Assembly: GCF_007970665.1 (NCBI RefSeq)
Contig: NZ_CP042430.1
Coordinates: 2,542,001-2,606,000, forward strand
From: Baekduia soli
Lineage (GTDB): Bacteria > Actinomycetota > Thermoleophilia > Solirubrobacterales > Solirubrobacteraceae
Length of the DNA stretch: 64,000 nt
Reading direction: 5' to 3'
Part shown: one piece after another, positions 1 to 64,000 of the stretch
Layout of the letters: every line of letters begins with the position of its first letter
Numbering within the stretch: the first letter of the stretch is position 1
Translations under genes and position numbers: made by a program
The notes under the pieces: generated by a model
What the model was told of the DNA's origin: nothing
Databases searched by the model: none
What the model saw: only the letters and a program-made list of their open reading frames with translations

Positions 1-1194
1 GAGCAGCTGCGCTCCCGGGTCGACGCGACGGTCGCCCATTGGGAACAGTGGACACAGGGCTGCACCTACGACGGTCCGTGGCGGGGCGCGGTACTCCGAA
101 GCGCCTTGGCGCTGGACCTCATGGTCGATGAACAGCGCGGGGCGATCATCGCCGCGCCGACGATGGGGCTTCCTGAGCGCATCGGAGGCGCCCGCAACTA
201 CGACTACCGCTACGCCTGGCTGCGCGACGGCAACCTCACGCTGGAGGCCATGCTCCGGCTCGGCTTCGTCGACCAAGTCCATGCCTCGCTGCGCTGGATG
301 TTTCACACCACCGCGCACACGCATCCACGGGTGCAACCGATGTACCGCGTCGACGGCCGCGGCGTGCCTGACGGCCACGATCTCGATCACCTGCACGGCT
401 ACCGCGGCTCGCGGCCGGTGACGCGCGGAAACGCGGCACGGTCCCAGCTCCAGCTGGGCTGCTACGGCGACATCTTCGACATGGCATGGCACTACGTGGA
501 GGCCGGCAACGCGCTCGACGCCGGCGTCGGCGTGCGCATGGCCGAGCTGGCCGACTATGTCTGCCTGGTCTGGGACAGGCCCGACGCCGGCCTGTGGGAG
601 CTCGATGACCAACAGCACTTCACCCAGAGCAAGTTGGGCTGTGAGCTGACGCTGAAGCGGGCGCAGCAGCTGGCAGAGCGCGACATGCTGCCGCGCGACC
701 GCGTTGATCGCTGGGCCGCGACGCAGGCAGCGATCCAGCGCTTCGTCAGGGAGCGCTGCTGGAGCGATCGGCTGAAGGCCTACACGCGCGCAGCCGACAG
801 CGAGGAGCTCGACGCGGCGGTCTTGCTCGCGTCGCGGGGCTCCTTCCTGGCCGACGAGCCGTCGAGGCTGTCGAGCACGATCGACGCGGTCCTGCTGCAT
901 CTCGGTGTCGACGGCGGCCCATTGATCTACCGGTACACCGGTATGGCGGGGCAGGAGGGCGCGTTCTTGGCGTGCTCGTTCTGGGCCGCCGAGGCGCTCG
1001 CCCGCTGCGGCCGCGGCGACGAGGGCGCGGCGATGTTCGAGTCGCTGCTGGCCGTGTCCAACGACGTCGGGCTGTACTCGGAGGAGATCGATGCGGCCAC
1101 CGGGACGTTGTTGGGCAACATGCCCCAGGCGCTGACCCATCTGGCGCTCATCAACGCCGCCGATGTCTGCGGCCGCGATCGGTCGGGCCGATGA
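1..1194 (+). CDS. Glycoside hydrolase family 15 protein (glucoamylase/trehalase-like), 5' end outside window
   Basis: The reading frame is open from base 1, so the N-terminal part of the gene lies upstream. The visible protein starts with a W-x2-W and a YDGPWR...RSALALDLM segment, then GAIIAAPT, IGGARNYDYRYAWLRD and GDIFD, the usual order in GH15 (alpha/alpha)6-barrel enzymes. The general acid is probably the Glu of LWELDD and the general base the Glu of LYSEEID, followed by LGNMPQALTHLALINAA. GH15 enzymes of this actinobacterial type hydrolyse alpha-glucosidic bonds (glucoamylase or trehalase), and the sequence alone does not decide the substrate. A TTG at 106 is an internal codon, not the start. 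The next gene begins 43 bp downstream on the same strand. Confidence 0.9.
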   Translation, partial: EQLRSRVDATVAHWEQWTQGCTYDGPWRGAVLRSALALDLMVDEQRGAIIAAPTMGLPERIGGARNYDYRYAWLRDGNLTLEAMLRLGFVDQVHASLRWMFHTTAHTHPRVQPMYRVDGRGVPDGHDLDHLHGYRGSRPVTRGNAARSQLQLGCYGDIFDMAWHYVEAGNALDAGVGVRMAELADYVCLVWDRPDAGLWELDDQQHFTQSKLGCELTLKRAQQLAERDMLPRDRVDRWAATQAAIQRFVRERCWSDRLKAYTRAADSEELDAAVLLASRGSFLADEPSRLSSTIDAVLLHLGVDGGPLIYRYTGMAGQEGAFLACSFWAAEALARCGRGDEGAAMFESLLAVSNDVGLYSEEIDAATGTLLGNMPQALTHLALINAADVCGRDRSGR

Positions 1195-1237
1195 CCATGC
1201 GCGCGGCCACCCCGCGCGTGCGGGTAGGGGTCTAGCG

Positions 1238-2221
1238 ATGTCAGACGAAACGGTCGTGATCACCGGCGCCTCGAGTGGCATCGGACGCGCCACGGTTCGG
1301 CGCTTCGCGGGCCCCGGCGTCAATATCGGTCTCGTCGCACGTGGACGCGACGGCTTGGAGGCCGCCTGCGCCGAGGTGGAGCGGGCAGGTGGACGCGCGC
1401 TCGTCTTGCCGACCGACGTCGCCGACCCCGAGGCCGTCGACGCGGCGGCCCAGGCTGTCGAGGACGTCTTCGGACCAATCGACATCTGGATCAACGACGC
1501 CATGTCGACCGTCTTCGCCTTCCTGTGGGACATCTCGGCCGACGAGTTCCGTCGCTCAAACGAGGTGACCTACTTCGGCTCCATCTGGGGCATGCAGGCG
1601 GCGTTGAAGCGCATGATGCCCCGTGACCGTGGCACGATCGTGCAAGTGGGGTCCGCCATGGCCTATCGAGGCATCCCGCTCCAGGCGCCCTACTGCGGGG
1701 CCAAGCACGGCATCCAGGGCGTATTCGAGTCGCTGCGCACGGAGCTGCGCCACAAGAACTCGCACGTCCACCTCACCACCGTCCAGCTGCCCGGCGTCAA
1801 CACGCCGCAGTTCGAGCACGCCCGCGACAAGTTCGACACCGTCTCCCAGCCGGTGGCGCCGGTCTACCAACCGGAAGTGGCCGCCGACGCGATCCACTGG
1901 GCCGCCCACCATCGTCGCCGCGAGGTCTACGTCGGCATCCCGACCGTGTACACGATCTGGGGCAACAAGGTGGCGCCATGGCTGGCAGAGCGATATCTCG
2001 CGGCGACCGCGGTCGGCGGCCAGCTGACCGACACGCCCAAGTCGCCCGATCGCCACGACAACCTGTTCAGCTCGCCGCCCGGCGACCCCGGCGCGCGCGG
2101 GCCATACAGCGGCAAGGCACACCAGCACAGCATTCAGTGGTGGGCCACGCGGCATCGCCGGACGTTGGGCGCGGCCGCGCTTGGCCTCGCCGCGCTCGCT
2201 GCCACGCGCACCGTGCGCTGA
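1238..2221 (+). CDS. SDR family oxidoreductase with C-terminal hydrophobic tail
   Basis: A classical short-chain dehydrogenase/reductase of 327 residues. The Rossmann NAD(P) loop TGASSGIG lies at about residues 8-15, the active-site Tyr/Lys pair is in YCGAKHG, and the IVQVGSAMAY strand supplies the catalytic Ser. I start at ATG 1238, preceded by a GTAGGGG ribosome site at about 1224; an in-frame start at 1163 would overlap the previous gene and add a non-conserved tail. After the SDR fold there is a polar linker and a terminal hydrophobic stretch (LGAAALGLAALAATR) that may anchor the protein to the membrane. Long SDRs of this form often act on lipids or aldehydes, but the substrate here is unknown. 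Confidence 0.88.
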   Translation: MSDETVVITGASSGIGRATVRRFAGPGVNIGLVARGRDGLEAACAEVERAGGRALVLPTDVADPEAVDAAAQAVEDVFGPIDIWINDAMSTVFAFLWDISADEFRRSNEVTYFGSIWGMQAALKRMMPRDRGTIVQVGSAMAYRGIPLQAPYCGAKHGIQGVFESLRTELRHKNSHVHLTTVQLPGVNTPQFEHARDKFDTVSQPVAPVYQPEVAADAIHWAAHHRRREVYVGIPTVYTIWGNKVAPWLAERYLAATAVGGQLTDTPKSPDRHDNLFSSPPGDPGARGPYSGKAHQHSIQWWATRHRRTLGAAALGLAALAATRTVR

Positions 2222-2241
2222 CCCGACCGGGGATGAGCGGG

Positions 2242-2259
2242 CGTCATCCCGGGATGACC
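2242..2259. promoter_or_regulatory. Palindrome CGTCA-N8-TGACC downstream of the SDR gene
   Basis: GTCATCCC followed directly by GGGATGAC is a perfect 16-bp palindrome starting 21 bp after the SDR stop codon. It resembles the CGTCA-N6-TGACG family found elsewhere in the window but has two extra central bases. It may be a terminator stem, since no T-run follows, or a variant operator. Confidence 0.35.
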
Positions 2260-2495
2260 GCTGGTCATCTGCGCTTGGTCTCGGCGGCTGCGGCCGCGCG
2301 GGGTCACCCGGCATAACCGGTGAGCCCGGAGACCAGCCGACGCGAGCCGCCGACACGGTTCTCGGCGCACGCGAGGCGGTGCGTACTGCGGCCGCCGTCG
2401 ACCGCGCGCCGGCGCGCACGGTTGAACGTCGAGTCCTAATCACCCACCCCGAGCACGCCAGGCCGCGTCGGGGCCCCGGCCGGGACGTCCCCGGA

Positions 2496-2618
2496 TCACC
2501 GCCGCCGGCCATCGCGACCGGTGCGTGACCCGACCCACGCGCCGCCCGCCACGGCGGCGACGGCGCCGATCAGGACCACGGCGCCGAGGATGATCGCCAG
2601 CAGGACATACCAGCTCAT
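2496..2618 (-). CDS. Small single-span membrane protein (40 aa)
   Basis: A 40-residue reading frame starts with MSWYVLLAIILGAVVLIG, continues with an alanine/glycine-rich hydrophobic stretch, and ends in a basic tail (SRTGRDGRRR). One N-terminal transmembrane helix with a positive C-terminus fits a small inner-membrane protein. It lies downstream of the MFS gene on the same strand, after a 350-bp gap. No strong ribosome site is visible and I recognise no family, so this call rests on composition and topology. Confidence 0.4.
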   Translation of the reverse strand: MSWYVLLAIILGAVVLIGAVAAVAGGAWVGSRTGRDGRRR

Positions 2619-2971
2619 GCCGGGACGCTGGTGGCGATCATGGGTGGCGACCTCGCAGACCGTGGGGTGTGGACGGGCTCGAAGCATGCGCGCGAACGAG
2701 GAACGACCGGGCGTTCCCGCCGTGGGCTGCCGGACCTCCACGATCTGCCCTGCCCTTGCCCGGGGCCGACACTGCGGCGGCCGTGCGATGGAGCCCGGGC
2801 ATGCGGCCCTCCTTCGGTGAGATGGACAGGACGGCCGGCGGCGGCACCATCGACGCCTGGCCTGTGCGAGGGGTTGCCCGCACCGGCCCTGGTGGGGGCG
2901 GGTCCCTGTCATCGAGCACACCGGAGCGGGCCGACGGGGCCCCCGACCGGCGACGGGTCGATGCGCCGGTG
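2619..2971. other. Intergenic stretch with no supportable gene
   Basis: About 350 bp between the small membrane protein and the MFS gene. Open frames exist on both strands, as expected at this GC content, but none has a ribosome site, a hydrophobic pattern or a recognisable motif. It may hold the 3' untranslated region of the MFS gene and the promoter of the small gene. Confidence 0.4.
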
Positions 2972-4297
2972 TCACGTTGGTCCCGGATCGTCGTCCGCGG
3001 TACGGCGCAGGGCGCTCAGGGGCAGGAGGCTGAGCAGGATCGCCGCCGAGCAGATGCCCCAGGTGGCCTGGTAGCCCTGTGTGGCGTCGAAGAGCCCGGA
3101 TGTCAGGTCGATCGCCGCCCCGGCCAACAGCGGTCCGAGCGCCGTGCCGATCCCGCGGCTGACGCTGTAGAACCCCGTCAGCGTGCCGTGCTCGTCGTCG
3201 GGCATGAGCGGTGTCAGCACGGCGTAGGGCAGCGTCATGACCACCCCGCCGCCGATGGCGATGACCGGCGTCGCCGCCGCGACGACGGCGGCGGAGGTGC
3301 TCAGGAGCGGCACGAGGAGCCCGACCCCATAGGCGACGAGCGCCCATGTCAGCACGCGCGGTGGTCCGTAGCGGTCGCCGAGCGTTCCGCTGATCGGCGA
3401 GGCCACGAGCAGCAGCAGCGCGACGCCGCCGATGATGAGCGACGCGGTTGAGAGGCGCTTCCCGAGGCCCGCCGTGAGGTAGAGCACGATGAAGGTCTTG
3501 AGTGCGCCCAGGGACAGCTCCCAGAGCGCGTTGGCGGCGAGGAAGAGACGCAGTTGGCGCCGCTCGCACGCGATCTGCCAGACATGGGCGGCCTGGCGGC
3601 GCACGCCCCCCACCGGCGAGCTCCCGCGGTCCGCGGGGCGGCGACGCATCGCCACGACGACGAACCCGCCCAGCCCGACGGTGCACAGCAGCGAGGCCGT
3701 CGCGAACGGGACCGGGTCGGCGACGGCGATGAGCAGGCCGCCGCCGACCAGGGCCAGGAACGTGCCGAGGCCGCGGGCCAGCGCCTGCGTGCTCTGGGCG
3801 CGCCCGGCGATGGCCTGGTCGACGAGGTCGGGGTACAGCGCCCGGTAGGGCTCGTAGGCGGCGAAGTATGCCCCGAAGAACACCACCAGGACCGCGGCCG
3901 TGATCCACAGGCGCCCGACCAAGCCCAGCACGATCAGCGAGGACGCCAGCGGGAGGATCGCCGCCGCCACGAACGGAAGACGGCCGCCCATCCGTGTGCG
4001 CAGCCGGTCGGACCACGGGCCCGCCACCATCGGCACCGCGATGGCCATGAGCCCCTCGGTCCCGATGAGCAGACCGATGATGAGCGTCGACGTGCGCGCG
4101 GCCCGGAGATGGACCGGCAGGTACGTCGTGACGACGGTGGTCGCCAGCGCCAGGACGAGGCTGGGCACCGCCAGCAGCGACAGCGTGCGCCACTCGGCGC
4201 GATCGATCGGGCGCTTGCCGCGCGCCGGCCGGTTTGGCGATGCCTCGCCGGACCGGCGTTCCCGGGCGGCGGTGGGGGTGTCGGTGCGGTCGGGCAT
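2972..4297 (-). CDS. MFS transporter
   Basis: A 441-residue polytopic protein with about 12 hydrophobic spans. After a cytoplasmic N-terminus rich in Arg/Pro, the first helix starts near residue 38 (LLAVPSLVLALATTV). The MFS loop 2-3 signature is recognisable as GPWSDRLRTRMGGR, and a loop 8-9 copy as GTLGDRYGPPRV. The overall look is that of SLC45/GPH-type sugar or drug transporters; the substrate cannot be read from sequence. It is divergent from the MFS gene at 4.5-6.0 kb, and the shared 200-bp intergenic region carries a CGTCA-N6-TGACG palindrome. Confidence 0.85.
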   Translation of the reverse strand: MPDRTDTPTAARERRSGEASPNRPARGKRPIDRAEWRTLSLLAVPSLVLALATTVVTTYLPVHLRAARTSTLIIGLLIGTEGLMAIAVPMVAGPWSDRLRTRMGGRLPFVAAAILPLASSLIVLGLVGRLWITAAVLVVFFGAYFAAYEPYRALYPDLVDQAIAGRAQSTQALARGLGTFLALVGGGLLIAVADPVPFATASLLCTVGLGGFVVVAMRRRPADRGSSPVGGVRRQAAHVWQIACERRQLRLFLAANALWELSLGALKTFIVLYLTAGLGKRLSTASLIIGGVALLLLVASPISGTLGDRYGPPRVLTWALVAYGVGLLVPLLSTSAAVVAAATPVIAIGGGVVMTLPYAVLTPLMPDDEHGTLTGFYSVSRGIGTALGPLLAGAAIDLTSGLFDATQGYQATWGICSAAILLSLLPLSALRRTADDDPGPT

Positions 4298-4361
4298 CCG
4301 TGAGTCCGCGGCGCGCGCCGCCTCACAGCCGTGCCCGGTTCCCGGCCAGCGGTGACCCGGG

Positions 4362-4377
4362 CGTCAGAGACGTGACG
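4362..4377. promoter_or_regulatory. CGTCA-N6-TGACG palindrome (motif B) between divergent MFS genes
   Basis: CGTCA-gagacg-TGACG has perfect 5-bp arms with a 6-bp centre. It lies 65 bp upstream of the leftward MFS start and 117 bp upstream of ATG 4494. Identical arms with the same spacing recur at 43547, 49281, 52512 and 60953, all outside genes, which suggests a shared dimeric regulator. Confidence 0.55.
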
Positions 4378-4493
4378 GGCCGGGGCTGCTGAGACGACAT
4401 CCGGTGGGGCCCACGGGCGCAGACGGGTAGGGCGGCGGCATGCACGAGCCGCCACGCACGAGCGCCCGGACCGATCACTCGAGGGGATTGCCC

Positions 4494-4598
4494 ATGCCCC
4501 AGCCCGTCCGGGACGATCGACGCGACTTCGGCGACGGCTCGCCCTGTCCGGACGGGGCCTTGGAGACGTCGGCGGCCGGGCCGGGCAGGGGGCGCTGA
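4494..4598 (+). pseudogene. Displaced 5' part of the MFS gene (frameshift at G run 4588-4592)
   Basis: ATG 4494 has a strong ribosome site (GAGGGG, 7 bp upstream) and encodes a 34-residue frame that stops at 4596-4598. The downstream MFS frame stays open through the same stretch but has no start codon until GTG 4676, which falls inside the first transmembrane helix. One extra base in the G5 run at 4588-4592 would join the two into a continuous protein with a basic N-terminus (RARPARDARPARPGRRT) ahead of helix 1. I take this as the true 5' end, broken by a real or sequencing indel. Confidence 0.5.
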
Positions 4599-4675
4599 GC
4601 GCCAGGGCCCGTCCGGCGCGGGACGCGCGGCCGGCCCGGCCCGGCCGCCGCACGGTCCTGGCGCTGCTGGGCGGT

Positions 4676-5986
4676 GTGCTGGCGCTGCAGGTGGCCGACA
4701 CCTCGGCGGTCGGCGCCATGGCGGCCGAACTGGAGCCCGCGCTCGGAATCTCGCACGTCCAGCTCGGCCTGCTCGCGTCCGCTGCGCTGCTCGTCGCCGG
4801 CGTTGCGACGCTGCCCATCGGGGTCCTGGCCGATCGCGTCGCGCGCCCGCCCCTGCTGGCCGGCAGCATCCTGGTGTGGAGCCTCGCGCTGGTGGGGTGC
4901 GGCGCGTCGTCGTCCTTCGGCATGCTGCTGGGGGCGCGCCTCCTCCTGGGCGCGGTGGCCGCCACCGCCTGGCCGGTCGTGGCGACGTTGACCGGGGACC
5001 TGTTCGCGCCGGCCGACCGTGGCCGCGTGTTCGGCGTCATCCTCTCGGGAGAGCTCGTCGGCGCCGGGTTCGGCTTTCTGGTCAGCGGCACGGCCGCCGG
5101 TCTCGCCGGATGGCGCTGGGGGTTCTGGGTGCTCGTCATCCCCAGCCTGCTCCTCGGGGTGGCGGTGTGGCGCCGTCTGCCCGAACCGCGGTCCGGGCGC
5201 TGGGAACGCCCGGCGGCCGCGCGCCGGGGCCCGGCCGCCGGGCGTCGCGACGGGGCGCCGGGCCGGGACGGCGGGGTGGGGCCCGATCCTCGGCGGGTGC
5301 TGCGAGAGGACCCCCGCACGATGCCGCTGGGCCGCGTCGTCGCCCATGTGCTCCGGGTGCCCACCAACCGACTGCTGATCGTCGCGTCCGCGCTCGGCTA
5401 CCTGTTCATCGCGGGCGAGGAGACGTTCGGGGTCGAGTTCCTGCGCCGCCGGTACGAGCTGGGCCAGACGTCGGCGACCCTGGTCTTCGTCGGGCTCAGC
5501 GCCGGCGCCGTCGTCGGCGTGCTGGGTGGCGGTCGGCTGGCCGACCGGCTCATGGCGCGCGGACGGATCGCGGCCCGGCCCCTCGTGGCGGGCTGGTCGT
5601 TCATCGTCTGCGCGGTCGCGTTCCTGGGCGCGCTGGCGCTTCCCTCGCTCGCGGCTGCGGCGCCCGCCTACGTCCTGGCGTCCGCGACGCTCGAGGGACC
5701 GCATCCGCCCCTGGACGCCGCCCGGCTCGATGTCGTGCCCGGTTCACTCTGGGCCCGGGCCGAGGGCGTTCGGACGCTCCTGCGCAACCTGTCCCAGGCG
5801 GCGGGACCGGTGATGTTCGGGGGCCTCGTCGACCTGCTCGGCCACGGAGGCGGCCGCCTCGGGCTGGCGTTCGCGATGATGGTGCTGGCGCTCATGGCGG
5901 CCGGCGCCGTCCTGCTCCTGAGTTGCCGGTGGTATCCACGCGACGCGGCGACCGCGGCGGCCGCCGCCCCGCGATCTCCGGGATGA
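4676..5986 (+). CDS. MFS transporter (visible frame; real N-terminus probably begins at 4494)
   Basis: A 436-residue MFS permease with about 12 spans. The loop 2-3 signature is GVLADRVARPP, and a second-half copy is GGRLADRLMARGR. The central cytoplasmic loop (about residues 175-225) is long and rich in Arg/Gly/Pro. GTG 4676 cuts into helix 1 (VLALLGGVLAL), so this start is probably wrong: see the frameshift at 4588-4592. The gene is divergent from another MFS gene and shares its motif B promoter region. The substrate is unknown. Confidence 0.75.
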   Translation: MLALQVADTSAVGAMAAELEPALGISHVQLGLLASAALLVAGVATLPIGVLADRVARPPLLAGSILVWSLALVGCGASSSFGMLLGARLLLGAVAATAWPVVATLTGDLFAPADRGRVFGVILSGELVGAGFGFLVSGTAAGLAGWRWGFWVLVIPSLLLGVAVWRRLPEPRSGRWERPAAARRGPAAGRRDGAPGRDGGVGPDPRRVLREDPRTMPLGRVVAHVLRVPTNRLLIVASALGYLFIAGEETFGVEFLRRRYELGQTSATLVFVGLSAGAVVGVLGGGRLADRLMARGRIAARPLVAGWSFIVCAVAFLGALALPSLAAAAPAYVLASATLEGPHPPLDAARLDVVPGSLWARAEGVRTLLRNLSQAAGPVMFGGLVDLLGHGGGRLGLAFAMMVLALMAAGAVLLLSCRWYPRDAATAAAAAPRSPG

Positions 5987-6131
5987 CCGCTCAGCGCGGA
6001 GGACCACGACGCGAGCGACGCCGGAACGAGTCGCTGGCCATGGCGCCCGTGGGCGGCGAGCACGACGATGACCGCGTCGAGGATCGCGCCGTTCCAGGCG
6101 GCGGAGCGGTCGTCATCGAGCCGAGCGGCCG

Positions 6132-6496
6132 TCATCGCACCAGATCGCCGTTGGCCGTCAGGAGTCGGTGGGCCAGTGCGTCTCCGTCGGTCGCGGTTGG
6201 ACCGGCGCGGCGTGGTCGCCCGGTCGGTCTCGTCACGGCCCCGGGCCGTGCAGACGGACCGGGCCGGCTGCCGGGCGCAGCCGGTAGTGATGCTCGAGCG
6301 CCTCCAGGTCGCGGTCGGTCACGAGCCGGTCGAGCGTGATCGGCGGCGCCGCCAGCGCGAGCGCACGCCGGCATCGCACCGTCAGCCGCCGGCCGATCAA
6401 CCGGGCACCGAGAACGGGGACGACCGTCGGCGAGCGCGAGTCGACAGTCGGGGTCAGCCGAGGATCAGCCGAGCTCCACAGAACCGGGAGTCGTCC
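6132..6496 (-). pseudogene. Degraded coding remnant left of the IS481 element
   Basis: Two leftward frames read like real protein but lack a start and are out of frame with each other. The first (6496 to a stop at 6233) contains LWSSADPRLTPTVDSRSP, IGRRLTVRCRRALALA and DRDLEALEHHYRLRP. The second ends in DGDALAHRLLTANGDLVR at 6132. The stop of the second overlaps ATG 6135 of a further leftward frame (MTAARLDDDRSAAWNG...) in an ATGA arrangement; that frame runs into the antisense of the MFS gene. I do not recognise the family. The pattern fits a small operon decayed by indels and perhaps truncated by rearrangement near the insertion sequence. Confidence 0.45.
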
Positions 6497-6518
6497 TCAG
6501 CGCCGAGAGGCGTTCGCG

Positions 6519-6524
6519 TCTAGC
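6519..6524. repeat. Target-site duplication TCTAGC (left copy)
   Basis: TCTAGC directly abuts the left inverted repeat of the IS481-family element and is repeated exactly at 7603-7608. IS481 elements are known to insert at NCTAGN and duplicate 6 bp, which this matches. Confidence 0.85.
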
Positions 6525-7488
6525 TGTTCTGCCTCAGGTCGTTCCGAACGCGGGTGATGGGCGGCCGGTTGCCGAGCGAGCTGTGGTTCCGCTCGTTGTT
6601 GTAGTGGTGCAGCCAGTGTGGCAGCGCTGCGGCTCTGGCGTCGCTTGAGCGGTAGCGCTGTCCCAGGCCCCATTCGCGTTTGAGGGTCTGCTGGTAGCGC
6701 TCGACCTTGCCGTTGTGGCGCGGCGTGCGGGGCGCGATCGTGCGATGCCGGATGCCGTGGCTGTCAAACAGGGCGGCCAGCGCCTTGTTGTGGGTGTAGG
6801 TCCAGGCGTTGTCGGTCTGCCAGCGCTCGATGATGATGCCGTGCGCAGCGAAGAACGCGATCGCCCGCTCGGTGAAGCCGATGACGGTGGCGGCCTTCTC
6901 GTCGCGGTGCAGCTCGGTGTAGGCCAGGCGGCTGTGGTCGTCGATCGCGCTGTGGGCGAACTCGTAGCCGACACGCTGGCGCTTCTCGGCGCCCGTGCGG
7001 TGACGGTTGCCGGTGACGGCATGGCCGGGTGAGGAGAACCGCGCGAAACGCTTGACGTCGTTTTGGATCAACGCCCCAGGGCACGGCCACTCAAAGCGCT
7101 GCACCGCCTCTCGGGGCGCCGGCGGCTGGCGCGACATGCCGCGCCGCTTCAGACAGCGCGAGACCGTCGCGTGCGCGATGCCGAGCTCGGAGGCGATCAG
7201 GCGCGGCCCCCAGCCCGTCCGCGTCCGCGCCTGGCAGACACGGTCGTGCAGCTCGTCGCTGGACCGCGTCGGCTGGCGATGCGGCGTCGAGGGTCGATCC
7301 TGCGCCCACGCGCCCGACGCTCGCTCGGCGTCTGAGGCGTTGCGGTACCGGTCGATCCAGTACTGCACCGTCGACACGCTCACCCGCCGACGGGCCGCTG
7401 CCTGGCGTCGAGGAAGTCCCTCGCCAAGACACCAATCAACCAGCTCGACACGCTGCCAGCTGGGCAGCCACCTACGCTTGCACTGCAT
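6520..7488 (-). CDS. IS481 family transposase
   Basis: 322 residues. An N-terminal helix-turn-helix (about residues 12-50, with the VSVSTVQYWIDRYR recognition helix) is followed by a second HTH-like region and then an rve/DDE integrase core. Visible acidic residues are the Asp of LIQNDVKRF, the Asp of WQTDNAWTY and the Glu of NGKVERYQQTLKREW; the C-terminus has the YNNERNHSSLGNRPP segment typical of this family. The last sense codon lies at the element's edge and the TAG stop is supplied by the duplicated target (TCTAGC). The start ATG is preceded by GGAGGT and lies inside a 13-bp stem (see separate entry). Confidence 0.93.
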   Translation of the reverse strand: MQCKRRWLPSWQRVELVDWCLGEGLPRRQAAARRRVSVSTVQYWIDRYRNASDAERASGAWAQDRPSTPHRQPTRSSDELHDRVCQARTRTGWGPRLIASELGIAHATVSRCLKRRGMSRQPPAPREAVQRFEWPCPGALIQNDVKRFARFSSPGHAVTGNRHRTGAEKRQRVGYEFAHSAIDDHSRLAYTELHRDEKAATVIGFTERAIAFFAAHGIIIERWQTDNAWTYTHNKALAALFDSHGIRHRTIAPRTPRHNGKVERYQQTLKREWGLGQRYRSSDARAAALPHWLHHYNNERNHSSLGNRPPITRVRNDLRQNS

Positions 7489-7602
7489 CCGGGCTGATGA
7501 CCTCCGAGGCCGTTGGATCCTTGAGAAGACCCACAGCCTCTGTCTCAGCCCGGATGCCTCAACTTCAGCCCTCAGACGTTCGGAACGTCCCGAGGCACGT
7601 CA
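6525..7602 (-). mobile_element. IS481-family insertion sequence, complete (1078 bp)
   Basis: The ends are imperfect inverted repeats of 26 bp (6525-6550 and 7577-7602). Both begin TG, share TGCCTC, and end in the identical 11-mer CGTTCCGAACG. A 6-bp duplication, TCTAGC, flanks the element on both sides. It carries a single transposase gene. Clean ends and an intact transposase suggest a fairly recent, possibly active insertion. The insertion site is the stop codon of the CDF transporter gene, which the duplication restores. Confidence 0.88.
7485..7557 (-). promoter_or_regulatory. Stem-loop covering the transposase start codon
   Basis: GCATCCGGGCTGA at 7485-7497 is perfectly complementary to TCAGCCCGGATGC at 7545-7557, giving a 13-bp stem with a 47-nt loop. 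On the transposase mRNA one arm contains the spacer and the ATG. A transcript entering from outside the element would fold this stem and hide the start codon, whereas a transcript starting within the loop would not. Similar protection against read-through is known for IS10 and IS50; here it is an inference from structure. Confidence 0.5.
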
Positions 7603-7608
7603 TCTAGC
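7603..7608. repeat. Target-site duplication TCTAGC (right copy)
   Basis: Exact copy of 6519-6524. It contains the TAG stop codon of the leftward CDF gene (7604-7606 on the complementary strand), so the insertion left that gene's reading frame intact. Confidence 0.85.
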
Positions 7609-8539
7609 CGCCTGAAGGCGGGCGACGTTCGATACGCAGGAGTTCGCCACCAACATGGTCGACCTGCAGCGTCGTGTGCTCGATGCCGTAGCGCTCGTGG
7701 ATCAGTTGCTCGAGCCGCCGGCGGGCAACGTGGCAATCACGATCCGAGGCGACCAGCACGTGGGCGGAGAGGGAGGGGAACCCGGAGCTGACTTCCCACA
7801 CGTGAAGGTCGTGGACCTCCACGATGTCCGGCTCGTGGGCCATCGCTTGGCCGATCGCGTCCGGATCGATGCCCTCGGGCGCTGCCTCGAGCAGGACCAG
7901 CGCCGCGGCTTTCGCCAGCGATGCCCCCATCCACAGCATCGGGACTGCGATCAACAGTGACGCGATCGCGTCGGCACGCTGGAAGCCGGTGAGCAGGATG
8001 ACTCCGGCGGCGGCCATCGTGCCCACCGAGGCATACGCGTCGGTGAGGTTGTGCAGCCAGGCCCCGCGCATGTTGAGTCCGCCGCTGGCCTTGCTCAGCA
8101 CGTACGCCGCGGCTCCGTTGACGCCGAGGCCGGCGAATCCGACCCACAGCACGAGCCAGGCCTGCACCTCGGGGGGCTGGGCGAGCCGGCGCACCCCCTC
8201 GTAGGCGATGAAGGCAGCGAGGATGACGAGCGTCACGCCGTTGACCAGCGCCGAGAGGATCTCCGCCCGCCGCCAGCCGAACGTCATTGATCCGCTGGGC
8301 CGACGCTGAGCGAGACGCGCGGCGACGATGGCCAGGCCGAGCGCGGCAACGTCGGTGAGCATGTGGGCGGCGTCGGAGAGGAGCGCCAGCGAGCCGGCGA
8401 TCGCGCCCACGACGACCTCGACGACCATGAACCCGGCGTTGATCGCCAGGGCGATCGCGAGCAGCCGGGAGTCGGCACCCTGTGGGACGGCATGGCTGTG
8501 GCCATGACCGCTCGACGGCTCGGGAGCGCGAGCACTCAT
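7604..8539 (-). CDS. Cation diffusion facilitator (CzcD/ZitB-like) zinc/divalent-metal exporter
   Basis: A 311-residue CDF protein. The N-terminus carries a short His cluster (GHGHSH). Six transmembrane spans follow, with metal-site motifs LLSDAAHMLTDV in helix 2 and LHNLTDAYASVG in helix 5 (H-x3-D), then a cytoplasmic C-terminal domain ending HTTLQVDHVGGELLRI with metal-dimer His residues. It expels Zn2+ (possibly Cd2+ or Co2+) in exchange for protons. It overlaps the upstream P-ATPase remnant by 4 bp (ATGA) and belongs to the SmtB-led metal operon reading leftward from 9.9 kb. The stop codon lies inside the IS481 target duplication. Confidence 0.92.
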   Translation of the reverse strand: MSARAPEPSSGHGHSHAVPQGADSRLLAIALAINAGFMVVEVVVGAIAGSLALLSDAAHMLTDVAALGLAIVAARLAQRRPSGSMTFGWRRAEILSALVNGVTLVILAAFIAYEGVRRLAQPPEVQAWLVLWVGFAGLGVNGAAAYVLSKASGGLNMRGAWLHNLTDAYASVGTMAAAGVILLTGFQRADAIASLLIAVPMLWMGASLAKAAALVLLEAAPEGIDPDAIGQAMAHEPDIVEVHDLHVWEVSSGFPSLSAHVLVASDRDCHVARRRLEQLIHERYGIEHTTLQVDHVGGELLRIERRPPSGG

Positions 8540-8748
8540 GCGGGAGGGCTTGAGCTCGGCGCGTACGGGGGAGCGCGCAGCAGCCGGACCGCGTTGAGGG
8601 TGGCCAGGAGCGACATGCCCGTGTCGCCGGCCCTGCCGAGCACGAGCGTCACCAGCCCGAGCGGGGCGAGCATCACGAGCAGGGCCTTGAGGGCGAGCGA
8701 CGCGGCCACGTTGGCGTCACGAGGAGCGCCGGAGGTCGCGGTGGTCAT
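8536..8748 (-). pseudogene. C-terminal remnant of a heavy-metal P1B-type ATPase
   Basis: A 70-residue frame with NVAASLALKALLVMLAPLG and GDTGMSLLATLNAVRLLR. This matches the last two transmembrane helices of ZntA/CadA-type ATPases (..LALKALFLVLAPLG..GASLLVTLNALRLL). All catalytic domains (DKTG, actuator, CPC) are absent, so it cannot pump. Its stop overlaps the CDF start in an ATGA junction, so it may persist because it keeps translation coupled. It is evidence that the metal operon once had a ZntA-like gene that was deleted. Confidence 0.7.
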
Positions 8749-8810
8749 CGCCCTACGGACAGACGAACCCGGCGTTGGAAGGCATGAGGGCGGCGTTCGC
8801 GGTGATCGGC

Positions 8811-9494
8811 TCATGCACCGGCGCGCACGGTGCGCCACGAGTCATAGGTGATCCGCAGGATGACCAGTGTGATGGCCAGGCCGATCAGGGGGTCGGCGAT
8901 CCTGAGGCCGAGCGCGACGACGGCCGCCGACGCGACGACGGCCAGCGAGACGTAGGCGTCGGCCCGGGCGTGCGCACCGTCGGCGATCAGCGCGGGGCTG
9001 TCCAGGCGCTTACCGGCACGCGTTCGGATGAGCGCCGCGGTCCAGTTGCCGACGAAGCCGACGACGCCGGCCGCGGCGAGGATGCCGAGGTGGTCGACCG
9101 CCTGCGGATGGATCAGCCGGGCCACGGCCTCGTACGCGGCCACACAGGCCGAGACGAAGATCGCCAGGACGACGAACAGGCCGGCATGGCGCTCGGCACG
9201 CGCCGAGCGGAGCGCGAACGCGATGCCGAGGGGGATGGCCGTGGCGGCGTCGCCGATGTTGTGGATGAGGTCGGCCAGGAGCGCGACGCTGCCCGACATC
9301 ACGAAGACGGCGATCTGAGCGGCGGCGGTGAGCCCCAGGACGATCAGCGCGACCGTAACGGCACGGATGCCGTCGCGGGAGCGCTTGATCGACTCGTCGA
9401 CCAGGCCGTGAGAATGGCCATGGCCATGCTCGTGACCCCCGTCGTGGTGATCGCCGTGCGCGGCGTGACCCTGGGCCTCGGAGTGGGTGCTCAT
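8811..9494 (-). CDS. CDF-family cation transporter lacking the C-terminal cytoplasmic domain
   Basis: 227 residues. A His-rich N-terminus (HGDHHDGGHEHGHGHSHG, residues 13-30) probably binds metal. Six spans follow, with ADLIHNIGDAATAI in helix 2 and ADGAHARADAYVSL in helix 5 supplying the H-x3-D metal site. The protein stops right after helix 6 (DPLIGLAITLVILR), so the usual 80-90-residue C-terminal dimerisation domain is missing. Some short CDF proteins are natural; alternatively the gene was truncated by the same deletion that removed most of the ATPase gene. It overlaps the repressor stop by 4 bp (ATGA) and is second in the metal operon. Confidence 0.88.
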   Translation of the reverse strand: MSTHSEAQGHAAHGDHHDGGHEHGHGHSHGLVDESIKRSRDGIRAVTVALIVLGLTAAAQIAVFVMSGSVALLADLIHNIGDAATAIPLGIAFALRSARAERHAGLFVVLAIFVSACVAAYEAVARLIHPQAVDHLGILAAAGVVGFVGNWTAALIRTRAGKRLDSPALIADGAHARADAYVSLAVVASAAVVALGLRIADPLIGLAITLVILRITYDSWRTVRAGA

Positions 9495-9868
9495 GACGGG
9501 TGCGCCGCTTCCATGTCGGCCGGCAGCGCGATGGTCGTCGGCGGGTGCACGTGCTCGTGGTGGTGGCGCATCGCCGTCAGGAGCTCGGGAAGGTGGTGAT
9601 CGTGCAAGCGGTAGAACGCGCGACGGCCGTCGCGCCGGACGCTGACCAGCCGCTGTTGGCGGAGCAGGCGCAGCTGGTGCGAGACCGCGCTCTGCTCCAT
9701 CCCGACCGCGGCGACCAGCTGCTCGACCGTGCGCTCGTGCTCGAGCAACGCCCAGAGCAGGCGCAGCCGGCTTGCCGAGCCGAAAGCGCGCATGGTCTCG
9801 GCGACGCGCTCGGCCTCGTCGCGGTCCAGCGGACGCTCGGCGGCACGGTGTTCTGAAGGATGCGGCAT
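9491..9868 (-). CDS. ArsR/SmtB-family metalloregulator
   Basis: A winged-helix repressor of about 125 residues. The recognition helix is in QSAVSHQLRLLRQQRLV and the beta-wing in VSVRRDGRRAFYRL. The last helix carries DHHLPELLTAMRHHHEHVH, a His/Asp-rich alpha5-type metal site as in CzrA/NmtR, so Zn2+, Ni2+ or Co2+ is the probable signal. I prefer ATG 9868 because a near-perfect palindrome, likely its operator, covers 9885-9900; starts at 9886 or 9904 are in frame but would place the operator inside the coding region. First gene of the metal-efflux operon. Confidence 0.88.
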   Translation of the reverse strand: MPHPSEHRAAERPLDRDEAERVAETMRAFGSASRLRLLWALLEHERTVEQLVAAVGMEQSAVSHQLRLLRQQRLVSVRRDGRRAFYRLHDHHLPELLTAMRHHHEHVHPPTTIALPADMEAAHPS

Positions 9869-9884
9869 CCGTCGCAGCCTACTC

Positions 9885-9900
9885 ATGAACACGTCTTCAT
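9885..9900. promoter_or_regulatory. Probable ArsR/SmtB operator
   Basis: ATGAACACGTCTTCAT is a 16-bp palindrome with one mismatched pair. TGAA...TTCA half-sites are the usual form for SmtB/CzrA-type repressors. It sits just upstream of the preferred repressor start, consistent with autoregulation of the metal operon. Confidence 0.55.
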
Positions 9901-9991
9901 GCATTGCGGGTAGGCGCGGATCTCGGTCGCGGCGATCGCGCTCGCTCCGGATGCGAGGCGCGCTGGTTGGGCGATACGGCTGTAGAAACTA

Positions 9992-10009
9992 CACAACCGT
10001 AAAGTTGTG
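9992..10009. promoter_or_regulatory. Inverted repeat CACAAC-N6-GTTGTG, likely operator of the thiol ArsR
   Basis: Perfect 6-bp arms with a 6-bp A/T-rich centre, 14 bp upstream of the ArsR start at 10024, in the divergent region between the metal and sulfur operons. A single GTTGTG half-site also lies upstream of the second thiol ArsR gene (16925-16930). Confidence 0.55.
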
Positions 10010-10023
10010 ATAGGCTCTGGCCC

Positions 10024-10380
10024 ATGAATCGCGATCCGTCGCTTCTCCACCCGCTTCCCGATCAGCTCATCGAGCTGGTCGCCTCGCGCTTTCGCGTCCT
10101 GGCCGAGCCGATGCGCATCAGGCTGCTCGACCGCCTCCGTGACGGTGACGCGACCGTCGGCGAGCTGCAGGAGGCGCTCGGCGCCTCGCAGCAGAACGTC
10201 TCGAAGCACCTCGGCGTCCTGTTGAACGCCGGGATGGTCGCCCGCGCAAAGCAGGGCACCTCGTCCGTCTACGCCATCGCCGATCCCGGCGTCTTCGAGC
10301 TCTGCGACCAGGTCTGCGGCGGGTTGCGCCGCCAGGTCTCCGAGCTCGACGCGATCCTCCAAGGAGGCAGAGCAGCATGA
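10024..10380 (+). CDS. ArsR-family repressor with C-x3-C thiol pair (probable persulfide/redox sensor)
   Basis: 118 residues. The helix-turn-helix is ASQQNVSKHLGVLLNAG (about 54-70) and the wing VARAKQGTSSVYAIAD. The only cysteines, C94 and C98, form FELCDQVCGG in the C-terminal helix; no His-rich metal site is present. As first gene of an operon with rhodanese, persulfide dioxygenase, TauE/SafE and OsmC, it probably senses sulfane sulfur or oxidants through this pair, as BigR/SqrR-class ArsR proteins do with differently placed cysteines. Its stop overlaps the next start (ATGA). A close paralogue with the same Cys pair lies at 16.6 kb. Confidence 0.88.
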   Translation: MNRDPSLLHPLPDQLIELVASRFRVLAEPMRIRLLDRLRDGDATVGELQEALGASQQNVSKHLGVLLNAGMVARAKQGTSSVYAIADPGVFELCDQVCGGLRRQVSELDAILQGGRAA

Positions 10381-10634
10381 CCCCGACTCGATCCTGCGTG
10401 CGTGAGACCGGCTGGCCGCTGGAGCGCGTGCTGTTCGCGATGGCCGGCACGGTCACGCTGCTCAGCGCGGTGCTGGCGGCGGTCGTCTCGCCGTGGTTTC
10501 TGCTGCTGACGGCGTTCGTCGGCGTCAACCAGTGGCTGTACGTCTCGCTCGGCGCCTGCCCGGCGTCGCTGATCCTCGGCCGCCTGTTCGGCCTGCGCTC
10601 GACCCTCTACGCCCGCAAGGAGGTCTCCCGATGA
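10377..10634 (+). CDS. DUF2892 (YgaP-like) membrane protein
   Basis: 85 residues with two adjacent hydrophobic helices (VLFAMAGTVTLLSAVLAAVV and the stretch after SPWFLLL), followed by LGACPASLIL, the CP-x-S segment typical of DUF2892. In several bacteria this domain is fused to or clustered with rhodanese domains, and its conserved Cys may handle sulfane sulfur at the membrane. Overlapping ATGA junctions on both sides show tight coupling in the sulfur operon. Confidence 0.82.
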   Translation: MTPTRSCVRETGWPLERVLFAMAGTVTLLSAVLAAVVSPWFLLLTAFVGVNQWLYVSLGACPASLILGRLFGLRSTLYARKEVSR

Positions 10635-12742
10635 CCACCACCTACGGTCCGATCGGCCGCCTGGGCCGCTACACCGCCACCCACTTCCGCACCGTCGCGC
10701 TCGGCTGGCTGCTGGTCGCCGTCGTGCTCGGCTTCTTCGCCCCGAAGGTCGAGAAGGCCCTGTCGGGCGCCGGCTGGGAGGCGACGGGCTCGGAGTCGGT
10801 CGCCGCCCGCAAGGCGATCGACCAGAACTTCCAGGGCCTCTCCTCGAGCGCCCTGATGGTCGTCGTGCACTCGCCGACGCAGACCACCAAGGATCCCGCC
10901 TTCCAGCGCGTGATCGCCTCCACGGAGGCGACGCTGAAGGCCGACCACCGCGTCAAGAACGTCGTCGCGCCCCGGCCGGGCACCTCGATCTCGCGCGACG
11001 GTCACACCGCCATCGTGCAGGCCGGCGCCGCCGCCGACGCCAACACCATGGTCCGCGCGGCCGATGACCTCAAGACCAAGCTGCATCGTCTGCAGGGCGA
11101 CGGCGTGCAGGTCTCGCTGACCGGCGCCAGCGGCATGTGGTCGGACTTCAACACCGCCAACCGTACGGCGATGATGAAGTCCGAGCTGTTCAGCTGGCCG
11201 GTCACGATGGTCATCCTCGTGCTCGCCTTCGGCTCGCTGGTGGCCGCCGGACTGCCGCTGATGCTGACGATCCTCGGCCTGATGGCCTCCGCCGGGACGC
11301 TCTACCTCGGCACCAAGGTGCTGGACATCTCGATCTGGGCGATGAACTTCGCGCTGATGTTCGCGCTGGCGCTGGGCATCGACTACGCGCTGTTCATCGT
11401 GATGCGCTTCCGCGCCGCGCTGTTCGGCACCCACGAGCCGGTGGAGGACGCGGTGGCCGAGACGATGGACACCGCCGGCAAGGCCGTGCTGTTCAGCGGC
11501 GTGACCGTGCTGATCTCGCTGACTGCCGTGATGCTCGTCCCCAGCCCGGCGTTCCGGTCGATGGCCCTGGGGATCATGATCGCCGTCATCTTCATCCTCG
11601 CGGCGACGATGACGCTGCTGCCCGCCGTGCTGGCCAAGCTCGGCCCCAAGGTCGACAACGTCTCGCTGCCGTGGGTCCATCAGGGCGAGCACCGCTCCGC
11701 GCGCTTCGCCGCCTGGGGTGAGCGGCTGTGGAAGCACCCGCTGGCCTTCGGCGCCATCGCCGTGGTCGTCCTGCTGGCGCTGGCCTTCCCCGTCCTGGGC
11801 CTGAAGACCGGGATGCCGTCGATCAAGGTCGTGCCGACCTCCGACAGCTCGCGCGTCGGCTACACCCAGGTCCAGCAGGCCTTCGGCAAGGGCGCCCCGG
11901 GCGCGATCCAGATCGCCACCACCCAGGCCGACGCGGCCAGGGTCACGGCGATCGCCAAGGCCGACCCGGGCATCGCCCGGGTCATGCCGGCGATGCCCGG
12001 GGCCGGCGGCGCCGCCCTGGTGCAGGCCGTCCCCGGCGCCGACCCGTCCTCCAAGGCGGTCGGCCGGACCATCGATCGCCTGCGCGGCGCGCTGCCGCAG
12101 GGCGCGCTGGTCGGCGGGTCGGTCGCCGAGAACCACGACCTCGAGACCCTGCTGTCGTCCAAGACCCCGCTGGTCATCGGCGTCGTGCTGATCCTCGGCT
12201 TCCTGCTGCTGCTCGTCGCGCTGCAGGCGCCGATCATCGCCGCGCTCGGCGTGGCCACCAACCTGCTGGCCACCGGCGCCGCCTTCGGGATCGCCCGGCT
12301 GATCTTCCAGGGCGGCCACGGCAGCGGGCTGCTGGGCTTCGAGCCCCAGGGCTTCCTGGACGCCTGGGGCCCGGTGTTCTTCTTCGCGATGATCTTCGCG
12401 ATCTCCATGGACTACACCGTGTTCCTGCTCTCCAGCGCCAAGGAGCACTGGGACCGCAGCCACGATCCCAAGGAGGCCATGGTCGGCGCCGTCGCCCACT
12501 CCGGGCGCGTCGTCTTCGCGGCCGCCGCGGTGATGGTGGCGGTGTTCTTCACCTTCGCCCTCAGCGGCCCGCTGCCGCCCAAGGAGATGGGCGTCATCCT
12601 CGGCGTCGCCGTGCTGCTCGACGCCTTCCTGGTCCGGCTGCTGCTCGTGCCGGTGCTCCTGCGCCTGCTGGGCAAGTGGGCCTGGTGGCTGCCCAAGCCC
12701 CTGGCCCGCATCCTGCCCGACGTCCGCTTCGGCCACGCCTGA
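10631..12742 (+). CDS. MMPL/RND-family transporter in the sulfur operon
   Basis: 703 residues. ATG 10631 follows a full AAGGAGG at 10617-10623 and overlaps the previous stop. Topology is RND-like: helix 1 near residues 20-40, a large extracytoplasmic domain (about 45-180), helices 2-6 with the proton-relay segment FALALGIDYALFIVMRFR, then a repeat with a second exterior loop and FAISMDYTVFLLSSAKE. MMPL proteins of actinobacteria export lipids or small hydrophobic molecules. Its place between DUF2892 and sulfur-transfer enzymes is unusual and suggests that it exports a sulfur-containing product or protects the membrane. A second MMPL gene lies at 38.1 kb. Confidence 0.9.
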   Translation: MTTTYGPIGRLGRYTATHFRTVALGWLLVAVVLGFFAPKVEKALSGAGWEATGSESVAARKAIDQNFQGLSSSALMVVVHSPTQTTKDPAFQRVIASTEATLKADHRVKNVVAPRPGTSISRDGHTAIVQAGAAADANTMVRAADDLKTKLHRLQGDGVQVSLTGASGMWSDFNTANRTAMMKSELFSWPVTMVILVLAFGSLVAAGLPLMLTILGLMASAGTLYLGTKVLDISIWAMNFALMFALALGIDYALFIVMRFRAALFGTHEPVEDAVAETMDTAGKAVLFSGVTVLISLTAVMLVPSPAFRSMALGIMIAVIFILAATMTLLPAVLAKLGPKVDNVSLPWVHQGEHRSARFAAWGERLWKHPLAFGAIAVVVLLALAFPVLGLKTGMPSIKVVPTSDSSRVGYTQVQQAFGKGAPGAIQIATTQADAARVTAIAKADPGIARVMPAMPGAGGAALVQAVPGADPSSKAVGRTIDRLRGALPQGALVGGSVAENHDLETLLSSKTPLVIGVVLILGFLLLLVALQAPIIAALGVATNLLATGAAFGIARLIFQGGHGSGLLGFEPQGFLDAWGPVFFFAMIFAISMDYTVFLLSSAKEHWDRSHDPKEAMVGAVAHSGRVVFAAAAVMVAVFFTFALSGPLPPKEMGVILGVAVLLDAFLVRLLLVPVLLRLLGKWAWWLPKPLARILPDVRFGHA

Positions 12743-12746
12743 GCCG

Positions 12747-13331
12747 ATGACCGGCAAGGACCCCAAGAAGTTCGACCCCGCCCGGGCGCACGTGCTGGAC
12801 GCGCCCGAGCGGGAGCGGTACCTGCCAACCGACGCGCTCGTCGCCCTGCTGGACCTGCAGGGCGACGAGATCGTCGTCGACTACGGCGCAGGCACCGGGC
12901 GGATCACGATCCCGGCCGCCCATCTGCTGCGCGACGGCGGCCGTGTCGTCGCCGTCGACAGCAGCGACGAGATGCTCGGCCACCTGCGTCTACGCACGAC
13001 GGGGAACCCGAACGTCACAGCTCTGCACGTCGCCGACGACGCCGTGCCGCTCCCCGACGCGAGCGTCGATCGGGTGATCGCCGTCAACCTCCTGCACGAG
13101 GTGCGCGGCGAGCGTGCCCTCGCCGAGATGCGACGGCTGCTCAAGCCCAGCGGGTTCACGCTCGTCGTGGATTGGGAGCGCGGCCGTCGCCGCGACATCG
13201 GGCCACCCGACGAGCTGCTCTACGACGCTGACGGAGCGTGCCGCGCGCTCGGCGTCGTCGGCCTGCGCGCGACCGTGGCGCCCATCGACCTGCCCTACCA
13301 CTTCGCCCTTCTCGCGATCCCCACCACCTAG
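12747..13331 (+). CDS. Class I SAM-dependent methyltransferase
   Basis: 194 residues. Motif I is VVDYGAGTGRITIPAA (about 43-58), the acidic loop is VVAVDSSDEML, motif III is DRVIAVNLLHEV, and LLKPSGFTLVVDWE is the post-motif strand. The substrate is unknown. It starts 4 bp after the MMPL stop and is followed by the rhodanese gene, so a thiol, selenol or other sulfur-related acceptor is plausible. Detoxification by S-methylation is an inference from context only. Confidence 0.85.
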   Translation: MTGKDPKKFDPARAHVLDAPERERYLPTDALVALLDLQGDEIVVDYGAGTGRITIPAAHLLRDGGRVVAVDSSDEMLGHLRLRTTGNPNVTALHVADDAVPLPDASVDRVIAVNLLHEVRGERALAEMRRLLKPSGFTLVVDWERGRRRDIGPPDELLYDADGACRALGVVGLRATVAPIDLPYHFALLAIPTT

Positions 13332-13343
13332 GAGCTCTTGTCC

Positions 13344-13664
13344 ATGTTCTTCTCCCGAACCCGTTCGATCACGCCCACCGAGGCGGTCGAGCGGCAGCGG
13401 ACCGGCGGCCTGGTGCTCGTCGACGTTCGCGAGGCCGCCGAGCTGCGCCAGGGGCGCATCGAGGGCGCCCGCAATATCCCCCTCGGCCAGCTCGGCGCAC
13501 AGCTCGGCGAGCTCGATTCCAGCAAGTCCGTCGCCTTCGTCTGCCAGTCGGGCATGCGCAGCGCCAGGGCGACGAAGGCCGCCGCCAAGGCGGGACTGGA
13601 TGCCGTCAACGTCAGCGGCGGCGTGACGGCCTGGTCCCGCGCCGGCCTGCCCCTCACCCGATAG
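13344..13664 (+). CDS. Single-domain rhodanese sulfurtransferase
   Basis: 106 residues. One rhodanese fold with the DVREAAELRQGRIEGARNIPL segment shared by the family and the active-site loop FVCQSGMRSA with catalytic Cys67. I start at ATG 13344, about 8 bp from AGGAGC; a TTG six bases upstream is also in frame. It transfers sulfane sulfur between thiosulfate or persulfides and acceptor thiols, and lies directly upstream of the persulfide dioxygenase fusion. Confidence 0.9.
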   Translation: MFFSRTRSITPTEAVERQRTGGLVLVDVREAAELRQGRIEGARNIPLGQLGAQLGELDSSKSVAFVCQSGMRSARATKAAAKAGLDAVNVSGGVTAWSRAGLPLTR

Positions 13665-13676
13665 GAGACCGGACCG

Positions 13677-15065
13677 ATGATCTTCCGGCAGATCACCCAC
13701 GACGACCTCGGGTGCGCCTCGTACCTGGTCGGCGACGAGGACGCGGGCGTTGCGGCCGTCGTCGATCCCAAGCTCGAGATCGAGGAGTACCTCGCGCTGG
13801 CCCGGTACATGGGCGTGCGGATCGAGCACATCCTCGAGACCCACAACCACGCCGATCACGTCTCGGGCCACGGCCGGCTGGCGGCGGCGACCGGCGCGAC
13901 GATCCACGTGCACCGCGATGCCGCGCCCGGCTACGACCACGAGGCCTTCGACGACGGCTGGGAGCTGGAGCTGGGCGCCGTGCGCGTGCGCGCGCTGCAC
14001 ACACCGGGCCACCGGCCCGAGCACACGGCGTTCGCGCTGATCGACACCGCGCGCGGCCCCGAGCCATGGGCGGTGCTCACCGGTGACACCTTGTTCGTCG
14101 GTGACATCGCGCGCCCCGACCTGGCCGTCGACAAGGAAGAGGGCGCGCACGACATGTTCGCCTCGCTGCGCGACAAGCTCCTCACGTTGCCCGGCGCGTG
14201 CGAGGTCTGGCCCGGCCATCTCGGCGGCTCGCTGTGCGGCGGCCCGGGGATGGACATGAAGATCTCCTCGACGATCGCCTATGAGCTGGCGCACAACGAG
14301 CTGCTGGCCGAGACCGATGAGAACGCGTTCGTGGAACGCGCGATCGCCACGCTGGCCCCGCAGCCCCCGAACTTCCAGGCGATCGTGGCGCTCAACCAGG
14401 GCCCGCTGCACAGCGGCCACGTCGACGTCGAGCCGCTCACCGCGCGACAGGTCGAGGTCAAGCAACTCACGGGCGCGCTCGTGGTCGACGTGCGCACCGA
14501 CCTGCAGTTCGATGACGCCCACATCCCCGGCGCGGTCTGCAACCCGGCGGTCCGCGCCGGCTTCGGCACGAAGCTCGCGTGGGTCGCCGACCGTGACCAC
14601 GAGGTGATCCTCGTCGGCCGCGACGACGACGACGCGATCCATGCCGCGCACCTCGCGGCCGCGGTGGGGATCACGGATCTCGGCGGCTACCTGGCCGGCG
14701 GCATGACGAGCTGGCGTGAGGAGAAGCGCCCGACCGAGGGCGTGGAGCGCATCGACGTGTCGGGCCTACGCGAGCGGATCGCCGACGTGCAGGTCCTCGA
14801 CGTGCGCGAGCAAGGTGAGTTCGAGGCCGGCCACCTCGCCGGTGCGGTCCACGCGGCCTACCACGACATCGACGGTGTCCCCGCGGGCTTGGACCCGGCG
14901 CGCCCGATCGCCGTGATCTGCTCCTCCGGCCAGCGCAGCGCGATCGCCGCCTCGCTGCTGCTGCGCGCCGGCGCGCAGCACGTCATCCACGTCGCCGACG
15001 GTGGCGTCGTCACCTGGCAACAGCAGGGCTGGCCGATCGAGCAACCGCAGTCCGCGGCACGCTAG
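13677..15065 (+). CDS. Persulfide dioxygenase-rhodanese fusion (CstB/ETHE1-like)
   Basis: 462 residues in three modules. Residues 1-240 form a metallo-beta-lactamase domain with THNHADH at 55-61, HTPGH and GDTLFVGDIARPDL, matching ETHE1/BlrB persulfide dioxygenases (mononuclear Fe). Residues about 255-355 form a rhodanese-like domain with no Cys in its active loop (LVGRDDDD), so it is structural. Residues about 365-455 form a second rhodanese with catalytic Cys415 (ICSSGQRS). Together these oxidise persulfides to sulfite and transfer sulfur, as in CstB. A good ribosome site (AGGAGAC) precedes the ATG. Next in the operon is a TauE/SafE exporter that could remove the sulfite. Confidence 0.92.
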   Translation: MIFRQITHDDLGCASYLVGDEDAGVAAVVDPKLEIEEYLALARYMGVRIEHILETHNHADHVSGHGRLAAATGATIHVHRDAAPGYDHEAFDDGWELELGAVRVRALHTPGHRPEHTAFALIDTARGPEPWAVLTGDTLFVGDIARPDLAVDKEEGAHDMFASLRDKLLTLPGACEVWPGHLGGSLCGGPGMDMKISSTIAYELAHNELLAETDENAFVERAIATLAPQPPNFQAIVALNQGPLHSGHVDVEPLTARQVEVKQLTGALVVDVRTDLQFDDAHIPGAVCNPAVRAGFGTKLAWVADRDHEVILVGRDDDDAIHAAHLAAAVGITDLGGYLAGGMTSWREEKRPTEGVERIDVSGLRERIADVQVLDVREQGEFEAGHLAGAVHAAYHDIDGVPAGLDPARPIAVICSSGQRSAIAASLLLRAGAQHVIHVADGGVVTWQQQGWPIEQPQSAAR

Positions 15066-15067
15066 GA

Positions 15068-15862
15068 ATGGCGGCGGCCGCCATCCCCTTCGGGCTGGCC
15101 ATCGGCCTGAGCCTCGGCATGCTCGGCGGCGGCGGCTCGGTCCTCGCCGTGCCGGTCCTGGTCTACGTCCTCGGCCAGAGCGTTCACGAAGCGACGACCA
15201 CGTCGCTGGTGGTCGTCACCGCCGGCGCCCTGGCCGGCGGGCTCGCGCACGCCCGCGAGGGTCGCGTCTGCTGGCGCCACGCCAGCGCGTTCACCGCCGC
15301 GGCGCTGCCCGGCGTCGTCGCAGGCACGGCGCTGGGCAACGCTGTCAGCGGCCGCGTGCTGATCGCGGCCTTCGCCGTGATCATGCTCGCCGCCGCGGCC
15401 GCCACCTGGCGCAAGGCCACCAAGGCCACATCGGCCGGCGACGCCGCGCCGGTCACGTCGAGCTGTCCGCCGCTGCGCCTCGGGCGCGACCTGGTCGCCG
15501 GCCTCCTCATCGGCACGATGACCGGCTTCTTCGGCGTCGGCGGCGGCTTTCTCATCGTCCCCACGCTGTCCATCGCGCTGGCGCTGTCCATGCGCCTGGC
15601 CGTCGGCACCTCGCTGGCGATCATCACCGCCACCTCGGTCATGGCCCTCGGCGCGCACCTGGTCGCCGGCCGCGGCCTCGACGCCGGCGTGACGACGACC
15701 ATGACGCTGGCCTGCGTGGCCGGCGCACTCGGCGGCGTGCGCTTGGCCGGACGCATCCCGCAGCGCCAACTTGGCCAGGGCTTCGCGGCGCTCGTCGTCC
15801 TCGTCGCCGGCTACCTCCTGATCTCCGCCGCCTTCCTCGGCGGCCCACCTGGCAGCTCCTGA
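15068..15862 (+). CDS. TauE/SafE-family sulfite/organosulfonate exporter
   Basis: 264 residues with about eight transmembrane spans and the two characteristic glycine-rich segments, GLSLGMLGGGGSVLAVPVLV near the N-terminus and GTMTGFFGVGGGFLIVPTL in the second half. It starts 2 bp after the stop of the persulfide dioxygenase. Export of sulfite formed by that enzyme is the natural reading, although family members also move sulfoacetate or taurine-derived sulfonates. Confidence 0.9.
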   Translation: MAAAAIPFGLAIGLSLGMLGGGGSVLAVPVLVYVLGQSVHEATTTSLVVVTAGALAGGLAHAREGRVCWRHASAFTAAALPGVVAGTALGNAVSGRVLIAAFAVIMLAAAAATWRKATKATSAGDAAPVTSSCPPLRLGRDLVAGLLIGTMTGFFGVGGGFLIVPTLSIALALSMRLAVGTSLAIITATSVMALGAHLVAGRGLDAGVTTTMTLACVAGALGGVRLAGRIPQRQLGQGFAALVVLVAGYLLISAAFLGGPPGSS

Positions 15863-15888
15863 CCCTCACGCCCGGAAGGACCGACATC

Positions 15889-16410
15889 ATGCACAACGTC
15901 AACGTCGAGGCTGTCGAGCAGACCGCCGCCAAGGCCCAGGCCGATCCGAGTGTCGTCGTCCAGCACGTCGTCTTCGACGGCGAGTGGCAGACGACCCCGG
16001 GCACGCCGCAGTTCCGCGCGACGATCCCGGTTCCCAACGGGGAGCCGGTCGTCTTCGAGGCCGACTTCCCGCCGCCGATGGGCGGCACCGGAGCGGCCCC
16101 CAACCCGTTGGCCTACTGTTTCTGGGGCGGCCTGGCCTGCTACGCCATGACCTACGCCCAGGAGGCCGCGCGCCGCGGCGTCGAGATCCGCGCGCTGCGC
16201 GCGCGGGTGGAGACCGACGTAGACCTCGGCCGCGCGCTGGGCGTCAGCGACCGGCCTCCCGTGCAGGGCATCGACTGGCACCTGGACGTCGACGCCGACG
16301 CCACGCCCGAGGTCCTGGACGAGCTCAAGGCCGCCGCCGACGAGCACTGCCCCGGGGCGTACTGCATTCGCAACCCGATCGAGCTGCGCACGCACGTCAC
16401 GCGGACCTGA
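15889..16410 (+). CDS. OsmC-family thiol peroxidase-like protein
   Basis: 173 residues. ATG 15889 follows GGAAGGA. OsmC features are the two peroxidatic/resolving cysteines, one in GGLACYAMTYAQEAARRG and one in DEHCPGAYCIRNPI. Proteins of this family reduce organic hydroperoxides or take part in persulfide handling. Last gene of the rightward sulfur operon; the opposite strand then carries another ArsR with an OsmC-like fragment. Confidence 0.87.
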   Translation: MHNVNVEAVEQTAAKAQADPSVVVQHVVFDGEWQTTPGTPQFRATIPVPNGEPVVFEADFPPPMGGTGAAPNPLAYCFWGGLACYAMTYAQEAARRGVEIRALRARVETDVDLGRALGVSDRPPVQGIDWHLDVDADATPEVLDELKAAADEHCPGAYCIRNPIELRTHVTRT

Positions 16411-16413
16411 GCG

Positions 16414-16546
16414 TCAGGCCGCGCGCTGTTCCGTGGTGGGTTCGACGGCCACCGGGACGTCAATCCCGGTGCGGGCTGTGGGTGACGATGCAGAAGTCCT
16501 CGAACAGCTCCAGGCAGCGCGGCATGCGTGGCTCGGGCTTGTCCAT
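16414..16546 (-). pseudogene. Frameshifted C-terminal fragment of an OsmC-family protein
   Basis: ATG 16546 opens MDKPEPRMPRCLELFEDFCI, which resembles the C-terminal region of OsmC proteins (PRCLxxFEDFCxVTQSV). The frame stops at 16460 after THSPHRD. A one-base shift continues as TGIDVPVAVEPTTEQRAA to a stop at 16414, completing the expected ending. It lies 20 bp downstream of the second thiol ArsR gene. It could be a once-functional small gene broken by one indel. Confidence 0.5.
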
Positions 16547-16565
16547 GGCCGCACCACGTCTCGGC

Positions 16566-16910
16566 TCAGGCGACGTCGAGGAGCTGCTGAAACTCGGCCA
16601 GCTGGGCGCGCAGACCGCCGCAGACCTGCTCGCACAGGGCGAACACGGAGTCGTCGGCGATCGCATAGCGGACCGCGGTGCCCTGCTTCGTGCGGCTGAC
16701 GATCCCTGCCTGGTGTAGGACACCCAGATGCTTCGACACGTTCTGCTGCGACGCGCCGAGTGCCTCCCGCAACTCGCTGACATTCGCTGGACCCTCGCGC
16801 AGGCGGTCGAGCACCTTGATCCGCATCGGCTCGCCGATGACCCGGAAGCGCTGCGCGATGAGCTCGACCAGCGGATCGGGAAGGGGAGAGGGGAGGGCCA
16901 TGGCATTCAC
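16566..16910 (-). CDS. ArsR-family repressor with C-x3-C thiol pair (second paralogue)
   Basis: 114 residues, very similar to the ArsR at 10.0 kb: PMRIKVLDRLREG, the identical recognition core ASQQNVSKHLGVL and ALCEQVCGGL with C93 and C97. A start at the second Met (16901) is equally possible. It probably senses the same class of thiol stress. Two such paralogues flank the sulfur operon (one at its head, one convergent with its end), so cross-regulation is possible. A GTTGTG half-site, as in the first operator, lies at 16925-16930. Confidence 0.87.
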   Translation of the reverse strand: MNAMALPSPLPDPLVELIAQRFRVIGEPMRIKVLDRLREGPANVSELREALGASQQNVSKHLGVLHQAGIVSRTKQGTAVRYAIADDSVFALCEQVCGGLRAQLAEFQQLLDVA

Positions 16911-17051
16911 TGTACGCGGTTGGAGTTGTGCGTCCTCCCTTCGAGAAGCCGCGCTCGGTCCGGCCTCCGACGATGGGCGGAGGTCGAGGACATCAAGATC
17001 TGGTTTGCGCCCTCGCCCGCGAAGATCGCTCCGACCATGGCGAGCGTCTGG

Positions 17052-17687
17052 TCACCGGTCAGGGCATGAGCTGGTGGCCAGGGCCAGGAACTCCTGGCGA
17101 GTGCGTGCGTCGTCCCGGACCAGGCCGTACAGCGCTGACGTGACGGTCGTGGAGCCGGACTTCTGAACGCCCCGCAGCGTCATGCACATGTGCTCGGCCT
17201 CCAGCACGACGCCGATCCCCACGGGCTCGAGCTCGCGCTGCAACCAGCCGGCGATCTGGGTCGTGAGGCGCTCCTGGGTCTGCAGGTCGCGAGCGTAGAG
17301 CTCAACGACGCGGGCCAGCTTGCTCAGACCGAGGATCCGTCCGCCGGGAAGGTATCCGATGTGCGCAACGCCGTGAAACGGCAGCATGTGATGCATGCAC
17401 AGCGAATGGAACGGGATGCGGCGCGCGACGATCAACTGGTCGTAACCGTCGTCGTTGGCGAACGTTGTGGCCCGAAACGGTTGCGGGGTCAAGAGCTCGG
17501 TGAGGGCCTCGGCAACGCGGCGGGGCGTCTCGCGCAGTCCCTCAGCGTCGACGTCGGCGCCGAGGGCTGACAGGAGATCACGAGCGGCGCGCACCAACGC
17601 GCCCTGATCGATGTCGCGACCCTGGTCGCCTGCATCATGCAAGGGGGCCAGGGCGAGGCCGGTTAGGTGTTGATGTGGCGCGGTCAT
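17052..17687 (-). CDS. folE: GTP cyclohydrolase I
   Basis: 211 residues from ATG 17687; the frame is open further upstream, but the added residues are not FolE-like. Catalytic zinc ligands are C97 and H100 (SLCMHHMLPFHG) and C168 (EHMCMTLRGVQKSGS). The core motifs GYLPGGRILGLSKLARVVELYARDLQ and TPRRVAEALTELL fit the standard enzyme, which converts GTP to dihydroneopterin triphosphate for folate or pterin synthesis. It stands alone here between the ArsR and the flavoprotein, not in a folate operon, so it may be a second copy serving stress or pterin cofactors. Confidence 0.92.
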   Translation of the reverse strand: MTAPHQHLTGLALAPLHDAGDQGRDIDQGALVRAARDLLSALGADVDAEGLRETPRRVAEALTELLTPQPFRATTFANDDGYDQLIVARRIPFHSLCMHHMLPFHGVAHIGYLPGGRILGLSKLARVVELYARDLQTQERLTTQIAGWLQRELEPVGIGVVLEAEHMCMTLRGVQKSGSTTVTSALYGLVRDDARTRQEFLALATSSCPDR

Positions 17688-17962
17688 GTCGAGCCTTAGT
17701 GCCGTCGCCGCACGATCTCTTACCGGGCAGGTGGTCGGTTGGGCGAGAACGGGGGTAGGGAGGAGGGTGGCACCGACCGCGGCGCGGGAGGCCGGTGGCG
17801 CTCCCATGGCAGCGGCCGACAACGAGCCGTCGTGATGGGCATCAGCGCACGGCCGGCCACCGTACACATCGCGGCGCGCCGATCTCCGCCCGCTCAGTCG
17901 TCAGGGGTCTGCAGCGTCGTGGAGGCGTCGCAGCTTCGCGTTCGGAGCCATGGCGCGGTTGC

Positions 17963-19204
17963 TCAGCGTTCGGTGGTGGTCTGGCCGGCCAGCGACTCCA
18001 GCGGGCTCTCCGAGTCCGCCAGCGCCGCGCGGTCGACCGTCCGGCGTCCGCGGATGAGCGCCTGGATGTGCTCGTTGACATCCCAGACGTTGACGTTCAT
18101 GCCAGCGGCGACCCGGCCCTCATGAAGCCAGAAGGCGATGAACTCACCACGGGCCGGGTCACCGCGGAGGACCACCTCGTCCCACTGCGGCGCGTGTCCG
18201 CAGTACTCCATCCCGACGTCGTACTGATCGGAGAAGAAGTAGGGCAGGTGCTCAAAGCTGACACGCTCGCCGAGCATGGCGCGCGCGGCGGCGGGCCCCT
18301 GTGTCAGCGCGTTGGCCCAGTGCTCGACCCGGATGCGCCGGTGGTAGAACGGATGCCAGGCGTTCGCGACGTCGCCGGCGGCGAACACGCCGGGCGCCGA
18401 GGTCTGGAGCCGCTCGTCGACGATGATCCCGTTGTCGATCGCGATGCCCGCCGTCTGTGCGAGATCGACCCGCGGGAGGACGCCGATGCCGACGACCGCG
18501 AAGTCGCACTCGACCAGTCGCCCGCGGTCGGTGCGGACGCGGGCGATCGCCGCGCCATCACCCTCGATGGCCTCCACGCCTTCGCCGAGGGCCAGGGTGA
18601 CCCCGTTCCGGGCGTGGACGTCGCGGTAGAAGGCGCCGATCTCGGAGCCGAAGATCCGCTCATTGGGCAGCGCGAGCGGATCGATCAGGGTGACCTCCAG
18701 CCCGCGCTGGCGTGCCGAAGCGGCGAACTCGCTGCCGATCCAGCCGGCGCCGACGACCACGACGCGGCCGCCGCGATCCAGCCGCTCACGCAGCGCGTCA
18801 CAATCCGCCAGCGTCCGCAGGTAGTGGACGCCCTCGAGGTCTGCCCCGGGGACGGAGATCCGCCGTGGCTGGGCTCCGGTGGCCAGCAGGAGCCGGTCGT
18901 AGCCCAGCGCGTCGCCGTCATCGAGCGTCACGCGCGATGACCCGGGATCGATGGCCGTCACCGTGGTGTCGGTCAACAGCTCGATGTCGTGCTCGGCGTA
19001 GAACGCCAGCTCGTGGACGTAGGCCTTGTCGCGTTCGGACTCGCCCCGCAGGTAGTCCTTGGTCAACGGCGGGCGCTCGTACGGTCGCTCCGACTCTGCG
19101 CCGATCAGTACCACGCGACCGTCAAAGCCGCGTTGGCGCAGCTCCTCGGCCGCCTTGGCGCCGGTCAGGCTGGCACCGACGATGACGTGGGTCTGCTTGC
19201 TCAT
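17963..19204 (-). CDS. NAD(P)H-dependent FAD oxidoreductase (ferredoxin/rubredoxin reductase type)
   Basis: 413 residues. The FAD Rossmann motif is HVIVGASLTGAKAAEELR at the N-terminus, ERPYERPPLTKDYL follows, the NAD(P) motif is VVVVGAGWIGSEFAA (about 148-162), and the FAD-binding ending is GVFAAGDVAN. A C-terminal reductase domain (EHLPYFFSDQYDVGMEYCG) is typical of ferredoxin reductases that serve Rieske oxygenases, P450s or rubredoxins. No partner gene is adjacent. The upstream 200 bp lead to a peroxiredoxin on the same strand. The electron acceptor is unknown; the 7Fe ferredoxin at 32.3 kb is a candidate. Confidence 0.9.
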   Translation of the reverse strand: MSKQTHVIVGASLTGAKAAEELRQRGFDGRVVLIGAESERPYERPPLTKDYLRGESERDKAYVHELAFYAEHDIELLTDTTVTAIDPGSSRVTLDDGDALGYDRLLLATGAQPRRISVPGADLEGVHYLRTLADCDALRERLDRGGRVVVVGAGWIGSEFAASARQRGLEVTLIDPLALPNERIFGSEIGAFYRDVHARNGVTLALGEGVEAIEGDGAAIARVRTDRGRLVECDFAVVGIGVLPRVDLAQTAGIAIDNGIIVDERLQTSAPGVFAAGDVANAWHPFYHRRIRVEHWANALTQGPAAARAMLGERVSFEHLPYFFSDQYDVGMEYCGHAPQWDEVVLRGDPARGEFIAFWLHEGRVAAGMNVNVWDVNEHIQALIRGRRTVDRAALADSESPLESLAGQTTTER

Positions 19205-19406
19205 GCGGGGCTCCGGGCTGGTGGTATCGACTGAGGTCGCCGGTCAGGGCCTGCTGGGCTCCTCGGTGGGTCGGTCAGTGATCCTTCACCTACGAGCGAC
19301 CACTGCGGGGCGTTCCTTACGTCCCGGGTCTCGAACGTCAGGCGCCCGGACGTAGAGTCCTGTACCGGGCTCTTGCCTGCCAGATCGTCGCTGGTTGCTC
19401 CTCGCG

Positions 19407-20063
19407 CTATGGGGCGGCGACGATCCGCATGTAGGGCAGCGGCTGCTGCCAGCCGTCCGGGTAGCGCTCCCGGGCCTGCTGGTCGGTGACCGATCCGGCG
19501 ATGATGACGTCGTCGCCGGGCTGCCATTGCGCCGGGGTGGTGAGCTGATGTGCGGCGGTGAGCTGCAGGGAGTCGATCACGCGCAGGACCTCGTCGAAGT
19601 TGCGTCCGGTCGTCATGGGGTAGATGAGGACGAGCTTGATCTGCTTGTCGGGTCCGATGACGAAGACGTTGCGCAGGGTGGCGTTCTGGGCGGCGGTGCG
19701 GGCGGTCGGGTCGCCGTCGGCGTCGGCGGGAAGCATCCCGTACGCCTTGCTGATGGCGTGGTCGGTGTCCGCGATGATCGGGTAGTTGACCGCGGCACCC
19801 TGGGTGCTGGCGATGTCCTTGGACCAGGCGGTGCTGCCGTCGACGGGATCGGTGGAGATCGCGATGATCTTCGTGTCGCGGCGGTCGAAGTCGGCCTTGA
19901 TGGACGCCATGTAGCCGAGCTCGGTCGTGCACACCGGCGTGAAGGCGCGCGGATGCGAGAACAGGACCGCCCAGCTGTCGCCGATCCAGTCATGGAAGGC
20001 GATCTCACCTTCGGTGGTCTGGGCGACGAAGTCCGGTGCGGCGTCGCCGATGGTCAAGGTCAT
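19407..20063 (-). CDS. 1-Cys peroxiredoxin (Prx6 group)
   Basis: 218 residues. The thioredoxin fold has the peroxidatic motif FTPVCTTE with Cys45; there is no other cysteine, so it is a 1-Cys enzyme needing an external thiol. The C-terminal extension (LTTPAQWQPGDDVII...YPDGW...PYMRIV) is typical of Prx6. It reduces H2O2 or organic peroxides. It is divergent from the siroheme reductase gene and shares a promoter region containing a strong 17-bp palindrome. Confidence 0.93.
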   Translation of the reverse strand: MTLTIGDAAPDFVAQTTEGEIAFHDWIGDSWAVLFSHPRAFTPVCTTELGYMASIKADFDRRDTKIIAISTDPVDGSTAWSKDIASTQGAAVNYPIIADTDHAISKAYGMLPADADGDPTARTAAQNATLRNVFVIGPDKQIKLVLIYPMTTGRNFDEVLRVIDSLQLTAAHQLTTPAQWQPGDDVIIAGSVTDQQARERYPDGWQQPLPYMRIVAAP

Positions 20064-20115
20064 GCGGATCCTCCGGGGTCGATGGGTCGCGGTAAAAGCC
20101 GATCCGGTTTAGTAT

Positions 20116-20132
20116 ATATCGTGCCACGATAT
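20116..20132. promoter_or_regulatory. 17-bp palindrome with an overlapping second half-palindrome in the Prx/nitrite-sulfite reductase promoter
   Basis: ATATCGTG-C-CACGATAT has perfect 8-bp arms. A further ATCG...CGAT pair (20131-20143, around CGGGA) overlaps its right end, so two dimers could bind side by side. It lies 54 bp from the reductase start and 53 bp from the peroxiredoxin start, well placed to control both. A MarR gene lies downstream of the reductase, so a MarR or Rrf2 protein is a candidate binder. Confidence 0.6.
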
Positions 20133-20185
20133 CGCGGGACGATCAAGTCGGCCTGGGGCCTACGACGAGACCTGGAGTGCATACG

Positions 20186-21772
20186 ATGAACAAGCACGAA
20201 CGCTTCAAGCAGGACAAGGATCCGCTCGACGCCCGCGACGACGTCCTGCGAGGAGCGCGCGAAGGCCGTGACGCGCTCGACGACGCCGACCTGTTCCGAC
20301 TCAAGTGGCACGGGCTCTACGAGCACAACGCCAAGGACGGCCACTTCATGCTGCGGGTCAAGGTCGTGCAGGGCGTCCTCACGGCCGAGCAGGCCGAGAC
20401 CCTGGCGTGGGTCGCCGAGCATCATGGGCGCGGCATGCTGGATTGCACCACGCGGCAGTGCGTGCAGATCCACTGGATCACGCTGGACGCGATGCCCGAG
20501 ATCATGCGGCGCCTGGAGGCGGCCGGTCTGACGACGACCGGGGCATGCGGCGACGTGACGCGCAACGTCATCGGCTGCACCGTGGCCGGCATCGCCCACG
20601 AGGAGATCGTCGACGGCTACGCGACCGCGGTGGCGTTGCACCAGTGCTTCCTGGGCAACCGTGCCTTCTCCAACCTGCCCCGCAAGTACAAGATCAGCGT
20701 CACGGGCTGTGCTGAGGACTGCGCACGCGGGCTCATCAACGACGTGGCGCTGTCGGGCGCGATCGCCGACGATGGGACGCGCGGCTTCAACCTGCGCGTC
20801 GGCGGCGGCCTGTCGGCCGTGCCTCGGTTCGCCCGCTGGATCGACGTCTTCATCACCCCGGAGGAGGCTCCGGAGGTGATCGAGCACGTCACGGCCATCT
20901 TCCGCGACGCGGAGGAGAACCGCAGGGCTCGCGGCCGGGCCCGCCTGAAGTTCCTGCTCGATCGTGTCGGTCCCGAGGTGTTTCGCCGCGATCTCGAGTC
21001 CCGGGTCGGCCGGCCGCTGCGCCGCGGGGCTCCGCACGCTCCCGATCTGCACGGTCACGACCACGTCGGCGTCACGCCACAGCGCGACGGCGTGCATTCT
21101 GCGGTGGGCCTGTGCGTCCCGCTGGGTCGTCTGCGCGTCGAGCAGTTCCAGGGGGTGATCGCGCTGGCCCGTGCCTACGGCAGCGGCGAGGTCCGATTCA
21201 CCCACCAGCAGAACGTCCTCATCCCGAACGTGCCCAACGATCGCGTCGCGTCCATGCTCTCCGAGCCACTGGTGCGCGACGAGCTGTCGGCCGACCCGAT
21301 GCTGTTCACGCGGGGGGTGCAGACCTGCACCGGCAAGGAGTTCTGCGGGCTGGCGAAGGTCTACACCAAGGACCGCGCCGCAGAGATCACGGCCGTGCTC
21401 AACGAGCACGTCCGCGCCAACGGGCATGGGGAGGATCTTCGCGTGCACTTCGCGGGGTGCTCGTCGAGTTGCGCGCAGCAGCAGATCGCCGACATCGGCA
21501 TCGAGGGCGTGCTGAAGCGCTTCGACGGCGAGATGATCGAGGCGATGGACATCCGCATCGGCGGACGCCTCGGACCCGACCCTCGCTTCGGCGAGGTCGT
21601 CGTCAAGAAGGTCCCCCACTGGGAGCTCAACGCCACGCTGCTGGAGATCTTCGACCTCTACGACGGTGCCCATCGAGCGGGGGAGACCTTTCGTGCATTC
21701 GCGGCTCGCACCCCGGCGGACTGGTGGCGGCAGCGACTCGCTGCGCCCGAGGACGCCGCGGCATCGGCGTGA
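20186..21772 (+). CDS. Ferredoxin-type nitrite/sulfite reductase (siroheme, 4Fe-4S)
   Basis: About 528 residues. It carries two NIR_SIR ferredoxin-like half domains and two siroheme-binding halves. The 4Fe-4S/siroheme cysteines are in QTCTGKEFCGLA (C-x5-C) and GCSSSCAQQQ (C-x3-C). Early motifs GRGMLDCTTRQCVQIHWI and TGACGDVTRNVIGC are conserved in the family. It reduces nitrite to ammonia or sulfite to sulfide with ferredoxin. Which one is unclear: the sulfur neighbourhood favours sulfite, but the family overlaps. ATG 20186 is chosen over the in-frame GTG at 20177. Confidence 0.92.
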   Translation: MNKHERFKQDKDPLDARDDVLRGAREGRDALDDADLFRLKWHGLYEHNAKDGHFMLRVKVVQGVLTAEQAETLAWVAEHHGRGMLDCTTRQCVQIHWITLDAMPEIMRRLEAAGLTTTGACGDVTRNVIGCTVAGIAHEEIVDGYATAVALHQCFLGNRAFSNLPRKYKISVTGCAEDCARGLINDVALSGAIADDGTRGFNLRVGGGLSAVPRFARWIDVFITPEEAPEVIEHVTAIFRDAEENRRARGRARLKFLLDRVGPEVFRRDLESRVGRPLRRGAPHAPDLHGHDHVGVTPQRDGVHSAVGLCVPLGRLRVEQFQGVIALARAYGSGEVRFTHQQNVLIPNVPNDRVASMLSEPLVRDELSADPMLFTRGVQTCTGKEFCGLAKVYTKDRAAEITAVLNEHVRANGHGEDLRVHFAGCSSSCAQQQIADIGIEGVLKRFDGEMIEAMDIRIGGRLGPDPRFGEVVVKKVPHWELNATLLEIFDLYDGAHRAGETFRAFAARTPADWWRQRLAAPEDAAASA

Positions 21773-21884
21773 GGACGGTGCGCCCAGGCCGGTCCGGCGT
21801 TCGCGATGGCACTCCGATGGACGTGCGACCCTTGCCGCGATGGCCAAGCGCAGCCGGCGTGCCCGGCGTCCTGGGCAGGAGGCG

Positions 21885-22310
21885 ATGACGACGCTCGAGG
21901 TCGTTGATGCTCGCGGCTACGCACAGTTGGCGTCGCTGCGTTCCGGGATCCGCAACTACCTGGCCTGGGCCGAGCAGCAGGCCCGCGAGCACGACATGAC
22001 GCCGGCCCAGGTGCAGTTGGCCCTAGCCATCCGCGCGCACGGCGACCCCGACGGCCCGACGGTGGGCGAACTGGCCGACACGCTGCTGCTGCGCCATCAC
22101 AGCGCCGTGGGCCTCATCGACCGCGCCGAGCATGCCGGCCTGGTCGCACGTCATCGCGATCCCGAACACCAGAGCCGCGTCCGCGTGCGTCTCACCACCG
22201 AGGGCGACGATCGGCTGGAACGACTCAGCGCCCTGCACCTGCAGTGGCTGGCTGAGCACGGGGCGGAGATGGCGGACGTGTGGAGAGCATTCGGACCGGA
22301 GGCCAGGTGA
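21885..22310 (+). CDS. MarR-family transcriptional regulator
   Basis: 141 residues from ATG 21885, preceded by AGGAGG; an in-frame ATG at 21840 would add a basic leader. Winged helix with TVGELADTLLLRHHSAVGLIDRAEHAGLVARHRDPEHQSRVRVRLTTEG as helix-turn-helix and wing. No cysteine is seen in the fold, so direct thiol sensing is unlikely. It follows the reductase gene by about 110 bp and overlaps the next small gene (GTGA). Confidence 0.85.
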   Translation: MTTLEVVDARGYAQLASLRSGIRNYLAWAEQQAREHDMTPAQVQLALAIRAHGDPDGPTVGELADTLLLRHHSAVGLIDRAEHAGLVARHRDPEHQSRVRVRLTTEGDDRLERLSALHLQWLAEHGAEMADVWRAFGPEAR

Positions 22311-22510
22311 CCGGGGTGCCCAGTGCAGAGGTCCTCGAGCCGCAGGCCGTCGCCGAGTGGCTGCACATCGACGTCACCTGGGTCCTGGCCGCGATCGCGC
22401 GCGCCGATCTCCCGGTCCTCGGCTACCGCAGCGATGGCGTCCCTCTGCTGGCCACCGATGAGGTCCAGGCATGGCTTCGCCGCCCAACCCTCGCCGATGA
22501 TGAGACCTGA
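22307..22510 (+). CDS. Small excisionase/helix-turn-helix-like protein
   Basis: 67 residues from GTG 22307 (overlap with the MarR stop; a GGAGG lies just upstream). Sequence features AVAEWLHIDVTWVLAAIARADLPVLGYRSDG and VQAWLRRP resemble MerR/excisionase-type DNA-binding folds, where a helix-turn-helix is followed by a short wing and a terminal helix. Probably a partner of the MarR regulator or a DNA-binding accessory. No exact family is recognised. Confidence 0.6.
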   Translation: MTGVPSAEVLEPQAVAEWLHIDVTWVLAAIARADLPVLGYRSDGVPLLATDEVQAWLRRPTLADDET

Positions 22511-22603
22511 GCGTCGAGGTCGGGATGGGAGATCAGACGGGCAGGCGTCGCCCGGCCTGGTCCCCGGGACCATGTCATAGTGTGGATGTGAAAAAGGGTG
22601 GGT

Positions 22604-23131
22604 ATGGTCCGCTGCATCATGCCGAACGCCGACAAGATGATGGACTTCGTTGCCGCGCACGCCGAGGATCTCGCGTCGCCAGGGCTCAGCCCTCGTCCCA
22701 GCCGCCGGGTGGCCGTGCTGTCCTGTATGGATACGCGGATCGACGTGCTGTCGATGTTGGGACTGAATCGGGGAGATGCGCACATCATCCGCAACGCCGG
22801 CGGCTTGGTCACCGACGACGCGCTGCGCTCGCTGAGCGTTTCCCAGCGTTTGCTCGGCACCGACGAGATCGTGGTCGTCATGCACGACGACTGCGGCCTA
22901 CACCGTGCCTCCGAGGACGACTACCGACGAGCGCTGGCGAGAGACGGCGTCCTGCCGACATGGCGGCTCGGAGCCTTCGATGATGTGGAGGAGACGCTCC
23001 GCCACGGCCTCGGTCGCCTGCGCACCGCCCCTGAATTGCCGGCGCGCGAGCACATCTACGGCTTCGTCTACGACCCGGAGACCGCTCGGCTGCGTGAGGT
23101 ACATCCACGGGAGGTGGGCTTGCGCGGTTGA
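22604..23131 (+). CDS. Beta-class carbonic anhydrase
   Basis: About 175 residues. Zinc ligands and dyad are in SCMDTRIDV (Cys41, Asp43, Arg45) and MHDDCGL (His94, Cys97). RNAGGLVTDDALRSLSVSQRLLGT and the C-terminal GFVYDPETARLREV match the short actinobacterial beta-CA group (Rv1284-like). It interconverts CO2 and bicarbonate. Start uncertain among GTG 22598, ATG 22604 and ATG 22619. The upstream gap is short, with an A-rich GAAAAAGGG ribosome-site region. Confidence 0.9.
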   Translation: MVRCIMPNADKMMDFVAAHAEDLASPGLSPRPSRRVAVLSCMDTRIDVLSMLGLNRGDAHIIRNAGGLVTDDALRSLSVSQRLLGTDEIVVVMHDDCGLHRASEDDYRRALARDGVLPTWRLGAFDDVEETLRHGLGRLRTAPELPAREHIYGFVYDPETARLREVHPREVGLRG

Positions 23132-23226
23132 GCACCCCGTCGCATGTTGGAGGGCACAGCCAGGGGATCCATGACCGCTCGTATCGGGCCGAGGGGGAGG
23201 GGGTGCGCTCGTCATCGGACTGCGAC

Positions 23227-24471
23227 TCATCGCCTGACCTGCGGCGAATAGGGGTCCAGTGCGACCGCGACGCGGCCAGCCGGGCTACGGTCCAGCGGTG
23301 TGTGGGCTGGGCGAATGGTCCCCGTCGGGCGTCGTGGCGCAGGTGCGTGGTCCAGGCCGTCGAGCCACGGTGACAGGTACCGGCCGTGGACCTTGTGCGA
23401 TGAGGACCACGGCTGGACCTCCGATGGGGGATCGGCTCCCGCATCACCGGGGATCGTGTGCTCGAGGTACTGAGCGCCATGACCGGTGAGCAGGCGCCCC
23501 CGCAAGACGGGTCGGAACGGCTGGGGCTCGATGGTGACACCGGCGCGCACGGCGAGCTGCTCGGCAATGGCATCGGCGAGCTGGCAGGCGATCCCACCCT
23601 GCTTGACCGGGAACGTGGTGCCGTCGCCGGCCGCGTAGACGTCGGGCAGACCCGGCACGCCTCCGCGATCGTCGATGATGGTGAATCCGAGCGCGTCAGC
23701 CGGCACCCCGGGAAGCCGCAGGCCTTCCATGATGGGAATCGTCACCAGGCGCTCGGCGTCAAGCCGCACTGCGCCGGGAAGCAACTCGAGAGCGCCATGG
23801 GCGGTTGCGCGGGCATGGGTCTCGCCGCAGAAGTCGATGCCCGCCCGGTCGAGCAGGTCGGTGACGGCGGCGCTCGCCGTCGGCCCGAAGACGGCCAAGG
23901 GCGTCGGCTCGGGCGAGAGGAGTTGGATGCGCAGGTCGTCGATGGCCATGCCGTGGACGGCCACCGAAGTCATGATCGCGAGCTCATAGAGCGGGAGCGG
24001 CCAGGTGATGCCCGGCGGGACCACGAACGCCACCGAGCGGGTCCAGTGCCCCTCCAGGTCGGCCAAGAGGTCATTGAACGCCGAGGAGGACTCATCCCCG
24101 GTGAAGGTCAGGGCTCGTCTGAAGGCCGTGCGATGCCGTGCCCCCGTGGCGAGTACGAGACAGTCGTGGTGCACCACGTCACCGCCGGCCAGGAGGACCG
24201 AGTGACGCTCGGCATCGACAGCGATCACCGAGTCGGCGACCAGCTGGGCCTCGACGTCGTCGGCGAGGTCGCTGAGTTCGTACCGCCGCCCATGGTCGGC
24301 CGAGAACGTCTGCGCGGTGCGTAGCGACCGGCATCGGAAGGCAGGATCTGGCGAGATGATCGTGAGCTCGACGAAGTCGGCGGCGAGGTCGTGCACGGCG
24401 AGCGCCAGTTCGACACCGGCCACACCTCCACCGGCGACGGTGATCCTGAGACGCTGAGAACGGGCGGACAT
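23227..24471 (-). CDS. FAD-dependent oxidoreductase, sulfide:quinone reductase/NDH-2-like
   Basis: 414 residues from ATG 24471 (GGGAG upstream). The N-terminal FAD motif is ITVAGGGVAGVELALAVHDL; LVLATGARHR is the second GxG region; VYAAGDGTTFPVKQGGIACQLADAIA near residue 300 is the FAD-binding ending seen in SQR and NDH-2 proteins. A Cys at DFCGETHA may be the redox thiol, but the usual SQR Cys pair is not clear. The promoter carries a motif A palindrome (24545-24570) shared with the divergent SufR-like regulator gene. Sulfide or quinone reduction is a reasonable guess given the region. Confidence 0.82.
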   Translation of the reverse strand: MSARSQRLRITVAGGGVAGVELALAVHDLAADFVELTIISPDPAFRCRSLRTAQTFSADHGRRYELSDLADDVEAQLVADSVIAVDAERHSVLLAGGDVVHHDCLVLATGARHRTAFRRALTFTGDESSSAFNDLLADLEGHWTRSVAFVVPPGITWPLPLYELAIMTSVAVHGMAIDDLRIQLLSPEPTPLAVFGPTASAAVTDLLDRAGIDFCGETHARATAHGALELLPGAVRLDAERLVTIPIMEGLRLPGVPADALGFTIIDDRGGVPGLPDVYAAGDGTTFPVKQGGIACQLADAIAEQLAVRAGVTIEPQPFRPVLRGRLLTGHGAQYLEHTIPGDAGADPPSEVQPWSSSHKVHGRYLSPWLDGLDHAPAPRRPTGTIRPAHTPLDRSPAGRVAVALDPYSPQVRR

Positions 24472-24544
24472 GGCGCGGAAGCTCCCGTGAGAAGGGATGA
24501 ACGGCGCAAGGTGAGTCTCGCACCGCGGCGTTTGGCCAGGACTG

Positions 24545-24570
24545 AATTTCACCAACCATACTGGTAAAAA
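24545..24570. promoter_or_regulatory. Motif A site 1: AATTTCACCA-N7-TGGTAAAAA palindrome
   Basis: ACCA (24551-24554) and TGGT (24562-24565) are separated by 7 bp and flanked by AATTTC and AAAAAC. It lies 74 bp from the SQR-like start and 101 bp from the SufR-like start, in the divergent promoter. The same arms, spacer and A/T flanks recur at 30237; weaker copies occur at 26614 and 32563. Confidence 0.65.
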
Positions 24571-24670
24571 CAAGGCGGAGCATGGCGGCGCCGAAGATCG
24601 TGCTGGCACCCGATGACGTTGACCCAGTCCACGTGGGGAAATACCCTGCCGATATGGCCCGGCGTCCTGC

Positions 24671-25393
24671 ATGGCAACACTGACGGCGATGGACGCACTC
24701 GCTGTTCCCCACGATGAGCTTGTCCAACCGACCCGTGCGCGGATCTTCGCACTGCTTTCGGACCTCGGACGTGCCGCCGGGACCGACGAGCTCGCCAAGG
24801 CACTGAAGCTGCATCCCAACGGCGTTCGGGTCCACCTCGACATCCTCGAGAACGGCGGCCTGGTCGTCCGCGAGCGCGTGCGCCAGCCACGGGGACGGCC
24901 GCGCGACGCATGGACGGTCAGCCCCACTGCACTCCCAGGGGGACACTCGCCCAGCGGGTATGCGGAGCTCGGACGCTGGCTGGTGCGCGTGCTGGCCAAT
25001 GCCAAGGTCGGGATCCGGGCGGTCGAGACGACGGGCCGTGAGATCGGCCGTGACCTGGCGCCACCACCGGCAGACGATGTGCACACGCCCGAGCAACGGC
25101 TGCACGGAGCGCTTGCCGCTCTCGGGTTTCAGCCAACTCGGTCGACCACCGCGGACGACCGGATGACGTACTGCCTTGGCAACTGTCCCTACCGCGCCGT
25201 CGCCCGCGAGCAGCAGTCGCTGGTGTGCGCGCTGCATCGCGGCATCACTCGTGGGCTGCTCGACGGGCTTGACCCCAAGACCAAGCTCGTCGGGTTCACC
25301 CCCAAGGATCCCGACGAGGCCGGCTGCCTCATCGAGCTACGCGGCCCGATGGCCAAGGACGCCACCCGGTCCCTGGGTGACGGTGAGCTCTAG
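24671..25393 (+). CDS. DeoR/SufR-like transcriptional regulator with a Cys-rich (Fe-S) C-terminal domain
   Basis: 240 residues. The N-terminal winged helix (about 18-80) includes TDELAKALKLHPNGVRVHLDILENGGLV. The C-terminal half holds four cysteines at 168, 172, 186 and 219 in MTYCLGNCPYRAVARE, LVCALHRG and EAGCLIEL. This layout matches SufR-type regulators that bind a 4Fe-4S cluster and sense iron, oxygen or NO. It is divergent from the SQR-like gene and is the best local candidate for the protein that reads motif A. An in-frame ATG at 24689 is an alternative start. Confidence 0.85.
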   Translation: MATLTAMDALAVPHDELVQPTRARIFALLSDLGRAAGTDELAKALKLHPNGVRVHLDILENGGLVVRERVRQPRGRPRDAWTVSPTALPGGHSPSGYAELGRWLVRVLANAKVGIRAVETTGREIGRDLAPPPADDVHTPEQRLHGALAALGFQPTRSTTADDRMTYCLGNCPYRAVAREQQSLVCALHRGITRGLLDGLDPKTKLVGFTPKDPDEAGCLIELRGPMAKDATRSLGDGEL

Positions 25394-25552
25394 ACGATGT
25401 GCCGCGCCGAGCGCCGGCAGCACGCGCGTCAAGACGGCCATCGCCGACCGGGATGGAGCCGCGGTGCGCGCCCGCGTGGAGCGCAGGGTCGTCGGGGCCC
25501 GCGCCGGCGCCAGACGGACACATGGAGGCTGTGAGAAGGCGATGATGGCGTC

Positions 25553-25747
25553 ATGAGCGAGACGGCAGTTGAGGTCCTCGAGCGCTGGGAGGCACATGGC
25601 GCCCTATGGCGGCTGTGCTGGCGCAGCGAGAAGGAGGCGGTGGTCGATCTGTGCGCCTGCACCGGCGAACTCATGGATCAGGTGCGCTCGGCCGACCCTG
25701 AGCTGCTCGCCTACCTGGACCGGCGTCGGTCATCGGAGGACGACTGA
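25553..25747 (+). CDS. Small hypothetical protein (64 aa)
   Basis: 64 residues, acidic and helical, including EVLERWEAHGALWRLCWRSE and LCACTGELMDQVRSADPELL. No signal peptide or membrane span. This type of short protein is common near redox genes in actinobacteria. The 3' end overlaps the convergent neighbour by 37 bp. Function unknown. Confidence 0.6.
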   Translation: MSETAVEVLERWEAHGALWRLCWRSEKEAVVDLCACTGELMDQVRSADPELLAYLDRRRSSEDD

Positions 25748-26241
25748 ACCTGCAGCCCGACGATGGCCAGCTCGATCGCCTCACGCAGGTCATCGACGGG
25801 GTCGGCGGCTGATCGGTACAGCGGCCCGCAGCCGTCGACGAGCAGCAGCCGGACGCGCGCGAGGCCGCAGACATCGATCGGCCCGGGATCCGACAGCGCC
25901 GCCGCCAGCCGCTGGAGCTCGCCTGCGACGCGGTCGAGCCTTCGGGCGCTCAGGATCGCCCAGCGGCTGGCCCACGGCGCAGGGCGTCCCGCCATGAGCA
26001 CGAGCGTCTCGACGCTTGAGCGCAGCGCGACACGCTGGTCATGAGCGGTCAGTGCCTGCGCGCGGAGTGCAAGTGCAACGCCGCTCTCCGGGGGCGTCCC
26101 AGCGGCCAGCGCCCGATCTAGGCGGTCTCTGCGACAGAACGCCAACAGCCGCCCGACCGCTCCAGCACGGCGGACGACCAGCGCGCCGCTCACCTCATCC
26201 GCACAGAGGATGATCGAACATCGCATCCTGACGATGGCCAT
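25711..26241 (-). CDS. Hypothetical protein (176 aa)
   Basis: 176 residues, soluble, Leu/Ala/Arg-rich and mainly helical, with no recognised domain. It contains a pair of similar helical segments (RLDRALAAGTPPES..., RRLDRVAGELQRLAAAL) and DVCGLARVRLLLVDGCGPLYRSAADPVDDL. It reads convergently with the 64-residue gene. Possibly regulatory or an accessory of the oxidase cluster; no function can be assigned. Confidence 0.6.
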   Translation of the reverse strand: MAIVRMRCSIILCADEVSGALVVRRAGAVGRLLAFCRRDRLDRALAAGTPPESGVALALRAQALTAHDQRVALRSSVETLVLMAGRPAPWASRWAILSARRLDRVAGELQRLAAALSDPGPIDVCGLARVRLLLVDGCGPLYRSAADPVDDLREAIELAIVGLQVQSSSDDRRRSR

Positions 26242-26264
26242 GGGGATCCGCGTGGGGGCCGTGC

Positions 26265-26396
26265 TCAGAGAAGCGACGCCCCCGCGATCAGCAGCCCGGC
26301 CGCGGTAGGCCCGCCGGGCGGCGGAAGCGGGTCCGGGCGTTCCTGACGGTGCAAGAGGTCATAGGCATCGTGTGCTTGATCAGGAGCCTCAGTCAT
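26265..26396 (-). CDS. Small protein (43 aa) upstream of the oxidase genes
   Basis: A 43-residue frame, MTEAPDQAHDAYDLLHRQER followed by a proline-rich turn and a short hydrophobic C-terminus (TAAGLLIAGASLL). The polar head with one short tail helix resembles small oxidase accessory or assembly peptides, but no family is recognised and the ribosome site is weak. It lies on the same strand as the 176-residue gene and upstream of it. Confidence 0.35.
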   Translation of the reverse strand: MTEAPDQAHDAYDLLHRQERPDPLPPPGGPTAAGLLIAGASLL

Positions 26397-26613
26397 GTCA
26401 CCAGGATGCAGGACCGGCCGGGCCGAGGCCATGGCGAGGATCCCCCATCTGGGAGCGGCCGGGCACCCATTTCACCGGCCCTCTCGGTCGCGACGGCGGG
26501 CCGCAGGCCGAGTGGTCGCCGATTGGGTCCGGACTCTGCTCGTCGCGCGCCACCGGTCTGGCCCCGGACGTAGATTTCTCCCACGCGCGTTGTGGAAAGA
26601 CTGGCAGGGTGGT

Positions 26614-26637
26614 AATTTCCCACTCAGACTGGATAAA
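26614..26637. promoter_or_regulatory. Motif A site 3: ATTTCCCA-N7-TGGATAAA upstream of coxB
   Basis: CCCA (26619-26622) and TGGA (26630-26633) with a 7-bp spacer and AATTT/TAAA flanks. The match to the strong sites is CCA-N7-TGG plus A/T flanks; the next base in each arm differs. It lies 66 bp before the ATG of the oxidase subunit II gene. Confidence 0.45.
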
Positions 26638-26657
26638 CCACCAGGCGAGGAGTCGAC

Positions 26658-26699
26658 ATGACGGTGGGACGGATCGACGACCGGCGTTGCGGTCCCTGA
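26658..26699 (+). CDS. Possible 13-residue leader peptide ahead of coxB
   Basis: ATG 26658 has a good ribosome site (GCGAGGAG) and encodes MTVGRIDDRRCGP before a TGA that ends one base ahead of the GTG/ATG start region of subunit II (TGAGTGATGG). The subunit II start has no ribosome site of its own, so its translation may depend on coupling from this short frame. The peptide itself may have no function. Confidence 0.35.
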   Translation: MTVGRIDDRRCGP

Positions 26700-26702
26700 G
26701 TG

Positions 26703-27503
26703 ATGGCCTCGGTTGCTCCGCGCCTCCCGGCCGTCGCCCTGATCACGGTCATCGCCTACGCGTTCGACTGCGACTTCGCGGCCGCCGGGGCGTTGTTGCC
26801 CGAGCGTGGGGGTTCGCCGAATGCCGACCGCATCGCATCCCTGTACACCGTCGTCCTCATCCTGGCAGCCGTAGTCTTCGTGGGGGTGACGGTGGCGTTG
26901 GCGTTCGCGCTTGTGCGCTATCGCTCGACCCGTAGTCCGACCGCCGCGCAGATCCGGGGAAACACGAGGCTCGAGATCGCTTGGACGGTCGCGGCGACGG
27001 GTCTGATCGTCTTCATCGCGGTGTTCTCGCTGACGAAGTTCGGGGCCATCGAACATCCCGACAGAGCGGAGGCCAACCCGGCCGCCGCGTCGGAGGCGGG
27101 AATAGGCGACGCCGGACACGGAGTGCTCCACATCCGCGTCGTAGGCCGCCAGTACATCTGGATGTTCCAATATCCAAACGGGGCCACCTCCTTTCAAGAG
27201 ATGGTGGCACCGGTCGGCGTGACCGTCGAGCTGGACATCAGTTCGCGCGACGTCGCGCACTCGTGGTGGATCCCGAAGCTCGGTGGGAAGTTCGATGCGA
27301 TCCCGGGCTATGTGAGCCACACGTGGTTTCGGCTGGAGCGAGCAGGTCTCTATCGCGGCCAGTGCGCGGAGCTCTGTGGACGCAACCATGCCGACATGAC
27401 CGCCCAGGTGCGCGCCGTCGCGCCGGCTGAGTACGCGAGATGGGTCGCGCGACAGAAACGGCTGATCGCAGCGGCCGACCGAGCGAGGGATGATTCGCGA
27501 TGA
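26703..27503 (+). CDS. ctaC: Cytochrome c oxidase subunit II
   Basis: About 266 residues. An N-terminal hydrophobic segment serves as a signal, two transmembrane helices follow (near residues 48-75 and 95-120), then an extracytoplasmic cupredoxin domain. CuA ligands are visible in SSRDVAHSWWIPKL, GQCAELCGRNHADM (two Cys, His, Met). VGRQYIWMFQYPNG is the aromatic electron-entry region. It passes electrons from cytochrome c to subunit I. It overlaps ctaD by 4 bp. A GTG one codon upstream is an alternative start. Confidence 0.93.
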   Translation: MASVAPRLPAVALITVIAYAFDCDFAAAGALLPERGGSPNADRIASLYTVVLILAAVVFVGVTVALAFALVRYRSTRSPTAAQIRGNTRLEIAWTVAATGLIVFIAVFSLTKFGAIEHPDRAEANPAAASEAGIGDAGHGVLHIRVVGRQYIWMFQYPNGATSFQEMVAPVGVTVELDISSRDVAHSWWIPKLGGKFDAIPGYVSHTWFRLERAGLYRGQCAELCGRNHADMTAQVRAVAPAEYARWVARQKRLIAAADRARDDSR

Positions 27504-29188
27504 GCACCAGGACCTCGCTCGACGTGCGTATCGGGACCGGCGTCCCCCTGCTCGTGGCCGACCGTGTCGACCCGCCGACGCGCCACGGGTGGGTGGGCTG
27601 GGTCACGACCACCGATCACAAGCGCATTGGGATCCTGTATCTCGTGACGGCGTTCGGGTTCATGGCCCTGGGCGGCATCGAGGCTCTCCTCATGCGCACG
27701 CAGCTGGCGCAGCCGGGCAACACCGTGCTGAGTCCGCAGGCCTACAACGAGGTCTTGACCATGCACGGGACCACCATGGTCTTCCTGGTCGTGATGCCGT
27801 TGTGGGCGGGGTTCGCCAACTACGTCGTGCCGCTGCAGATCGGTGCGCGCGACATGGCATTCCCGAAGATGAACGCGTTCTCCTACTGGATGTACGTCGC
27901 CGGCGGGATCGTCTTCTACGGCTCGGTGTTCTTCAGTCCGCCCGAAGCAGGTTGGACGTCCTACACGCCGCTGTCATCGGGGCCCTACATTCCGGGCAAC
28001 GGCACCGACGCGTGGATCTATCTGATCCATCTGACCGGCATCAGCTCGATCCTGGGATCGCTGAACATCATGGTCACGATCAGCAACATGCGAGCACGAG
28101 GCATGGGCTGGGGCCGACTGCCGTTGTTCTGCTGGTCGATGGTCGCACAGGCGGTCATGATCCTGCTGACGTTGCCGGTCATCGCGGGTGCGGTGACGTT
28201 GCTGCTCACCGATCGCCACTTCGGAACGTGTTTCTATGATCCCCACTGTGGTGGGTCGGCGCTGCTGTGGCAGCATCTGTTCTGGTTCTTCGGGCATCCC
28301 GAGGTCTACATCATGATCTTGCCGGCCTTCGGGGTCATCTCCGAGGTGCTGCCGGTCTTTGCCCGTAAGCCCATCTTCGGATACAAGGCCATCGCTGCGT
28401 CGAGCTTGGGAATCGCGTTCTTGTCGATGCTCGTCTGGGCCCATCACATGTTCGCAACGCCGCTGCCGGCGATCGCGCTTGCGTTCTTCATGTTGACCTC
28501 GATGCTCATCGCGATTCCGACGGGCGTGAAGATCCTCAACTGGATCGCCACGCTGTTTCGCGGCTCGATCGTCTTTCGCACGCCCTTGTACTTCGCGGCC
28601 GGGTTCCTGGTGCTGTTCACGCTGGGCGGGATCACCGGCGTGATGCTGGCCATCTACCCGATCGACCGGCAGGTCACCGACACGTACTTCGTCGTCGCGC
28701 ATTTCCACTTCGTGCTGGTCGCGGGAGCCGTGTCGGGGATCATGGCAGCGCTGTACTACTGGTTTCCCAAGATGACAGGACGCTTCCTGTCGGAGCGCAT
28801 GGGCAAACTCTCGTTCTGGTTGCAGTTCGTGGGGTTCCTGGCGACGTTTCTGATCCAGCACTCGCTCGGGCTGTCCGGGATGCCGAGACGCGTGTACAGC
28901 TACCGAGCCGACACCGGCTGGGGAGTGGACAACCTCATCTCGACCATCGGCGCCTTCATCCTGGCCACCGGCGTCCTGCTCACCTTGGTCAACGTCATGT
29001 GGAGCCTACGGACCGGCGCGAAGGCCGGGCCCGACCCTTGGAAGGCAAACACCCTGGAATGGTTCGCGCCTTCGCCGCCACCGGCCCACAACTTCGACGT
29101 GACTCCTGTTGTGCGCTCCGTCGAGCCGATGCGCGAGCTGCGGCGTCAGATTCGCACAGCGCACCGAAGCGGAGACGGAGATGAGTGA
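27500..29188 (+). CDS. ctaD: Cytochrome c oxidase subunit I (aa3 type)
   Basis: 562 residues and 12 transmembrane helices. The low-spin heme ligand is in TMHGTTMVFLVVMPLWAGFANYVVPL. The binuclear centre has WFFGHPEVYI (His-Glu and cross-linked Tyr, A-type K channel), VWAHHMF (CuB His pair), and the heme ligands in FVVAHFHFVLVAGAV. It is the oxygen-reducing, proton-pumping core. Subunit III and a heme-assembly gene are not seen in the window. It overlaps both neighbours, so it sits in a tight coxBA-type operon. Confidence 0.95.
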   Translation: MSTRTSLDVRIGTGVPLLVADRVDPPTRHGWVGWVTTTDHKRIGILYLVTAFGFMALGGIEALLMRTQLAQPGNTVLSPQAYNEVLTMHGTTMVFLVVMPLWAGFANYVVPLQIGARDMAFPKMNAFSYWMYVAGGIVFYGSVFFSPPEAGWTSYTPLSSGPYIPGNGTDAWIYLIHLTGISSILGSLNIMVTISNMRARGMGWGRLPLFCWSMVAQAVMILLTLPVIAGAVTLLLTDRHFGTCFYDPHCGGSALLWQHLFWFFGHPEVYIMILPAFGVISEVLPVFARKPIFGYKAIAASSLGIAFLSMLVWAHHMFATPLPAIALAFFMLTSMLIAIPTGVKILNWIATLFRGSIVFRTPLYFAAGFLVLFTLGGITGVMLAIYPIDRQVTDTYFVVAHFHFVLVAGAVSGIMAALYYWFPKMTGRFLSERMGKLSFWLQFVGFLATFLIQHSLGLSGMPRRVYSYRADTGWGVDNLISTIGAFILATGVLLTLVNVMWSLRTGAKAGPDPWKANTLEWFAPSPPPAHNFDVTPVVRSVEPMRELRRQIRTAHRSGDGDE

Positions 29189-29498
29189 CCTCGGGCTGGC
29201 CCTGATGCTGCTCGCGCTGCATCTGGTGGCGATCGGCGCGGGCGGCGGACTGCTCGTCCTGGCATGGCTGAGCGATACCACCGAGCAGTGGCCCGACGCG
29301 GGCTCCGACGGGCCAGGCGGCGGTCCGGGCATCCCGCCTGACCCGCCAGGCGACAGCGGATCGACCGGGCCGCCGCTCGCCCGCTCCGAGCGTTCTCCGA
29401 TGCGGCTACGGACGCAGCGGACGCTGCCGCGTCGGCAGGCGCCCAGGAGACGACATCGGCCTCATGTCCCAGCGCCAGGACCGGCGCGGCGTCGGTGA
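29181..29498 (+). CDS. Small membrane protein following ctaD
   Basis: 105 residues from ATG 29181 (GGAGACGGAG ribosome site; 8-bp overlap with ctaD). One N-terminal transmembrane helix (LALMLLALHLVAIGAGGGLL) is followed by a low-complexity Gly/Pro/Asp linker and an Arg-rich tail. It may be a small oxidase subunit. The tail from about residue 70 on looks non-conserved and may be read-through of a damaged 3' end. Confidence 0.6.
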   Translation: MSDLGLALMLLALHLVAIGAGGGLLVLAWLSDTTEQWPDAGSDGPGGGPGIPPDPPGDSGSTGPPLARSERSPMRLRTQRTLPRRQAPRRRHRPHVPAPGPARRR

Positions 29499-29523
29499 GC
29501 AGGCGCGCGGCGCCAGGCCGACC

Positions 29524-30042
29524 TCACGGTGCGGGAAGCGCGCCGGCCAGGCCGGCCCCGACGAAGACACTGATCGCGAGGAACATCAGAAGCGTGACGT
29601 ATCCCGTCTTGAGCACGGTGATGTGCCGATCGGGTGCGACCTCGCGCAGCCGCATGCCGAAGAGCGCAAGGGAGGCCAGCAGGGCAGCGCTCCCGACCAG
29701 GACTCCAGCGGTCAGGCCGGCAAGGTCGGCGACCGCGACGAGCATGGTTCCCCCGTTCCAGAGCAGCGCCTTCGCCTGCGTCGGCGCCTCGCCGGGGCTC
29801 CGTGGAGCGGCACTACCGCTGACCGCGGTCAACCCGGCGCCGAGCAGCCACTGGGAGGCGCCGCCCACCAGCCCGAGGAAGGCCACCAGCCACCACCCGC
29901 GGGTGATCGGCACGACGCTGTGCGCGATGCTCACGCCCGCCGCCGCAACCAGATAGGTGCAAGACCCGATCAGCAGCGGTCGCTCGAGGTCCGCTGCGCG
30001 GATGCCGCAGCCTCGCATGCCGGGTGAGGTCCTGACCGTCAT
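29524..30042 (-). CDS. Half-size polytopic membrane protein, paralogous to the N-terminal half of the 30.3 kb gene
   Basis: 172 residues with five or so hydrophobic helices: ERPLLIGSCTYLVAAAGVSI, GWWLVAFLGLVGGASQWLLG, LWNGGTMLVAVADLAGL, and others. The pattern HL/FLGLVGGASQxLLGAG...LWNxGxxLVAV is shared with the N-terminal half of the neighbouring NnrS-like gene. It overlaps the DUF488 fragment by 4 bp (ATGA). It may be a separate subunit or the left half of a split duplicate. Function unknown. Confidence 0.7.
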   Translation of the reverse strand: MTVRTSPGMRGCGIRAADLERPLLIGSCTYLVAAAGVSIAHSVVPITRGWWLVAFLGLVGGASQWLLGAGLTAVSGSAAPRSPGEAPTQAKALLWNGGTMLVAVADLAGLTAGVLVGSAALLASLALFGMRLREVAPDRHITVLKTGYVTLLMFLAISVFVGAGLAGALPAP

Positions 30043-30191
30043 GGCCGCGGCACTGGGCGACGCTGGATCGCTTCCAGTGCCGCGCGCTCCTTCGTGATCC
30101 GGCGCGGCCAGACGTGGTCGATCGGGACCCGGTAGCGGTCGTCGTCCTCGCGCGGGTCGTAGATCCGCTTCACCCGGACATCTGGAGTCAT
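30039..30191 (-). pseudogene. N-terminal fragment of a DUF488 protein
   Basis: 50 residues from ATG 30191: VRVKRIYDPREDDDRYRVPIDHVWPRRITKERAALE. The family normally has [27 protein letters not shown]...KERAALD followed by 70 more residues, which are missing here. It ends in an ATGA overlap with the half-size membrane gene, so it is either a truncated relic or a short domain kept for coupling. A longer frame starting at 30254 would begin inside the motif A palindrome. Confidence 0.6.
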
Positions 30192-30236
30192 AGGTCGCCG
30201 CCAGTCCTCGCTGAGGGTCGATCGTCGTGGCCCCAG

Positions 30237-30262
30237 AATTTTACCATCAAGCATGGTGAAAA
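30237..30262. promoter_or_regulatory. Motif A site 2: AATTTTACCA-N7-TGGTGAAAA palindrome
   Basis: ACCA (30243-30246), 7-bp spacer, TGGT (30254-30257), flanked by AATTTT and GAAAA. It is the closest match to site 1 at 24545. It lies in the divergent region between the DUF488/half-size membrane gene (46 bp upstream of ATG 30191) and the NnrS-like gene. Confidence 0.65.
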
Positions 30263-30335
30263 GGCGAGCCTGCTGGGTAGACTACGAGGGGATGGTGCTC
30301 GCCTCACGCCCTTGGCGTTCGTCCGACCCCGCGCG

Positions 30336-31625
30336 GTGACTTCCGAGCCGACTCCCGGACGTTGCCGGCGTCGGCCGACCGATCCGGGTGCTCCGCGGCC
30401 GAGCGACCTGCTGGCGGCGTTCTTCGTCTGCGGCGTCTCGTTCTTGGCGGCGGGCGCGACGGCCGCGATCGCCCATGAGCTCATCGGCGCTCCCTGGTTG
30501 CGCTGGCTGTCGCTGCACCTCGCGATGTTGGGCGGCGTGTCGCAGTTGATCCTCGGGGCCGGCCAGTTCTTCACCGGCGCCTTCCTGGCCACGAGCCCGC
30601 CGTCGCGCCGGTTGGTCGGAGCCCAGCTCGCCGTGTGGAACAGCGGTGTGATCCTCGTTGCCGTGGGTGTGCCGAGTGGCGATCCCGCCCTCGTGGATGC
30701 CGGCGCCGCACTTGTCGCTGTGGGCCTCGTGCTGTTCGCCGCGGCGCTGCGCGGTATGCAGAGACGGTCCTTGCAGCAGGCGAGATGGGCTGTGCGCTGG
30801 TACCAGGCGTGCGCCGCCTGTCTGGGAGCGGGCGCCCTGCTCGGCGTCGCGATGGCCCGGGGTGCGGCTTGGCCGTACGGATCATTGCTGGGAGCCCATC
30901 TCGCGCTCAACGTGGCCGGCTGGATGGGAACCGCCATCGTCGGGACCCTGCACACGTTCTTTCCCTCGCTGACGCAGACCCGGCTTCGGCGCCCCGGCCT
31001 CCAGGGGCCCACCTTCGTGCTGTGGACGGCCGGAGCCGGGACGCTGGCCGGCGGCGCCGCCTTCGGCGTCGACGCCGTCATGCTCGCGGGCTGGCTGGGG
31101 CTCGGCCTGGCCGCCGGCCTGCTGTGCGTGAATCTGTTCGCCTCCTGGCGCAGCGCGCCGGTCGCGCTGGCACTCCCGGCCCGGCTCATCGCGCTGGCGC
31201 AGGTCTTCCTGGTCACCGGGATCCTCGTCGCGCTCGCGGTGGCCGTCGGGCGCGGGGGAGGGGCACCCTTCGTGGGGGAGGCGCGATCGTCGGTGGCCAT
31301 CCTGCTGTTGGTGGGATGGGTCGGCCTCACCGTGGCCGGGTCGCTGCTGCACCTGCTTGCCGTCCTCGGGCGCGTCCGCGACCTCCGGCGTGTCATCGCC
31401 GGGCCTCGGCCGATCGGCGACCGTCTGCTCCTCACGGCTGCTTCGGCGATGGTGATCGTGCCGGCGCTCGGGGATCCTGCCGGCGTGCGCGTCGCGGGCA
31501 CGGCGGGCCGGACCCTCGCGGTCCTGGTGGCCGGGGTCCTGGGAGGCCGGGTCGCGATGCTTCTGATCCGGGCCCTCGGATCGAGCCCACAGCGGCGATC
31601 GCCGGCCAAGACGCGCTCGCCATGA
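30336..31625 (+). CDS. NnrS/heme-copper-like polytopic membrane protein
   Basis: About 430 residues with about 12 transmembrane helices. Conserved His positions occur in LHLAMLGGVSQLILGAGQ and GAHLALNVAGWMGTAIVGTLHTFFPSLTQTR; the latter resembles an AHLHLNLLGWVGLTVLGTL segment of actinobacterial heme-copper-like membrane proteins near nitrite reductases. Such proteins relate to NO metabolism or copper/heme handling. GTG 30336 is my start choice; TTG 30312 is also in frame, and neither has a clear ribosome site. It overlaps the hemerythrin gene by 4 bp (ATGA). Confidence 0.72.
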   Translation: MTSEPTPGRCRRRPTDPGAPRPSDLLAAFFVCGVSFLAAGATAAIAHELIGAPWLRWLSLHLAMLGGVSQLILGAGQFFTGAFLATSPPSRRLVGAQLAVWNSGVILVAVGVPSGDPALVDAGAALVAVGLVLFAAALRGMQRRSLQQARWAVRWYQACAACLGAGALLGVAMARGAAWPYGSLLGAHLALNVAGWMGTAIVGTLHTFFPSLTQTRLRRPGLQGPTFVLWTAGAGTLAGGAAFGVDAVMLAGWLGLGLAAGLLCVNLFASWRSAPVALALPARLIALAQVFLVTGILVALAVAVGRGGGAPFVGEARSSVAILLLVGWVGLTVAGSLLHLLAVLGRVRDLRRVIAGPRPIGDRLLLTAASAMVIVPALGDPAGVRVAGTAGRTLAVLVAGVLGGRVAMLLIRALGSSPQRRSPAKTRSP

Positions 31626-32050
31626 AGCGTCACCCCGCCCTGGCCGAGCTGTCGCGCGACCATCACCATGCGCTCGTCGTCGCTCGCGACCTGCGACGGG
31701 CGACGGCGGTCCAGACGGCGGCTGCCGCCCGCGCCTTCCTCACCTTCTGGACGACGGAGGGTCGCGATCACTTCCGCGTCGAGGAGGAGATCCTCCTGCC
31801 GATGTATGCCGTCCACGGTGCGCCGGATCATCCGGCGATCGTGCAGATGCTCATCGACCACATGCTCATCCGCCGAGACGCCGAACTCGTGGCCCGCGGC
31901 GCGTCGGCTCCAGAGCTGCGACGCCTCGGGGAGACGCTGGCCGCTCACGTGCGACTGGAGGAGCGACGAGTGTTTCCGCTGGTGGAGGCGACGCTCTCCA
32001 ACTCGGAATTGGACGCGCTCGCCGGCCGGCTCGCCGAGGTGACGCGATGA
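31622..32050 (+). CDS. Hemerythrin HHE-domain protein
   Basis: 142 residues, a four-helix bundle with di-iron ligands in LSRDHHHALVVARDL, DHFRVEEEILLPMY, DHPAIVQMLIDHMLIRRD and HVRLEERRVFPLVE. Such proteins bind O2 or NO or store iron. It is coupled to the NnrS-like gene upstream (ATGA) and to a second hemerythrin-like frame downstream (ATGA). Together with the motif A promoter, this suggests a role in NO or oxygen stress. Confidence 0.88.
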   Translation: MKRHPALAELSRDHHHALVVARDLRRATAVQTAAAARAFLTFWTTEGRDHFRVEEEILLPMYAVHGAPDHPAIVQMLIDHMLIRRDAELVARGASAPELRRLGETLAAHVRLEERRVFPLVEATLSNSELDALAGRLAEVTR

Positions 32051-32313
32051 GCAGCGCGCGTGCCGGACTCGCATCTCACGACACATTGGCCGCGGTCATC
32101 GATCTCCGTGGGGTGACGACCGGTCGCTCGGCCTGTGCGCGACACATGTGCGCTGTGCGTGAGCTGGCCACCTTCGAGCCGGAGCTCCACCACCACGCTC
32201 ACGAAAAGGGCACCATCCTGTTGGCGCACATGGGAGCGCTGTGCGCAGTCCGGGGCCGCGGACACGCCTCAGCCAGACTCAGGTCGCAACGTTCTTGTAG
32301 TAGTCGGCATTGA
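32047..32313 (+). CDS. Hemerythrin-like/ScdA-like short protein, C-terminus doubtful
   Basis: 88 residues starting in an ATGA overlap with the hemerythrin gene. VRELATFEPELHHHAHEKGTILLAHM resembles the C-terminal LHxHxHKEN.ILFPRA segment of iron-sulfur repair (RIC/ScdA) hemerythrins. After about residue 65 the sequence becomes Arg/Ser-rich and overlaps the ferredoxin gene, so the 3' part is probably frameshifted or lost. A short remnant that may or may not be functional. Confidence 0.5.
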   Translation: MSSARAGLASHDTLAAVIDLRGVTTGRSACARHMCAVRELATFEPELHHHAHEKGTILLAHMGALCAVRGRGHASARLRSQRSCSSRH

Positions 32314-32548
32314 TGGCGATGTAGCGCTGCCACTCGGTCGGGACCTGATCTTCGGAGGTGATCGCGTCGACCGGACAGGCCTCGACGCAGGCATCGCAGT
32401 CGATGCATTCCTCGGGGTCGATGTAGAGCTGATCGCGCTGGTCGAAGTCCGCTTCGTCGGGTGTGGGATGGATGCAGTCGACGGGACAGACCTCGACGCA
32501 CGACGTGTCCTTGGTCCCGATGCACGGCTCGCTGATCACATAGGCCAT
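32279..32548 (-). CDS. fdxA: 7Fe ferredoxin (3Fe-4S/4Fe-4S)
   Basis: 89 residues. Cysteines at 9, 17, 21 and 25 (PCIGTKDTSCVEVCPVDC) and at 48, 51, 54 and 58 (ECIDCDACVEACP) give one 3Fe-4S and one 4Fe-4S cluster, as in actinobacterial FdxA. Short acidic C-terminus. It carries electrons for reductases such as the siroheme enzyme at 20.2 kb or for P450s. A motif A site lies 15 bp upstream of the start, overlapping the expected promoter or ribosome-site region. Confidence 0.93.
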   Translation of the reverse strand: MAYVISEPCIGTKDTSCVEVCPVDCIHPTPDEADFDQRDQLYIDPEECIDCDACVEACPVDAITSEDQVPTEWQRYIAINADYYKNVAT

Positions 32549-32562
32549 GGTGGTGCCTCCAG

Positions 32563-32587
32563 ATTTAGCCAGAAGAGATGGGAAAAA
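32563..32587. promoter_or_regulatory. Motif A site 4: ATTTAGCCA-N7-TGGGAAAAA upstream of the ferredoxin
   Basis: CCA (32569-32571), a 7-bp spacer and TGG (32579-32581) with ATTT and AAAAA flanks, matching the CCA-N7-TGG core of sites 1-3. It ends about 40 bp upstream of the ferredoxin ATG and begins 15 bp upstream of it. Confidence 0.5.
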
Positions 32588-32724
32588 TACTACCTGGGCG
32601 CCGCCTGCGATTCCAGGCCGCGGTGAGAGGAAGGACCGCGATACCCAGAGCCTGGGTACCTCGCATCCACCGGATGGGCCCAGACCCATGTCGGCGGTTG
32701 CCCCACGGTGCAATCCTCTCGGCC

Positions 32725-32907
32725 ATGATTCGCAAGCGTCCGATCGATGGCGACCAAGGCGAGCCCGATGGCGTCGAGGCAGACCTTCAGGGGTTGAGAA
32801 CTGACGGTTGCGATCCCGGCTCGTCGATCCCGGAAGACGAGGTCGACGATGCCGGCGTGGGGTCATTCCCGGCCAGCGACCCGCCGGGCTGGTGGAGCGG
32901 ACGCTGA
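32725..32907 (+). CDS. Small SFPASDPP-motif protein
   Basis: 60 residues from ATG 32725, acidic and Asp/Glu-rich, ending in VDDAGVGSFPASDPPGWWSG. Short proteins with a SFPASDPP-x-W motif near the C-terminus recur across many bacteria and are of unknown function. Probably genuine, although no clear ribosome site precedes it. Confidence 0.6.
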   Translation: MIRKRPIDGDQGEPDGVEADLQGLRTDGCDPGSSIPEDEVDDAGVGSFPASDPPGWWSGR

Positions 32908-32911
32908 CTGA

Positions 32912-33290
32912 GGCGTGTTCGCCGGGCCGATGAAGAGGCGGTCCAGCGGGGCGGCGAGCTCACCGAACTCGCCTGGTGAGCTGAGGAAGATCTCGATGTA
33001 CCCGAACACGGCTTGGCGTGGCTCGGCCCTGGTGGGCCAGGACCGGCGTCGGATGAGCTCCTTCTACAGGGTTGCGAAGAAGCCCTCCGTCTCGCACAAC
33101 AGACCGATCGGGTGAGTGGCCTGCTCCGCGGCGATGAGCTTGAAGGCGCTCACCGGGTCGCGCTCTCCCGGGCGAAGAGGGCCGCGGCCTCTCTGAGGAT
33201 CTCCTATCTCCTGCTCAAGCCGCCGGACCTGCTTTCGCAGCTGCCTGAGCTCCTCAGGTTCCGAGCCGGTCGCCCGTCATCGCGACACTC
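32912..33290 (-). pseudogene. Degraded IS3-family transposase remnant
   Basis: Leftward reading shows EELRQLRKQVRRLEQEIGD then, in a shifted frame, REAAALFARES, typical of the OrfA/OrfB junction in IS3 elements. DPVSAFKLIAAEQATHPIGLLC is the OrfB N-terminus. After a stop, LIRRRSWPTRAEPRQAVFGYIEIF matches the OrfB C-terminus. The central catalytic region is deleted, so it is inactive. It directly abuts and partly overlaps the 3' part of the TetR gene. Confidence 0.75.
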
Positions 33291-33758
33291 CTGCGCATAC
33301 GGCGGCGCTAGTCGCGTGCCCCGGCAGGAACGGCGGCGCGTGTTCCCGCCAGTGGCGGGCCCCGCCCCTGCGGCGACGAGGCACTGCAGGAGCCGCTCGA
33401 CGGGCGCGAGCGCAGCTGGTGAGGCCAGCGGCCGGAGCCCGATGAGGCGGAAGGCCTGGGGATGGTCGAGCGTCAGCGCCCGCAGCTGCGCCGCGAAGGC
33501 GCGGCAGGCGTCGCTCCAGTCCGATCCAGGCTCGGGGATCTCGATGCGCGTCATGAGCAGCTCTCCGAGCCCATCGAGCACCGCTTCGCGGTTGGGCACG
33601 TGATGGTACAAGGACATGGCCTCGACCCCGAGCTCGTCCCCGAGACGACGCATCGTGAGCGCCTCGGCACCCTCGCGTTCGACCAGCGCCAGCGCGGCAT
33701 GCAGGATGCGCTCGCGGGTCAGACCGTCGCGGCGTGTCCGGGCGTTCGCAGCAGGCAC
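33204..33758 (-). CDS. TetR-family regulator, C-terminally truncated by mobile-element debris
   Basis: The frame has 184 residues, of which about 135 are TetR-like: LTRERILHAALALVEREGAEALTMRRLGDELGVEAMSLYHHVPNREAVLDGL is a standard helix-turn-helix, then the start of a TetR_C ligand domain (AFRLIGLRPLASPAALAPVERLLQCLV). From about 33355 on the residues (TRRRSCRGTRLAPP..., SCESRSGG) are not TetR-like and read into the IS3 remnant. The protein probably lacks a complete ligand pocket or dimer interface, so regulation by it may be lost or altered. Confidence 0.65.
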   Translation of the reverse strand: MPAANARTRRDGLTRERILHAALALVEREGAEALTMRRLGDELGVEAMSLYHHVPNREAVLDGLGELLMTRIEIPEPGSDWSDACRAFAAQLRALTLDHPQAFRLIGLRPLASPAALAPVERLLQCLVAAGAGPATGGNTRRRSCRGTRLAPPYAQECRDDGRPARNLRSSGSCESRSGGLSRR

Positions 33759-33900
33759 GTCTACACCCTACGGGCGGCACGGCCGTGGGCCGCACGCAGG
33801 ACCGCCCGGTCGTCGGCACACCTCAGGGCAGGGAGGCGATGAGGGACGACGTGCCTCGGACCGGGCGGTCCTCCGGGCAGCGCGCGAACGGCCGTGCCGC

Positions 33901-34176
33901 TCAGAGCACCTCGCTCCGGCTCCAGGTGCCCCGTTGCCAGCGCGCCGTCTCCTGCTCGGCGGTGGCCGCCTCGCGCGAGGCCGAGAGGCCCCTGGCGGCC
34001 AGCATCGAGACCACTGCCCCGGCCACGCCGACGTTCCACGAAGCCGTCGCGCCGGGGTCCAGCCACCACGCCGAGCTCAGCAGCCACAGGCCCGCGACGA
34101 TGTTCGCGACCGCCAGGTGCGCGCTGCGCGACGGGCGGGCCACGCGCAGGGTCGCGGAGGGCACGTGATCGGTCAT
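33901..34176 (-). CDS. SPW-type two-span membrane protein
   Basis: 91 residues from ATG 34176. Two short helices (LAVANIVAGLWLLSSAWWLD and ASWNVGVAGAVVSMLAARG) resemble SPW-repeat proteins; the cytoplasmic tail is polar (SREAATAEQETARWQRG). Function unknown. It reads leftward, divergent from the secreted-protein gene at 34.5 kb. Confidence 0.6.
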   Translation of the reverse strand: MTDHVPSATLRVARPSRSAHLAVANIVAGLWLLSSAWWLDPGATASWNVGVAGAVVSMLAARGLSASREAATAEQETARWQRGTWSRSEVL

Positions 34177-34512
34177 GGGCCAGGTTGTCCCCGCGCGCCG
34201 GGACGGCTCCGGCCGTCTGTCAGGGCCGCGGTGTGGGTGTCGTGCGGCTGACGCGCCCATGGCGGTCGGTCGCGGCCCCGCGAGGAGCTCGGCGCGATCT
34301 CGTCGTCGCCGCGAGCCGCGCGGCGGCCGGCGCGGCGGCCCGCGTGGTGCATCTGGTCATGGCCGTGGCGACGACGGTGCGGCGATGGGGCTCGCCCCAT
34401 CGTCAGCCACGCGACGTGCTGTCGTGCGGATGACAGGGTGCGCGACCCTTGGTGGGTCCGGGGGAGTCGGGGTCGGAGTGTCTGTCCCCGAGCACAAGGA
34501 GCTCATCCCCTG
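34177..34512. other. Intergenic region with hairpin and motif B site; no gene
   Basis: A 336-bp divergent promoter region. It holds a GATGGGGC-TC-GCCCCATC palindrome (34384-34401), similar to one at 49907-49934, and a TGTCG-tgcgga-TGACA motif B variant (34420-34435), 78 bp upstream of the secreted-protein start. No frame looks coding. Confidence 0.5.
34420..34435. promoter_or_regulatory. Motif B variant TGTCG-N6-TGACA
   Basis: One mismatch in the left arm relative to its complement; spacing N6 as in the perfect copies. It sits 78 bp upstream of the start of the secreted-protein gene at 34513. Confidence 0.4.
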
Positions 34513-35376
34513 ATGGCCCGTATCACCGGCCCCCTCCGCCGCGGCGTCGCCACGGCGCGCACGGCCCTGCGGCGTACGCGCCGCGGACGTCTGGTCCTGC
34601 TGTCCTCGACGGTGCTGGGACTGATCGTCGCGCCCTTCGCCTCCGGCGCCGTGAGTACCGGCGCCATCACCGGCGGCGCCCGCAACCCGACGGCGAACAC
34701 CTCCAGCAGCTACAGCAAGGAGACGCAGATCATCGGCAGCGTGGCCCAGGGCCAGGGCGGCGTGGCGGCCAACACGGGCGGCTACGTCACGCGCCAGTCC
34801 AACAAGTCCGACTCGGGCGGGGGCGCCATCTACGGCTGTCGCGCCAAGCCGGGCACCGAGGCGTGCGTCTCGGCCAACAACCTCAACAACGGTGACGCGT
34901 TCAGGTTCCAGACCTCGCCGGGCGCCAACACCGTCGGCGTCTTCCGCTTCGGGCTCGACCTCAAGCAGCTCGTCGACAAGGCGCCGTTTGCCACCAACGG
35001 CACGGCCGTGGTGGCCAACCTCAACGCCGACAAGGTCGACGGGAAGTCCGCCGAGGACTTCGCGGCCAAGACGGATCTGGACACGCTGGTGCCCAAGGGC
35101 AGCCTGCTGTTCGCCGCCGTCGGCGCCGATGGTGCGATCGCGGCCAATCGCGGTGTCCCGGCCCACGGCAAGGCGACCGTCGCCACCGACGGCAACGGCA
35201 ACGAGGTCTTCACGGTGCCGTTCTCCGGCGACCTGAGCGCCTGCGCGTACACCGCCTCGCCGACCGACGTCAACGCCACGACGATCGCCGTGGCTCCCGG
35301 CAGCGACAAGAGCACGGTCGTCGTCACCGAGAAGGGCTCGACGGCCTACGGGTTCCACCTGCAGGTCACCTGCTGA
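34513..35376 (+). CDS. Secreted protein with NADKVDGKSAEDF motif
   Basis: 287 residues from ATG 34513 (AAGGAG at 34497). The N-terminus is long and basic (RRGVATARTALRRTRRGR), then a hydrophobic signal helix (LVLLSSTVLGLIVAPFASGA). The mature part is rich in Asn/Ser/Thr/Gly and includes ANLNADKVDGKSAEDFAAK, a motif frequent in secreted Solirubrobacterales proteins, and few cysteines (GCRAKPGTEACVS; CAYTAS; VTC). A likely surface or extracellular protein of unknown role. Confidence 0.78.
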   Translation: MARITGPLRRGVATARTALRRTRRGRLVLLSSTVLGLIVAPFASGAVSTGAITGGARNPTANTSSSYSKETQIIGSVAQGQGGVAANTGGYVTRQSNKSDSGGGAIYGCRAKPGTEACVSANNLNNGDAFRFQTSPGANTVGVFRFGLDLKQLVDKAPFATNGTAVVANLNADKVDGKSAEDFAAKTDLDTLVPKGSLLFAAVGADGAIAANRGVPAHGKATVATDGNGNEVFTVPFSGDLSACAYTASPTDVNATTIAVAPGSDKSTVVVTEKGSTAYGFHLQVTC

Positions 35377-35413
35377 CGCTCCCCGTCCGGTTCCGGCCCG
35401 GAAGGCGGCGGAC

Positions 35414-35767
35414 TCAGTCCGTCCGGCCGTTCGGGCCGGCCGCCGGCCCGGCGAAGATCAGCCCGATGATCGTGCTGCGCCGGGCCGGATAGCGGCCGGC
35501 GATCTCGTCCACGGTCGCGGACCACGGGCCGGCGGTGCGGAACCGGAACGCCGGCCCCACCGCCTCGGCGAGGCCCGACGCCGCCAGGTCGTCGAGTCGT
35601 CCTGCGGCCCACGGGACGGCGGCTCGGAGGTGCTGGGCGGCGTCATCGGCGGTCCAGGAGGCGTCCGGGTCACGGTGCAGCAGCAACAGGAGCTCGAGCT
35701 GCATGACGGAATGCACCTCCTCGGCGAGGAAGCGTCGGGCAGTGTCGGAGAGGGCGCGGGACGACAT
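35414..35767 (-). CDS. Small winged-helix-like protein
   Basis: 117 residues from ATG 35767. The helical N-terminus (SSRALSDTARRFLAEEVHSVMQLELLLLLHRDP) and DAAQHLRAAVPWAAGRLDDLAASGLAEAVGPAFRFRT look like a PadR/MarR-type winged helix. No partner domain. It reads leftward, divergent from the GH gene at 35.9 kb, and may regulate it. Confidence 0.6.
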   Translation of the reverse strand: MSSRALSDTARRFLAEEVHSVMQLELLLLLHRDPDASWTADDAAQHLRAAVPWAAGRLDDLAASGLAEAVGPAFRFRTAGPWSATVDEIAGRYPARRSTIIGLIFAGPAAGPNGRTD

Positions 35768-35821
35768 CGAGGGACGGCGAGGCGTCCGTCCTACCAGGCG
35801 GCTGCCGGGTGCCAAGCCGAC

Positions 35822-35837
35822 CGTAATCCCGATGACA
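35822..35837. promoter_or_regulatory. Motif B variant CGTAA-N6-TGACA
   Basis: Same spacing and centre (TCCCGA) as the copy at 37320. It lies 46 bp upstream of the GH5/39-like start and 55 bp upstream of the leftward winged-helix gene. The left arm differs at one base. Confidence 0.35.
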
Positions 35838-35882
35838 GCCGATCACGAGGCCCGCTACCGACGGGCTACAGCCGAGGTCCCC

Positions 35883-37301
35883 ATGACGATGCGACGACTC
35901 CTCCTTCCCGCGTTCCTGCTCCTGCTCCTGGCCCTTCCGGCGTCCGCCGTGGCGGCACGCGATCAGCGCGTGCTGTTCGAGGCTCCGCGTGAGCTGCGCT
36001 CCGACGACGCGAGCCTCCGGGCTCGGACCCTGGACGAGATCCAGGGCTTCGGCGTGAACTGGATGCGGGTGGTCCTGTACTGGAAGGACGTCGCACCGCG
36101 ACCCGATACGCCGGCCCTCCCGCGCTTTGACGAGCGCGATCCGGCGTCCTATGACTGGACGGTCTACGACCGCATGATCCGCGAGGCCGACGCGCGCGGC
36201 ATGCACCTGCTCATCACGATCTCGGGCCCGGTGCCGCGGTGGGCGACCAAGGCCAAGGCCGATCACGTCACCCGCCCGAGCGCCACACGCTTCGGGCGGT
36301 TCACCGAAGCGGTGGCACGACGCTACGGCGACGTGGCCGACGCCTTCGCGATCTGGAACGAGCCCAACCACCCGGACTTCCTCATGCCGCAGTGGACCGG
36401 GCACGGCTCCCACCGTCAGGCCACCTCGGCCAAGCTCTACCGGAAGCTGTTCCAGAAGGGCGCCGCGGGCCTGGCCGCCGGCGGGGCCGCCCGCACGCCT
36501 GTGCTCTTCGGCGAGACCGCGCCGCGCGGAACGAGCCATGTCGTGCACCCGTTGATCTTCCTGCGCACGGCGATGTGCCTGGACGCGCACTGGCACAAGA
36601 GGGCGTCCTGCCATCGCCTGCCCGCCGACGGCTACGCCCACCACGCCTACACGACGCGAAGCGGCCCCTACTTCGTGCCCCCCAGCCCCAACGACGTGAC
36701 CATCGGCGTGCTGGGCCGGCTCAACAGCGCGCTGGCCCGTGCCGGCCGCGCGGGCGCGGTGCGCAAGGGCCTGCCGATCTGGCTGACCGAGTTCGGGATC
36801 CAGTCCTTCCCCGACCACCTGTTCGGGGTCAGCGAGACCACGCAGGCGGAGTACCGCGCGATCTCCGAGCGCATCGCCTACGACAACCCACGCGTGGCGA
36901 TGTTCTCCCAGTACCTGATGCGAGACGACTTGCCCGTGGCGGGCGCCGCGTCGGCGCTGCAGCGCTACGGCGGCTTCGAGTCGGGCCTGCGCCACAGCGA
37001 CGGCGATCCCAAGCGCGCCTATGACGGGTTCCGGCTGCCCCTGGTGGCGATCCCGGGGCGCACCCGCACGACGCTGTGGGGCCTGGTGCGCCCGGCCACC
37101 GGATCCACGCGCGTGTCCATCGACTACCGCCCGCGCGGCGCGACGCGTTGGCACGTCCTCAAGCACGACACCACCAACGCGCGCGGCGTGTGGACGACGA
37201 CCACGTCGCGCCGGTCCGATCGCCGATACCGCGTGCGCTGGAGCGCCCCCGACGGCACGCGGTACGCCGGGCCGCTGACCCGGGTGCACCGCAGCCCGTG
37301 A
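35883..37301 (+). CDS. Secreted glycoside hydrolase (GH5/GH39-like, cellulase superfamily)
   Basis: 472 residues from ATG 35883. Signal peptide: RRLLLPAFLLLLLALPASAVAA. A TIM-barrel follows, with the acid/base Glu in AIWNEPNHPDFL and the probable nucleophile Glu in PIWLTEFGIQ. The C-terminal 90 residues (VRPATGSTRVSIDYRPRG..., WSAPDGTRYAGPLTRV) form a beta-sandwich-like domain. It hydrolyses a beta-linked polysaccharide of unknown identity outside the cell. Confidence 0.85.
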   Translation: MTMRRLLLPAFLLLLLALPASAVAARDQRVLFEAPRELRSDDASLRARTLDEIQGFGVNWMRVVLYWKDVAPRPDTPALPRFDERDPASYDWTVYDRMIREADARGMHLLITISGPVPRWATKAKADHVTRPSATRFGRFTEAVARRYGDVADAFAIWNEPNHPDFLMPQWTGHGSHRQATSAKLYRKLFQKGAAGLAAGGAARTPVLFGETAPRGTSHVVHPLIFLRTAMCLDAHWHKRASCHRLPADGYAHHAYTTRSGPYFVPPSPNDVTIGVLGRLNSALARAGRAGAVRKGLPIWLTEFGIQSFPDHLFGVSETTQAEYRAISERIAYDNPRVAMFSQYLMRDDLPVAGAASALQRYGGFESGLRHSDGDPKRAYDGFRLPLVAIPGRTRTTLWGLVRPATGSTRVSIDYRPRGATRWHVLKHDTTNARGVWTTTTSRRSDRRYRVRWSAPDGTRYAGPLTRVHRSP

Positions 37302-37319
37302 CGGTCGGATCGGCGTCGT

Positions 37320-37335
37320 CGTCTTCCCGATGACG
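37320..37335. promoter_or_regulatory. Motif B variant CGTCT-N6-TGACG
   Basis: One mismatch in the left arm. It lies in the 200-bp gap between the GH gene and the 203-residue membrane protein, 167 bp upstream of the latter. Confidence 0.35.
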
Positions 37336-37501
37336 GGATCGTGCGGTGTGGCGCGCATCGGGGTACGGACACCGCATCGCGTCGTCGCCACCGAGGCGAG
37401 GCCGAGCCCGGGACGATGCCCAACCCACCCTCCACGGCCGCCTCGCCGCGGCACCGACCGCATGATGCCGGCCTGTCGGCAGCAGAAGCCGGTGACCGCT
37501 G

Positions 37502-38113
37502 ATGGGACTGCGGTCGCTGCTGCCGCGCGGGCGGGCGCTCATCGTCGTGGACGTCCTGCTGGTCGCCTGGGTGGTGCTGTGGATCGTGATGGGCGGCGCG
37601 GTCGCCGGTCAGGTGCGGGGCCTGCGACAGCTCAGCGGCACCGCCGCCCAGATCGGGACCGCGTTGCGGGAGACGGGCCAGGCGGTCGAGACGCTCTCCA
37701 ACGTCCCGTTCGTCGGCGATCGCGTGGCCGGCGCGGGCCGTCAGATCGACGCGGCGGGCGTGAGCACGATCGAGAGCGCCCGGGCCAGCCGCAGCAGCAT
37801 CCACACGCTGAGCTGGATGTTGTGGGTGTTCCTCGCGGTCATCCCCACGGTCCCGGTCCTGGTGCTCTACCTCCCCCTGCGCGTCCTCGTCGTACGCGAA
37901 CGCCGAGCGCTCCGGCGCCTGGTGGCCGAGCGTGGCCATGACCCGGTGCTGCGTCGCCTGCTGGCCCAGCGCGCGCTGTTGACGATGCCGTACCACCGGC
38001 TGCTCGCCCAGGGCGACGACCCGTTCGACGACGCGCGCGGGCCCCGTATGGACGAGCTCGCCGACGCCGAGCTGGCTCGGCTCGGCGTCCGTCCCGCCTC
38101 CGACGAGCGCTGA
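37502..38113 (+). CDS. Membrane protein with two spans and coiled-coil-like exterior
   Basis: 203 residues. Helix 1 (LIVVDVLLVAWVVLWIVMGG) and helix 2 (SWMLWVFLAVIPTVPVLVLYLP) bracket an exterior segment of about 75 residues rich in Gln, Ala and Ser with helical periodicity. The cytoplasmic tail is basic and ends in acidic repeats (DPFDDARGPRMDELADAELA). It starts the tight operon of MMPL and DUF2254 genes. Function unknown. Confidence 0.78.
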   Translation: MGLRSLLPRGRALIVVDVLLVAWVVLWIVMGGAVAGQVRGLRQLSGTAAQIGTALRETGQAVETLSNVPFVGDRVAGAGRQIDAAGVSTIESARASRSSIHTLSWMLWVFLAVIPTVPVLVLYLPLRVLVVRERRALRRLVAERGHDPVLRRLLAQRALLTMPYHRLLAQGDDPFDDARGPRMDELADAELARLGVRPASDER

Positions 38114-38117
38114 CCCG

Positions 38118-40340
38118 GTGACCGACCTGGTGGTCCGGCTGCGATGGGTCGTCGTGTGTGGGTGGATTCTGGCCGCGGTCGCCGCGGTCCGTCTGCTGCC
38201 GGCGATCGAGGATGCCCACTCGGGGGCGCTCGGAGCGCTCGTGCCCCGCGACGCCGCCGCCGTCAAGGCCGAGATCGCCTCCAAGACCCGGTTCGGCTTC
38301 CCGCTGCTCTCTCGGACGCTGATCGTCCAGCGGGACCCGCGAGGGCTCTCGGCGGCCGAGCAGGCCGCGGTCGTCGAGCGCGCGGTGCGGCTCAACCGCC
38401 ACGCGGTTCCCGGGTTCGAACGCATCGCGGCCGCGCTTCCGGTGACCAACGCCATCGGTTCCGCGCCGTTCGTCCGCGAGCGCGGGACGACGGCGATCAC
38501 ATACCTGTTCTTCGCCCCCGACGTCGACGTCGGAGACCGTGCCGACCTCGCCCGCCGCTTCGTCGAGGAGCACGTGCCGGCGACGCCCACCGGGACCGTG
38601 GGCGTGACCGGGCAGGCTGCGGCTGCCGGCGAGCAGTCCGACCTGGTGGCCCGGTGGCTGCCCGTGATCGAGTTGGCCACGATCGCGCTCGTCGCCATGG
38701 CCGTCGGTGCGCGATTCATGGCCGTCGGGGCGCCGCTGCTCACGCTGGCGACGGTGGCGATCGCGTACCTCATCTCGAACCACATCGCCGCCTGGGTCGG
38801 ACAGCGGCTGGGCTTCGTCGTGCCGCGCGAGGTCGAGCCGATCATGGTCGTGCTGCTCTTCGGCGTGGTCACCGACTACTCGATCTTCTACCTGTCGCGG
38901 TTCCGTGCCCTGCTCGCCGACGGGCTTCCGCGGATGTCCGCCGCCCGGGCCACGACCCGGCAGATGTCGCCGATCATCTTCGCCGCCGGCATCACGGTGA
39001 TCGCCGCCACGGCCACGCTCATGGCCGCGCAGCTGGACTTCCTGCGCGTGTTCGGCCCGGGGCTGGCGCTGTCGGTCCTGGTCGCTCTGGTGGTGTCGGT
39101 CACGCTCGTGCCGGCGACCCTGGCCATCGTCGGCCGCGCGCTGTTCTGGCCCCGCCGGCCCCAGGTCGAGCTGAGCGTCGACGAGGCCGCCGAGGAGACG
39201 CCGACCGAGCAGGTCGGGCGTGCCCGCCGGTCGCGCGCGGTGCGGCTGGCCTGCGAACGACCGTGGACGGCGGTCGCCGGGTGCGTGCTCCTGCTGGCCG
39301 TCGCCTCGGCCGGGCTGGTCAACCTCCGGCTCGCCAACCCTGTCGTCCGCGGGCTCCCGCCCGGCAACCCGGTGCGCGAGGCCTACGCGCAGGCGGCCAA
39401 GGGCTTCACGCCGGGCATGCTCTCGCCCACCGTGCTCGTCCTGTCCGGGCACGACGTCGCCGCGCAGCGTCACGGGCTGGCCCAGCTGCAGCGTGAGCTC
39501 GCACGCCAGCCCGGGGTGGCGTTGGTGCTCGGCCCGGCCCTCCGGCCTCCGGTCGGCGGCCTGCGGCTGGGGGCGACCGTCTCGCGGGACGGCGACGCGG
39601 CGCGCTACTTCATCGTCATGACCGACGACCCTCTCGGGGCCGCGGCGATCGACGCCCTGCGACGGATACGAGAACGCGTCCCCGGCCTGGTCTCCGCGGC
39701 CGGCCTGACCCACGTCCAGGCATCGATGGCCGGGGACACCGCGCTGTCGGCCGAGACCATCGACAAGACGCTCGGAGATCTCGAGCGCATCGCCCCCATG
39801 ACCCTGCTCGTGATCCTGCTGGTCCTGTCGGTCTATCTCCGCGCCCTGGTCGCGCCGCTGTACCTGATCGCGGCCAGCGTCCTGGGCTTCGCCGCGGCGA
39901 TGGGCATCGGTGCGCTGATCTTCGGGCAGCTGACCTACTACGTGCCGTTCGCGGTGGCCGTCCTGCTCGTGTCCCTGGGCTCGGACTACAACGTGTTCCT
40001 CGTCGGGCGCATGTGGCAGGAGGCCCAGGTGCGCCCGCTGGCCGAGGCGATCCCGGTGGCGGCGTCGCGGGCGGCGAAGGCGATCACGCTGGCCGGCGCG
40101 GTGCTCGCGGGCTCCTTCGCGCTCATCGGCCTGGTGCCCGTCAGCGCCTTCCGCGAGATCGCCGTGCTCATGACCGTCGGCCTGCTCATCGACGCGCTGC
40201 TGCTCCGGACCATCCTGGTCCCGGCCCTGGTGACGATCGTCGGCGCCCGCAGCGGCTGGCCGGGAGGGCGGCTGTCGGATACGGCTCCGGGCGCGGGCCT
40301 GGTCCCGGTGGCGCCCGAGAAGGTCGCCGGAGGTGGGTGA
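38118..40340 (+). CDS. MMPL-family (RND) transporter
   Basis: 740 residues from GTG 38118, 4 bp after the previous stop. RND-type topology with two exterior loops; the proton-relay segment is VLLFGVVTDYSIFYLSRFR in the first half and VSLGSDYNVFLVGRMW in the second. It probably exports lipids or hydrophobic compounds. Its stop overlaps the DUF2254 start by 8 bp. Confidence 0.9.
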   Translation: MTDLVVRLRWVVVCGWILAAVAAVRLLPAIEDAHSGALGALVPRDAAAVKAEIASKTRFGFPLLSRTLIVQRDPRGLSAAEQAAVVERAVRLNRHAVPGFERIAAALPVTNAIGSAPFVRERGTTAITYLFFAPDVDVGDRADLARRFVEEHVPATPTGTVGVTGQAAAAGEQSDLVARWLPVIELATIALVAMAVGARFMAVGAPLLTLATVAIAYLISNHIAAWVGQRLGFVVPREVEPIMVVLLFGVVTDYSIFYLSRFRALLADGLPRMSAARATTRQMSPIIFAAGITVIAATATLMAAQLDFLRVFGPGLALSVLVALVVSVTLVPATLAIVGRALFWPRRPQVELSVDEAAEETPTEQVGRARRSRAVRLACERPWTAVAGCVLLLAVASAGLVNLRLANPVVRGLPPGNPVREAYAQAAKGFTPGMLSPTVLVLSGHDVAAQRHGLAQLQRELARQPGVALVLGPALRPPVGGLRLGATVSRDGDAARYFIVMTDDPLGAAAIDALRRIRERVPGLVSAAGLTHVQASMAGDTALSAETIDKTLGDLERIAPMTLLVILLVLSVYLRALVAPLYLIAASVLGFAAAMGIGALIFGQLTYYVPFAVAVLLVSLGSDYNVFLVGRMWQEAQVRPLAEAIPVAASRAAKAITLAGAVLAGSFALIGLVPVSAFREIAVLMTVGLLIDALLLRTILVPALVTIVGARSGWPGGRLSDTAPGAGLVPVAPEKVAGGG

Positions 40341-41703
40341 TCGCACCGACCGGTCCGGACGCGGGCGGCTCACGGTCGTGGGCGGCCGTGCCCGGGCGCT
40401 CCTGCTCAACCTGTCGCAGAACCTCGGAGTCATTCCGGGCCTGATCGTCGCGCTGTTCGCGGCCCTGGCCATCGGCCTGGTCGAGCTGGACAAGCACATC
40501 GACCTCGACGGCGTCCAGGTGGTCTTCCGCGGGGACGGATCGGCGGCACGGACCGTCCTGTCGGTCATCGCGAGCTCGCTCATCACGGTGGCGGGTCTGA
40601 CGTTCTCCATCACGATGGTTGTCCTCCAGCTGGCCTGGAGCCAGTTCAGCCCCAGGCTCCTGCGGACGTTCTTCGGCGACCGGGTGACGCAGGTCACGAT
40701 CGGCACCTTCGTCGGCACCTTCGCGTATTCGATCCTGGTGATGCGGGCGGTCGGCTCCTATGGGGACGCGGGCTTCGTGCCGCGCCTGAGCGTCGCGGTC
40801 GCCTCGCTGCTGGGCATCGGCGCCGCCGCGCTGCTCGTCGTGTTCCTGCATCACGTCTCCCAGCTCATCCAGGTCTCCCACGTCACCGCGACCATCGCCC
40901 GTGAGACGCTCGCGCGGACCGACGCGCTGTACCCCAGCCGCTTCGGCGCCGGCGCCGAGGACGAATCCGCGACCGAGCTCCTGACGGCCTGGCGCCGCGA
41001 GCGGGCCCCCGAGCCCGTGCTGCCGCCACGGCCCGGCTTCGTCCAGCGGGTCGGTCTGGACGAGCTCGCGCGCGGCATGCGCGGCCGTGCCGGCCAGGTG
41101 GTCGTCCTCGTCTGTCCGGGCGATTTCGTCAGCGTCGAGACTCCCCTGGCCGAGGTCTGGCCGCAGGACGGGGCCGAGGGGTGGCGTGAGGCCGTGCTGG
41201 GTGCGGTGACGATCGCCAGCGAGCGCGACCTGGACCAGGACGTCGACTTCGGTCTGCGCCAGCTGACCGACACGGCGCTGAGGGCCCTGTCGCCCGGCAT
41301 CAACGATCCCACGACGGCCGTGACGTGCATCGGCTACCTCCGCGCGATCCTCGTGCGCCTGGCCGAGCGCGCGCCGACGCCGGCGGTGCGGCGCTTCGAC
41401 GACCACCAGATGACCGTGGTCGCCCGCCAGCGCGGGTTCGACGAGCACTGCGAGGCGATGCTGCAGATCGGCCGTTACGTCGCCGGGGACGCGTGGGTGG
41501 CCGGGGAGCTGCTGGCGGCGCTGCACGGGTGCGCCCAGGCGGCGCGGCGGTGCGGGGCGTCGCAGCGCCAGGGGGTGGTGGACGCCGCCGCCACGACGAT
41601 CGCCGGCCAGGCCATCGCGCAGGCGGGCAACGAGCGCGATCGCCGGCGCCTCGCCGATCGGCTCGCCGCCGTGCTCGAGGCCGGCGCCCTGCCGGGCTCC
41701 TGA
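40333..41703 (+). CDS. DUF2254-family membrane protein
   Basis: 456 residues. Four transmembrane helices in the first 180 residues (LIVALFAALAIGLVELD, TVLSVIASSLITVAGLTFSITMVVLQLAWSQFSPRLL, and others) match DUF2254, followed by a cytoplasmic domain with DVDFGLRQLTDTALRALSPGINDPTTA. Family function is unknown; some members cluster with ion or cell-wall genes. Third gene of the 37.5-41.7 kb operon. Confidence 0.88.
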   Translation: MGDRTDRSGRGRLTVVGGRARALLLNLSQNLGVIPGLIVALFAALAIGLVELDKHIDLDGVQVVFRGDGSAARTVLSVIASSLITVAGLTFSITMVVLQLAWSQFSPRLLRTFFGDRVTQVTIGTFVGTFAYSILVMRAVGSYGDAGFVPRLSVAVASLLGIGAAALLVVFLHHVSQLIQVSHVTATIARETLARTDALYPSRFGAGAEDESATELLTAWRRERAPEPVLPPRPGFVQRVGLDELARGMRGRAGQVVVLVCPGDFVSVETPLAEVWPQDGAEGWREAVLGAVTIASERDLDQDVDFGLRQLTDTALRALSPGINDPTTAVTCIGYLRAILVRLAERAPTPAVRRFDDHQMTVVARQRGFDEHCEAMLQIGRYVAGDAWVAGELLAALHGCAQAARRCGASQRQGVVDAAATTIAGQAIAQAGNERDRRRLADRLAAVLEAGALPGS

Positions 41704-41719
41704 TGTCAGCGGAATGTCG
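41704..41719. promoter_or_regulatory. Weak motif B variant TGTCA-N6-TGTCG
   Basis: The arms differ at two positions from a perfect pair, and it begins directly after the DUF2254 stop, so it may be chance. Confidence 0.2.
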
Positions 41720-41921
41720 ACCCACGGCCACGATGGCGCCGGCCGGGGAAGACCGGCCAGGTGACCCCCGGCCTTCGCATCGCCCGCCGGGCGCCGCGGT
41801 CGACGGCCTGCACGCCGCGTCGGTCCTGTGGCTGGCGCACCGCAGGGGCGGGCATCGCCGCGCCCTGCACGCCAATGATGGACTTGTGGACGTGCGACCG
41901 AGGGCGGGCGCTCGCGGGTGC

Positions 41922-42770
41922 TCAGTGATCCGGGACGACGACTGCGATCTGGCGATCCAACCGGCCCAGCAGGGTGTGGGGGACCGACCCACCGAGCGCG
42001 GCGCGAAGGAGGCCGCGCCCCGGAGCTCCGGTCACCACGACCCCGGCATGCTCTTCGTGCAGCGCGTCGACCAGCGCATCGACCGGGGATCCGGTCACGG
42101 CCACGCCGCGGGCGGGGACCCCGGCCGGGACCTGCGACAGCAGCTCGCCGAGCAGCGGGTCGACCGACTGCCGCGGTCCGCCGTCGTCGTCCACGGCGTG
42201 GACGACCACGAGCGTGGTGTCCAGGGCGCCGGCCAGCTCGGCGGCGACCTCGACAGTGCGTCGGGCCCCGGCCGACTCGCCCACCGCACAGACCACGGCG
42301 TGGGGGTCGGTGAGGGCGGCGGTCGTCGCGTCCGGTGTGACGACCGCCACCGGGCACCCGGCATGGTCGAGCAGGCCGCGGGTCACACTGCCCTGGAGCA
42401 CGGCGCGGAGCACGCTGCCGCCGCGATCTCCGGCCACGAGCCAGGCGACGTCGTCGCGCTGTGACGCCTGGCTGAGCACCGTCTGCGCCGGGCCCGGCAG
42501 GGCTTCGCATCGCGCCTCGGGATGGCCCACGCTTCCCGCCAGGCGCTGCAACCGGCGTTCGCGCTCGGCGGTGGTCTCGGCCTCCACCTGAGGCGAGATG
42601 ATGGGCGCGGGCGCGACGGCATCGGGACCCATCAGGCTGAGCTCCAGATGGGTCTCCAGCAGGCTCAGGGCCGAGCCGGTCCGGTCGGCCAGCGACGCCC
42701 CGATGGCGACGAGCATCCCGTCGCGATCGGTGCCGCCGAGCGCGCACAGGACGGAGCGTGGAGCGGTCAC
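41922..42770 (-). CDS. Tandem universal stress protein
   Basis: 282 residues as two UspA domains (about 1-140 and 150-282). Nucleotide-loop segments are VAGDRGGSVLRAVLQGSVTRGLLDHAGCPVAVV and VVTGAPGRGLLRAALGGSVPHTLLGR, both close to the G-x2-G-x9-G(S/T) pattern of ATP-binding USPs. It responds to stress, starvation or low oxygen in other actinobacteria. It overlaps the next gene (42767) by 4 bp at its start. Confidence 0.9.
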   Translation of the reverse strand: MTAPRSVLCALGGTDRDGMLVAIGASLADRTGSALSLLETHLELSLMGPDAVAPAPIISPQVEAETTAERERRLQRLAGSVGHPEARCEALPGPAQTVLSQASQRDDVAWLVAGDRGGSVLRAVLQGSVTRGLLDHAGCPVAVVTPDATTAALTDPHAVVCAVGESAGARRTVEVAAELAGALDTTLVVVHAVDDDGGPRQSVDPLLGELLSQVPAGVPARGVAVTGSPVDALVDALHEEHAGVVVTGAPGRGLLRAALGGSVPHTLLGRLDRQIAVVVPDH

Positions 42771-43036
42771 GACGGCGACTCCGGCGCGCGGACCGGGGCC
42801 ACCGACTCGAGCATGGACGGACCCAGGGCCCGGACGCGACCGCTGCGGATCGCCTCGTCGACGATCCGTGCGAACGCCTGGGGCCCGCCCCAGTGGTCGG
42901 CATGGCAGAGGTCGTAGAGACCGTCGCGCGTCAGCACCCGATGGGTGTCGAGCACGCGGACGACGTGGTTGATGCGGGCCTGCCGATGGCTCGTGGCGGG
43001 ATGCGGCGGCCCGACCTGTCCTAGCTGGGCGCTCAT
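42767..43036 (-). CDS. Small winged-helix-like protein upstream of USP
   Basis: 89 residues from ATG 43036. RINHVVRVLDTHRVLTRDGLYDLCHADHWGGPQAFARIVDEAIRSGRV suggests a winged-helix fold. It is translationally coupled to the USP gene (ATGA). No family recognised. Confidence 0.6.
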   Translation of the reverse strand: MSAQLGQVGPPHPATSHRQARINHVVRVLDTHRVLTRDGLYDLCHADHWGGPQAFARIVDEAIRSGRVRALGPSMLESVAPVRAPESPS

Positions 43037-43224
43037 GGTCTCGAGGTGCCCGGCCCGGCGGGCGTTCGTGCCGGCGCGGTCAGGCGCAGCACAGGCGAGA
43101 GGTCGGAGCGGTGGGTCGGAGCGGGTGGGTCCCGGCCGGCGAGCCTGCTTCGGCGCGCGCCCGGCGGGGCCGGTGCGGCGGGGCACCGTCGAATCGCGGG
43201 CCCCGGGCGCCGGCCTCGAGCGCA

Positions 43225-43515
43225 GGGGCTCCCCACGGCTGTTGAAGGCGATCGACCGCTTCGACTCCCAGCTCGGGATCGCCTTCGGCAGCTTCGCTCC
43301 GCCGGCGATGTCGGGCGAGATCCGCGGGCATTTCCGTGACCGAGGTTGGGCGATCACGGCGTCGGCGACGCCGGTCATGAGCGCGCCGAGGAGCGCGCGA
43401 CGCCGACACCGCCGCTGGACCGGCTCCCGGCGCACGAGCGGATGATCCCGCGTCTGCGCTTCGCCCGTGGGCTGACCCAGGCGGAGATCGGTGACATCCT
43501 GATCGGGGCGCCGGC
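43225..43515 (+). pseudogene. Degenerate SigB/SigF-type sigma-70 factor
   Basis: LLKAIDRFDSQLGIAFGSFAPPAMSGEIRGHFRDRGWAI (frame of 43239) is clearly region 2 of a SigB/SigF factor. After a frameshift and loss of region 3, LDRLPAHERMIPRLRFARGLTQAEIGD (frame of 43346) is region 4. The N-terminal part and the region 4 end are missing. It cannot work as a sigma factor; the stress-type sigma family fits the neighbouring USP gene. Confidence 0.7.
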
Positions 43516-43546
43516 GCCGCGCGCGGCCGCCTCGGGAGCCCGCAGG

Positions 43547-43562
43547 CGTCATCGGCGTGACG
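43547..43562. promoter_or_regulatory. Motif B, perfect CGTCA-N6-TGACG
   Basis: CGTCA-tcggcg-TGACG, identical in 17 bases (with a trailing G) to the copy at 52512. It lies 44 bp upstream of the lipoprotein start at 43606. Confidence 0.55.
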
Positions 43563-43605
43563 GTGGCGGCGGCGGCCTCGGAACGCCTCGGGTAGCGCAG
43601 GGGAC

Positions 43606-44145
43606 ATGACCGTCAAGACCGCCATCGCCGTGGCCACCGCAGGCGCGGCCGTCCTTGCCGGGTGTGGATCGCAGAGCGCCAGCGACCAGGCCCGGAACCA
43701 GGCGACCAACGCCCAACAGCAGGTCCAGCAGGCCGAGCCGGCCCTGTCGCCCAAGGCCCAGAACGTGCTCCAGGACGCCCAGGCCCTCGCTGCCGACATC
43801 GCCACGACCGCGCGGAACTACGCGTCGGGCAAGGTGACCGACCAGCAGGCCGCCGACAAGCTGGGCGGCTATCAGCAGCGTGCGACGGCGCTGTCGCAGC
43901 GGGCGAAGGACCTGCCGGCCACCGAGCGGTCCCGCTCACAGCTCACCAAGCTCACCAAGCAGCTGAGCTCGACGACGAGCAGCCTGCGCTCCAGCGTGGA
44001 TCAGGGCGCGGCCGGCGCCGACGTGCAGGGCTCGGTCGACCGACTGCGCACCGCGGCCACGGCGACCTACCAGCAGCTGCAGGGCCGGCTCCCGGCCGAC
44101 ACCCGCAAGGCCATCACGCAGGCCCTGAACGCGCTCGGGGCCTAG
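43606..44145 (+). CDS. Lipoprotein, helical
   Basis: 179 residues. The signal ends in the lipobox AVLAGCGS (Cys20 lipidation). The rest is Gln/Ala-rich, low in hydrophobic residues and strongly helical (ARNQATNAQQQVQQAEPAL..., QLTKLTKQLSSTTSSL), suggesting a coiled-coil envelope protein. The function is unknown. Confidence 0.75.
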   Translation: MTVKTAIAVATAGAAVLAGCGSQSASDQARNQATNAQQQVQQAEPALSPKAQNVLQDAQALAADIATTARNYASGKVTDQQAADKLGGYQQRATALSQRAKDLPATERSRSQLTKLTKQLSSTTSSLRSSVDQGAAGADVQGSVDRLRTAATATYQQLQGRLPADTRKAITQALNALGA

Positions 44146-44158
44146 GACCCGGCGCGCG

Positions 44159-44830
44159 ATGGGGACCGAGCCGGGGCCCGCCCCCGTGCGCATCGCGCTG
44201 CGGCCCATCTCCAGCCCGCTCGGCCTGGGCTTCCTGGCGCTGGCCGGGGCAGCGGTGCTGGCCTCGAGCCTGCAGCTCGGATGGACACCGGCCGGCGAGC
44301 GCGGCCAGGTCGGGCTGCTCGTCCTGGTCTTCACCCCGGTCCCGCAGCTGCTGGCCTCGGTCTTCGGGTTCCTGGCCCGGGATCCGGTCGCCGCGACGGG
44401 CATGGGGGTCGTTGCGGCCGGATGGACGGCGCGAGGGGCGGTGCTGCTCGTGTCGGCCGCCGGCAGCCGGAGCGACGCGCTGGGGACGCTGGAGCTCCTG
44501 ATCGCGGCCGCCGTGGCGATCTCGGCCCTCGAGGCGGCCGGGGGCACGGCGGTCGTCGCGGCGGTGATGTCCCTGACCGCCCTGGACTTCCTGCTCTCGG
44601 GCCTGCAGGAGCTGGGGGTGGGCGAGCTGGCGACGGCGGTCGGGGTCGTGGGTGTCGCGCTCGCCGCCGTCGCGCTGTATGCCGCCGCGGCCCTGGCGCT
44701 CGAGGACCTGCGGCGGCGCACGGTGCTGCCCACCGGCCGCCGAGGCGGCGGACGCCGTGCGCTCCACGGCGATCTGGCCGACCAGCTCGAGGGCGTCGCC
44801 CACGAGGCGGGCGTCCGCCGTCAGCTCTGA
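44159..44830 (+). CDS. Six-span membrane protein (YaaH/GPR1-like)
   Basis: 223 residues with about six helices. SSPLGLGFLALAGAAVLASS and the following segments resemble the GPR1/FUN34/YaaH (acetate/succinate transporter) fold, although the full NPAPLGL signature is not exact. The C-terminal tail is polar. It begins 13 bp after the lipoprotein stop. Confidence 0.55.
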   Translation: MGTEPGPAPVRIALRPISSPLGLGFLALAGAAVLASSLQLGWTPAGERGQVGLLVLVFTPVPQLLASVFGFLARDPVAATGMGVVAAGWTARGAVLLVSAAGSRSDALGTLELLIAAAVAISALEAAGGTAVVAAVMSLTALDFLLSGLQELGVGELATAVGVVGVALAAVALYAAAALALEDLRRRTVLPTGRRGGGRRALHGDLADQLEGVAHEAGVRRQL

Positions 44831-44857
44831 CCGGCCCCGGGGGATCGCGGGCTCCGG

Positions 44858-45040
44858 AGGGCGCTTCCCCTGCATCGACGGGGAGGGCGCCGGCGATCGC
44901 GTCGACGACGTCGGCCTGCCCACCCGCGATGCGGGCGGCCAGGCCGAACAGCGAGGTGAGGACGATCGCCGACGGGAACAGCGAGAAGAGCATGTGGGAC
45001 GCGATCGCGCGGCGAACTGCGGGCAGCGGTCGCCGGTCTC
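44858..45040 (-). pseudogene. YihY/BrkB-family remnant
   Basis: A leftward segment reads RRAIASHMLFSLFPSAIVLTSLFGLAARIAGGQADVVDAIAGALPVDAGE, close to the A-x4-Y-LFSLFP..L segment and following region of YihY/BrkB (former RNase BN) membrane proteins. The rest of the gene (usually about 280 residues) is absent on both sides. A deletion relic. Confidence 0.55.
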
Positions 45041-45105
45041 CCGCCGAGCCCGATCTCCAGCGCGCCGCCCCTCGGCGGGAACATGAACGGCGCGGTGGGT
45101 CGCCG

Positions 45106-45498
45106 CTAGCCGGGTGACGCGTCGCCGCTCCGGCTCCAGGGGTCCAGCAGCGTTCCGCCCAGTGCGTAGACCCGAGCGTGGTAGGCGAGCGACAGCAGGG
45201 CGAGGGCCACGCCGGTCGCCGGCAGCCCCGCGGCGTACAGCGCCACGGCGGCCAGGCCGGAGACCACGAGCTCCTGCAGGAGCCGCAGGAGCTCGGCGTG
45301 ACGGCCCGCGCCGCCGACGTCGACCCGGCCCCAGAAGCCGAAGCCCACAACGGGGGCACCGACGCCCAGCGCGATATCGGCTGCGGTGTCGTGTCCGGCC
45401 GTGGCACCCCAGTAGGCCAGCCCGAACACGGTCCCGGCCTCCAGGGTGGCACGCAGGGCCAACGTGAGCCACTCGTGCGGCGAGCGCGACCGGTTCAC
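45106..45498 (-). CDS. YrdB-family (DUF2568) membrane protein
   Basis: 130 residues with four short helices. ALRATLEAGTVFGLAYWGATAG...LGVGAPVVGFGFWGRV...RLLQELVVSGLAAVALYAAG follows the LRFLLELAAL..YWG....GAPL...VWG pattern of the YrdB family. It overlaps the HtrA-like gene by 4 bp, so it follows it in one operon. Confidence 0.8.
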   Translation of the reverse strand: MNRSRSPHEWLTLALRATLEAGTVFGLAYWGATAGHDTAADIALGVGAPVVGFGFWGRVDVGGAGRHAELLRLLQELVVSGLAAVALYAAGLPATGVALALLSLAYHARVYALGGTLLDPWSRSGDASPG

Positions 45499-46538
45499 GA
45501 CGACGACGACGTCGGGTACTGGCCGAGCGTCACGGTCACGGTGGCCTGCGTGCCGTCGTCGTGGCGCACCCGGACCGGGATCTTGGCCCCCGGGTCCAGC
45601 GTGGCCAGCACGGTGGAGACGTCGGCCGCCGAGGACGTGTCCTTGCCCGCGATCGACAGCAGCGTGTCTCCGGCACGGATGCCGGCGGCGGCGGCGGGGC
45701 CGCCCTTGACGACCTTGGCCACGACGGCGCCCTGTCCGGCATACCCGGCGGCCAGCTGGACGCCCAGGTACGCGCGGTGGGAGTTCACCACGTGCCCGTA
45801 CTTGATGATCTGGCCGGCGATGTCGCGCACCACATCGCTGGGGATCGCGAAGCCGATGCCCGGCGCAGCGCTGCCGCCCAGCTCAGGATCGACGGCCGCC
45901 AGCGTCGGGATGCCGATCACCTCCCCGGACAGGTCGACGAGCGCGCCGCCGCTGTTGCCGGGGTTGATGGGCGCGCTCGTCTGGATGGCGCCCGGCAGCA
46001 CGGCGCCTCCGGGCTCGGGAACCGTCCGGCCCAGGGCGCTGACGATGCCGTTGGTCACGCTGCTGCGCAGGCCGAGGGGATTGCCGATCGCCAGCGCGAT
46101 GTCGCCCACCTTCAGGTCCGAGGATCGCCCGAAGGTCGCCGGGCGGAGCTTGGCGCCCTTGGCGCGCACGACCGCGAGGTCGCCGGGGGCGAAGACACCG
46201 ACCAGCGTGGCGCTCGAGCGGGTGCCGGCGGCGTCGGTGATCGTGAAGGACGTCGATGATCCCACGACGTGGGCGTTGGTGACGATGTCGCCCCGGTCGT
46301 CGAAGACCACGCCGGAGCCCAGGCCCTTGGAGGTCTGCACCTGGACGACGCGCGGGGCGACGTCGCTGATCACCGAGACCAGCTTCTGCTGGTAGGCCAA
46401 CGCCCCGGCCGGGGCGGAGGCCGCCTTCGCCGACGTCGCCGCGGCCCCCGAGCTCCCGCCACAGGCCGACAGACCGGTCGCCACCACCACGACGGTCAGG
46501 GCGGCGAGGATCAGGCGCAGGGGCGGCGGCAAGGACAT
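45495..46538 (-). CDS. HtrA/DegP-like serine protease with PDZ domain, lipoprotein
   Basis: 347 residues from ATG 46538. Signal plus lipobox VATGLSACGGS (lipidated Cys). The trypsin-like domain has the catalytic His in DIVTNAHVVG, the Asp in FAPGDLAVVRAKG and the Ser in PINPGNSGGALVD. A C-terminal PDZ domain begins with HRAYLGVQLAAGYAGQGAVV. Envelope protein quality control. Promoter region shared with the divergent gene at 46829 carries a motif B variant. Confidence 0.92.
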   Translation of the reverse strand: MSLPPPLRLILAALTVVVVATGLSACGGSSGAAATSAKAASAPAGALAYQQKLVSVISDVAPRVVQVQTSKGLGSGVVFDDRGDIVTNAHVVGSSTSFTITDAAGTRSSATLVGVFAPGDLAVVRAKGAKLRPATFGRSSDLKVGDIALAIGNPLGLRSSVTNGIVSALGRTVPEPGGAVLPGAIQTSAPINPGNSGGALVDLSGEVIGIPTLAAVDPELGGSAAPGIGFAIPSDVVRDIAGQIIKYGHVVNSHRAYLGVQLAAGYAGQGAVVAKVVKGGPAAAAGIRAGDTLLSIAGKDTSSAADVSTVLATLDPGAKIPVRVRHDDGTQATVTVTLGQYPTSSSS

Positions 46539-46616
46539 GGTGTTGGTGCTCCGTGGGCGATGAGGATGGGATGGTCGGTCTCGCGCTACCCGGTGGGTGC
46601 GGCGGGCGGCCCTTCG

Positions 46617-46632
46617 TGTCGTGCCGGTGACG
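46617..46632. promoter_or_regulatory. Motif B variant TGTCG-N6-TGACG
   Basis: Spacing N6; the left arm has two differences from the perfect CGTCA. It lies 79 bp upstream of the protease start and about 200 bp upstream of 46829. Confidence 0.3.
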
Positions 46633-46828
46633 CCCGGGCTTACCGGGCCCGCGGCCGCCCGACCGCGACGTCGCGACGGGCTCCGCGCCGGGCGAGCCGT
46701 CGCGGACACCCGCGGCGACCTGCGCTGAGTCCGCGGCCAGCGGGCCGTCGTCGCGGGGCGCCGGCGGCACGTTGTCAGGCGCACGACGGGGCGCCGTGTC
46801 ATCCCGGTCCGGGTGGAAGACCACCAAC

Positions 46829-47431
46829 ATGCCTGCCGCACGCACCGACGTCCGTCTGGTCTTCCTGGCGATCGCGGTGGCCTTGGCGGGCGTCATGATC
46901 TTCACCGCCGCGCGGTCGGCGCCATCGCCCGGGGCCTCGCCGGCGCGTGCGGCCGTCGCGGCCCACGGCCCCGTGGTCCTGGCGGCACAGGACCTCATCG
47001 TCGCCTCGGCGGCCATGGCGCCGTCCGGCGTCCACGCCGGGGAGGCGCGCGTCGTCCAGCTCGGGCGCCCGGACCCGCGGGGGCTGGCCCCCGCCACTCC
47101 CCGGCGTGCCGCAGCCGAGTGGCTCTCCGCGTGGTACCAGCGCGCGTGGGGACGCATGCGCGTGTGGTCGACCCCCGTTCCGGCTGCTCCCGTGCCGTCG
47201 TCGTGGCTGCGCGCCCGGTTCGGGCCGGGGCGCCTGGAGGGCTGGGCGCTGGGGCGCCGGGCTCGTGCGGCGGCCGACCACGCCGTGGTCGACGTCCGCG
47301 TCGCGGTGCGTCCCCTGCTGAGGATGACCGTGCAGCGCCGGTCGCTGACCCTCACGCTGCGCCGCGCCGGCGGCGTGTGGAAGGTGGACACGAGCGCGGT
47401 CGTGGCCCCGATCGCGGCGCCGATGGCATAG
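46829..47431 (+). CDS. Membrane-anchored secreted hypothetical protein
   Basis: 200 residues from ATG 46829 (GTGGAAGA upstream). Anchor helix LVFLAIAVALAGVMIFTAA is followed by an exterior domain with repeated basic and aromatic residues (RRAAAEWLSAWYQRAWGRMRVW..., GVWKVDTSAVV). No domain recognised; the WYQRAWG...SW segment suggests a small SnoaL/NTF2-like or conjugal-transfer-type fold, which is speculative. Confidence 0.65.
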   Translation: MPAARTDVRLVFLAIAVALAGVMIFTAARSAPSPGASPARAAVAAHGPVVLAAQDLIVASAAMAPSGVHAGEARVVQLGRPDPRGLAPATPRRAAAEWLSAWYQRAWGRMRVWSTPVPAAPVPSSWLRARFGPGRLEGWALGRRARAAADHAVVDVRVAVRPLLRMTVQRRSLTLTLRRAGGVWKVDTSAVVAPIAAPMA

Positions 47432-47561
47432 GCGTCCTGGCCGGTGTGCGCGCGGAAGGCAGACCGCATGATCGACAGCCGGCGCTTGCCCTGGCGGCGC
47501 CTCGATCGAAGGGCGCAGGCCCGTGCGCGGCAGCGGTTCGCTCGTCCATGCCGCCGTCCCA

Positions 47562-47587
47562 CGGAGACCTCTGTCCGCAGGTCTCCG
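47562..47587. terminator. Hairpin between convergent genes
   Basis: CGGAGACC and GGTCTCCG form an 8-bp stem with a 10-nt loop (TCTGTCCGCA) in the 215-bp gap between the secreted protein gene and the leftward response regulator. No T-run follows on either strand; the hairpin may still end transcription in GC-rich DNA. Confidence 0.45.
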
Positions 47588-47646
47588 GGGTTGGTCTCTC
47601 CTCCCGTCCTTCGGAGTCTGTGCGGCTCGCCCGGCCGGACCGTCGG

Positions 47647-48300
47647 TCAGGGCTCGACGAGCCCGCGGCGGATCGCGTAGCGCGTCAGGGCGACGCGGTC
47701 ACGCAGCCCGAGCTTGTCGAGGATGTTGCTGCGGTGACGCTCGACGGTCTTCTCGCTGATGTGCAGGACCGCGCCGATCTCGCGACCGGTGAAGCCTTCA
47801 GCGATGAGCTTGACGACCTCGGACTCGCGTGCCGACAACGGGTCGGCCGGCGTCTCGCCGGCCGCGCCGCGATCCAGGAAGTCCTGTACGAGCGCGGCCA
47901 CGCCGCGGGGATGCAGGAACGGCTCACCGCGCATCGCGGCCCGGCACGCGCTGACGAGATCCTCGTGGGCGGCCGACTTGAGCACATAGCCCGAGGCGCC
48001 GGCGCGCAGCGCCTCGAAGAAGAACTGCTCGTTGTCGTGCATCGACAGGATCAGCACGCGGAGGTCGGGGCGCTGCTCGCTGAGCTGGCGCGCGGCCTGC
48101 ACCCCGGTCAGCCGGGGCATCGTGACGTCGAGCACGGCGAGGTCGATCTCCTCGCGCAGCGCGATCTCCACCGCCTCGGCGCCGTCGCCGGCCTCGGCCA
48201 CCACCTCGAAGCCCGGCTCGGCGTCCAGGATCAGGCGAAGGCCGTGCCGGACGACGGCATGGTCGTCGGCCAGCAGGACCCGGATGGGCCGTGCGCTCAT
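47647..48300 (-). CDS. NarL/FixJ-family response regulator
   Basis: 217 residues. The receiver domain starts VLLADDHAVVRHGLRL with the phosphoacceptor Asp in IDLAVLDVTMPRLTG and the Lys in SGYVLKSA. The C-terminal LuxR-type helix-turn-helix is LSARESEVVKLIAEGFTGREIGAVLHISEKTVERHRSNILDKLGLRDR. Its ATG overlaps the kinase stop (ATGA), so the pair is co-translated; its targets are unknown, but motif B sites nearby are candidates. Confidence 0.93.
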   Translation of the reverse strand: MSARPIRVLLADDHAVVRHGLRLILDAEPGFEVVAEAGDGAEAVEIALREEIDLAVLDVTMPRLTGVQAARQLSEQRPDLRVLILSMHDNEQFFFEALRAGASGYVLKSAAHEDLVSACRAAMRGEPFLHPRGVAALVQDFLDRGAAGETPADPLSARESEVVKLIAEGFTGREIGAVLHISEKTVERHRSNILDKLGLRDRVALTRYAIRRGLVEP

Positions 48301-49247
48301 CGACGCCATACCGGCACCTCGAGGACCACGCGGGTGCCGCTCCCGGCGCCCCGCGGCTCGACGCGCAGCTCGGCGCCGATGGACAGCGCGCGCTCGCGCA
48401 TGCTGCGGATCCCGCTCTCGGAAGGGCCGTTGGCGACGAACCCGCAGCCGTCGTCGACCACGCCCAGGACCACCTGGTCGGCCTCCGCGCGCAAGGTCAT
48501 CTCGATCGTCTCGGGCCGTCCGTGACGCACGGCGTTGGTCAGGCTCTCCTGGGCGATGCGGTAGATGACGACCTCGGCGTCCTCGCCGACCACGGGGAGG
48601 TCGCGATCCAGCGTCCGCCGGATCTGGATGCCGGTCCGGCGGGTCATGCGCTCGCTGAGGTTGGTCAGCGCGGGCACGAGCCCGAGGGTGTCCAGCGCCT
48701 CGGGTCGTAGCTCCCGTGCCAGGCGGCGGACGTCCTCCACCGAGGCCAGGACCCCGTCGCGGACCTCCCGCACCTCGTCGCGCATCTCGGGCGGCGTGCC
48801 GGCCAGGAGCCGGTCCACGTGCAGTCCCAGCGCGGTCAGCGTCTGGCCGATCTGGTCGTGCAGCTCGGCCGCCACCCGGCGGCGCTCCCCCTCGCGCTCG
48901 CTGAGCGCCCGCATGCTCGACTCCCGGCGCTCGGTCTCCAGCCGGTCGAGCATGTCGTTGAACGCGTCGGCCAGCAGGGTCAGCTCCGACCGGGGCCGGG
49001 GCAACGGCAGCCGATGGCCGGGGCGCATGGGATCGATGTCGCGCATCAGGGTCGTCATCCGCGCCAGCGGCGTCGTCGCCCGCCGGACCAGGACCACGTT
49101 CACCGCGCTCATGACCAGCAGCCCGCCGACCAGGGCCGGGATGCGGCCGTTGGCCGGCTCGATGATGAGCACGACGCACGCCACCGCCAGGACCGTGACG
49201 TTGGGCACGAGCAGCCGCCAGAACAGCGAGATGTAGCGGCCTCCCAT
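48297..49247 (-). CDS. Sensor histidine kinase (HisKA_3, HAMP)
   Basis: 316 residues from ATG 49247; an extended start at 49355 would read through a promoter. Two membrane helices (FWRLLVPNVTVLAVACVVLI, IPALVGGLLVMSAVNVVLV), HAMP (RRATTPLARMTTLMRDIDPMRPG), then HisKA_3 with the phosphorylated His in VAAELHDQIGQTLTAL, and an ATPase domain (ESLTNAVRHGRPE, GVVDDGCGF). There is almost no periplasmic loop, so it senses membrane or cytoplasmic signals. Paired with the response regulator at 47.6 kb. Confidence 0.9.
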   Translation of the reverse strand: MGGRYISLFWRLLVPNVTVLAVACVVLIIEPANGRIPALVGGLLVMSAVNVVLVRRATTPLARMTTLMRDIDPMRPGHRLPLPRPRSELTLLADAFNDMLDRLETERRESSMRALSEREGERRRVAAELHDQIGQTLTALGLHVDRLLAGTPPEMRDEVREVRDGVLASVEDVRRLARELRPEALDTLGLVPALTNLSERMTRRTGIQIRRTLDRDLPVVGEDAEVVIYRIAQESLTNAVRHGRPETIEMTLRAEADQVVLGVVDDGCGFVANGPSESGIRSMRERALSIGAELRVEPRGAGSGTRVVLEVPVWRR

Positions 49248-49280
49248 GCGACGAACCGTAGCGCTGCGGCGCGGGGGTGA

Positions 49281-49296
49281 CGTCACCGGCATGACG
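49281..49296. promoter_or_regulatory. Motif B, perfect CGTCA-N6-TGACG
   Basis: CGTCA-ccggca-TGACG in the divergent region between the kinase (34 bp from ATG 49247) and the DUF3105 gene (41 bp from ATG 49337). Confidence 0.55.
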
Positions 49297-49336
49297 CGCC
49301 CCGCACCCACGTCGCCGTCAGGGAAAACCATGTGGG

Positions 49337-49882
49337 ATGGTCCACCACCGGCCACGGCGCCCCGGCGGCCTGCCCTTCTACATCGCAGCGTGGCTGGGCG
49401 CCGGCGCGGCGGTGGTGGTGGCCGCGGCGCTGATCCTCGATCGCGGCGGCGCGCCCGCGACCTCGGTCTCCCTGCCGCCCGTCCACGAGCGCGAGCTCGG
49501 CGCCGCGGCGCGCAAGGCGGGGTGCACCGTCGCGGGCCGCCGGCGGACGCTCTCCGGCGACGCCGTCGCCGCGCAGGCCGCGCGGCCCGGCATCTACACG
49601 CGCCCGGTCTCCGACGGGGCGCGCGAGCGCAGCGTGCGCGCGGGCATCATCGTCGTCGAGTACCGGCCCGACGCCTCCGACGGCGAGCGCAACAGGCTCG
49701 GCGACCTGCAGCGATCGATGCCGGCGGGGACGGTGCTGGCGCCGAGCGCCGCTCTGCGCGCCAACCAGCTCAGCGTCACGACCTACGGGCGGCAGCTGCG
49801 CTGCCGGGAGATCACGCCCCGGGCGTTGGAGGCCCTCCAGCTCTTCCGCGGCCGCTACCTGGGATCGGGCCCCGGCGCCTGA
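49337..49882 (+). CDS. DUF3105 membrane-anchored protein
   Basis: 181 residues. Anchor helix GLPFYIAAWLGAGAAVVVAAALIL, then the DUF3105 domain with KAGCTV, PGIYTRPVSDGARERSVRAGIIVVEYRPDA, and RCREITPRALEALQLFRGRYLGSGP. Function unknown; common in actinobacterial envelopes. A strong hairpin at 49907-49934 follows 25 bp after the stop. Confidence 0.85.
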   Translation: MVHHRPRRPGGLPFYIAAWLGAGAAVVVAAALILDRGGAPATSVSLPPVHERELGAAARKAGCTVAGRRRTLSGDAVAAQAARPGIYTRPVSDGARERSVRAGIIVVEYRPDASDGERNRLGDLQRSMPAGTVLAPSAALRANQLSVTTYGRQLRCREITPRALEALQLFRGRYLGSGPGA

Positions 49883-49906
49883 CGGCGGCCCATGGTTGCG
49901 CGACCA

Positions 49907-49934
49907 CCCAAGATGGGGGTCAGCCCCCATTGGG
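49907..49934. terminator. Strong hairpin after DUF3105, before the Crp-like gene
   Basis: ATGGGGG-TCAG-CCCCCAT forms a 7-bp stem with a 4-nt loop, extended by CCCA/TGGG across an AG bulge. It lies 25 bp after one stop and 31 bp before ATG 49965, so it could end the upstream transcript or attenuate the downstream gene. A related GATGGGGC-TC-GCCCCATC occurs at 34384. Confidence 0.55.
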
Positions 49935-49964
49935 TTTCGGTGCCCGCGCGGGCACGACAAGGAC

Positions 49965-50705
49965 ATGGAGTTCTCCGGCCTCGACCTCATCCGCGTCTTC
50001 GAGTACGACCCCGATCTTCTCGACGGGCTCGACGAGCCGGTGGCCGCACACCTGCGCACGCGCCTGACGACCCGGCGCGCGTGGGCCGACGCCGGCCCGT
50101 GGACGCTCGAGATGGACCCCGACGAGATCCCGGGACATCTCGGGATGCTGGTGATCGACGGGCTGCTCGTCCGGACCGTGCGGCTGGCCGAGCGCGAGTC
50201 GTCGGAGGTCGTGGGCCCCGGCGAGCTCCTGCGGCCGTGGGACAGTGAGGACACCATGGGGTCCGTCGAGTGCGTCAGCGAGTGGCGGGTCCTGCAGCCG
50301 ACGACGTTCGCGTCGCTGGACCGGCGGTTCGCCGAGCTCGTCGCCCGCTGGCCGACGATCATCGCCCAGCTGCTCTCTCGCAGCGCGCGGCGCTGCCGGA
50401 CGCTAGTCCACCAGGCCACTATCGCCCACGTCCGCCACGCCGAGACGCGCGTTCTGCTCGCGCTCTGGCACCTGGCCGACCGCTGGGGCCGGGTGACGGC
50501 CGACGGCGTCGTGGTGCCGGTGCCCCTGACCCACCAGCTCCTGGCGCAGCTGACCTGCCTGCAGCGGCCCACCGTCAGCGGTGCCCTCAGCCAGCTCAAG
50601 GCGGCCGGCGTCGTCTCGCGGCGCGGCGACGGCGGGTGGCTCCTGCACGGTGACCCGCCGAGCCTCGCCGGGCCGGAGGAGGGCACCGTCCTGACCGCGG
50701 TCTGA
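49965..50705 (+). CDS. Crp/Fnr-family-like transcription regulator
   Basis: 246 residues from ATG 49965 (AAGGA close upstream). N-terminal cNMP-binding-like domain with DGLLVRTVRLAERESSEVVGPGELLRPW, a dimerisation helix, and a C-terminal winged helix HQLLAQLTCLQRPTVSGALSQLKAAGVVSRRGDGGWLLHG. No Fe-S cysteine set or phosphate-binding cassette is obvious, so the effector is unknown. It is a possible binder of the palindromic motif B, given the dimeric Crp mode. Confidence 0.78.
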   Translation: MEFSGLDLIRVFEYDPDLLDGLDEPVAAHLRTRLTTRRAWADAGPWTLEMDPDEIPGHLGMLVIDGLLVRTVRLAERESSEVVGPGELLRPWDSEDTMGSVECVSEWRVLQPTTFASLDRRFAELVARWPTIIAQLLSRSARRCRTLVHQATIAHVRHAETRVLLALWHLADRWGRVTADGVVVPVPLTHQLLAQLTCLQRPTVSGALSQLKAAGVVSRRGDGGWLLHGDPPSLAGPEEGTVLTAV

Positions 50706-50713
50706 GCCGGGCG

Positions 50714-51289
50714 TCACGGCGCGATCGTCGGCACCTCGACGCGCAGACGCTCGAGGATGGCGTCCACCCTCGCCGCGATCTCGGTGGCGTCGCAGCGCAG
50801 CGCCGCGGCCATGTCGTCGGGCAGGGCACCGTCGAGCGCCATGCCGATCAGAGGGAGGTCCTCGGCCTCGACCTTGGCCGACGCTGCCGTCAGGAGCTCC
50901 CGCGGCACCGGAGGCATGACGCGCTCGCCGCGGGCCACGCACCGGATCGCGTCATAGAGCGCCGGCGCGGGCGCGCTCTTGTGCAGCAGCCCGTCGGCTC
51001 CGGCCAGGATCGCCGGCAGCGCCAGCTGCGCGTCGGCGTAGGCCGAGTAGAGCAGGACGGCGGGCGCCGGGATCTCCCGCTTGAGCCGCCGGCACAGCAG
51101 CAGGCCGTCGGTGTCGGGCAGGTGGTAGTCCAGCAGCACGACGTCGGGCCGGGTGCGGTTGAGCACCGGCAGCAGCTCCGCGGCGGATGCCGCGGCACCG
51201 AGCGGCACCATGCCCGGTTCCGCGGTCAGCACCCCGGTCAGCCCCGCACGCATGGCGGGATGGTCGTCGACGAGCATGATGCGGATCAC
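50714..51289 (-). CDS. Response regulator with divergent C-terminal domain
   Basis: 191 residues. The receiver domain is clear: IMLVDDHPAMRAGLTGVL, Asp in DVVLLDYHLPDTDG, and GLLHKSAP with the conserved Lys. The C-terminal 60 residues (LTAASAKVEAEDLPLIGMALDGALPDDMAAALRCDATEIAARVDAILERL) follow LuxR-like spacing but lack the RE-x-EVL and VHxIR core of a normal helix-turn-helix, so DNA binding is uncertain. It is coupled to the kinase gene upstream. Confidence 0.83.
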   Translation of the reverse strand: MIRIMLVDDHPAMRAGLTGVLTAEPGMVPLGAAASAAELLPVLNRTRPDVVLLDYHLPDTDGLLLCRRLKREIPAPAVLLYSAYADAQLALPAILAGADGLLHKSAPAPALYDAIRCVARGERVMPPVPRELLTAASAKVEAEDLPLIGMALDGALPDDMAAALRCDATEIAARVDAILERLRVEVPTIAP

Positions 51290-51290
51290 G

Positions 51291-51989
51291 TCAGGTCCTC
51301 TCGGGTGGGGTGGAGGGCAGCGCGAGGACGACGCGCGTGCCGCGGCCGTCCGGTCCGGGCCCGATCCTCAGCCGGGCGCCGATCGTCTCGGCCCGGCCGT
51401 GCATCGAGCGCAGGCCGTGCCCGGGATGGGCGTCGGCGGCCTCGCCCATCCCGATGCCGTCGTCGTCGACGACGACCAGGCCGCCGTCGGGGCCGCGGGA
51501 CAGCACGACGTCGACCGTCGAGCAGCAGGCGTGGCGCACGGCGTTGGTCAGGGCCTCCGCCGCGATGCGGTAGGTGTGGGCGGCGACCATCGGCGTCAGT
51601 TCGGGCAGGTCGCCGACGACGCGCAGGGCGAGGTCACCGGTGAGCCCCAGCTCGCCCGCCCGCTCGCGCAGCAGGTCGGCCACCGGGCGCCCCTCGGCCG
51701 GCGAGCGGAGCTCGGCGATCGAGGTCTCCATGTCGGCGGTCGCCCCGCGCAGCTCGGCCAGGGCCTGGGTCAGCACCGCCGCGCGCGGCCCCTCTGCGGG
51801 GACCGGCAGGGCGCTGAGCAGCAGGTGCGCCGCGTGGACCCGCTGCTTGGCGGAGTCGTGGAGCTCCCACGCGATGCGCTGGCGTTCGCTCTGCACCGCG
51901 AGCAGCTCGGAGCGCTCGCGTTCCTCGCGCAACCGGCGCAGGAGCTGCCCGGAGTACGCGAGGGCGAGCGTGATCACGACCGGGACCAA
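51291..51989 (-). CDS. Histidine kinase catalytic half (3' part of a frameshifted gene)
   Basis: The frame has LLRRLREERERSELLAVQSERQRIAWELHDSAKQRVHAA with the phosphorylated His, and the ATPase segments EALTNAVRHACC and VVVDDDGIGMGE. It lacks an N-terminal membrane domain, which is present just upstream but in another frame. It ends 2 bp before the response regulator start, so the two form a two-component system. As read, this half may be translated from an internal start (TTG near 51989). Confidence 0.7.
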   Translation of the reverse strand: MVPVVITLALAYSGQLLRRLREERERSELLAVQSERQRIAWELHDSAKQRVHAAHLLLSALPVPAEGPRAAVLTQALAELRGATADMETSIAELRSPAEGRPVADLLRERAGELGLTGDLALRVVGDLPELTPMVAAHTYRIAAEALTNAVRHACCSTVDVVLSRGPDGGLVVVDDDGIGMGEAADAHPGHGLRSMHGRAETIGARLRIGPGPDGRGTRVVLALPSTPPERT

Positions 51990-52455
51990 GAGGTGGGTCG
52001 CCAGCGTCTCGAGGCGGATCGTGTTGGCGATGCGTGTCCGCGGGAACCTGCCGGGTCAGGATCGCCGTGATCGCGTAGGCGCCTGAGAAGGCCGTGCTCC
52101 AGGCCAGCGCGCCGCGCCAGGACGACGCCGTCGCAGGCAGCACCAGCGTGGTCAGGGCGAACACGTAGAACGGGCTGCGCCAGTCGCCCGAGAGCAGGAC
52201 GAGCACCAGCGCGGCGAGCATGTCGCCGGCCCAGGCCGGGCGCGAGATGCGCAGGCGCTCGAGCCGGCCGAAGGCCGTCAGCGTGATCGCCGTCCAGCCC
52301 GCGGTGACCAGCGCCAGCGGCACGTCGGCGTGCGTGACCGCGTGGGCGATCAGCAGGGCGATCGCCACCGCCGCGCCGAGCAGTCGCGTCATCACCAGCA
52401 GGGAGAACCAGCGGCGGTCCTCTCGCAGCGCCTCTCTCGTCAGCGGAATGCCCAC
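51990..52455 (-). pseudogene. Membrane-domain half of the frameshifted histidine kinase
   Basis: From GTG 52455 the frame reads MGIPLTREALREDRRWFSLL, then four or so helices (LLGAAVAIALLIAHAV, VPLALVTAGWTAITLTAFG, AGDMLAALVLVLLSG) and AYAITAILTRQVP. Near 52040-52058 it leaves the kinase frame: one base shift there joins ILTRQ to FPRTRIANTIRLETLATHLLVPVV of the catalytic half. The break could be real or an assembly error. Confidence 0.55.
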
Positions 52456-52511
52456 AGCATGCTGGCGGGCGCCGCGACGCTGTCGTCGACGGGTCAGCCG
52501 AGCGCACCATG

Positions 52512-52527
52512 CGTCATCGGCGTGACG
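52512..52527. promoter_or_regulatory. Motif B, perfect CGTCA-N6-TGACG
   Basis: CGTCA-tcggcg-TGACG, identical to the copy at 43547. It lies 57 bp upstream of the kinase start at 52455, in a 300-bp gap with no gene. Confidence 0.55.
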
Positions 52528-52762
52528 GCCGTTCGGTTCAGGCCACGGGGGAGGTGGCGCGGGTCGTGTCGTGGGCATCGGGGCCCGATGCCTTCGAGGA
52601 GGCCGCCAGCAGGAGCACTGGCGCTCGGCCGCGAGGGCGACGTCCAGGAGGGCGGCGGTGGAGCTGTCGAGCCGGAAGGCCGATGCCGTCAGCCACGTTT
52701 CCAGGGCGATGACGGGGCGCGACGGCGGCCGGCCTGCCGGTGAGCGCCGTCGCGCCGGTCGG

Positions 52763-53578
52763 TCAGGAGATGCTGATGGTGTTGACGCCGGGGTCGACGG
52801 GGGTGCGGGCCGCGACCTCGTCGTAGTTGTAGGCGGTGCCGGGCTTGCTGCCGGGCTTGCCGAAGCCGAAGCCCGCGGACTCCAGCACGGTCACGGCATC
52901 CATGATGTCGTAGAAGCCCGGCGCACCGGTCGTCGGCAGGCCGGCGACCTCCTCGCGCTGGGCGAACTTCGCGTAGACGCGGTCGTTGCCCAGCTCGCCC
53001 AGCGACTGCAGCGCGACGGCGCGGTGGACGGCCTCGGTGGCCATGATCTCCGCGGCGTAGCGCGCGAACTTGGAGCCCGAGAGGGTGCCCTGGCGCGCGA
53101 ACACGGTGACGCCGAGCAGGTAGGCGTTGATGAAGACCTGGTCGCCGACGACGAGGGTCTTCAGCAGGTTCTCCTTGGAGGCGAAGACCTCGTCGGGCAC
53201 GTAGATCGTCTTGGTGACCTCCTTGCCGCCGACGGCCTTGGAGGTCAGCAGCTCATAGTGGTTCTTCTCCTGCTGGGCGGCGGCCTGGACGTTGCGCCGG
53301 GTGACCGCGTCGAGCTGGGAGCCGAGCTTCTCGGGGCCGACCGTGTTGACGATCGTGGCCAGCACCTCGGCCGTGGCCGCCACGGCCAGGATGTTCTCGG
53401 CCTTGTTGGCGTCGTTGGTGGACACCTTCGCCTCGGCGCTGGCGCTCATGAGACCGAAGAGACCCATGCCCGCCAGCGACGCCGCCGTGCCCTTGATCAG
53501 CCCGCGCCGGCTGGAGGCCGGCAGATGCTGGTTCTGGCGGTCGATCTCGTCGTACAGGTGGTTGGTGGAATCGCTCAT
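52763..53578 (-). CDS. Ferritin-like protein with Tat signal
   Basis: 271 residues from ATG 53578. Twin-arginine motif SSRRGLIKG and a hydrophobic core (AASLAGMGLFGLMSASAEA) give a Tat signal for export as a folded protein. The ferritin-like bundle is seen in NAAAQQEKNHYELL and EIMATEAVHRAVALQ (Glu/His metal-ligand positions). Probably a periplasmic or extracellular ferritin-like protein of the DUF4439/Dps-like kind; metal binding is expected but untested. Confidence 0.82.
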   Translation of the reverse strand: MSDSTNHLYDEIDRQNQHLPASSRRGLIKGTAASLAGMGLFGLMSASAEAKVSTNDANKAENILAVAATAEVLATIVNTVGPEKLGSQLDAVTRRNVQAAAQQEKNHYELLTSKAVGGKEVTKTIYVPDEVFASKENLLKTLVVGDQVFINAYLLGVTVFARQGTLSGSKFARYAAEIMATEAVHRAVALQSLGELGNDRVYAKFAQREEVAGLPTTGAPGFYDIMDAVTVLESAGFGFGKPGSKPGTAYNYDEVAARTPVDPGVNTISIS

Positions 53579-53902
53579 GCGGGTGGATCCCTTCTGGCGG
53601 TCTCTGGGAGCCGCCGGTTGGAGTGTCACCTGCTCCTGCTCCCGCCGGGCCCAGGCGGATCACCGGTCGACGACGCGAGGTACCACGGATGACACTCGCT
53701 CAGACCGCGCCCGCGGCGGCGGTCGACGCTGCCGGACCTGCGCGGCCGGGATCGGCGGCCGTCCTCCGGCGCGGCCGACCCGCGGGGCGGCTCGCGGGTG
53801 TGTGCCCCCCGAGCCGGGGCTGTGAGCGGCGTCCGGCCCACCTCAGCGCCACGGCCGCATCGACCCCGGCAAGGTCTTCGGGCCGGGCCGGCGCCGCGGG
53901 GG

Positions 53903-53918
53903 TGTCAGCGGCATGACG
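53903..53918. promoter_or_regulatory. Motif B variant TGTCA-N6-TGACG
   Basis: TGTCA-gcggca-TGACG, one mismatch in the left arm, same spacing. It lies 325 bp upstream of the leftward ferritin-like gene and 381 bp upstream of the rightward flavoprotein gene, so its target is unclear. Confidence 0.35.
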
Positions 53919-54142
53919 GTGGGCCGCCGGTCATGGCACGGCGGCCGGGACGGCGTCCGGCGGGGGGTCCGCGCTGACCCCGGACGGGCGTGGGATCGCC
54001 GGCTGGATCACGCACCGAAGCTGCACGCGGACCGCGATCGTGGTCGGCCGAGTTCGTCCCATGGCTCAGCGCAACGGCGCGAGGCCACCCGAGGAGGGCG
54101 CCGTAGGACGTGAGGGCGAGGGGGACACGTCCTGCGCAAGAT

Positions 54143-54155
54143 CTTACATCGTAAG
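54143..54155. promoter_or_regulatory. CTTAC-ATC-GTAAG palindrome
   Basis: Perfect 5-bp arms with a 3-bp centre in the region 144 bp upstream of the flavoprotein start. TTAC...GTAA sites are typical of TetR-family repressors. No intact TetR gene is close by. Confidence 0.45.
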
Positions 54156-54298
54156 TCCACCGGCTGCCGGCGGTCTACGGCGGGTAGGACCCGATCGTGA
54201 GCACACCGAACGCCGAATCGCCTGTTGCGTTCTGACACGCCGCTCGCCTTGATCGTGGACCGTGCCGTCGCGGGGCACGGGACCATGCTCTCGCGACG

Positions 54299-55837
54299 GT
54301 GCTCACGCCCGTGACGCGCGTCGTGGTGATCGGGGCGGGGCACAACGGGCTGGTCGCCGCGGTGCATCTGGCGGCCGGCGGCCTGAGCCCCCTGGTGCTC
54401 GAGCAGGCGCCGCGCCCTGGTGGGGCCACGCGCTCCGCGGCACGGACGCTGCCGGGGTTCGTCCACGACGACCACGCCGCCTTCGTTCCGATGGCCGTGG
54501 CCTCACCCGCCATGCGCGAGCTGCGGCTGGAGGACGACGGCCTGAGGTGGGTCACCCCGTCGATGGTGATGGCGCATCCCTTCGAGGACGGCACGGCGAT
54601 CGCCTTGCACCGTGACGTCGGCGCGACCGCCGCATCGCTGGGCGGGCGTGCCGGCTCCGGATGGGAGCGCGCGATGGGCCAGCTGCTGCCGCACGCGACG
54701 ACGTTGGTCGAGACGATCCTCGCGCCGCTGCCGCCGGTCGCCGGCCCGCTGCGGCTCGGCGGGGCGCTGCGTCGTGATGGCCTGGACTGGGCCCGCCGGA
54801 TGCTGGGCTCCATCGAAGCGCTGGGGCTGGAGATCTTCGCCGGCGACCGTCGAGCGACCGCGTGGCTGTCGGGCTCGGCCCAGCACTCCGGACTTCCGCC
54901 CTCGACGGCGGGAAGCGGAGCGTTCGGCCTGGTCTTGCAGGTGTTGGGCCACAGCCATGGTTGGCCGGTGCCCGTGGGTGGCATGGGCAGCCTCGTCGAC
55001 GCGCTCCTCGCTCGGGGCGCCCGCGAGGGTTCACGCGTACGCTGCGACGCGCGGGTCGAGCGCATCATCACGCGGGGCGGCCGCCTGACAGGCGTGCGAC
55101 TGGTCTCGGGTGAGGAGATCGCCGCGGACGCGGTCATCAGCACCCTCAGCGCCGGGCCGCTGGTGGGCATGCTGGAGCCTGGCGCGTTGCCGGCGCGGCT
55201 GGAGCGCCGTCTTCGCTCGTGGCGTTACGGGACGGGGGCGTTCAAGCTCGACTACGCGCTGTCCGGCCCGGTGCCATGGACGGCCGCGGAGCCGCGAGAG
55301 GCCGCCGTCGTCCACGTCGCCGGTGCCCTCGGCGCGCTCGAGGCTGCTGCGCAGGACGGCACGCACGGGGAGGTGCCCGAGCGTCCTGCGCTCGTCGTGG
55401 GCCAGCAGTCGCTGGTCGATCCCAGCCGTGCCCCGGCAGGGCACCACACGTTGTATGTCTACGCGCACGTGCCGTCGCGCTACGCGATGGGAGACGAGGA
55501 CGTCGCGGCGCGGATCGAGGCTCAGCTCGAGCGCTTCGCACCGGGCTTCGCCGCGGCAGTCCTCGGCCGGTCGCTCCGCGCGCCGCACCAGACCGAGGTC
55601 GAGAACCCGAGCATGGTCGGGGGCGACCTCGGGGGCGGGACGATGGAGCTCGATCAGCAGCTCGTCTTCCGCCCCGCGCCGGAGCTCGTCCGCTACCGAA
55701 CGCCGCTGAAGGGCCTGTACGTCGCCGGTGCCTCGATCCATCCGGGCGGGGCGGTGCACGGCATGAGCGGTCGCGGAGCGGCGCGGGCGCTGCTGCACGA
55801 CCGTCGGCTGCGACCGTGGCGAACGCGCGCTGGTTGA
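54299..55837 (+). CDS. Phytoene desaturase-type NAD(P)/FAD oxidoreductase
   Basis: 512 residues from GTG 54299. FAD motif VVVIGAGHNGLVAAVHLAAGG at the N-terminus, LVLEQAPRPGGATRS next, and the C-terminal GLYVAGASIHPGGAVHGMSGRGAARALL typical of the CrtI/phytoene desaturase and carotenoid isomerase superfamily. It acts on a polyene or other lipid-like substrate; no carotenoid genes are near. GTG 54311 is an alternative start. Confidence 0.88.
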   Translation: MLTPVTRVVVIGAGHNGLVAAVHLAAGGLSPLVLEQAPRPGGATRSAARTLPGFVHDDHAAFVPMAVASPAMRELRLEDDGLRWVTPSMVMAHPFEDGTAIALHRDVGATAASLGGRAGSGWERAMGQLLPHATTLVETILAPLPPVAGPLRLGGALRRDGLDWARRMLGSIEALGLEIFAGDRRATAWLSGSAQHSGLPPSTAGSGAFGLVLQVLGHSHGWPVPVGGMGSLVDALLARGAREGSRVRCDARVERIITRGGRLTGVRLVSGEEIAADAVISTLSAGPLVGMLEPGALPARLERRLRSWRYGTGAFKLDYALSGPVPWTAAEPREAAVVHVAGALGALEAAAQDGTHGEVPERPALVVGQQSLVDPSRAPAGHHTLYVYAHVPSRYAMGDEDVAARIEAQLERFAPGFAAAVLGRSLRAPHQTEVENPSMVGGDLGGGTMELDQQLVFRPAPELVRYRTPLKGLYVAGASIHPGGAVHGMSGRGAARALLHDRRLRPWRTRAG

Positions 55838-55847
55838 TCGCCGCGGG

Positions 55848-56765
55848 TCAGGCCGCCGGCGTCGCGGAGGCACGTCGCTCTCGTTGCGGCGCGACGACGT
55901 ACTTGGGGTCACGCGCCGAGGCGACACCCGCGGCGAAGATGCCGAAGCGCGTGCAGGCCGAGGCGGCCAGCAGCGCGGCCCCGGCGACCATCGAGGCGGG
56001 GCGGGTGCGGCGGCCCGCGGTGGCGCCGAGCACGGCGCCGGCCGCCGTCATCACCTTGGCTGCCTTGATCAACGTGCCCGCGCGACCGGTGTCATAGGTG
56101 TCGGCGACCAGGCCGAGCCTGGACGTGAGCCGGTGCGACGCGGCGAGCTCGCCGACAGCACCGGCCACCGCGAGGGTGCGCGCCGGACCGGCCTGGTCGC
56201 AGGGAACGGCGACCAGCGCGAGCCCTGCCGCGGCGCTTGCGGCCGAGGCGACGAAGACGAAGGGCATCTCGCGGTACCCCTCGTGCCACGCGGGGATCGC
56301 GGTGTTGCACATCAGCACCGAGGTGTAGGACGCGACGACGGGGCCGAGGGCGGCCGCGCCGGCGGCCGCCGCGCGCCCCGCGGGACGCGCGATGCCGGTC
56401 AGGTCGCTGGCGGCCGCGATGCCGGCGGCCGGTGCGTAGGCGCCGAGCACCCAGACGCCGACGCTCATCGGCGAGGTCGGCTTGAAGACGCGCAACATGT
56501 TCAGGAACCGGGCGGGACGGCCGAGATCGTGCACCAGCGCGACCAACGACAGCGAGATCGCGCCCAGCGCGCCGACCTTGCTCGCGCGGGCGAGCGCCGG
56601 CCGGTCCGTGAGCTCGGCGCCCGCCGCCAGCAGCGAGGACGCGCCCGCCATGCCGCCGAGGAAGAAGTAGCCGGCGATGTCGGTGGCCGCCCAGACGGGC
56701 TCGTTGAGGATCGGGCGACCGTAGTAGGAGATGAACTCCGGCTCGCGCCGTCGGCGCGGGCTCAC
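55848..56765 (-). CDS. nrfD: NrfD/PsrC-family membrane subunit of the formate dehydrogenase complex
   Basis: 305 residues from GTG 56765, overlapping the Fe-S subunit stop (GTGA). About eight to nine helices. EFISYYGRPILNEPVWAATDIAGYFFLGGMAGASSLLAAGA is the typical NrfD N-terminus, and LVHDLGRPARFLNMLRVFKPTSPMSVGVW is the quinone-site region. It carries electrons or protons between the Fe-S subunit and quinone. No heme-b subunit is present, so it replaces FdnI. Confidence 0.9.
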   Translation of the reverse strand: MSPRRRREPEFISYYGRPILNEPVWAATDIAGYFFLGGMAGASSLLAAGAELTDRPALARASKVGALGAISLSLVALVHDLGRPARFLNMLRVFKPTSPMSVGVWVLGAYAPAAGIAAASDLTGIARPAGRAAAAGAAALGPVVASYTSVLMCNTAIPAWHEGYREMPFVFVASAASAAAGLALVAVPCDQAGPARTLAVAGAVGELAASHRLTSRLGLVADTYDTGRAGTLIKAAKVMTAAGAVLGATAGRRTRPASMVAGAALLAASACTRFGIFAAGVASARDPKYVVAPQRERRASATPAA

Positions 56766-57607
56766 CGGGACCGCCCTCCGAGGAACGACGCGCCGACCAC
56801 GAGGACCAGCGCGCCCGCCGCCGCGCCCGCGTGGCGCCACATCGAGGCCAGGTCGCGCGTCGTCACCACCGGGTCCGGCGGCAACCCGTACACCTCGGGC
56901 TCGTCCAACAGCAGGAAGAACGCGCCGTCGCCGCCGACACCGTCCTCCGGATCATGGCCGTAAAGCTGCGCCTCCTCCACGCCGGCGGCGTGCAGCGCCT
57001 CGACCCGCTCGCCCGCCCGGGCGCGCAGCGTCTCGAGCTCGCCGAACTGGATCGAGTCCGTCGGGCACGCCTTCGCACACGCCGGCTCCTGACCGACCTC
57101 GAGACGGTCGTAGCAGAGCGTGCACTTGTGGGCCCCGCCGTCGGACTCGCGAATGGCGACAACGCCGTAGGGGCACGCCGGGACGCAGTAGCCGCAGCCG
57201 TTGCAGACGTCGTCCTGCACCACGACCGTCCCGAACTCGGTCCGGAACAGGGCACCGGTGGGGCAGACGTCGAGGCACGCGGCATGGGTGCAGTGCTTGC
57301 ACACGTCGCTGGCCATCAGCCAGCGGAAGTCCTTGCCGTCCTCGGCGACGGCCGGCTGCTCGATGAAGGCGACGTGGCGCCAGCTGTCGGCGCTGAGGCC
57401 CTGGGTGTTGTCGAAGGACATCCCGGTCCACTCCAGGCCGTCCTCCGGGACCTCGTTCCACTCCTTGCACGCCACCTCGCACGCCTTGCAGCCGATGCAG
57501 ATCGAGGTGTCGGTGAAGAACCCCATTCGCGGCGGCGGGTCGACGTAGCCGGTGTCGCGCGCCGGGTCCGCGCCATCGTGGTGGACGGGGAGCGTGAAGT
57601 CGCTCAT
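56762..57607 (-). CDS. Formate dehydrogenase iron-sulfur subunit (4x 4Fe-4S)
   Basis: 281 residues. Sixteen cluster cysteines are organised as CIGCKACEVACKEW, CKHCTHAACLDVCPTGAL, CNGCGYCVPACPYGV and CTLCYD...CAKACPTDSI, matching FdhB/FdnH-type polyferredoxin subunits. A hydrophobic C-terminal segment (AGAAAGALVLVVGASFLGG) anchors it to the membrane. It overlaps the alpha-subunit stop by 4 bp and the NrfD start by 4 bp, giving a compact three-gene operon. Confidence 0.92.
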   Translation of the reverse strand: MSDFTLPVHHDGADPARDTGYVDPPPRMGFFTDTSICIGCKACEVACKEWNEVPEDGLEWTGMSFDNTQGLSADSWRHVAFIEQPAVAEDGKDFRWLMASDVCKHCTHAACLDVCPTGALFRTEFGTVVVQDDVCNGCGYCVPACPYGVVAIRESDGGAHKCTLCYDRLEVGQEPACAKACPTDSIQFGELETLRARAGERVEALHAAGVEEAQLYGHDPEDGVGGDGAFFLLLDEPEVYGLPPDPVVTTRDLASMWRHAGAAAGALVLVVGASFLGGRSR

Positions 57608-60600
57608 GGCCGGGATCCGGTCTGGTCGTCGATCCCGGCGCGCCTGATGTAGTCGTCGACGAGTTCGCGGCGCTCGGCGCCACGCGGCCGACGGCCCGGG
57701 CGGATGTCGGCGGTGAGCGCCTTGTCCTCCTGGATGTGCACGTTGGGGTCCAGGGAGATCGCGGTCAGCTCGTTCATCGCGTCACCTCGGGAATAGCCGT
57801 TGGGACCCCAGTGCCACGGCATCCCGATCGTGTGGATGGTCCGGGCCGGGGGCCCGCCGATCTCCAGTGGCCGCATCCGTTGGGTGACGAGCACGCGGGC
57901 CTCGACGGCCCCACGGGCCGTGATGACCGTCGCCCAGTCGCCGTGGACGAGGTCGCGTTCACCGGCGAGCTCGGGCGAGACCTCGCAGAACATCTCGGGC
58001 TGCAGCTCGGCGAGATACGGGGTCCAGCGGCTCATGCCGCCGGCGGTGAAGTGCTCGGTCAGGCGGTAGGTGGTGATGATGTAGGGGAAGACGCCGGCGC
58101 CCGGCTCGTCGCCGCTGGGGTGGTAGCGGTTGCCCTTGCGCGGATAGGTCTTGCGCACGGGGTTGCGTTGCTGGCCGTAGAGCGGGTTCTGCACCGGTGA
58201 GTCCTGCGCCTCGTAATGCGCGGGCAACGGCCCGTCGGTCAGCCCCGCGGGCACGTACAGCCAGCCACGGCCGTCGGCCTGCATGATGAACGGCTCGTCG
58301 CCGGCGATCGCGGCCGGCCCGACCGCGTCCTCGGCCGGCCGGTAGTCGGGGCGCTTGTCGGCCTCGAAGTCCGGGACGTCGGGACCGGTCCACGTCCCCT
58401 CCTCCTCGTCCCACCGCAGCAGCGCCTTGCGCGCGCTCCACGGCGCGCCGTCGGGGTCGGCCGAGGCGCGGTTGTAGAGGATCCGGCGGTTCGCGGGCCA
58501 CGCCCAGCCCCACTCCGGGGCGATCCAGTCCTGCTCGCCGACCGGCTTGCGGCGCGCCGCCTGGTTGACGCCGTCGGCGTAGACGCCGGCGTAGATCCAG
58601 CAGCCGCAGCTCGTCGAGCCGTCGTTTGCGAGCTGGGTGTAGCTGGAGATGGGCCGGCCGTCGCCGTCGTAGCCGTTGATCTCGGCCAGGATCGCCTCGG
58701 CGCTCGGCTCTGCGAGGGGGCCATGGGTCGGGTAGTCCCAGGTCAACGCGAGCACGGGCTCATCGATCGGGTCGTTGGATCCGGCCAGCTTCTCGCGAAT
58801 GCGCCGACCCAAGTGGTACATGAACCACAGATCGCTGCGGGCATCGCCGGCGGGCTCGACTGCGGCGTGGTGCCACTGCAGCAGACGCTGGGTATTGGTG
58901 AACGTCCCGCTCTTCTCGGTGTGCGAGGCGGCGGGGAGGAAGAAGACCTCGGTGGCGTTGTCCTCGGTGCGCAACTCACCGGATTCGACCTCGGGACCGT
59001 CCTTCCACCACGTCGCGCTCTCGATCAGCGAGAAGTCGCGGACGACCAGCCAGTCGAGGTTGGCCATGCCCTGGCGTTGCAGCCGCACGTTGGCCGAGCC
59101 GACGGCCGGGTTCTCCCCGAGCAGCATGTACCCCTTACAGCGGCCCTCGAGCTGCTCGATCACCGTGTCGTAGGTGCTGTGCCCGCCCGTCAGTCTCGGT
59201 AGGAGACCGAAGCAGAAGTCGTTGTCCCTGGTCGCCGCGTCGCCGAACCACGCCTTGAGCAGGCTGACGGTGTAGGACCCCATGTTGCCCCAGAAGCCTT
59301 TGCGCGCCTCGTCAGCCTGGACGTAGGTGTCGAGGTCCTCGTGCTCGTGAGCGTGGGGCATCGGAAGGTAGCCCGGCAGCAGGTCATAGAGCGTCGGGAT
59401 GTCGCTGGAGCCCTGGATGCTTGCGTGACCGCGCATCGCCATGATCCCGCCGCCCGGCCGCCCGATGTTGCCCAGCAGCAGTTGCAGGATCGAGGCGGCA
59501 CGGATGTACTGGACGCCGGCGGTGTGCTGCGTCCAACCGACCGCGTAGACGAACGCGGTGGTCCTGTCGCGGCCCGAGTTGTCGCATACCGCGTCGCAGA
59601 CCCTGCGGAACAGGGGTTGTGGCACGCCGCAGGTCCGCTCCACCATCTCCGGCGTGTAGCGCGCGTAGTGGCGTTTGAGGATCTGCCAGACGCATCGCGG
59701 ATCCTGGAGCGTCGGATCGGTCTTGGGATCGGGGACGTCGTGGCCGCCCGAGCCGTGGGACTCGCCGTGGCCCGACGACGTGACCGACTCGCGCCGCTGC
59801 GACGCGGCGGGATCGCTGTCACGCTCGCCTGAGGCCGCCTGCACCAGTGCGCCGTCGTACTGCCAGCTGGTGTAGTCGTAGGAGTGGGTCTCCGGCTGGA
59901 ATCCGGAGAACAGGCCGTCGAGGTCCTCGGTGTCCTGGAAATCCTCGTCGATGATCGCCGCGGCGTTGGTGTAGGCCTCGACGTACTCGCGGAAGTGGCG
60001 CCCCTCGGTGAGGACGTGATTGATGATGCCGCCCAGGAACGCGATGTCGGTGCCGGCTCGCGTCGGGACGTGGAAATCGGCGAGTGCGGTGGTGCGGCTG
60101 AAGCGCGGGTCGACGTGGATGATCGTCGCGCCGCGCGCCTTGGCCTCGGTCACCCACTGGAAGGCGACCGGGTGGGCCTCGGCCATGTTCGAGCCCTGGA
60201 TGACGATGCAGTCGGAGTTGGTCAGGTCGCGCGGGAAGGTTGTGGCGCCCCCGCGACCGAAGGAGGTCCCGAGCGCTGCGACGGTCGAGGAGTGGCAGAC
60301 CCGTGCCTGGTTCTCGACCTGGATGACCCCCAGCGCGGTCATGAGCTTCTTGATGAGGTAGTTCTCCTCGTTGTCGAGGGTCGCGCCGCCCAGCGTCGCC
60401 AAGCCCATCGTCCGGCGCACGTCCTTGCCCTCCACCGTCCACTGCCAGCCCTCCCTACGAGCGGAGAGGACGCGGTCGGCGATCATGTCCATCGCGGTGT
60501 CGAGGTCCAGGGCCTCCCAATCGGTGCCGTGGGGCCTGCGGTACAGGACGTGGTGCTCGCGCGCGGCGCCGGTCGTCAGCTGCAGCGAGGCCGAGCCCTT

Positions 60601-60855
60601 GGGGCAGAGCCGGCCGCGGCTGACGGGGGAGTCCGGGTCGCCCTCGATCTGGACGACCTTGTCGTCCTTGACGTAGACGTCCTGGCCGCAGCCGACGGCG
60701 CAGTAGGGGCAGATCGACTTCACGACGCGGTCGGCGGTCGTGGTGCGGGGCTGCAGTCGCGACGTCGCTGCGGACTTCGCCGCGGCGCCTCGCGCCGTGC
60801 GATCACGCCCCAGGGCCTGGCGGAGGACGGGCCAACCCCTCACCGGACCGGTCAT
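57604..60855 (-). CDS. Formate dehydrogenase alpha subunit (molybdopterin, Cys form)
   Basis: 1083 residues. N-terminal 4Fe-4S cluster: C49, C52, C56, C84 (ICPYCAVGCG and RGRLCPKGS). The metal-ligand position is Cys187 in ENQARVCHSSTVAALG, where FdnG has selenocysteine. GSNMAEAHPVAFQW and the FGRGG region match MGD-binding formate dehydrogenases. No twin-arginine motif is seen at the N-terminus, so the catalytic side may face the cytoplasm. Oxidises formate to CO2 and feeds electrons to the Fe-S and NrfD subunits. Confidence 0.93.
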   Translation of the reverse strand: MTGPVRGWPVLRQALGRDRTARGAAAKSAATSRLQPRTTTADRVVKSICPYCAVGCGQDVYVKDDKVVQIEGDPDSPVSRGRLCPKGSASLQLTTGAAREHHVLYRRPHGTDWEALDLDTAMDMIADRVLSARREGWQWTVEGKDVRRTMGLATLGGATLDNEENYLIKKLMTALGVIQVENQARVCHSSTVAALGTSFGRGGATTFPRDLTNSDCIVIQGSNMAEAHPVAFQWVTEAKARGATIIHVDPRFSRTTALADFHVPTRAGTDIAFLGGIINHVLTEGRHFREYVEAYTNAAAIIDEDFQDTEDLDGLFSGFQPETHSYDYTSWQYDGALVQAASGERDSDPAASQRRESVTSSGHGESHGSGGHDVPDPKTDPTLQDPRCVWQILKRHYARYTPEMVERTCGVPQPLFRRVCDAVCDNSGRDRTTAFVYAVGWTQHTAGVQYIRAASILQLLLGNIGRPGGGIMAMRGHASIQGSSDIPTLYDLLPGYLPMPHAHEHEDLDTYVQADEARKGFWGNMGSYTVSLLKAWFGDAATRDNDFCFGLLPRLTGGHSTYDTVIEQLEGRCKGYMLLGENPAVGSANVRLQRQGMANLDWLVVRDFSLIESATWWKDGPEVESGELRTEDNATEVFFLPAASHTEKSGTFTNTQRLLQWHHAAVEPAGDARSDLWFMYHLGRRIREKLAGSNDPIDEPVLALTWDYPTHGPLAEPSAEAILAEINGYDGDGRPISSYTQLANDGSTSCGCWIYAGVYADGVNQAARRKPVGEQDWIAPEWGWAWPANRRILYNRASADPDGAPWSARKALLRWDEEEGTWTGPDVPDFEADKRPDYRPAEDAVGPAAIAGDEPFIMQADGRGWLYVPAGLTDGPLPAHYEAQDSPVQNPLYGQQRNPVRKTYPRKGNRYHPSGDEPGAGVFPYIITTYRLTEHFTAGGMSRWTPYLAELQPEMFCEVSPELAGERDLVHGDWATVITARGAVEARVLVTQRMRPLEIGGPPARTIHTIGMPWHWGPNGYSRGDAMNELTAISLDPNVHIQEDKALTADIRPGRRPRGAERRELVDDYIRRAGIDDQTGSRP

Positions 60856-60952
60856 GACGCTGGGTGCGCCTTGGCGGGAGACCTGCGGACGGTCGTCATG
60901 TGGACCACGGCCTACCCGGGCCTCGTAGGCGCGACGCCCGGAGGGTGCCCAT

Positions 60953-60968
60953 CGTCATCCGGATGACG
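60953..60968. promoter_or_regulatory. Motif B, perfect CGTCA-N6-TGACG
   Basis: CGTCA-tccgga-TGACG, a full 16-bp palindrome, 98 bp upstream of the formate dehydrogenase start (leftward) and 72 bp upstream of the choice-of-anchor L gene (rightward). A perfect dyad between divergent genes. Confidence 0.55.
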
Positions 60969-61039
60969 ACCCCGGCCCATGGCGTCGCGCTTGGGGGATC
61001 CCGACGCCACTTCATCGTTCTCAGGGAGGCGGCGGCATC

Positions 61040-61858
61040 ATGGACAGGACCCTCACTACGCGGCGCTCGGCGGCGGCCGCCGGGGCGGGCGTGCTGCTCG
61101 CAGCGGCCCTTGCGGTACCGGCGTCGGCGAAGATCACCGGGTACCCGGTCGACCCGTCGGCGACCCCGGTGGCCAAGGCCATGGCACGCGATCCCTCCTT
61201 GGTCCGCCGGGCGGTCTTCTCGGCGCTGCCGCCGAGCGCGGAGCCCGCGGCCGTGTCGACCACCCGATTGGCCGGCTTCCCGACGAACGGAAGCAGCTTC
61301 GCGATCCTCAGCACCGGCAACGCAGGCCTGGCTGACCATCCCAACAATGCTCCCGACAGCGGGTCGCAGTCTCGCGGGCCGTCGATCCGCGGCGCACGGG
61401 ACGTGGTCATCATGCGCGTCGACCTCCGGGTCCCGGCGGGCGCCAACTGCCTGAGCTTCGACTTCCGCTTCCTGTCGGAGGAGTACCCCGAGTTCGTGGG
61501 CGACGCCTTCAACGACGCGTTCATCGCCGAGCTCGGGCACTCCACGTGGACCGCCGCGACCAAGCAGGACCCGACGATCAAGGCTCCCGACAACTTCGCG
61601 GTCGACGGGACCGGTTCCCCGATCCGCATCAACAAGGTCGGCGCCACCAGCATGCGCTCCGCCTACGCCAAGGGCACGACGTACGACGGCGCCACCCGCC
61701 GGCTGCGCGCCTCGACGCGAATCAGGCCGGGCAACCGCCGGCTGTACCTGTCGATCTTCGACCAGGGCGATCGGATCTATGACTCCGCCGTGTTCCTGGA
61801 CAACCTGCGCACCAGCCACGCCAAGGCCTGCTCCACCGGCGTGCGTGCGGCCAGCTGA
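61040..61858 (+). CDS. Secreted choice-of-anchor L domain protein
   Basis: 272 residues. Signal peptide AAAAGAGVLLAAALAVPASA. The domain is recognised by LSFDFRFLSEEYPEFVGDAFNDAFIAEL, DNFAVDGTGSP and RLYLSIFDQGDRIYDSAVFLDNL, typical of choice-of-anchor L beta-sandwich proteins. No C-terminal sorting signal is obvious. Extracellular adhesive or structural role is likely. A good AGGGAGG-type ribosome site precedes ATG 61040. Confidence 0.82.
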   Translation: MDRTLTTRRSAAAAGAGVLLAAALAVPASAKITGYPVDPSATPVAKAMARDPSLVRRAVFSALPPSAEPAAVSTTRLAGFPTNGSSFAILSTGNAGLADHPNNAPDSGSQSRGPSIRGARDVVIMRVDLRVPAGANCLSFDFRFLSEEYPEFVGDAFNDAFIAELGHSTWTAATKQDPTIKAPDNFAVDGTGSPIRINKVGATSMRSAYAKGTTYDGATRRLRASTRIRPGNRRLYLSIFDQGDRIYDSAVFLDNLRTSHAKACSTGVRAAS

Positions 61859-61900
61859 CCGGGCACGGTCGGCCCGAGCCTGCCCGGAGGCAGGGCGCGA

Positions 61901-62935
61901 ATGACGACAGATGCATCCATGCAGCTGGGCATGATCGGGCTGGGACGGATGGGTTCCAGCCTGGTGAAGAGGCTGGTGGCCGACGGGCACCGCTGTGTCG
62001 TCTACGACGTCGACGCCGAAGCGGTTGCGCGGAGCGTGGGCCAGGACGTGGTCGGGGCCTCGACGCTCCAGGAGCTGGTGGGCGGGCTCGAGCGGCCGCG
62101 TGTGCTCTGGATCATGGTCCCTGCGGGCCTCGTGCAGTCCACCGTCGACGAGCTCGCCGAGCTGCTCGACGCGGGCGACATCGTCGTCGACGGTGGCAAC
62201 TCCTACTACCGCGATGACATCGCGCGCGCGGCGCAGCTGGCGGAGAAGGGCATCCACCACGTCGACTGCGGCACCAGCGGAGGCGTGTGGGGCGTGGATC
62301 GCGGCTTCTGCCTGATGATCGGCGGCGAGCCCGGTCCGGTCGCGCACCTCAACCCGCTCTTTCGCACGATCGCCCCGGGCGAGGCCAGCGCCCACCCGAC
62401 GCCGGGCCGCACGGGGTCGGCCGGCACGGCGCCGCAGGGGTACCTGCACTGCGGTCCCAGCGGGGCGGGACACTTTGTCAAGATGGTGCACAACGGCATC
62501 GAGTACGGGATGATGGCCGCGATCGCCGAGGGCCTGAACATCATCGCGCATGCCGGCATGGGCCGGCACGTCCCGGCGGCGTCCGACGCCGAGACGACGC
62601 CGCTGCGCGATCCCGCGGCCTACCAGTACGACATCGACGTCGGCGAGGTCGCCGAGGTGTGGCGGCGAGGCTCGGTCATCGGATCGTGGTTGATGGACCT
62701 GACCGCCGACGCGCTGGCGCGCGCTCCGGCGCTGGACGGGTTCGCCGGGCACGTGTCGGACTCGGGAGAGGGACGCTGGACCGTGATGGCCGCGGTCGAG
62801 ACGGGCGTCCCGGCCGCGGTCATCACGTCCGCGGTCTACGAGCGGTTCGCGTCTCGCGGCGAGGGCGACTTCGCCGACAAGGTCCTCTCGGCGATGCGTT
62901 CGGAGTTCGGCGGGCACGCGGAGAAGGCGGACTAG
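61901..62935 (+). CDS. gnd: 6-phosphogluconate dehydrogenase, decarboxylating (short form)
   Basis: 344 residues, the short GndA/YqeC form. NAD(P) motif MIGLGRMGSSLVKRL; substrate and catalytic segments DGGNSYYRDD, CGTSGGVWGVDRGF, GPSGAGHFVKMVHNGIEYGMM (with the catalytic Lys). Produces ribulose 5-phosphate in the pentose phosphate pathway. Followed after 2 bp by a ROK fragment. Confidence 0.93.
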   Translation: MTTDASMQLGMIGLGRMGSSLVKRLVADGHRCVVYDVDAEAVARSVGQDVVGASTLQELVGGLERPRVLWIMVPAGLVQSTVDELAELLDAGDIVVDGGNSYYRDDIARAAQLAEKGIHHVDCGTSGGVWGVDRGFCLMIGGEPGPVAHLNPLFRTIAPGEASAHPTPGRTGSAGTAPQGYLHCGPSGAGHFVKMVHNGIEYGMMAAIAEGLNIIAHAGMGRHVPAASDAETTPLRDPAAYQYDIDVGEVAEVWRRGSVIGSWLMDLTADALARAPALDGFAGHVSDSGEGRWTVMAAVETGVPAAVITSAVYERFASRGEGDFADKVLSAMRSEFGGHAEKAD

Positions 62936-62937
62936 GG

Positions 62938-63135
62938 ATGCTGATCGCCGGCGTGGACGTCGGAGGCACGAACATCGAGGTCGGGCTCGTCGGTGACGGG
63001 CACCGGGTCGTCGCCCGCGCCAGGCGCGACACGCCCCGCGGCCTCAAGGTCGGGTCGCCTCGCGCACGCCGTCGCCGTGCTCGCGGCCGGGGCGTCGCGC
63101 TGTCGGTCGCCGCCAACGCGCTCCTCGGAGCCTGA
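62938..63135 (+). pseudogene. ROK-family (glucokinase-like) N-terminal fragment
   Basis: 65 residues: MLIAGVDVGGTNIEVGLVGD is the phosphate-1 ATP-binding motif of ROK sugar kinases. After about residue 42 the sequence becomes Arg-rich and lacks the ROK Zn and sugar motifs; it ends VALSVAANALLGA. Probably a broken kinase gene that follows 6-phosphogluconate dehydrogenase, where a sugar kinase would fit the pathway. Confidence 0.65.
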
Positions 63136-63136
63136 C

Positions 63137-63342
63137 CACGGCCGGCCCGACGTCGACGGCGGGGCGTCGCCCTTCTCGCGCCTGCCGGGTCCGTGGCTGG
63201 ACGTCACCAGCACGCGCGTGGTTGCACCGGCGCGCGCCTGGGAGACCTCGGTCGGGACCATGCTCTCCTCACACAGGCCCAAGACGACGTACGAGATGCG
63301 CAAGGACAGAGAGAACGGAGGCGTGCGCGCGGTGTTCGCGCC

Positions 63343-63346
<4 letters not shown>
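63137..63346 (+). pseudogene. 3' end of an unidentified gene, fused to the ROK remnant
   Basis: In the frame of 62993, RLPGPWLDVTSTRVVAPARAWETSVGTMLSSHRPKTTYEMRKDRENGGVRAVFAP reads like real protein and its stop overlaps the next GTG start (GTGA). No start or family is evident. It appears to be the C-terminal part of a gene whose 5' end was lost in the same deletion that truncated the ROK gene. Confidence 0.4.
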
Positions 63347-63894
<548 letters not shown>

Positions 63895-64000
63895 TCGACG
63901 TGCAGGTCCCTGCGCGCACGAGCATCCGGCCACCTCCGGGGTTTCTACCGAGGTCGTGTACGGCGTCAACACCGATGGCATCGCCGGCACCCTGGCCTAC

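What the first reader, a model, noticed from the sequence alone, without database searches (positions are those of the whole stretch)
10024..16410. Persulfide operon with an MMPL exporter and DUF2892 protein built in
The order is thiol ArsR, DUF2892, MMPL, methyltransferase, rhodanese, persulfide dioxygenase-rhodanese fusion, TauE/SafE, OsmC, with most junctions overlapping or under 15 bp. The MMPL and methyltransferase are not usual parts of a sulfide-oxidation operon. They could export a methylated or otherwise modified sulfur product.
Basis: inference. Interest (0 to 1): 0.55.

Follow-up and report, generated by a model that had tools for sequence, protein, structure and literature searches.

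The report
Persulfide operon with Cys-free MMPL transporter
An actinobacterium carries a tightly packed operon that looks built to sense and remove toxic sulfur compounds, and it includes a membrane pump of the lipid-transporter type whose close relatives stand beside such sulfur genes in several other actinobacterial lineages and on plasmids.

Summary
The eight-gene operon is real: six of seven junctions overlap or lie within 12 bp. Its PDO is a full-length CstB-type enzyme.

The MMPL is no chance insertion. Among 100 related MMPL loci, 67 have such an ArsR and 67 the DUF2892 within 3 kb, against 0 of 37 paralogous MMPL loci; rhodanese, PDO, TauE or OsmC are near in 16 against 0. Of five Rhodococcus plasmid regions read, four carry MMPL with DUF302, TauE, PDO and a dithiol CstR-like regulator.

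The ArsR keeps C94 and C98 in 67 of 67 rows, the DUF2892 one Cys in 69 of 69, and 96 of 103 MMPLs have no Cys. The core of the promoter palindrome CACAAC-N6-GTTGTG occurs exactly once in the genome.

The methyltransferase is the true insertion: near 0 of 100 related MMPLs, though some relatives sit in other sulfur clusters. Export of a methylated product by the MMPL is thus poorly supported. Most likely this is a persulfide-response operon whose MMPL handles a hydrophobic thiol-reactive species; the substrate is unproven.

The parts
9992..10009 (.). operator candidate CACAACCGTAAAGTTGTG, 14 bp before the ArsR start
   Evidence: exact palindrome; its core ACAACN6GTTGT is the only exact copy in the 5.2-Mb genome; 56 of 69 upstream regions of such ArsRs have the core with at most 1 mismatch, 0.1 per set in base shuffles
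10024..10380 (+). ArsR-family repressor with C94-x3-C98 as its only cysteines
   Evidence: PF01022/PF12840 over cut-off; both Cys kept in 67 of 67 rows; nearest solved relative Rv0081, 6jmi
10377..10634 (+). DUF2892 / YgaP-TM-like small protein with GxCPAS motif (C61)
   Evidence: PF11127 below cut-off; C61 kept in 69 of 69 rows
10631..12742 (+). MMPL (RND superfamily) transporter, 703 aa, no cysteine, MmpL3-like fold
   Evidence: PF03176 238 bits; model pLDDT 83.4, best match MmpL3 7n6b TM 0.82/0.76; D251-Y252 and D594-Y595 invariant in 22 sequences
12747..13331 (+). class I SAM-dependent methyltransferase, candidate sulfide or thiol S-methyltransferase; an insertion between MMPL and rhodanese
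   Evidence: PF13649/PF08241; model pLDDT 93.9, best match 3dh0 TM 0.87/0.90; contexts of relatives
13338..13664 (+). single-domain rhodanese with CQSGMRS loop (ATG at 13344 possible)
   Evidence: PF00581 65 bits
13677..15065 (+). CstB-type (type III) persulfide dioxygenase: MBL, pseudo-rhodanese, rhodanese (CSSGQRS)
   Evidence: near full-length matches to 3tp9 (7.5e-54) and 3r2u (7.1e-53); that 3r2u is S. aureus CstB is recalled
15068..15862 (+). TauE/SafE sulfite exporter
   Evidence: PF01925 149 bits
15889..16410 (+). OsmC-family protein
   Evidence: PF02566 49.5 bits; the window's OsmC finds a relative within 3 kb of the MMPL in L039, L059, L060 and L097
16566..16910 (-). second ArsR of the same kind (CEQVCGG), convergent with the operon; role unclear
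   Evidence: PF01022; no such palindrome in its own upstream region (row win2)

Best explanation
A persulfide (sulfane-sulfur) sensing and removal operon. The ArsR represses the operon from CACAAC-N6-GTTGTG until persulfide or polysulfide modifies or links C94 and C98 (inferred). The rhodaneses and the CstB-type dioxygenase then turn low-molecular persulfide into sulfite, and TauE exports the sulfite (by family, not shown here). The DUF2892 protein, with one invariant cysteine, and the cysteine-free MMPL pump form a membrane arm that most likely collects and expels a hydrophobic thiol-reactive species that the cytoplasmic enzyme cannot reach, such as polysulfanes, S8 or sulfur-modified lipid (inferred, weak). 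OsmC removes related peroxides or persulfides (inferred). The methyltransferase, gained at this locus, probably S-methylates sulfide or thiols to volatile products that need no pump (inferred). Confidence: persulfide-response operon with MMPL-DUF2892 as a regular partner about 0.75; thiol S-methylation about 0.5; substrate of the MMPL about 0.25. The figure below is for the whole without the exact MMPL substrate.
For: CstB-type PDO over nearly its full length; rhodanese and TauE over cut-off. ArsR 67/100 and DUF2892 67/100 beside related MMPLs, 0/37 beside paralogs. Rhod, PDO, TauE or OsmC by window-only queries 16/100 against 0/37, p 0.006; in the same 14 genomes 5/14 against 0/37, p 0.0009. 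Linkage to Rhod, PDO or TauE within 3 kb needs at least 11 changes on the MMPL tree. Plasmids: CsoR-type regulator and DUF302 7/7, DUF2892 5/7, TauE and PDO 4/7 of the regions read; the regulators have two Cys and Gly where CsoR has its copper His (that ligand position is recalled). Nocardioides loci carry the same kind (6 of 8 checked). In L041 a pyridine-nucleotide disulfide reductase with a rhodanese domain overlaps the MMPL. Invariant Cys in ArsR and DUF2892. MMPL free of Cys in 96/103, against 7/23 paralogs. Operator. Methyltransferase relatives with a sulfur marker 10/29 against 0/37; Rubrobacter radiotolerans plasmid: TauE, sulfur transferase, methyltransferase, MBL, FAD oxidoreductase.
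Against: 75 of 100 related MMPL loci showed no sulfur partner within 3 kb even with the wider query set, and 20 of 100 neither ArsR nor DUF2892, so the MMPL may work away from a PDO; some of these loci are cut short by contig ends. Of six other genomes of the genus, only one (G002) showed the MMPL at E 1e-100, in two pieces with a stop. The OsmC (12), CoADR (1) and DUF4395 (1) counts of the wider set use queries taken from the loci themselves. Loci are related and a few are near-copies, so the Fisher p values flatter. Five of the ten methyltransferase loci rest on OsmC alone, found at 24-28 percent identity, though three of these OsmCs pass Pfam. The ArsR lacks the two-site Cys pattern of BigR/SqrR/YgaV. 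Cys loss may be one inherited trait, and 7 of 23 paralogs also have none. Metal-resistance genes lie near several of these loci. No biochemical evidence exists here.
Confidence: 0.68

Rival explanations
1. The MMPL is an envelope-lipid or drug transporter that is merely co-induced by thiol stress to repair or rebuild the membrane; it moves no sulfur compound.
For: Closest folds are MmpL3, MmpL4 and MmpL5 (lipid transport for MmpL3 from the entry titles, the rest recalled); no sulfur enzyme was found beside it in 75 of 100 relatives.
Against: Repeated linkage to PDO, rhodanese and TauE across lineages and plasmids; regulators of two-cysteine types; Cys-free protein.
Confidence: 0.3
2. One reading: the MMPL exports a methylated or otherwise modified sulfur product made by the methyltransferase.
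For: The two genes are adjacent, 4 bp apart.
Against: Methyltransferase near 0 of 100 related MMPLs; no MMPL of this kind near the 29 methyltransferase relatives (only L189 has an MMPL hit, a 32 percent paralog); methylated sulfides are volatile and diffuse (general knowledge).
Confidence: 0.07
3. A metal or metalloid module: the CxxxC ArsR senses a soft metal, and the sulfur genes handle the thiol damage or supply sulfide.
For: Two cation-efflux genes and another ArsR lie just upstream in the window; cadmium transporter and P-type ATPase near the pREL1 cluster, alkylmercury lyase on Nocardia pNF2.
Against: No metal pump inside the cassette; where the regulator is swapped it is a dithiol CstR-like protein without the copper His; PDO and TauE are sulfane-sulfur genes.
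Confidence: 0.15
4. Chance neighbours in a mobile island (an rve integrase lies at 6520-7488).
For: Integrase and metal-efflux genes nearby; G002 apart, no genus-mate of six showed the MMPL at E 1e-100.
Against: Overlapping genes, one operator, same gene sets in distant genomes.
Confidence: 0.04

Closest known systems
Streptomyces coelicolor sulfane-sulfur circuit (ScCsoR, type III PDO, TauE, rhodanese; PMC7533328, passages seen)
   Same: PDO with rhodanese domain, rhodanese, TauE, one thiol-sensing repressor
   Different: CsoR-like regulator with ATACC-N6-GGTAT site instead of ArsR with CACAAC-N6-GTTGTG; the paper's main text holds neither the word MMPL nor methyltransferase
Arthrobacter plasmid SUL module (PMC6305408, passages seen)
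   Same: sulfur dioxygenase, rhodaneses, TauE, small hypothetical protein, plus a transporter; CsoR and DUF302 as on the Rhodococcus plasmids
   Different: its transporter is MFS; the paper's MMPL belongs to another module, EFX
S. aureus cst operon (CstR, TauE, CstA, CstB, SQR; recalled, and search listings)
   Same: CstB-type PDO and TauE
   Different: no MMPL, no ArsR; CstR instead; has SQR (recalled)
bigR operon of Xylella and Agrobacterium (PMC5823870, passages seen)
   Same: winged-helix repressor over a PDO and TauE
   Different: BigR senses with Cys42 and Cys108; Blh is DUF442-ETHE1; no MMPL in the passages seen
E. coli ygaVP (PMC9774250, passages seen)
   Same: ArsR-type repressor followed by a YgaP-type protein
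   Different: YgaV uses Cys31 and Cys98; YgaP is a rhodanese-like enzyme, the window's small protein has no rhodanese domain
MddM1/MddM2/MddH H2S and MeSH methyltransferases (PMC12904073: abstract, first of three parts of Results, Discussion)
   Same: SAM-dependent enzymes; MddM1 and MddM2 of about 200 aa, found in Actinomycetota
   Different: sequence relation to the window's enzyme could not be tested

Membership tests
CstB-type (type III) persulfide dioxygenase | MBL plus pseudo-rhodanese plus rhodanese in one chain | tested here: met
   first rhodanese loop without Cys, second CSSGQRS (sequence)
CstB-type (type III) persulfide dioxygenase | persulfide dioxygenase activity | not testable with these tools
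   needs enzyme assay
BigR/SqrR/YgaV persulfide sensors | one Cys in the N-terminal half and one in the C-terminal helix (Cys42/108, Cys31/98) | tested here: not met
   only C94 and C98 (sequence); NCBIfam BigR model 36.7 bits, cut-off 155
ArsR/SmtB family | family profile over cut-off | tested here: met
   NF033788 80.3 bits, cut-off 55
MMPL family (PF03176) | profile over cut-off, MmpL-type fold, two Asp-Tyr pairs | tested here: met
   238 bits; MmpL3-like fold; pairs invariant in 22; their role in proton relay is recalled
MmpL3 trehalose monomycolate exporter | NCBIfam equivalog cut-off | tested here: not met
   217.3 bits, cut-off 1400
YgaP-like TM (PF11127, DUF2892) | Pfam gathering score | tested here: not met
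   20.1 bits, cut-off 25.3; genes beside plasmid MMPLs are annotated so
MddM1/MddH S-methyltransferases | sequence clade with tested enzymes | not testable with these tools
   their sequences were not at hand
MddM1/MddH S-methyltransferases | methylation of H2S or MeSH | not testable with these tools
   needs enzyme assay
ArsM arsenite methyltransferase | family cut-off and conserved cysteines | tested here: not met
   NF008823 41.5 bits, cut-off 263; no Cys among invariant or 90-percent columns of 26 sequences
S. coelicolor sulfane-sulfur circuit | CsoR-like regulator | tested here: not met
   the window has ArsR; related plasmid and Nocardioides loci have CstR-like regulators

The most novel reading that the evidence does not exclude
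A cysteine-free MMPL/RND pump, together with a one-cysteine YgaP-like membrane protein, is a dedicated exporter of hydrophobic sulfane sulfur (polysulfanes, S8 or persulfidated lipid): a membrane arm of persulfide defence widespread in Actinomycetota and carried on plasmids, under either of two unrelated two-cysteine repressors.
Probability: 0.25. Interest if true: 0.75.

Novelty: new variant of a known kind. Interest (0 to 1): 0.5.

Why it matters
Persulfide defence is described as oxidation to sulfite plus sulfite export. A recurring MMPL-DUF2892 pair in these clusters would add a transport arm, give a non-lipid role to part of the MmpL family, and explain a plasmid-borne gene set in Rhodococcus that annotation leaves unnamed. 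The regulator and its single, sharp operator make the idea easy to test.

Tried and rejected
Rejected: chance insertion of the MMPL. Poorly supported: MMPL as exporter of the methyltransferase product. Considered and not met: BigR-type sensor, MmpL3 proper, ArsM.

One search repeats the counts with the right frame: window-only OsmC 4 of 100 instead of 1, any of four markers 16 of 100 instead of 13, matched genomes 5 of 14 instead of 3; the wider set stays at 25 of 100.

Led nowhere: mycothiol status of the genome (best 261.7 bits under a cut-off of 485, perhaps a cysteinyl-tRNA synthetase relative; the same search rings in E. coli). Identity of the methyltransferase with MddM1/MddM2 could not be tested, the sequences not being at hand. 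No palindrome of this kind was found before the second ArsR. The promoter scan found no sigma-70-type site in 9900-16950. Literature: searches listed no title or abstract start on an MMPL in a persulfide cluster (listed 1 of 1, 11 of 11, 4 of 4, 12 of 23, 15 of 51); of these papers, passages were seen in PMC6305408, PMC7533328, PMC5823870 and PMC9918477, the others not opened; the library lacks most subscription papers.
Full report
What is there. The eight genes stand as described. MMPL starts at ATG 10631, overlapping the DUF2892 stop; the longer GTG frame from 10493 is only an open frame. The methyltransferase lies 4 bp behind the MMPL and 6 or 12 bp before the rhodanese. The PDO matches 3tp9 and 3r2u over nearly its whole length, has the ETHxHxDH, PGH and GD motifs of ETHE1-like enzymes (sequence; motifs recalled) and two rhodanese stretches, the first without an active-site Cys: a CstB-type enzyme. 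No SQR is among the eight genes.

The MMPL in relatives. Close MMPLs occur in 26 of 61 genomes of the relatives set at E up to 1e-100, the own genome included, and in a scan of named genomes (80 best loci kept). The loci used are 63-82 percent identical, mostly Solirubrobacterales and other Thermoleophilia, also Nocardioides, Kitasatospora and Acidimicrobiaceae. After seven loci held twice were dropped (matched by contig name and length; at least one near-copy, L123, stayed in), 100 loci were compared with 37 paralogous MMPL loci (40 fetched; 25-36 percent identical to the window's MMPL) from 14 of the same genomes. Within 3 kb: ArsR of this kind 67 against 0; DUF2892 67 against 0; both 54 of 100, neither 20 of 100; rhodanese 9, PDO 10, TauE 9 of 100, none in controls. 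OsmC by the window's own protein 4 of 100, by a wider set partly cut from the loci 12 of 100, none in controls. Any of the four by window-only queries: 16 of 100 against 0 of 37, p 0.006; in the matched 14 genomes 5 of 14 against 0 of 37, p 0.0009. By the wider set 25 of 100 against 0 of 37, partly circular. So most loci show no sulfur partner nearby. In L041 a disulfide reductase with a rhodanese domain overlaps the MMPL and in L058 a DUF4395 gene follows it.

Independence. In a FastTree of 115 rows the related MMPLs form one group of 107 with full local support against eight paralogs (the program warns of long branches among the paralogs). Linkage to PDO, Rhod or TauE needs at least 12 changes (18 of 107 rows, wider distance) or 11 (17 of 107, within 3 kb); linkage to OsmC at least 7 (13 of 107, the window counted). 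Gain and loss cannot be told apart. The MMPL of the one genus-mate that has the operon (L062) is not the nearest relative of the window's.

Plasmids. tblastn finds 44 plasmid records, 41 of Rhodococcus, 2 of Nocardia, 1 of Tsukamurella, about 59-61 percent identical in the 30 rows shown. Of seven MMPL regions read (five Rhodococcus), all have a metal-sensitive (CsoR-type) regulator and DUF302, five a DUF2892 or YgaP-like gene, four (all Rhodococcus) TauE and an MBL protein. The regulators have two Cys and Gly at the place of the copper-binding His: six by pattern, Tsukamurella by eye. Six of eight Nocardioides loci checked carry the same type somewhere in the fetched stretch; Kitasatospora did not show it. 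So an ArsR with two Cys in one lineage is replaced by a CstR-like protein with two Cys in another, which argues that both answer to the same kind of signal. That is inference.

Sensor and operator. Among rows aligned to the ArsR, C94 and C98 are kept in 67 of 67, and among DUF2892 rows C61 in 69 of 69 (best hit per locus, window rows included, one or two rows gapped there). Upstream of such ArsRs, ACAAC-N6-GTTGT is exact in 33 of 69 regions and has at most one mismatch in 56 of 69; base-shuffled regions give 0.1 per set. In the window it lies at 9992-10009. It is the only exact copy of that core in the genome, so the regulon may be this operon alone. With two mismatches allowed in CACAAC-N6-GTTGTG the window has two further sites; 9 of 100 shuffles reach three matches in all, so these two may be chance. 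The region before the second ArsR has no such palindrome.

MMPL protein. It has no Cys. Of 103 related MMPLs with more than 600 aligned residues 96 have none and none has more than one; of 23 such paralogs 7 have none and the most is four. This fits a cargo that reacts with thiols, but shared descent could also explain it. The predicted fold (pLDDT 83.4) is nearest MmpL3 and MmpL5. D251-Y252 and D594-Y595 are invariant in 22 sequences.

Methyltransferase. It is found within 3 kb of none of the 100 related MMPLs and of 1 of 37 controls; weak hits (31-32 percent) lie about 6.5 kb off in L047 and L139. In six loci the rhodanese follows the MMPL directly (L062 0 bp, L055 2 bp, L052 90 bp by start codon; L098 about 6, L159 about 36, L100 about 112 by alignment). 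Its relatives (21 of 299 genomes of the class at 1e-20; 10 of 396 of the phylum at 1e-25; both include the own genome) were read at 29 loci. Ten have a rhodanese, TauE, PDO, OsmC or DUF2892 within 3 kb by queries not cut from those loci, 19 if CstR-like hits count, against 0 of 37. Five of the ten rest on OsmC at 24-28 percent identity and fall away when each place is given to its best query only (5 of 29), but the OsmCs of L183, L184 and L186 pass the Pfam cut-off. Of the nine loci with CstR-like hits only, five have Lys at the His place, and four (L190, L233-L235) were not caught by the pattern; L233 lies beside a P-type ATPase with copper-type motifs (by eye), so these four may be ordinary copper regulators. 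Clear cases: L172, same family: a PF03601 (YeiH-type) gene, rhodanese, methyltransferase, then ArsR on the other strand, DUF2892, OsmC, rhodanese; Rubrobacter radiotolerans plasmid with TauE, sulfur transferase, methyltransferase, MBL, FAD oxidoreductase. The fold is an ordinary class I one, nearest 3dh0, whose title gives no function. No Cys is conserved, so ArsM-like chemistry is unlikely. H2S and MeSH methyltransferases are known in Actinomycetota (PMC12904073), which makes S-methylation the simplest guess; the sequences could not be compared.

Mechanism and limits. Shown: anatomy, recurrence, conserved cysteines, operator-like palindrome, domain make-up. Inferred: persulfide as the signal, release of the ArsR, roles of PDO and TauE by family, a membrane role for DUF2892 and MMPL, thiol methylation. 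The MMPL substrate is open; metal or xenobiotic stress remains a rival because metal-resistance genes lie near the operon here and on plasmids.

Known relatives. The nearest described systems seen are the S. coelicolor circuit and the Arthrobacter SUL module. The latter has an MFS transporter where the plasmids here have an MMPL. Library searches for MMPL with persulfide, rhodanese, TauE, CsoR, ArsR or DUF302 showed no title or abstract start on this pairing; the library lacks most subscription papers.

Noticed in passing
window 7604-9904: Two cation-efflux (CDF) genes with their own ArsR, divergent from the persulfide operon; metal and sulfur modules side by side.
   Followed up: partly
window 6520-7488: rve-type integrase or transposase next to the metal and sulfur modules, suggesting a mobile island.
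   Followed up: no
L064 (own genome, C1 about 2683060-2685156): A second copy of the MMPL, 76 percent identical, followed by another OsmC gene and grouped with Paraconexibacter in the tree.
   Followed up: partly
L174-L176, L179, L185: CsoR-like regulator with Lys in place of the copper His near a methyltransferase of this kind; in L174 a DUF362 gene follows.
   Followed up: partly
L062 (G002, same genus): The operon without methyltransferase; its MMPL frame is broken by a TAG or an assembly fault.
   Followed up: no
window 38118-40340: A further MMPL gene (PF03176), outside the operon.
   Followed up: no
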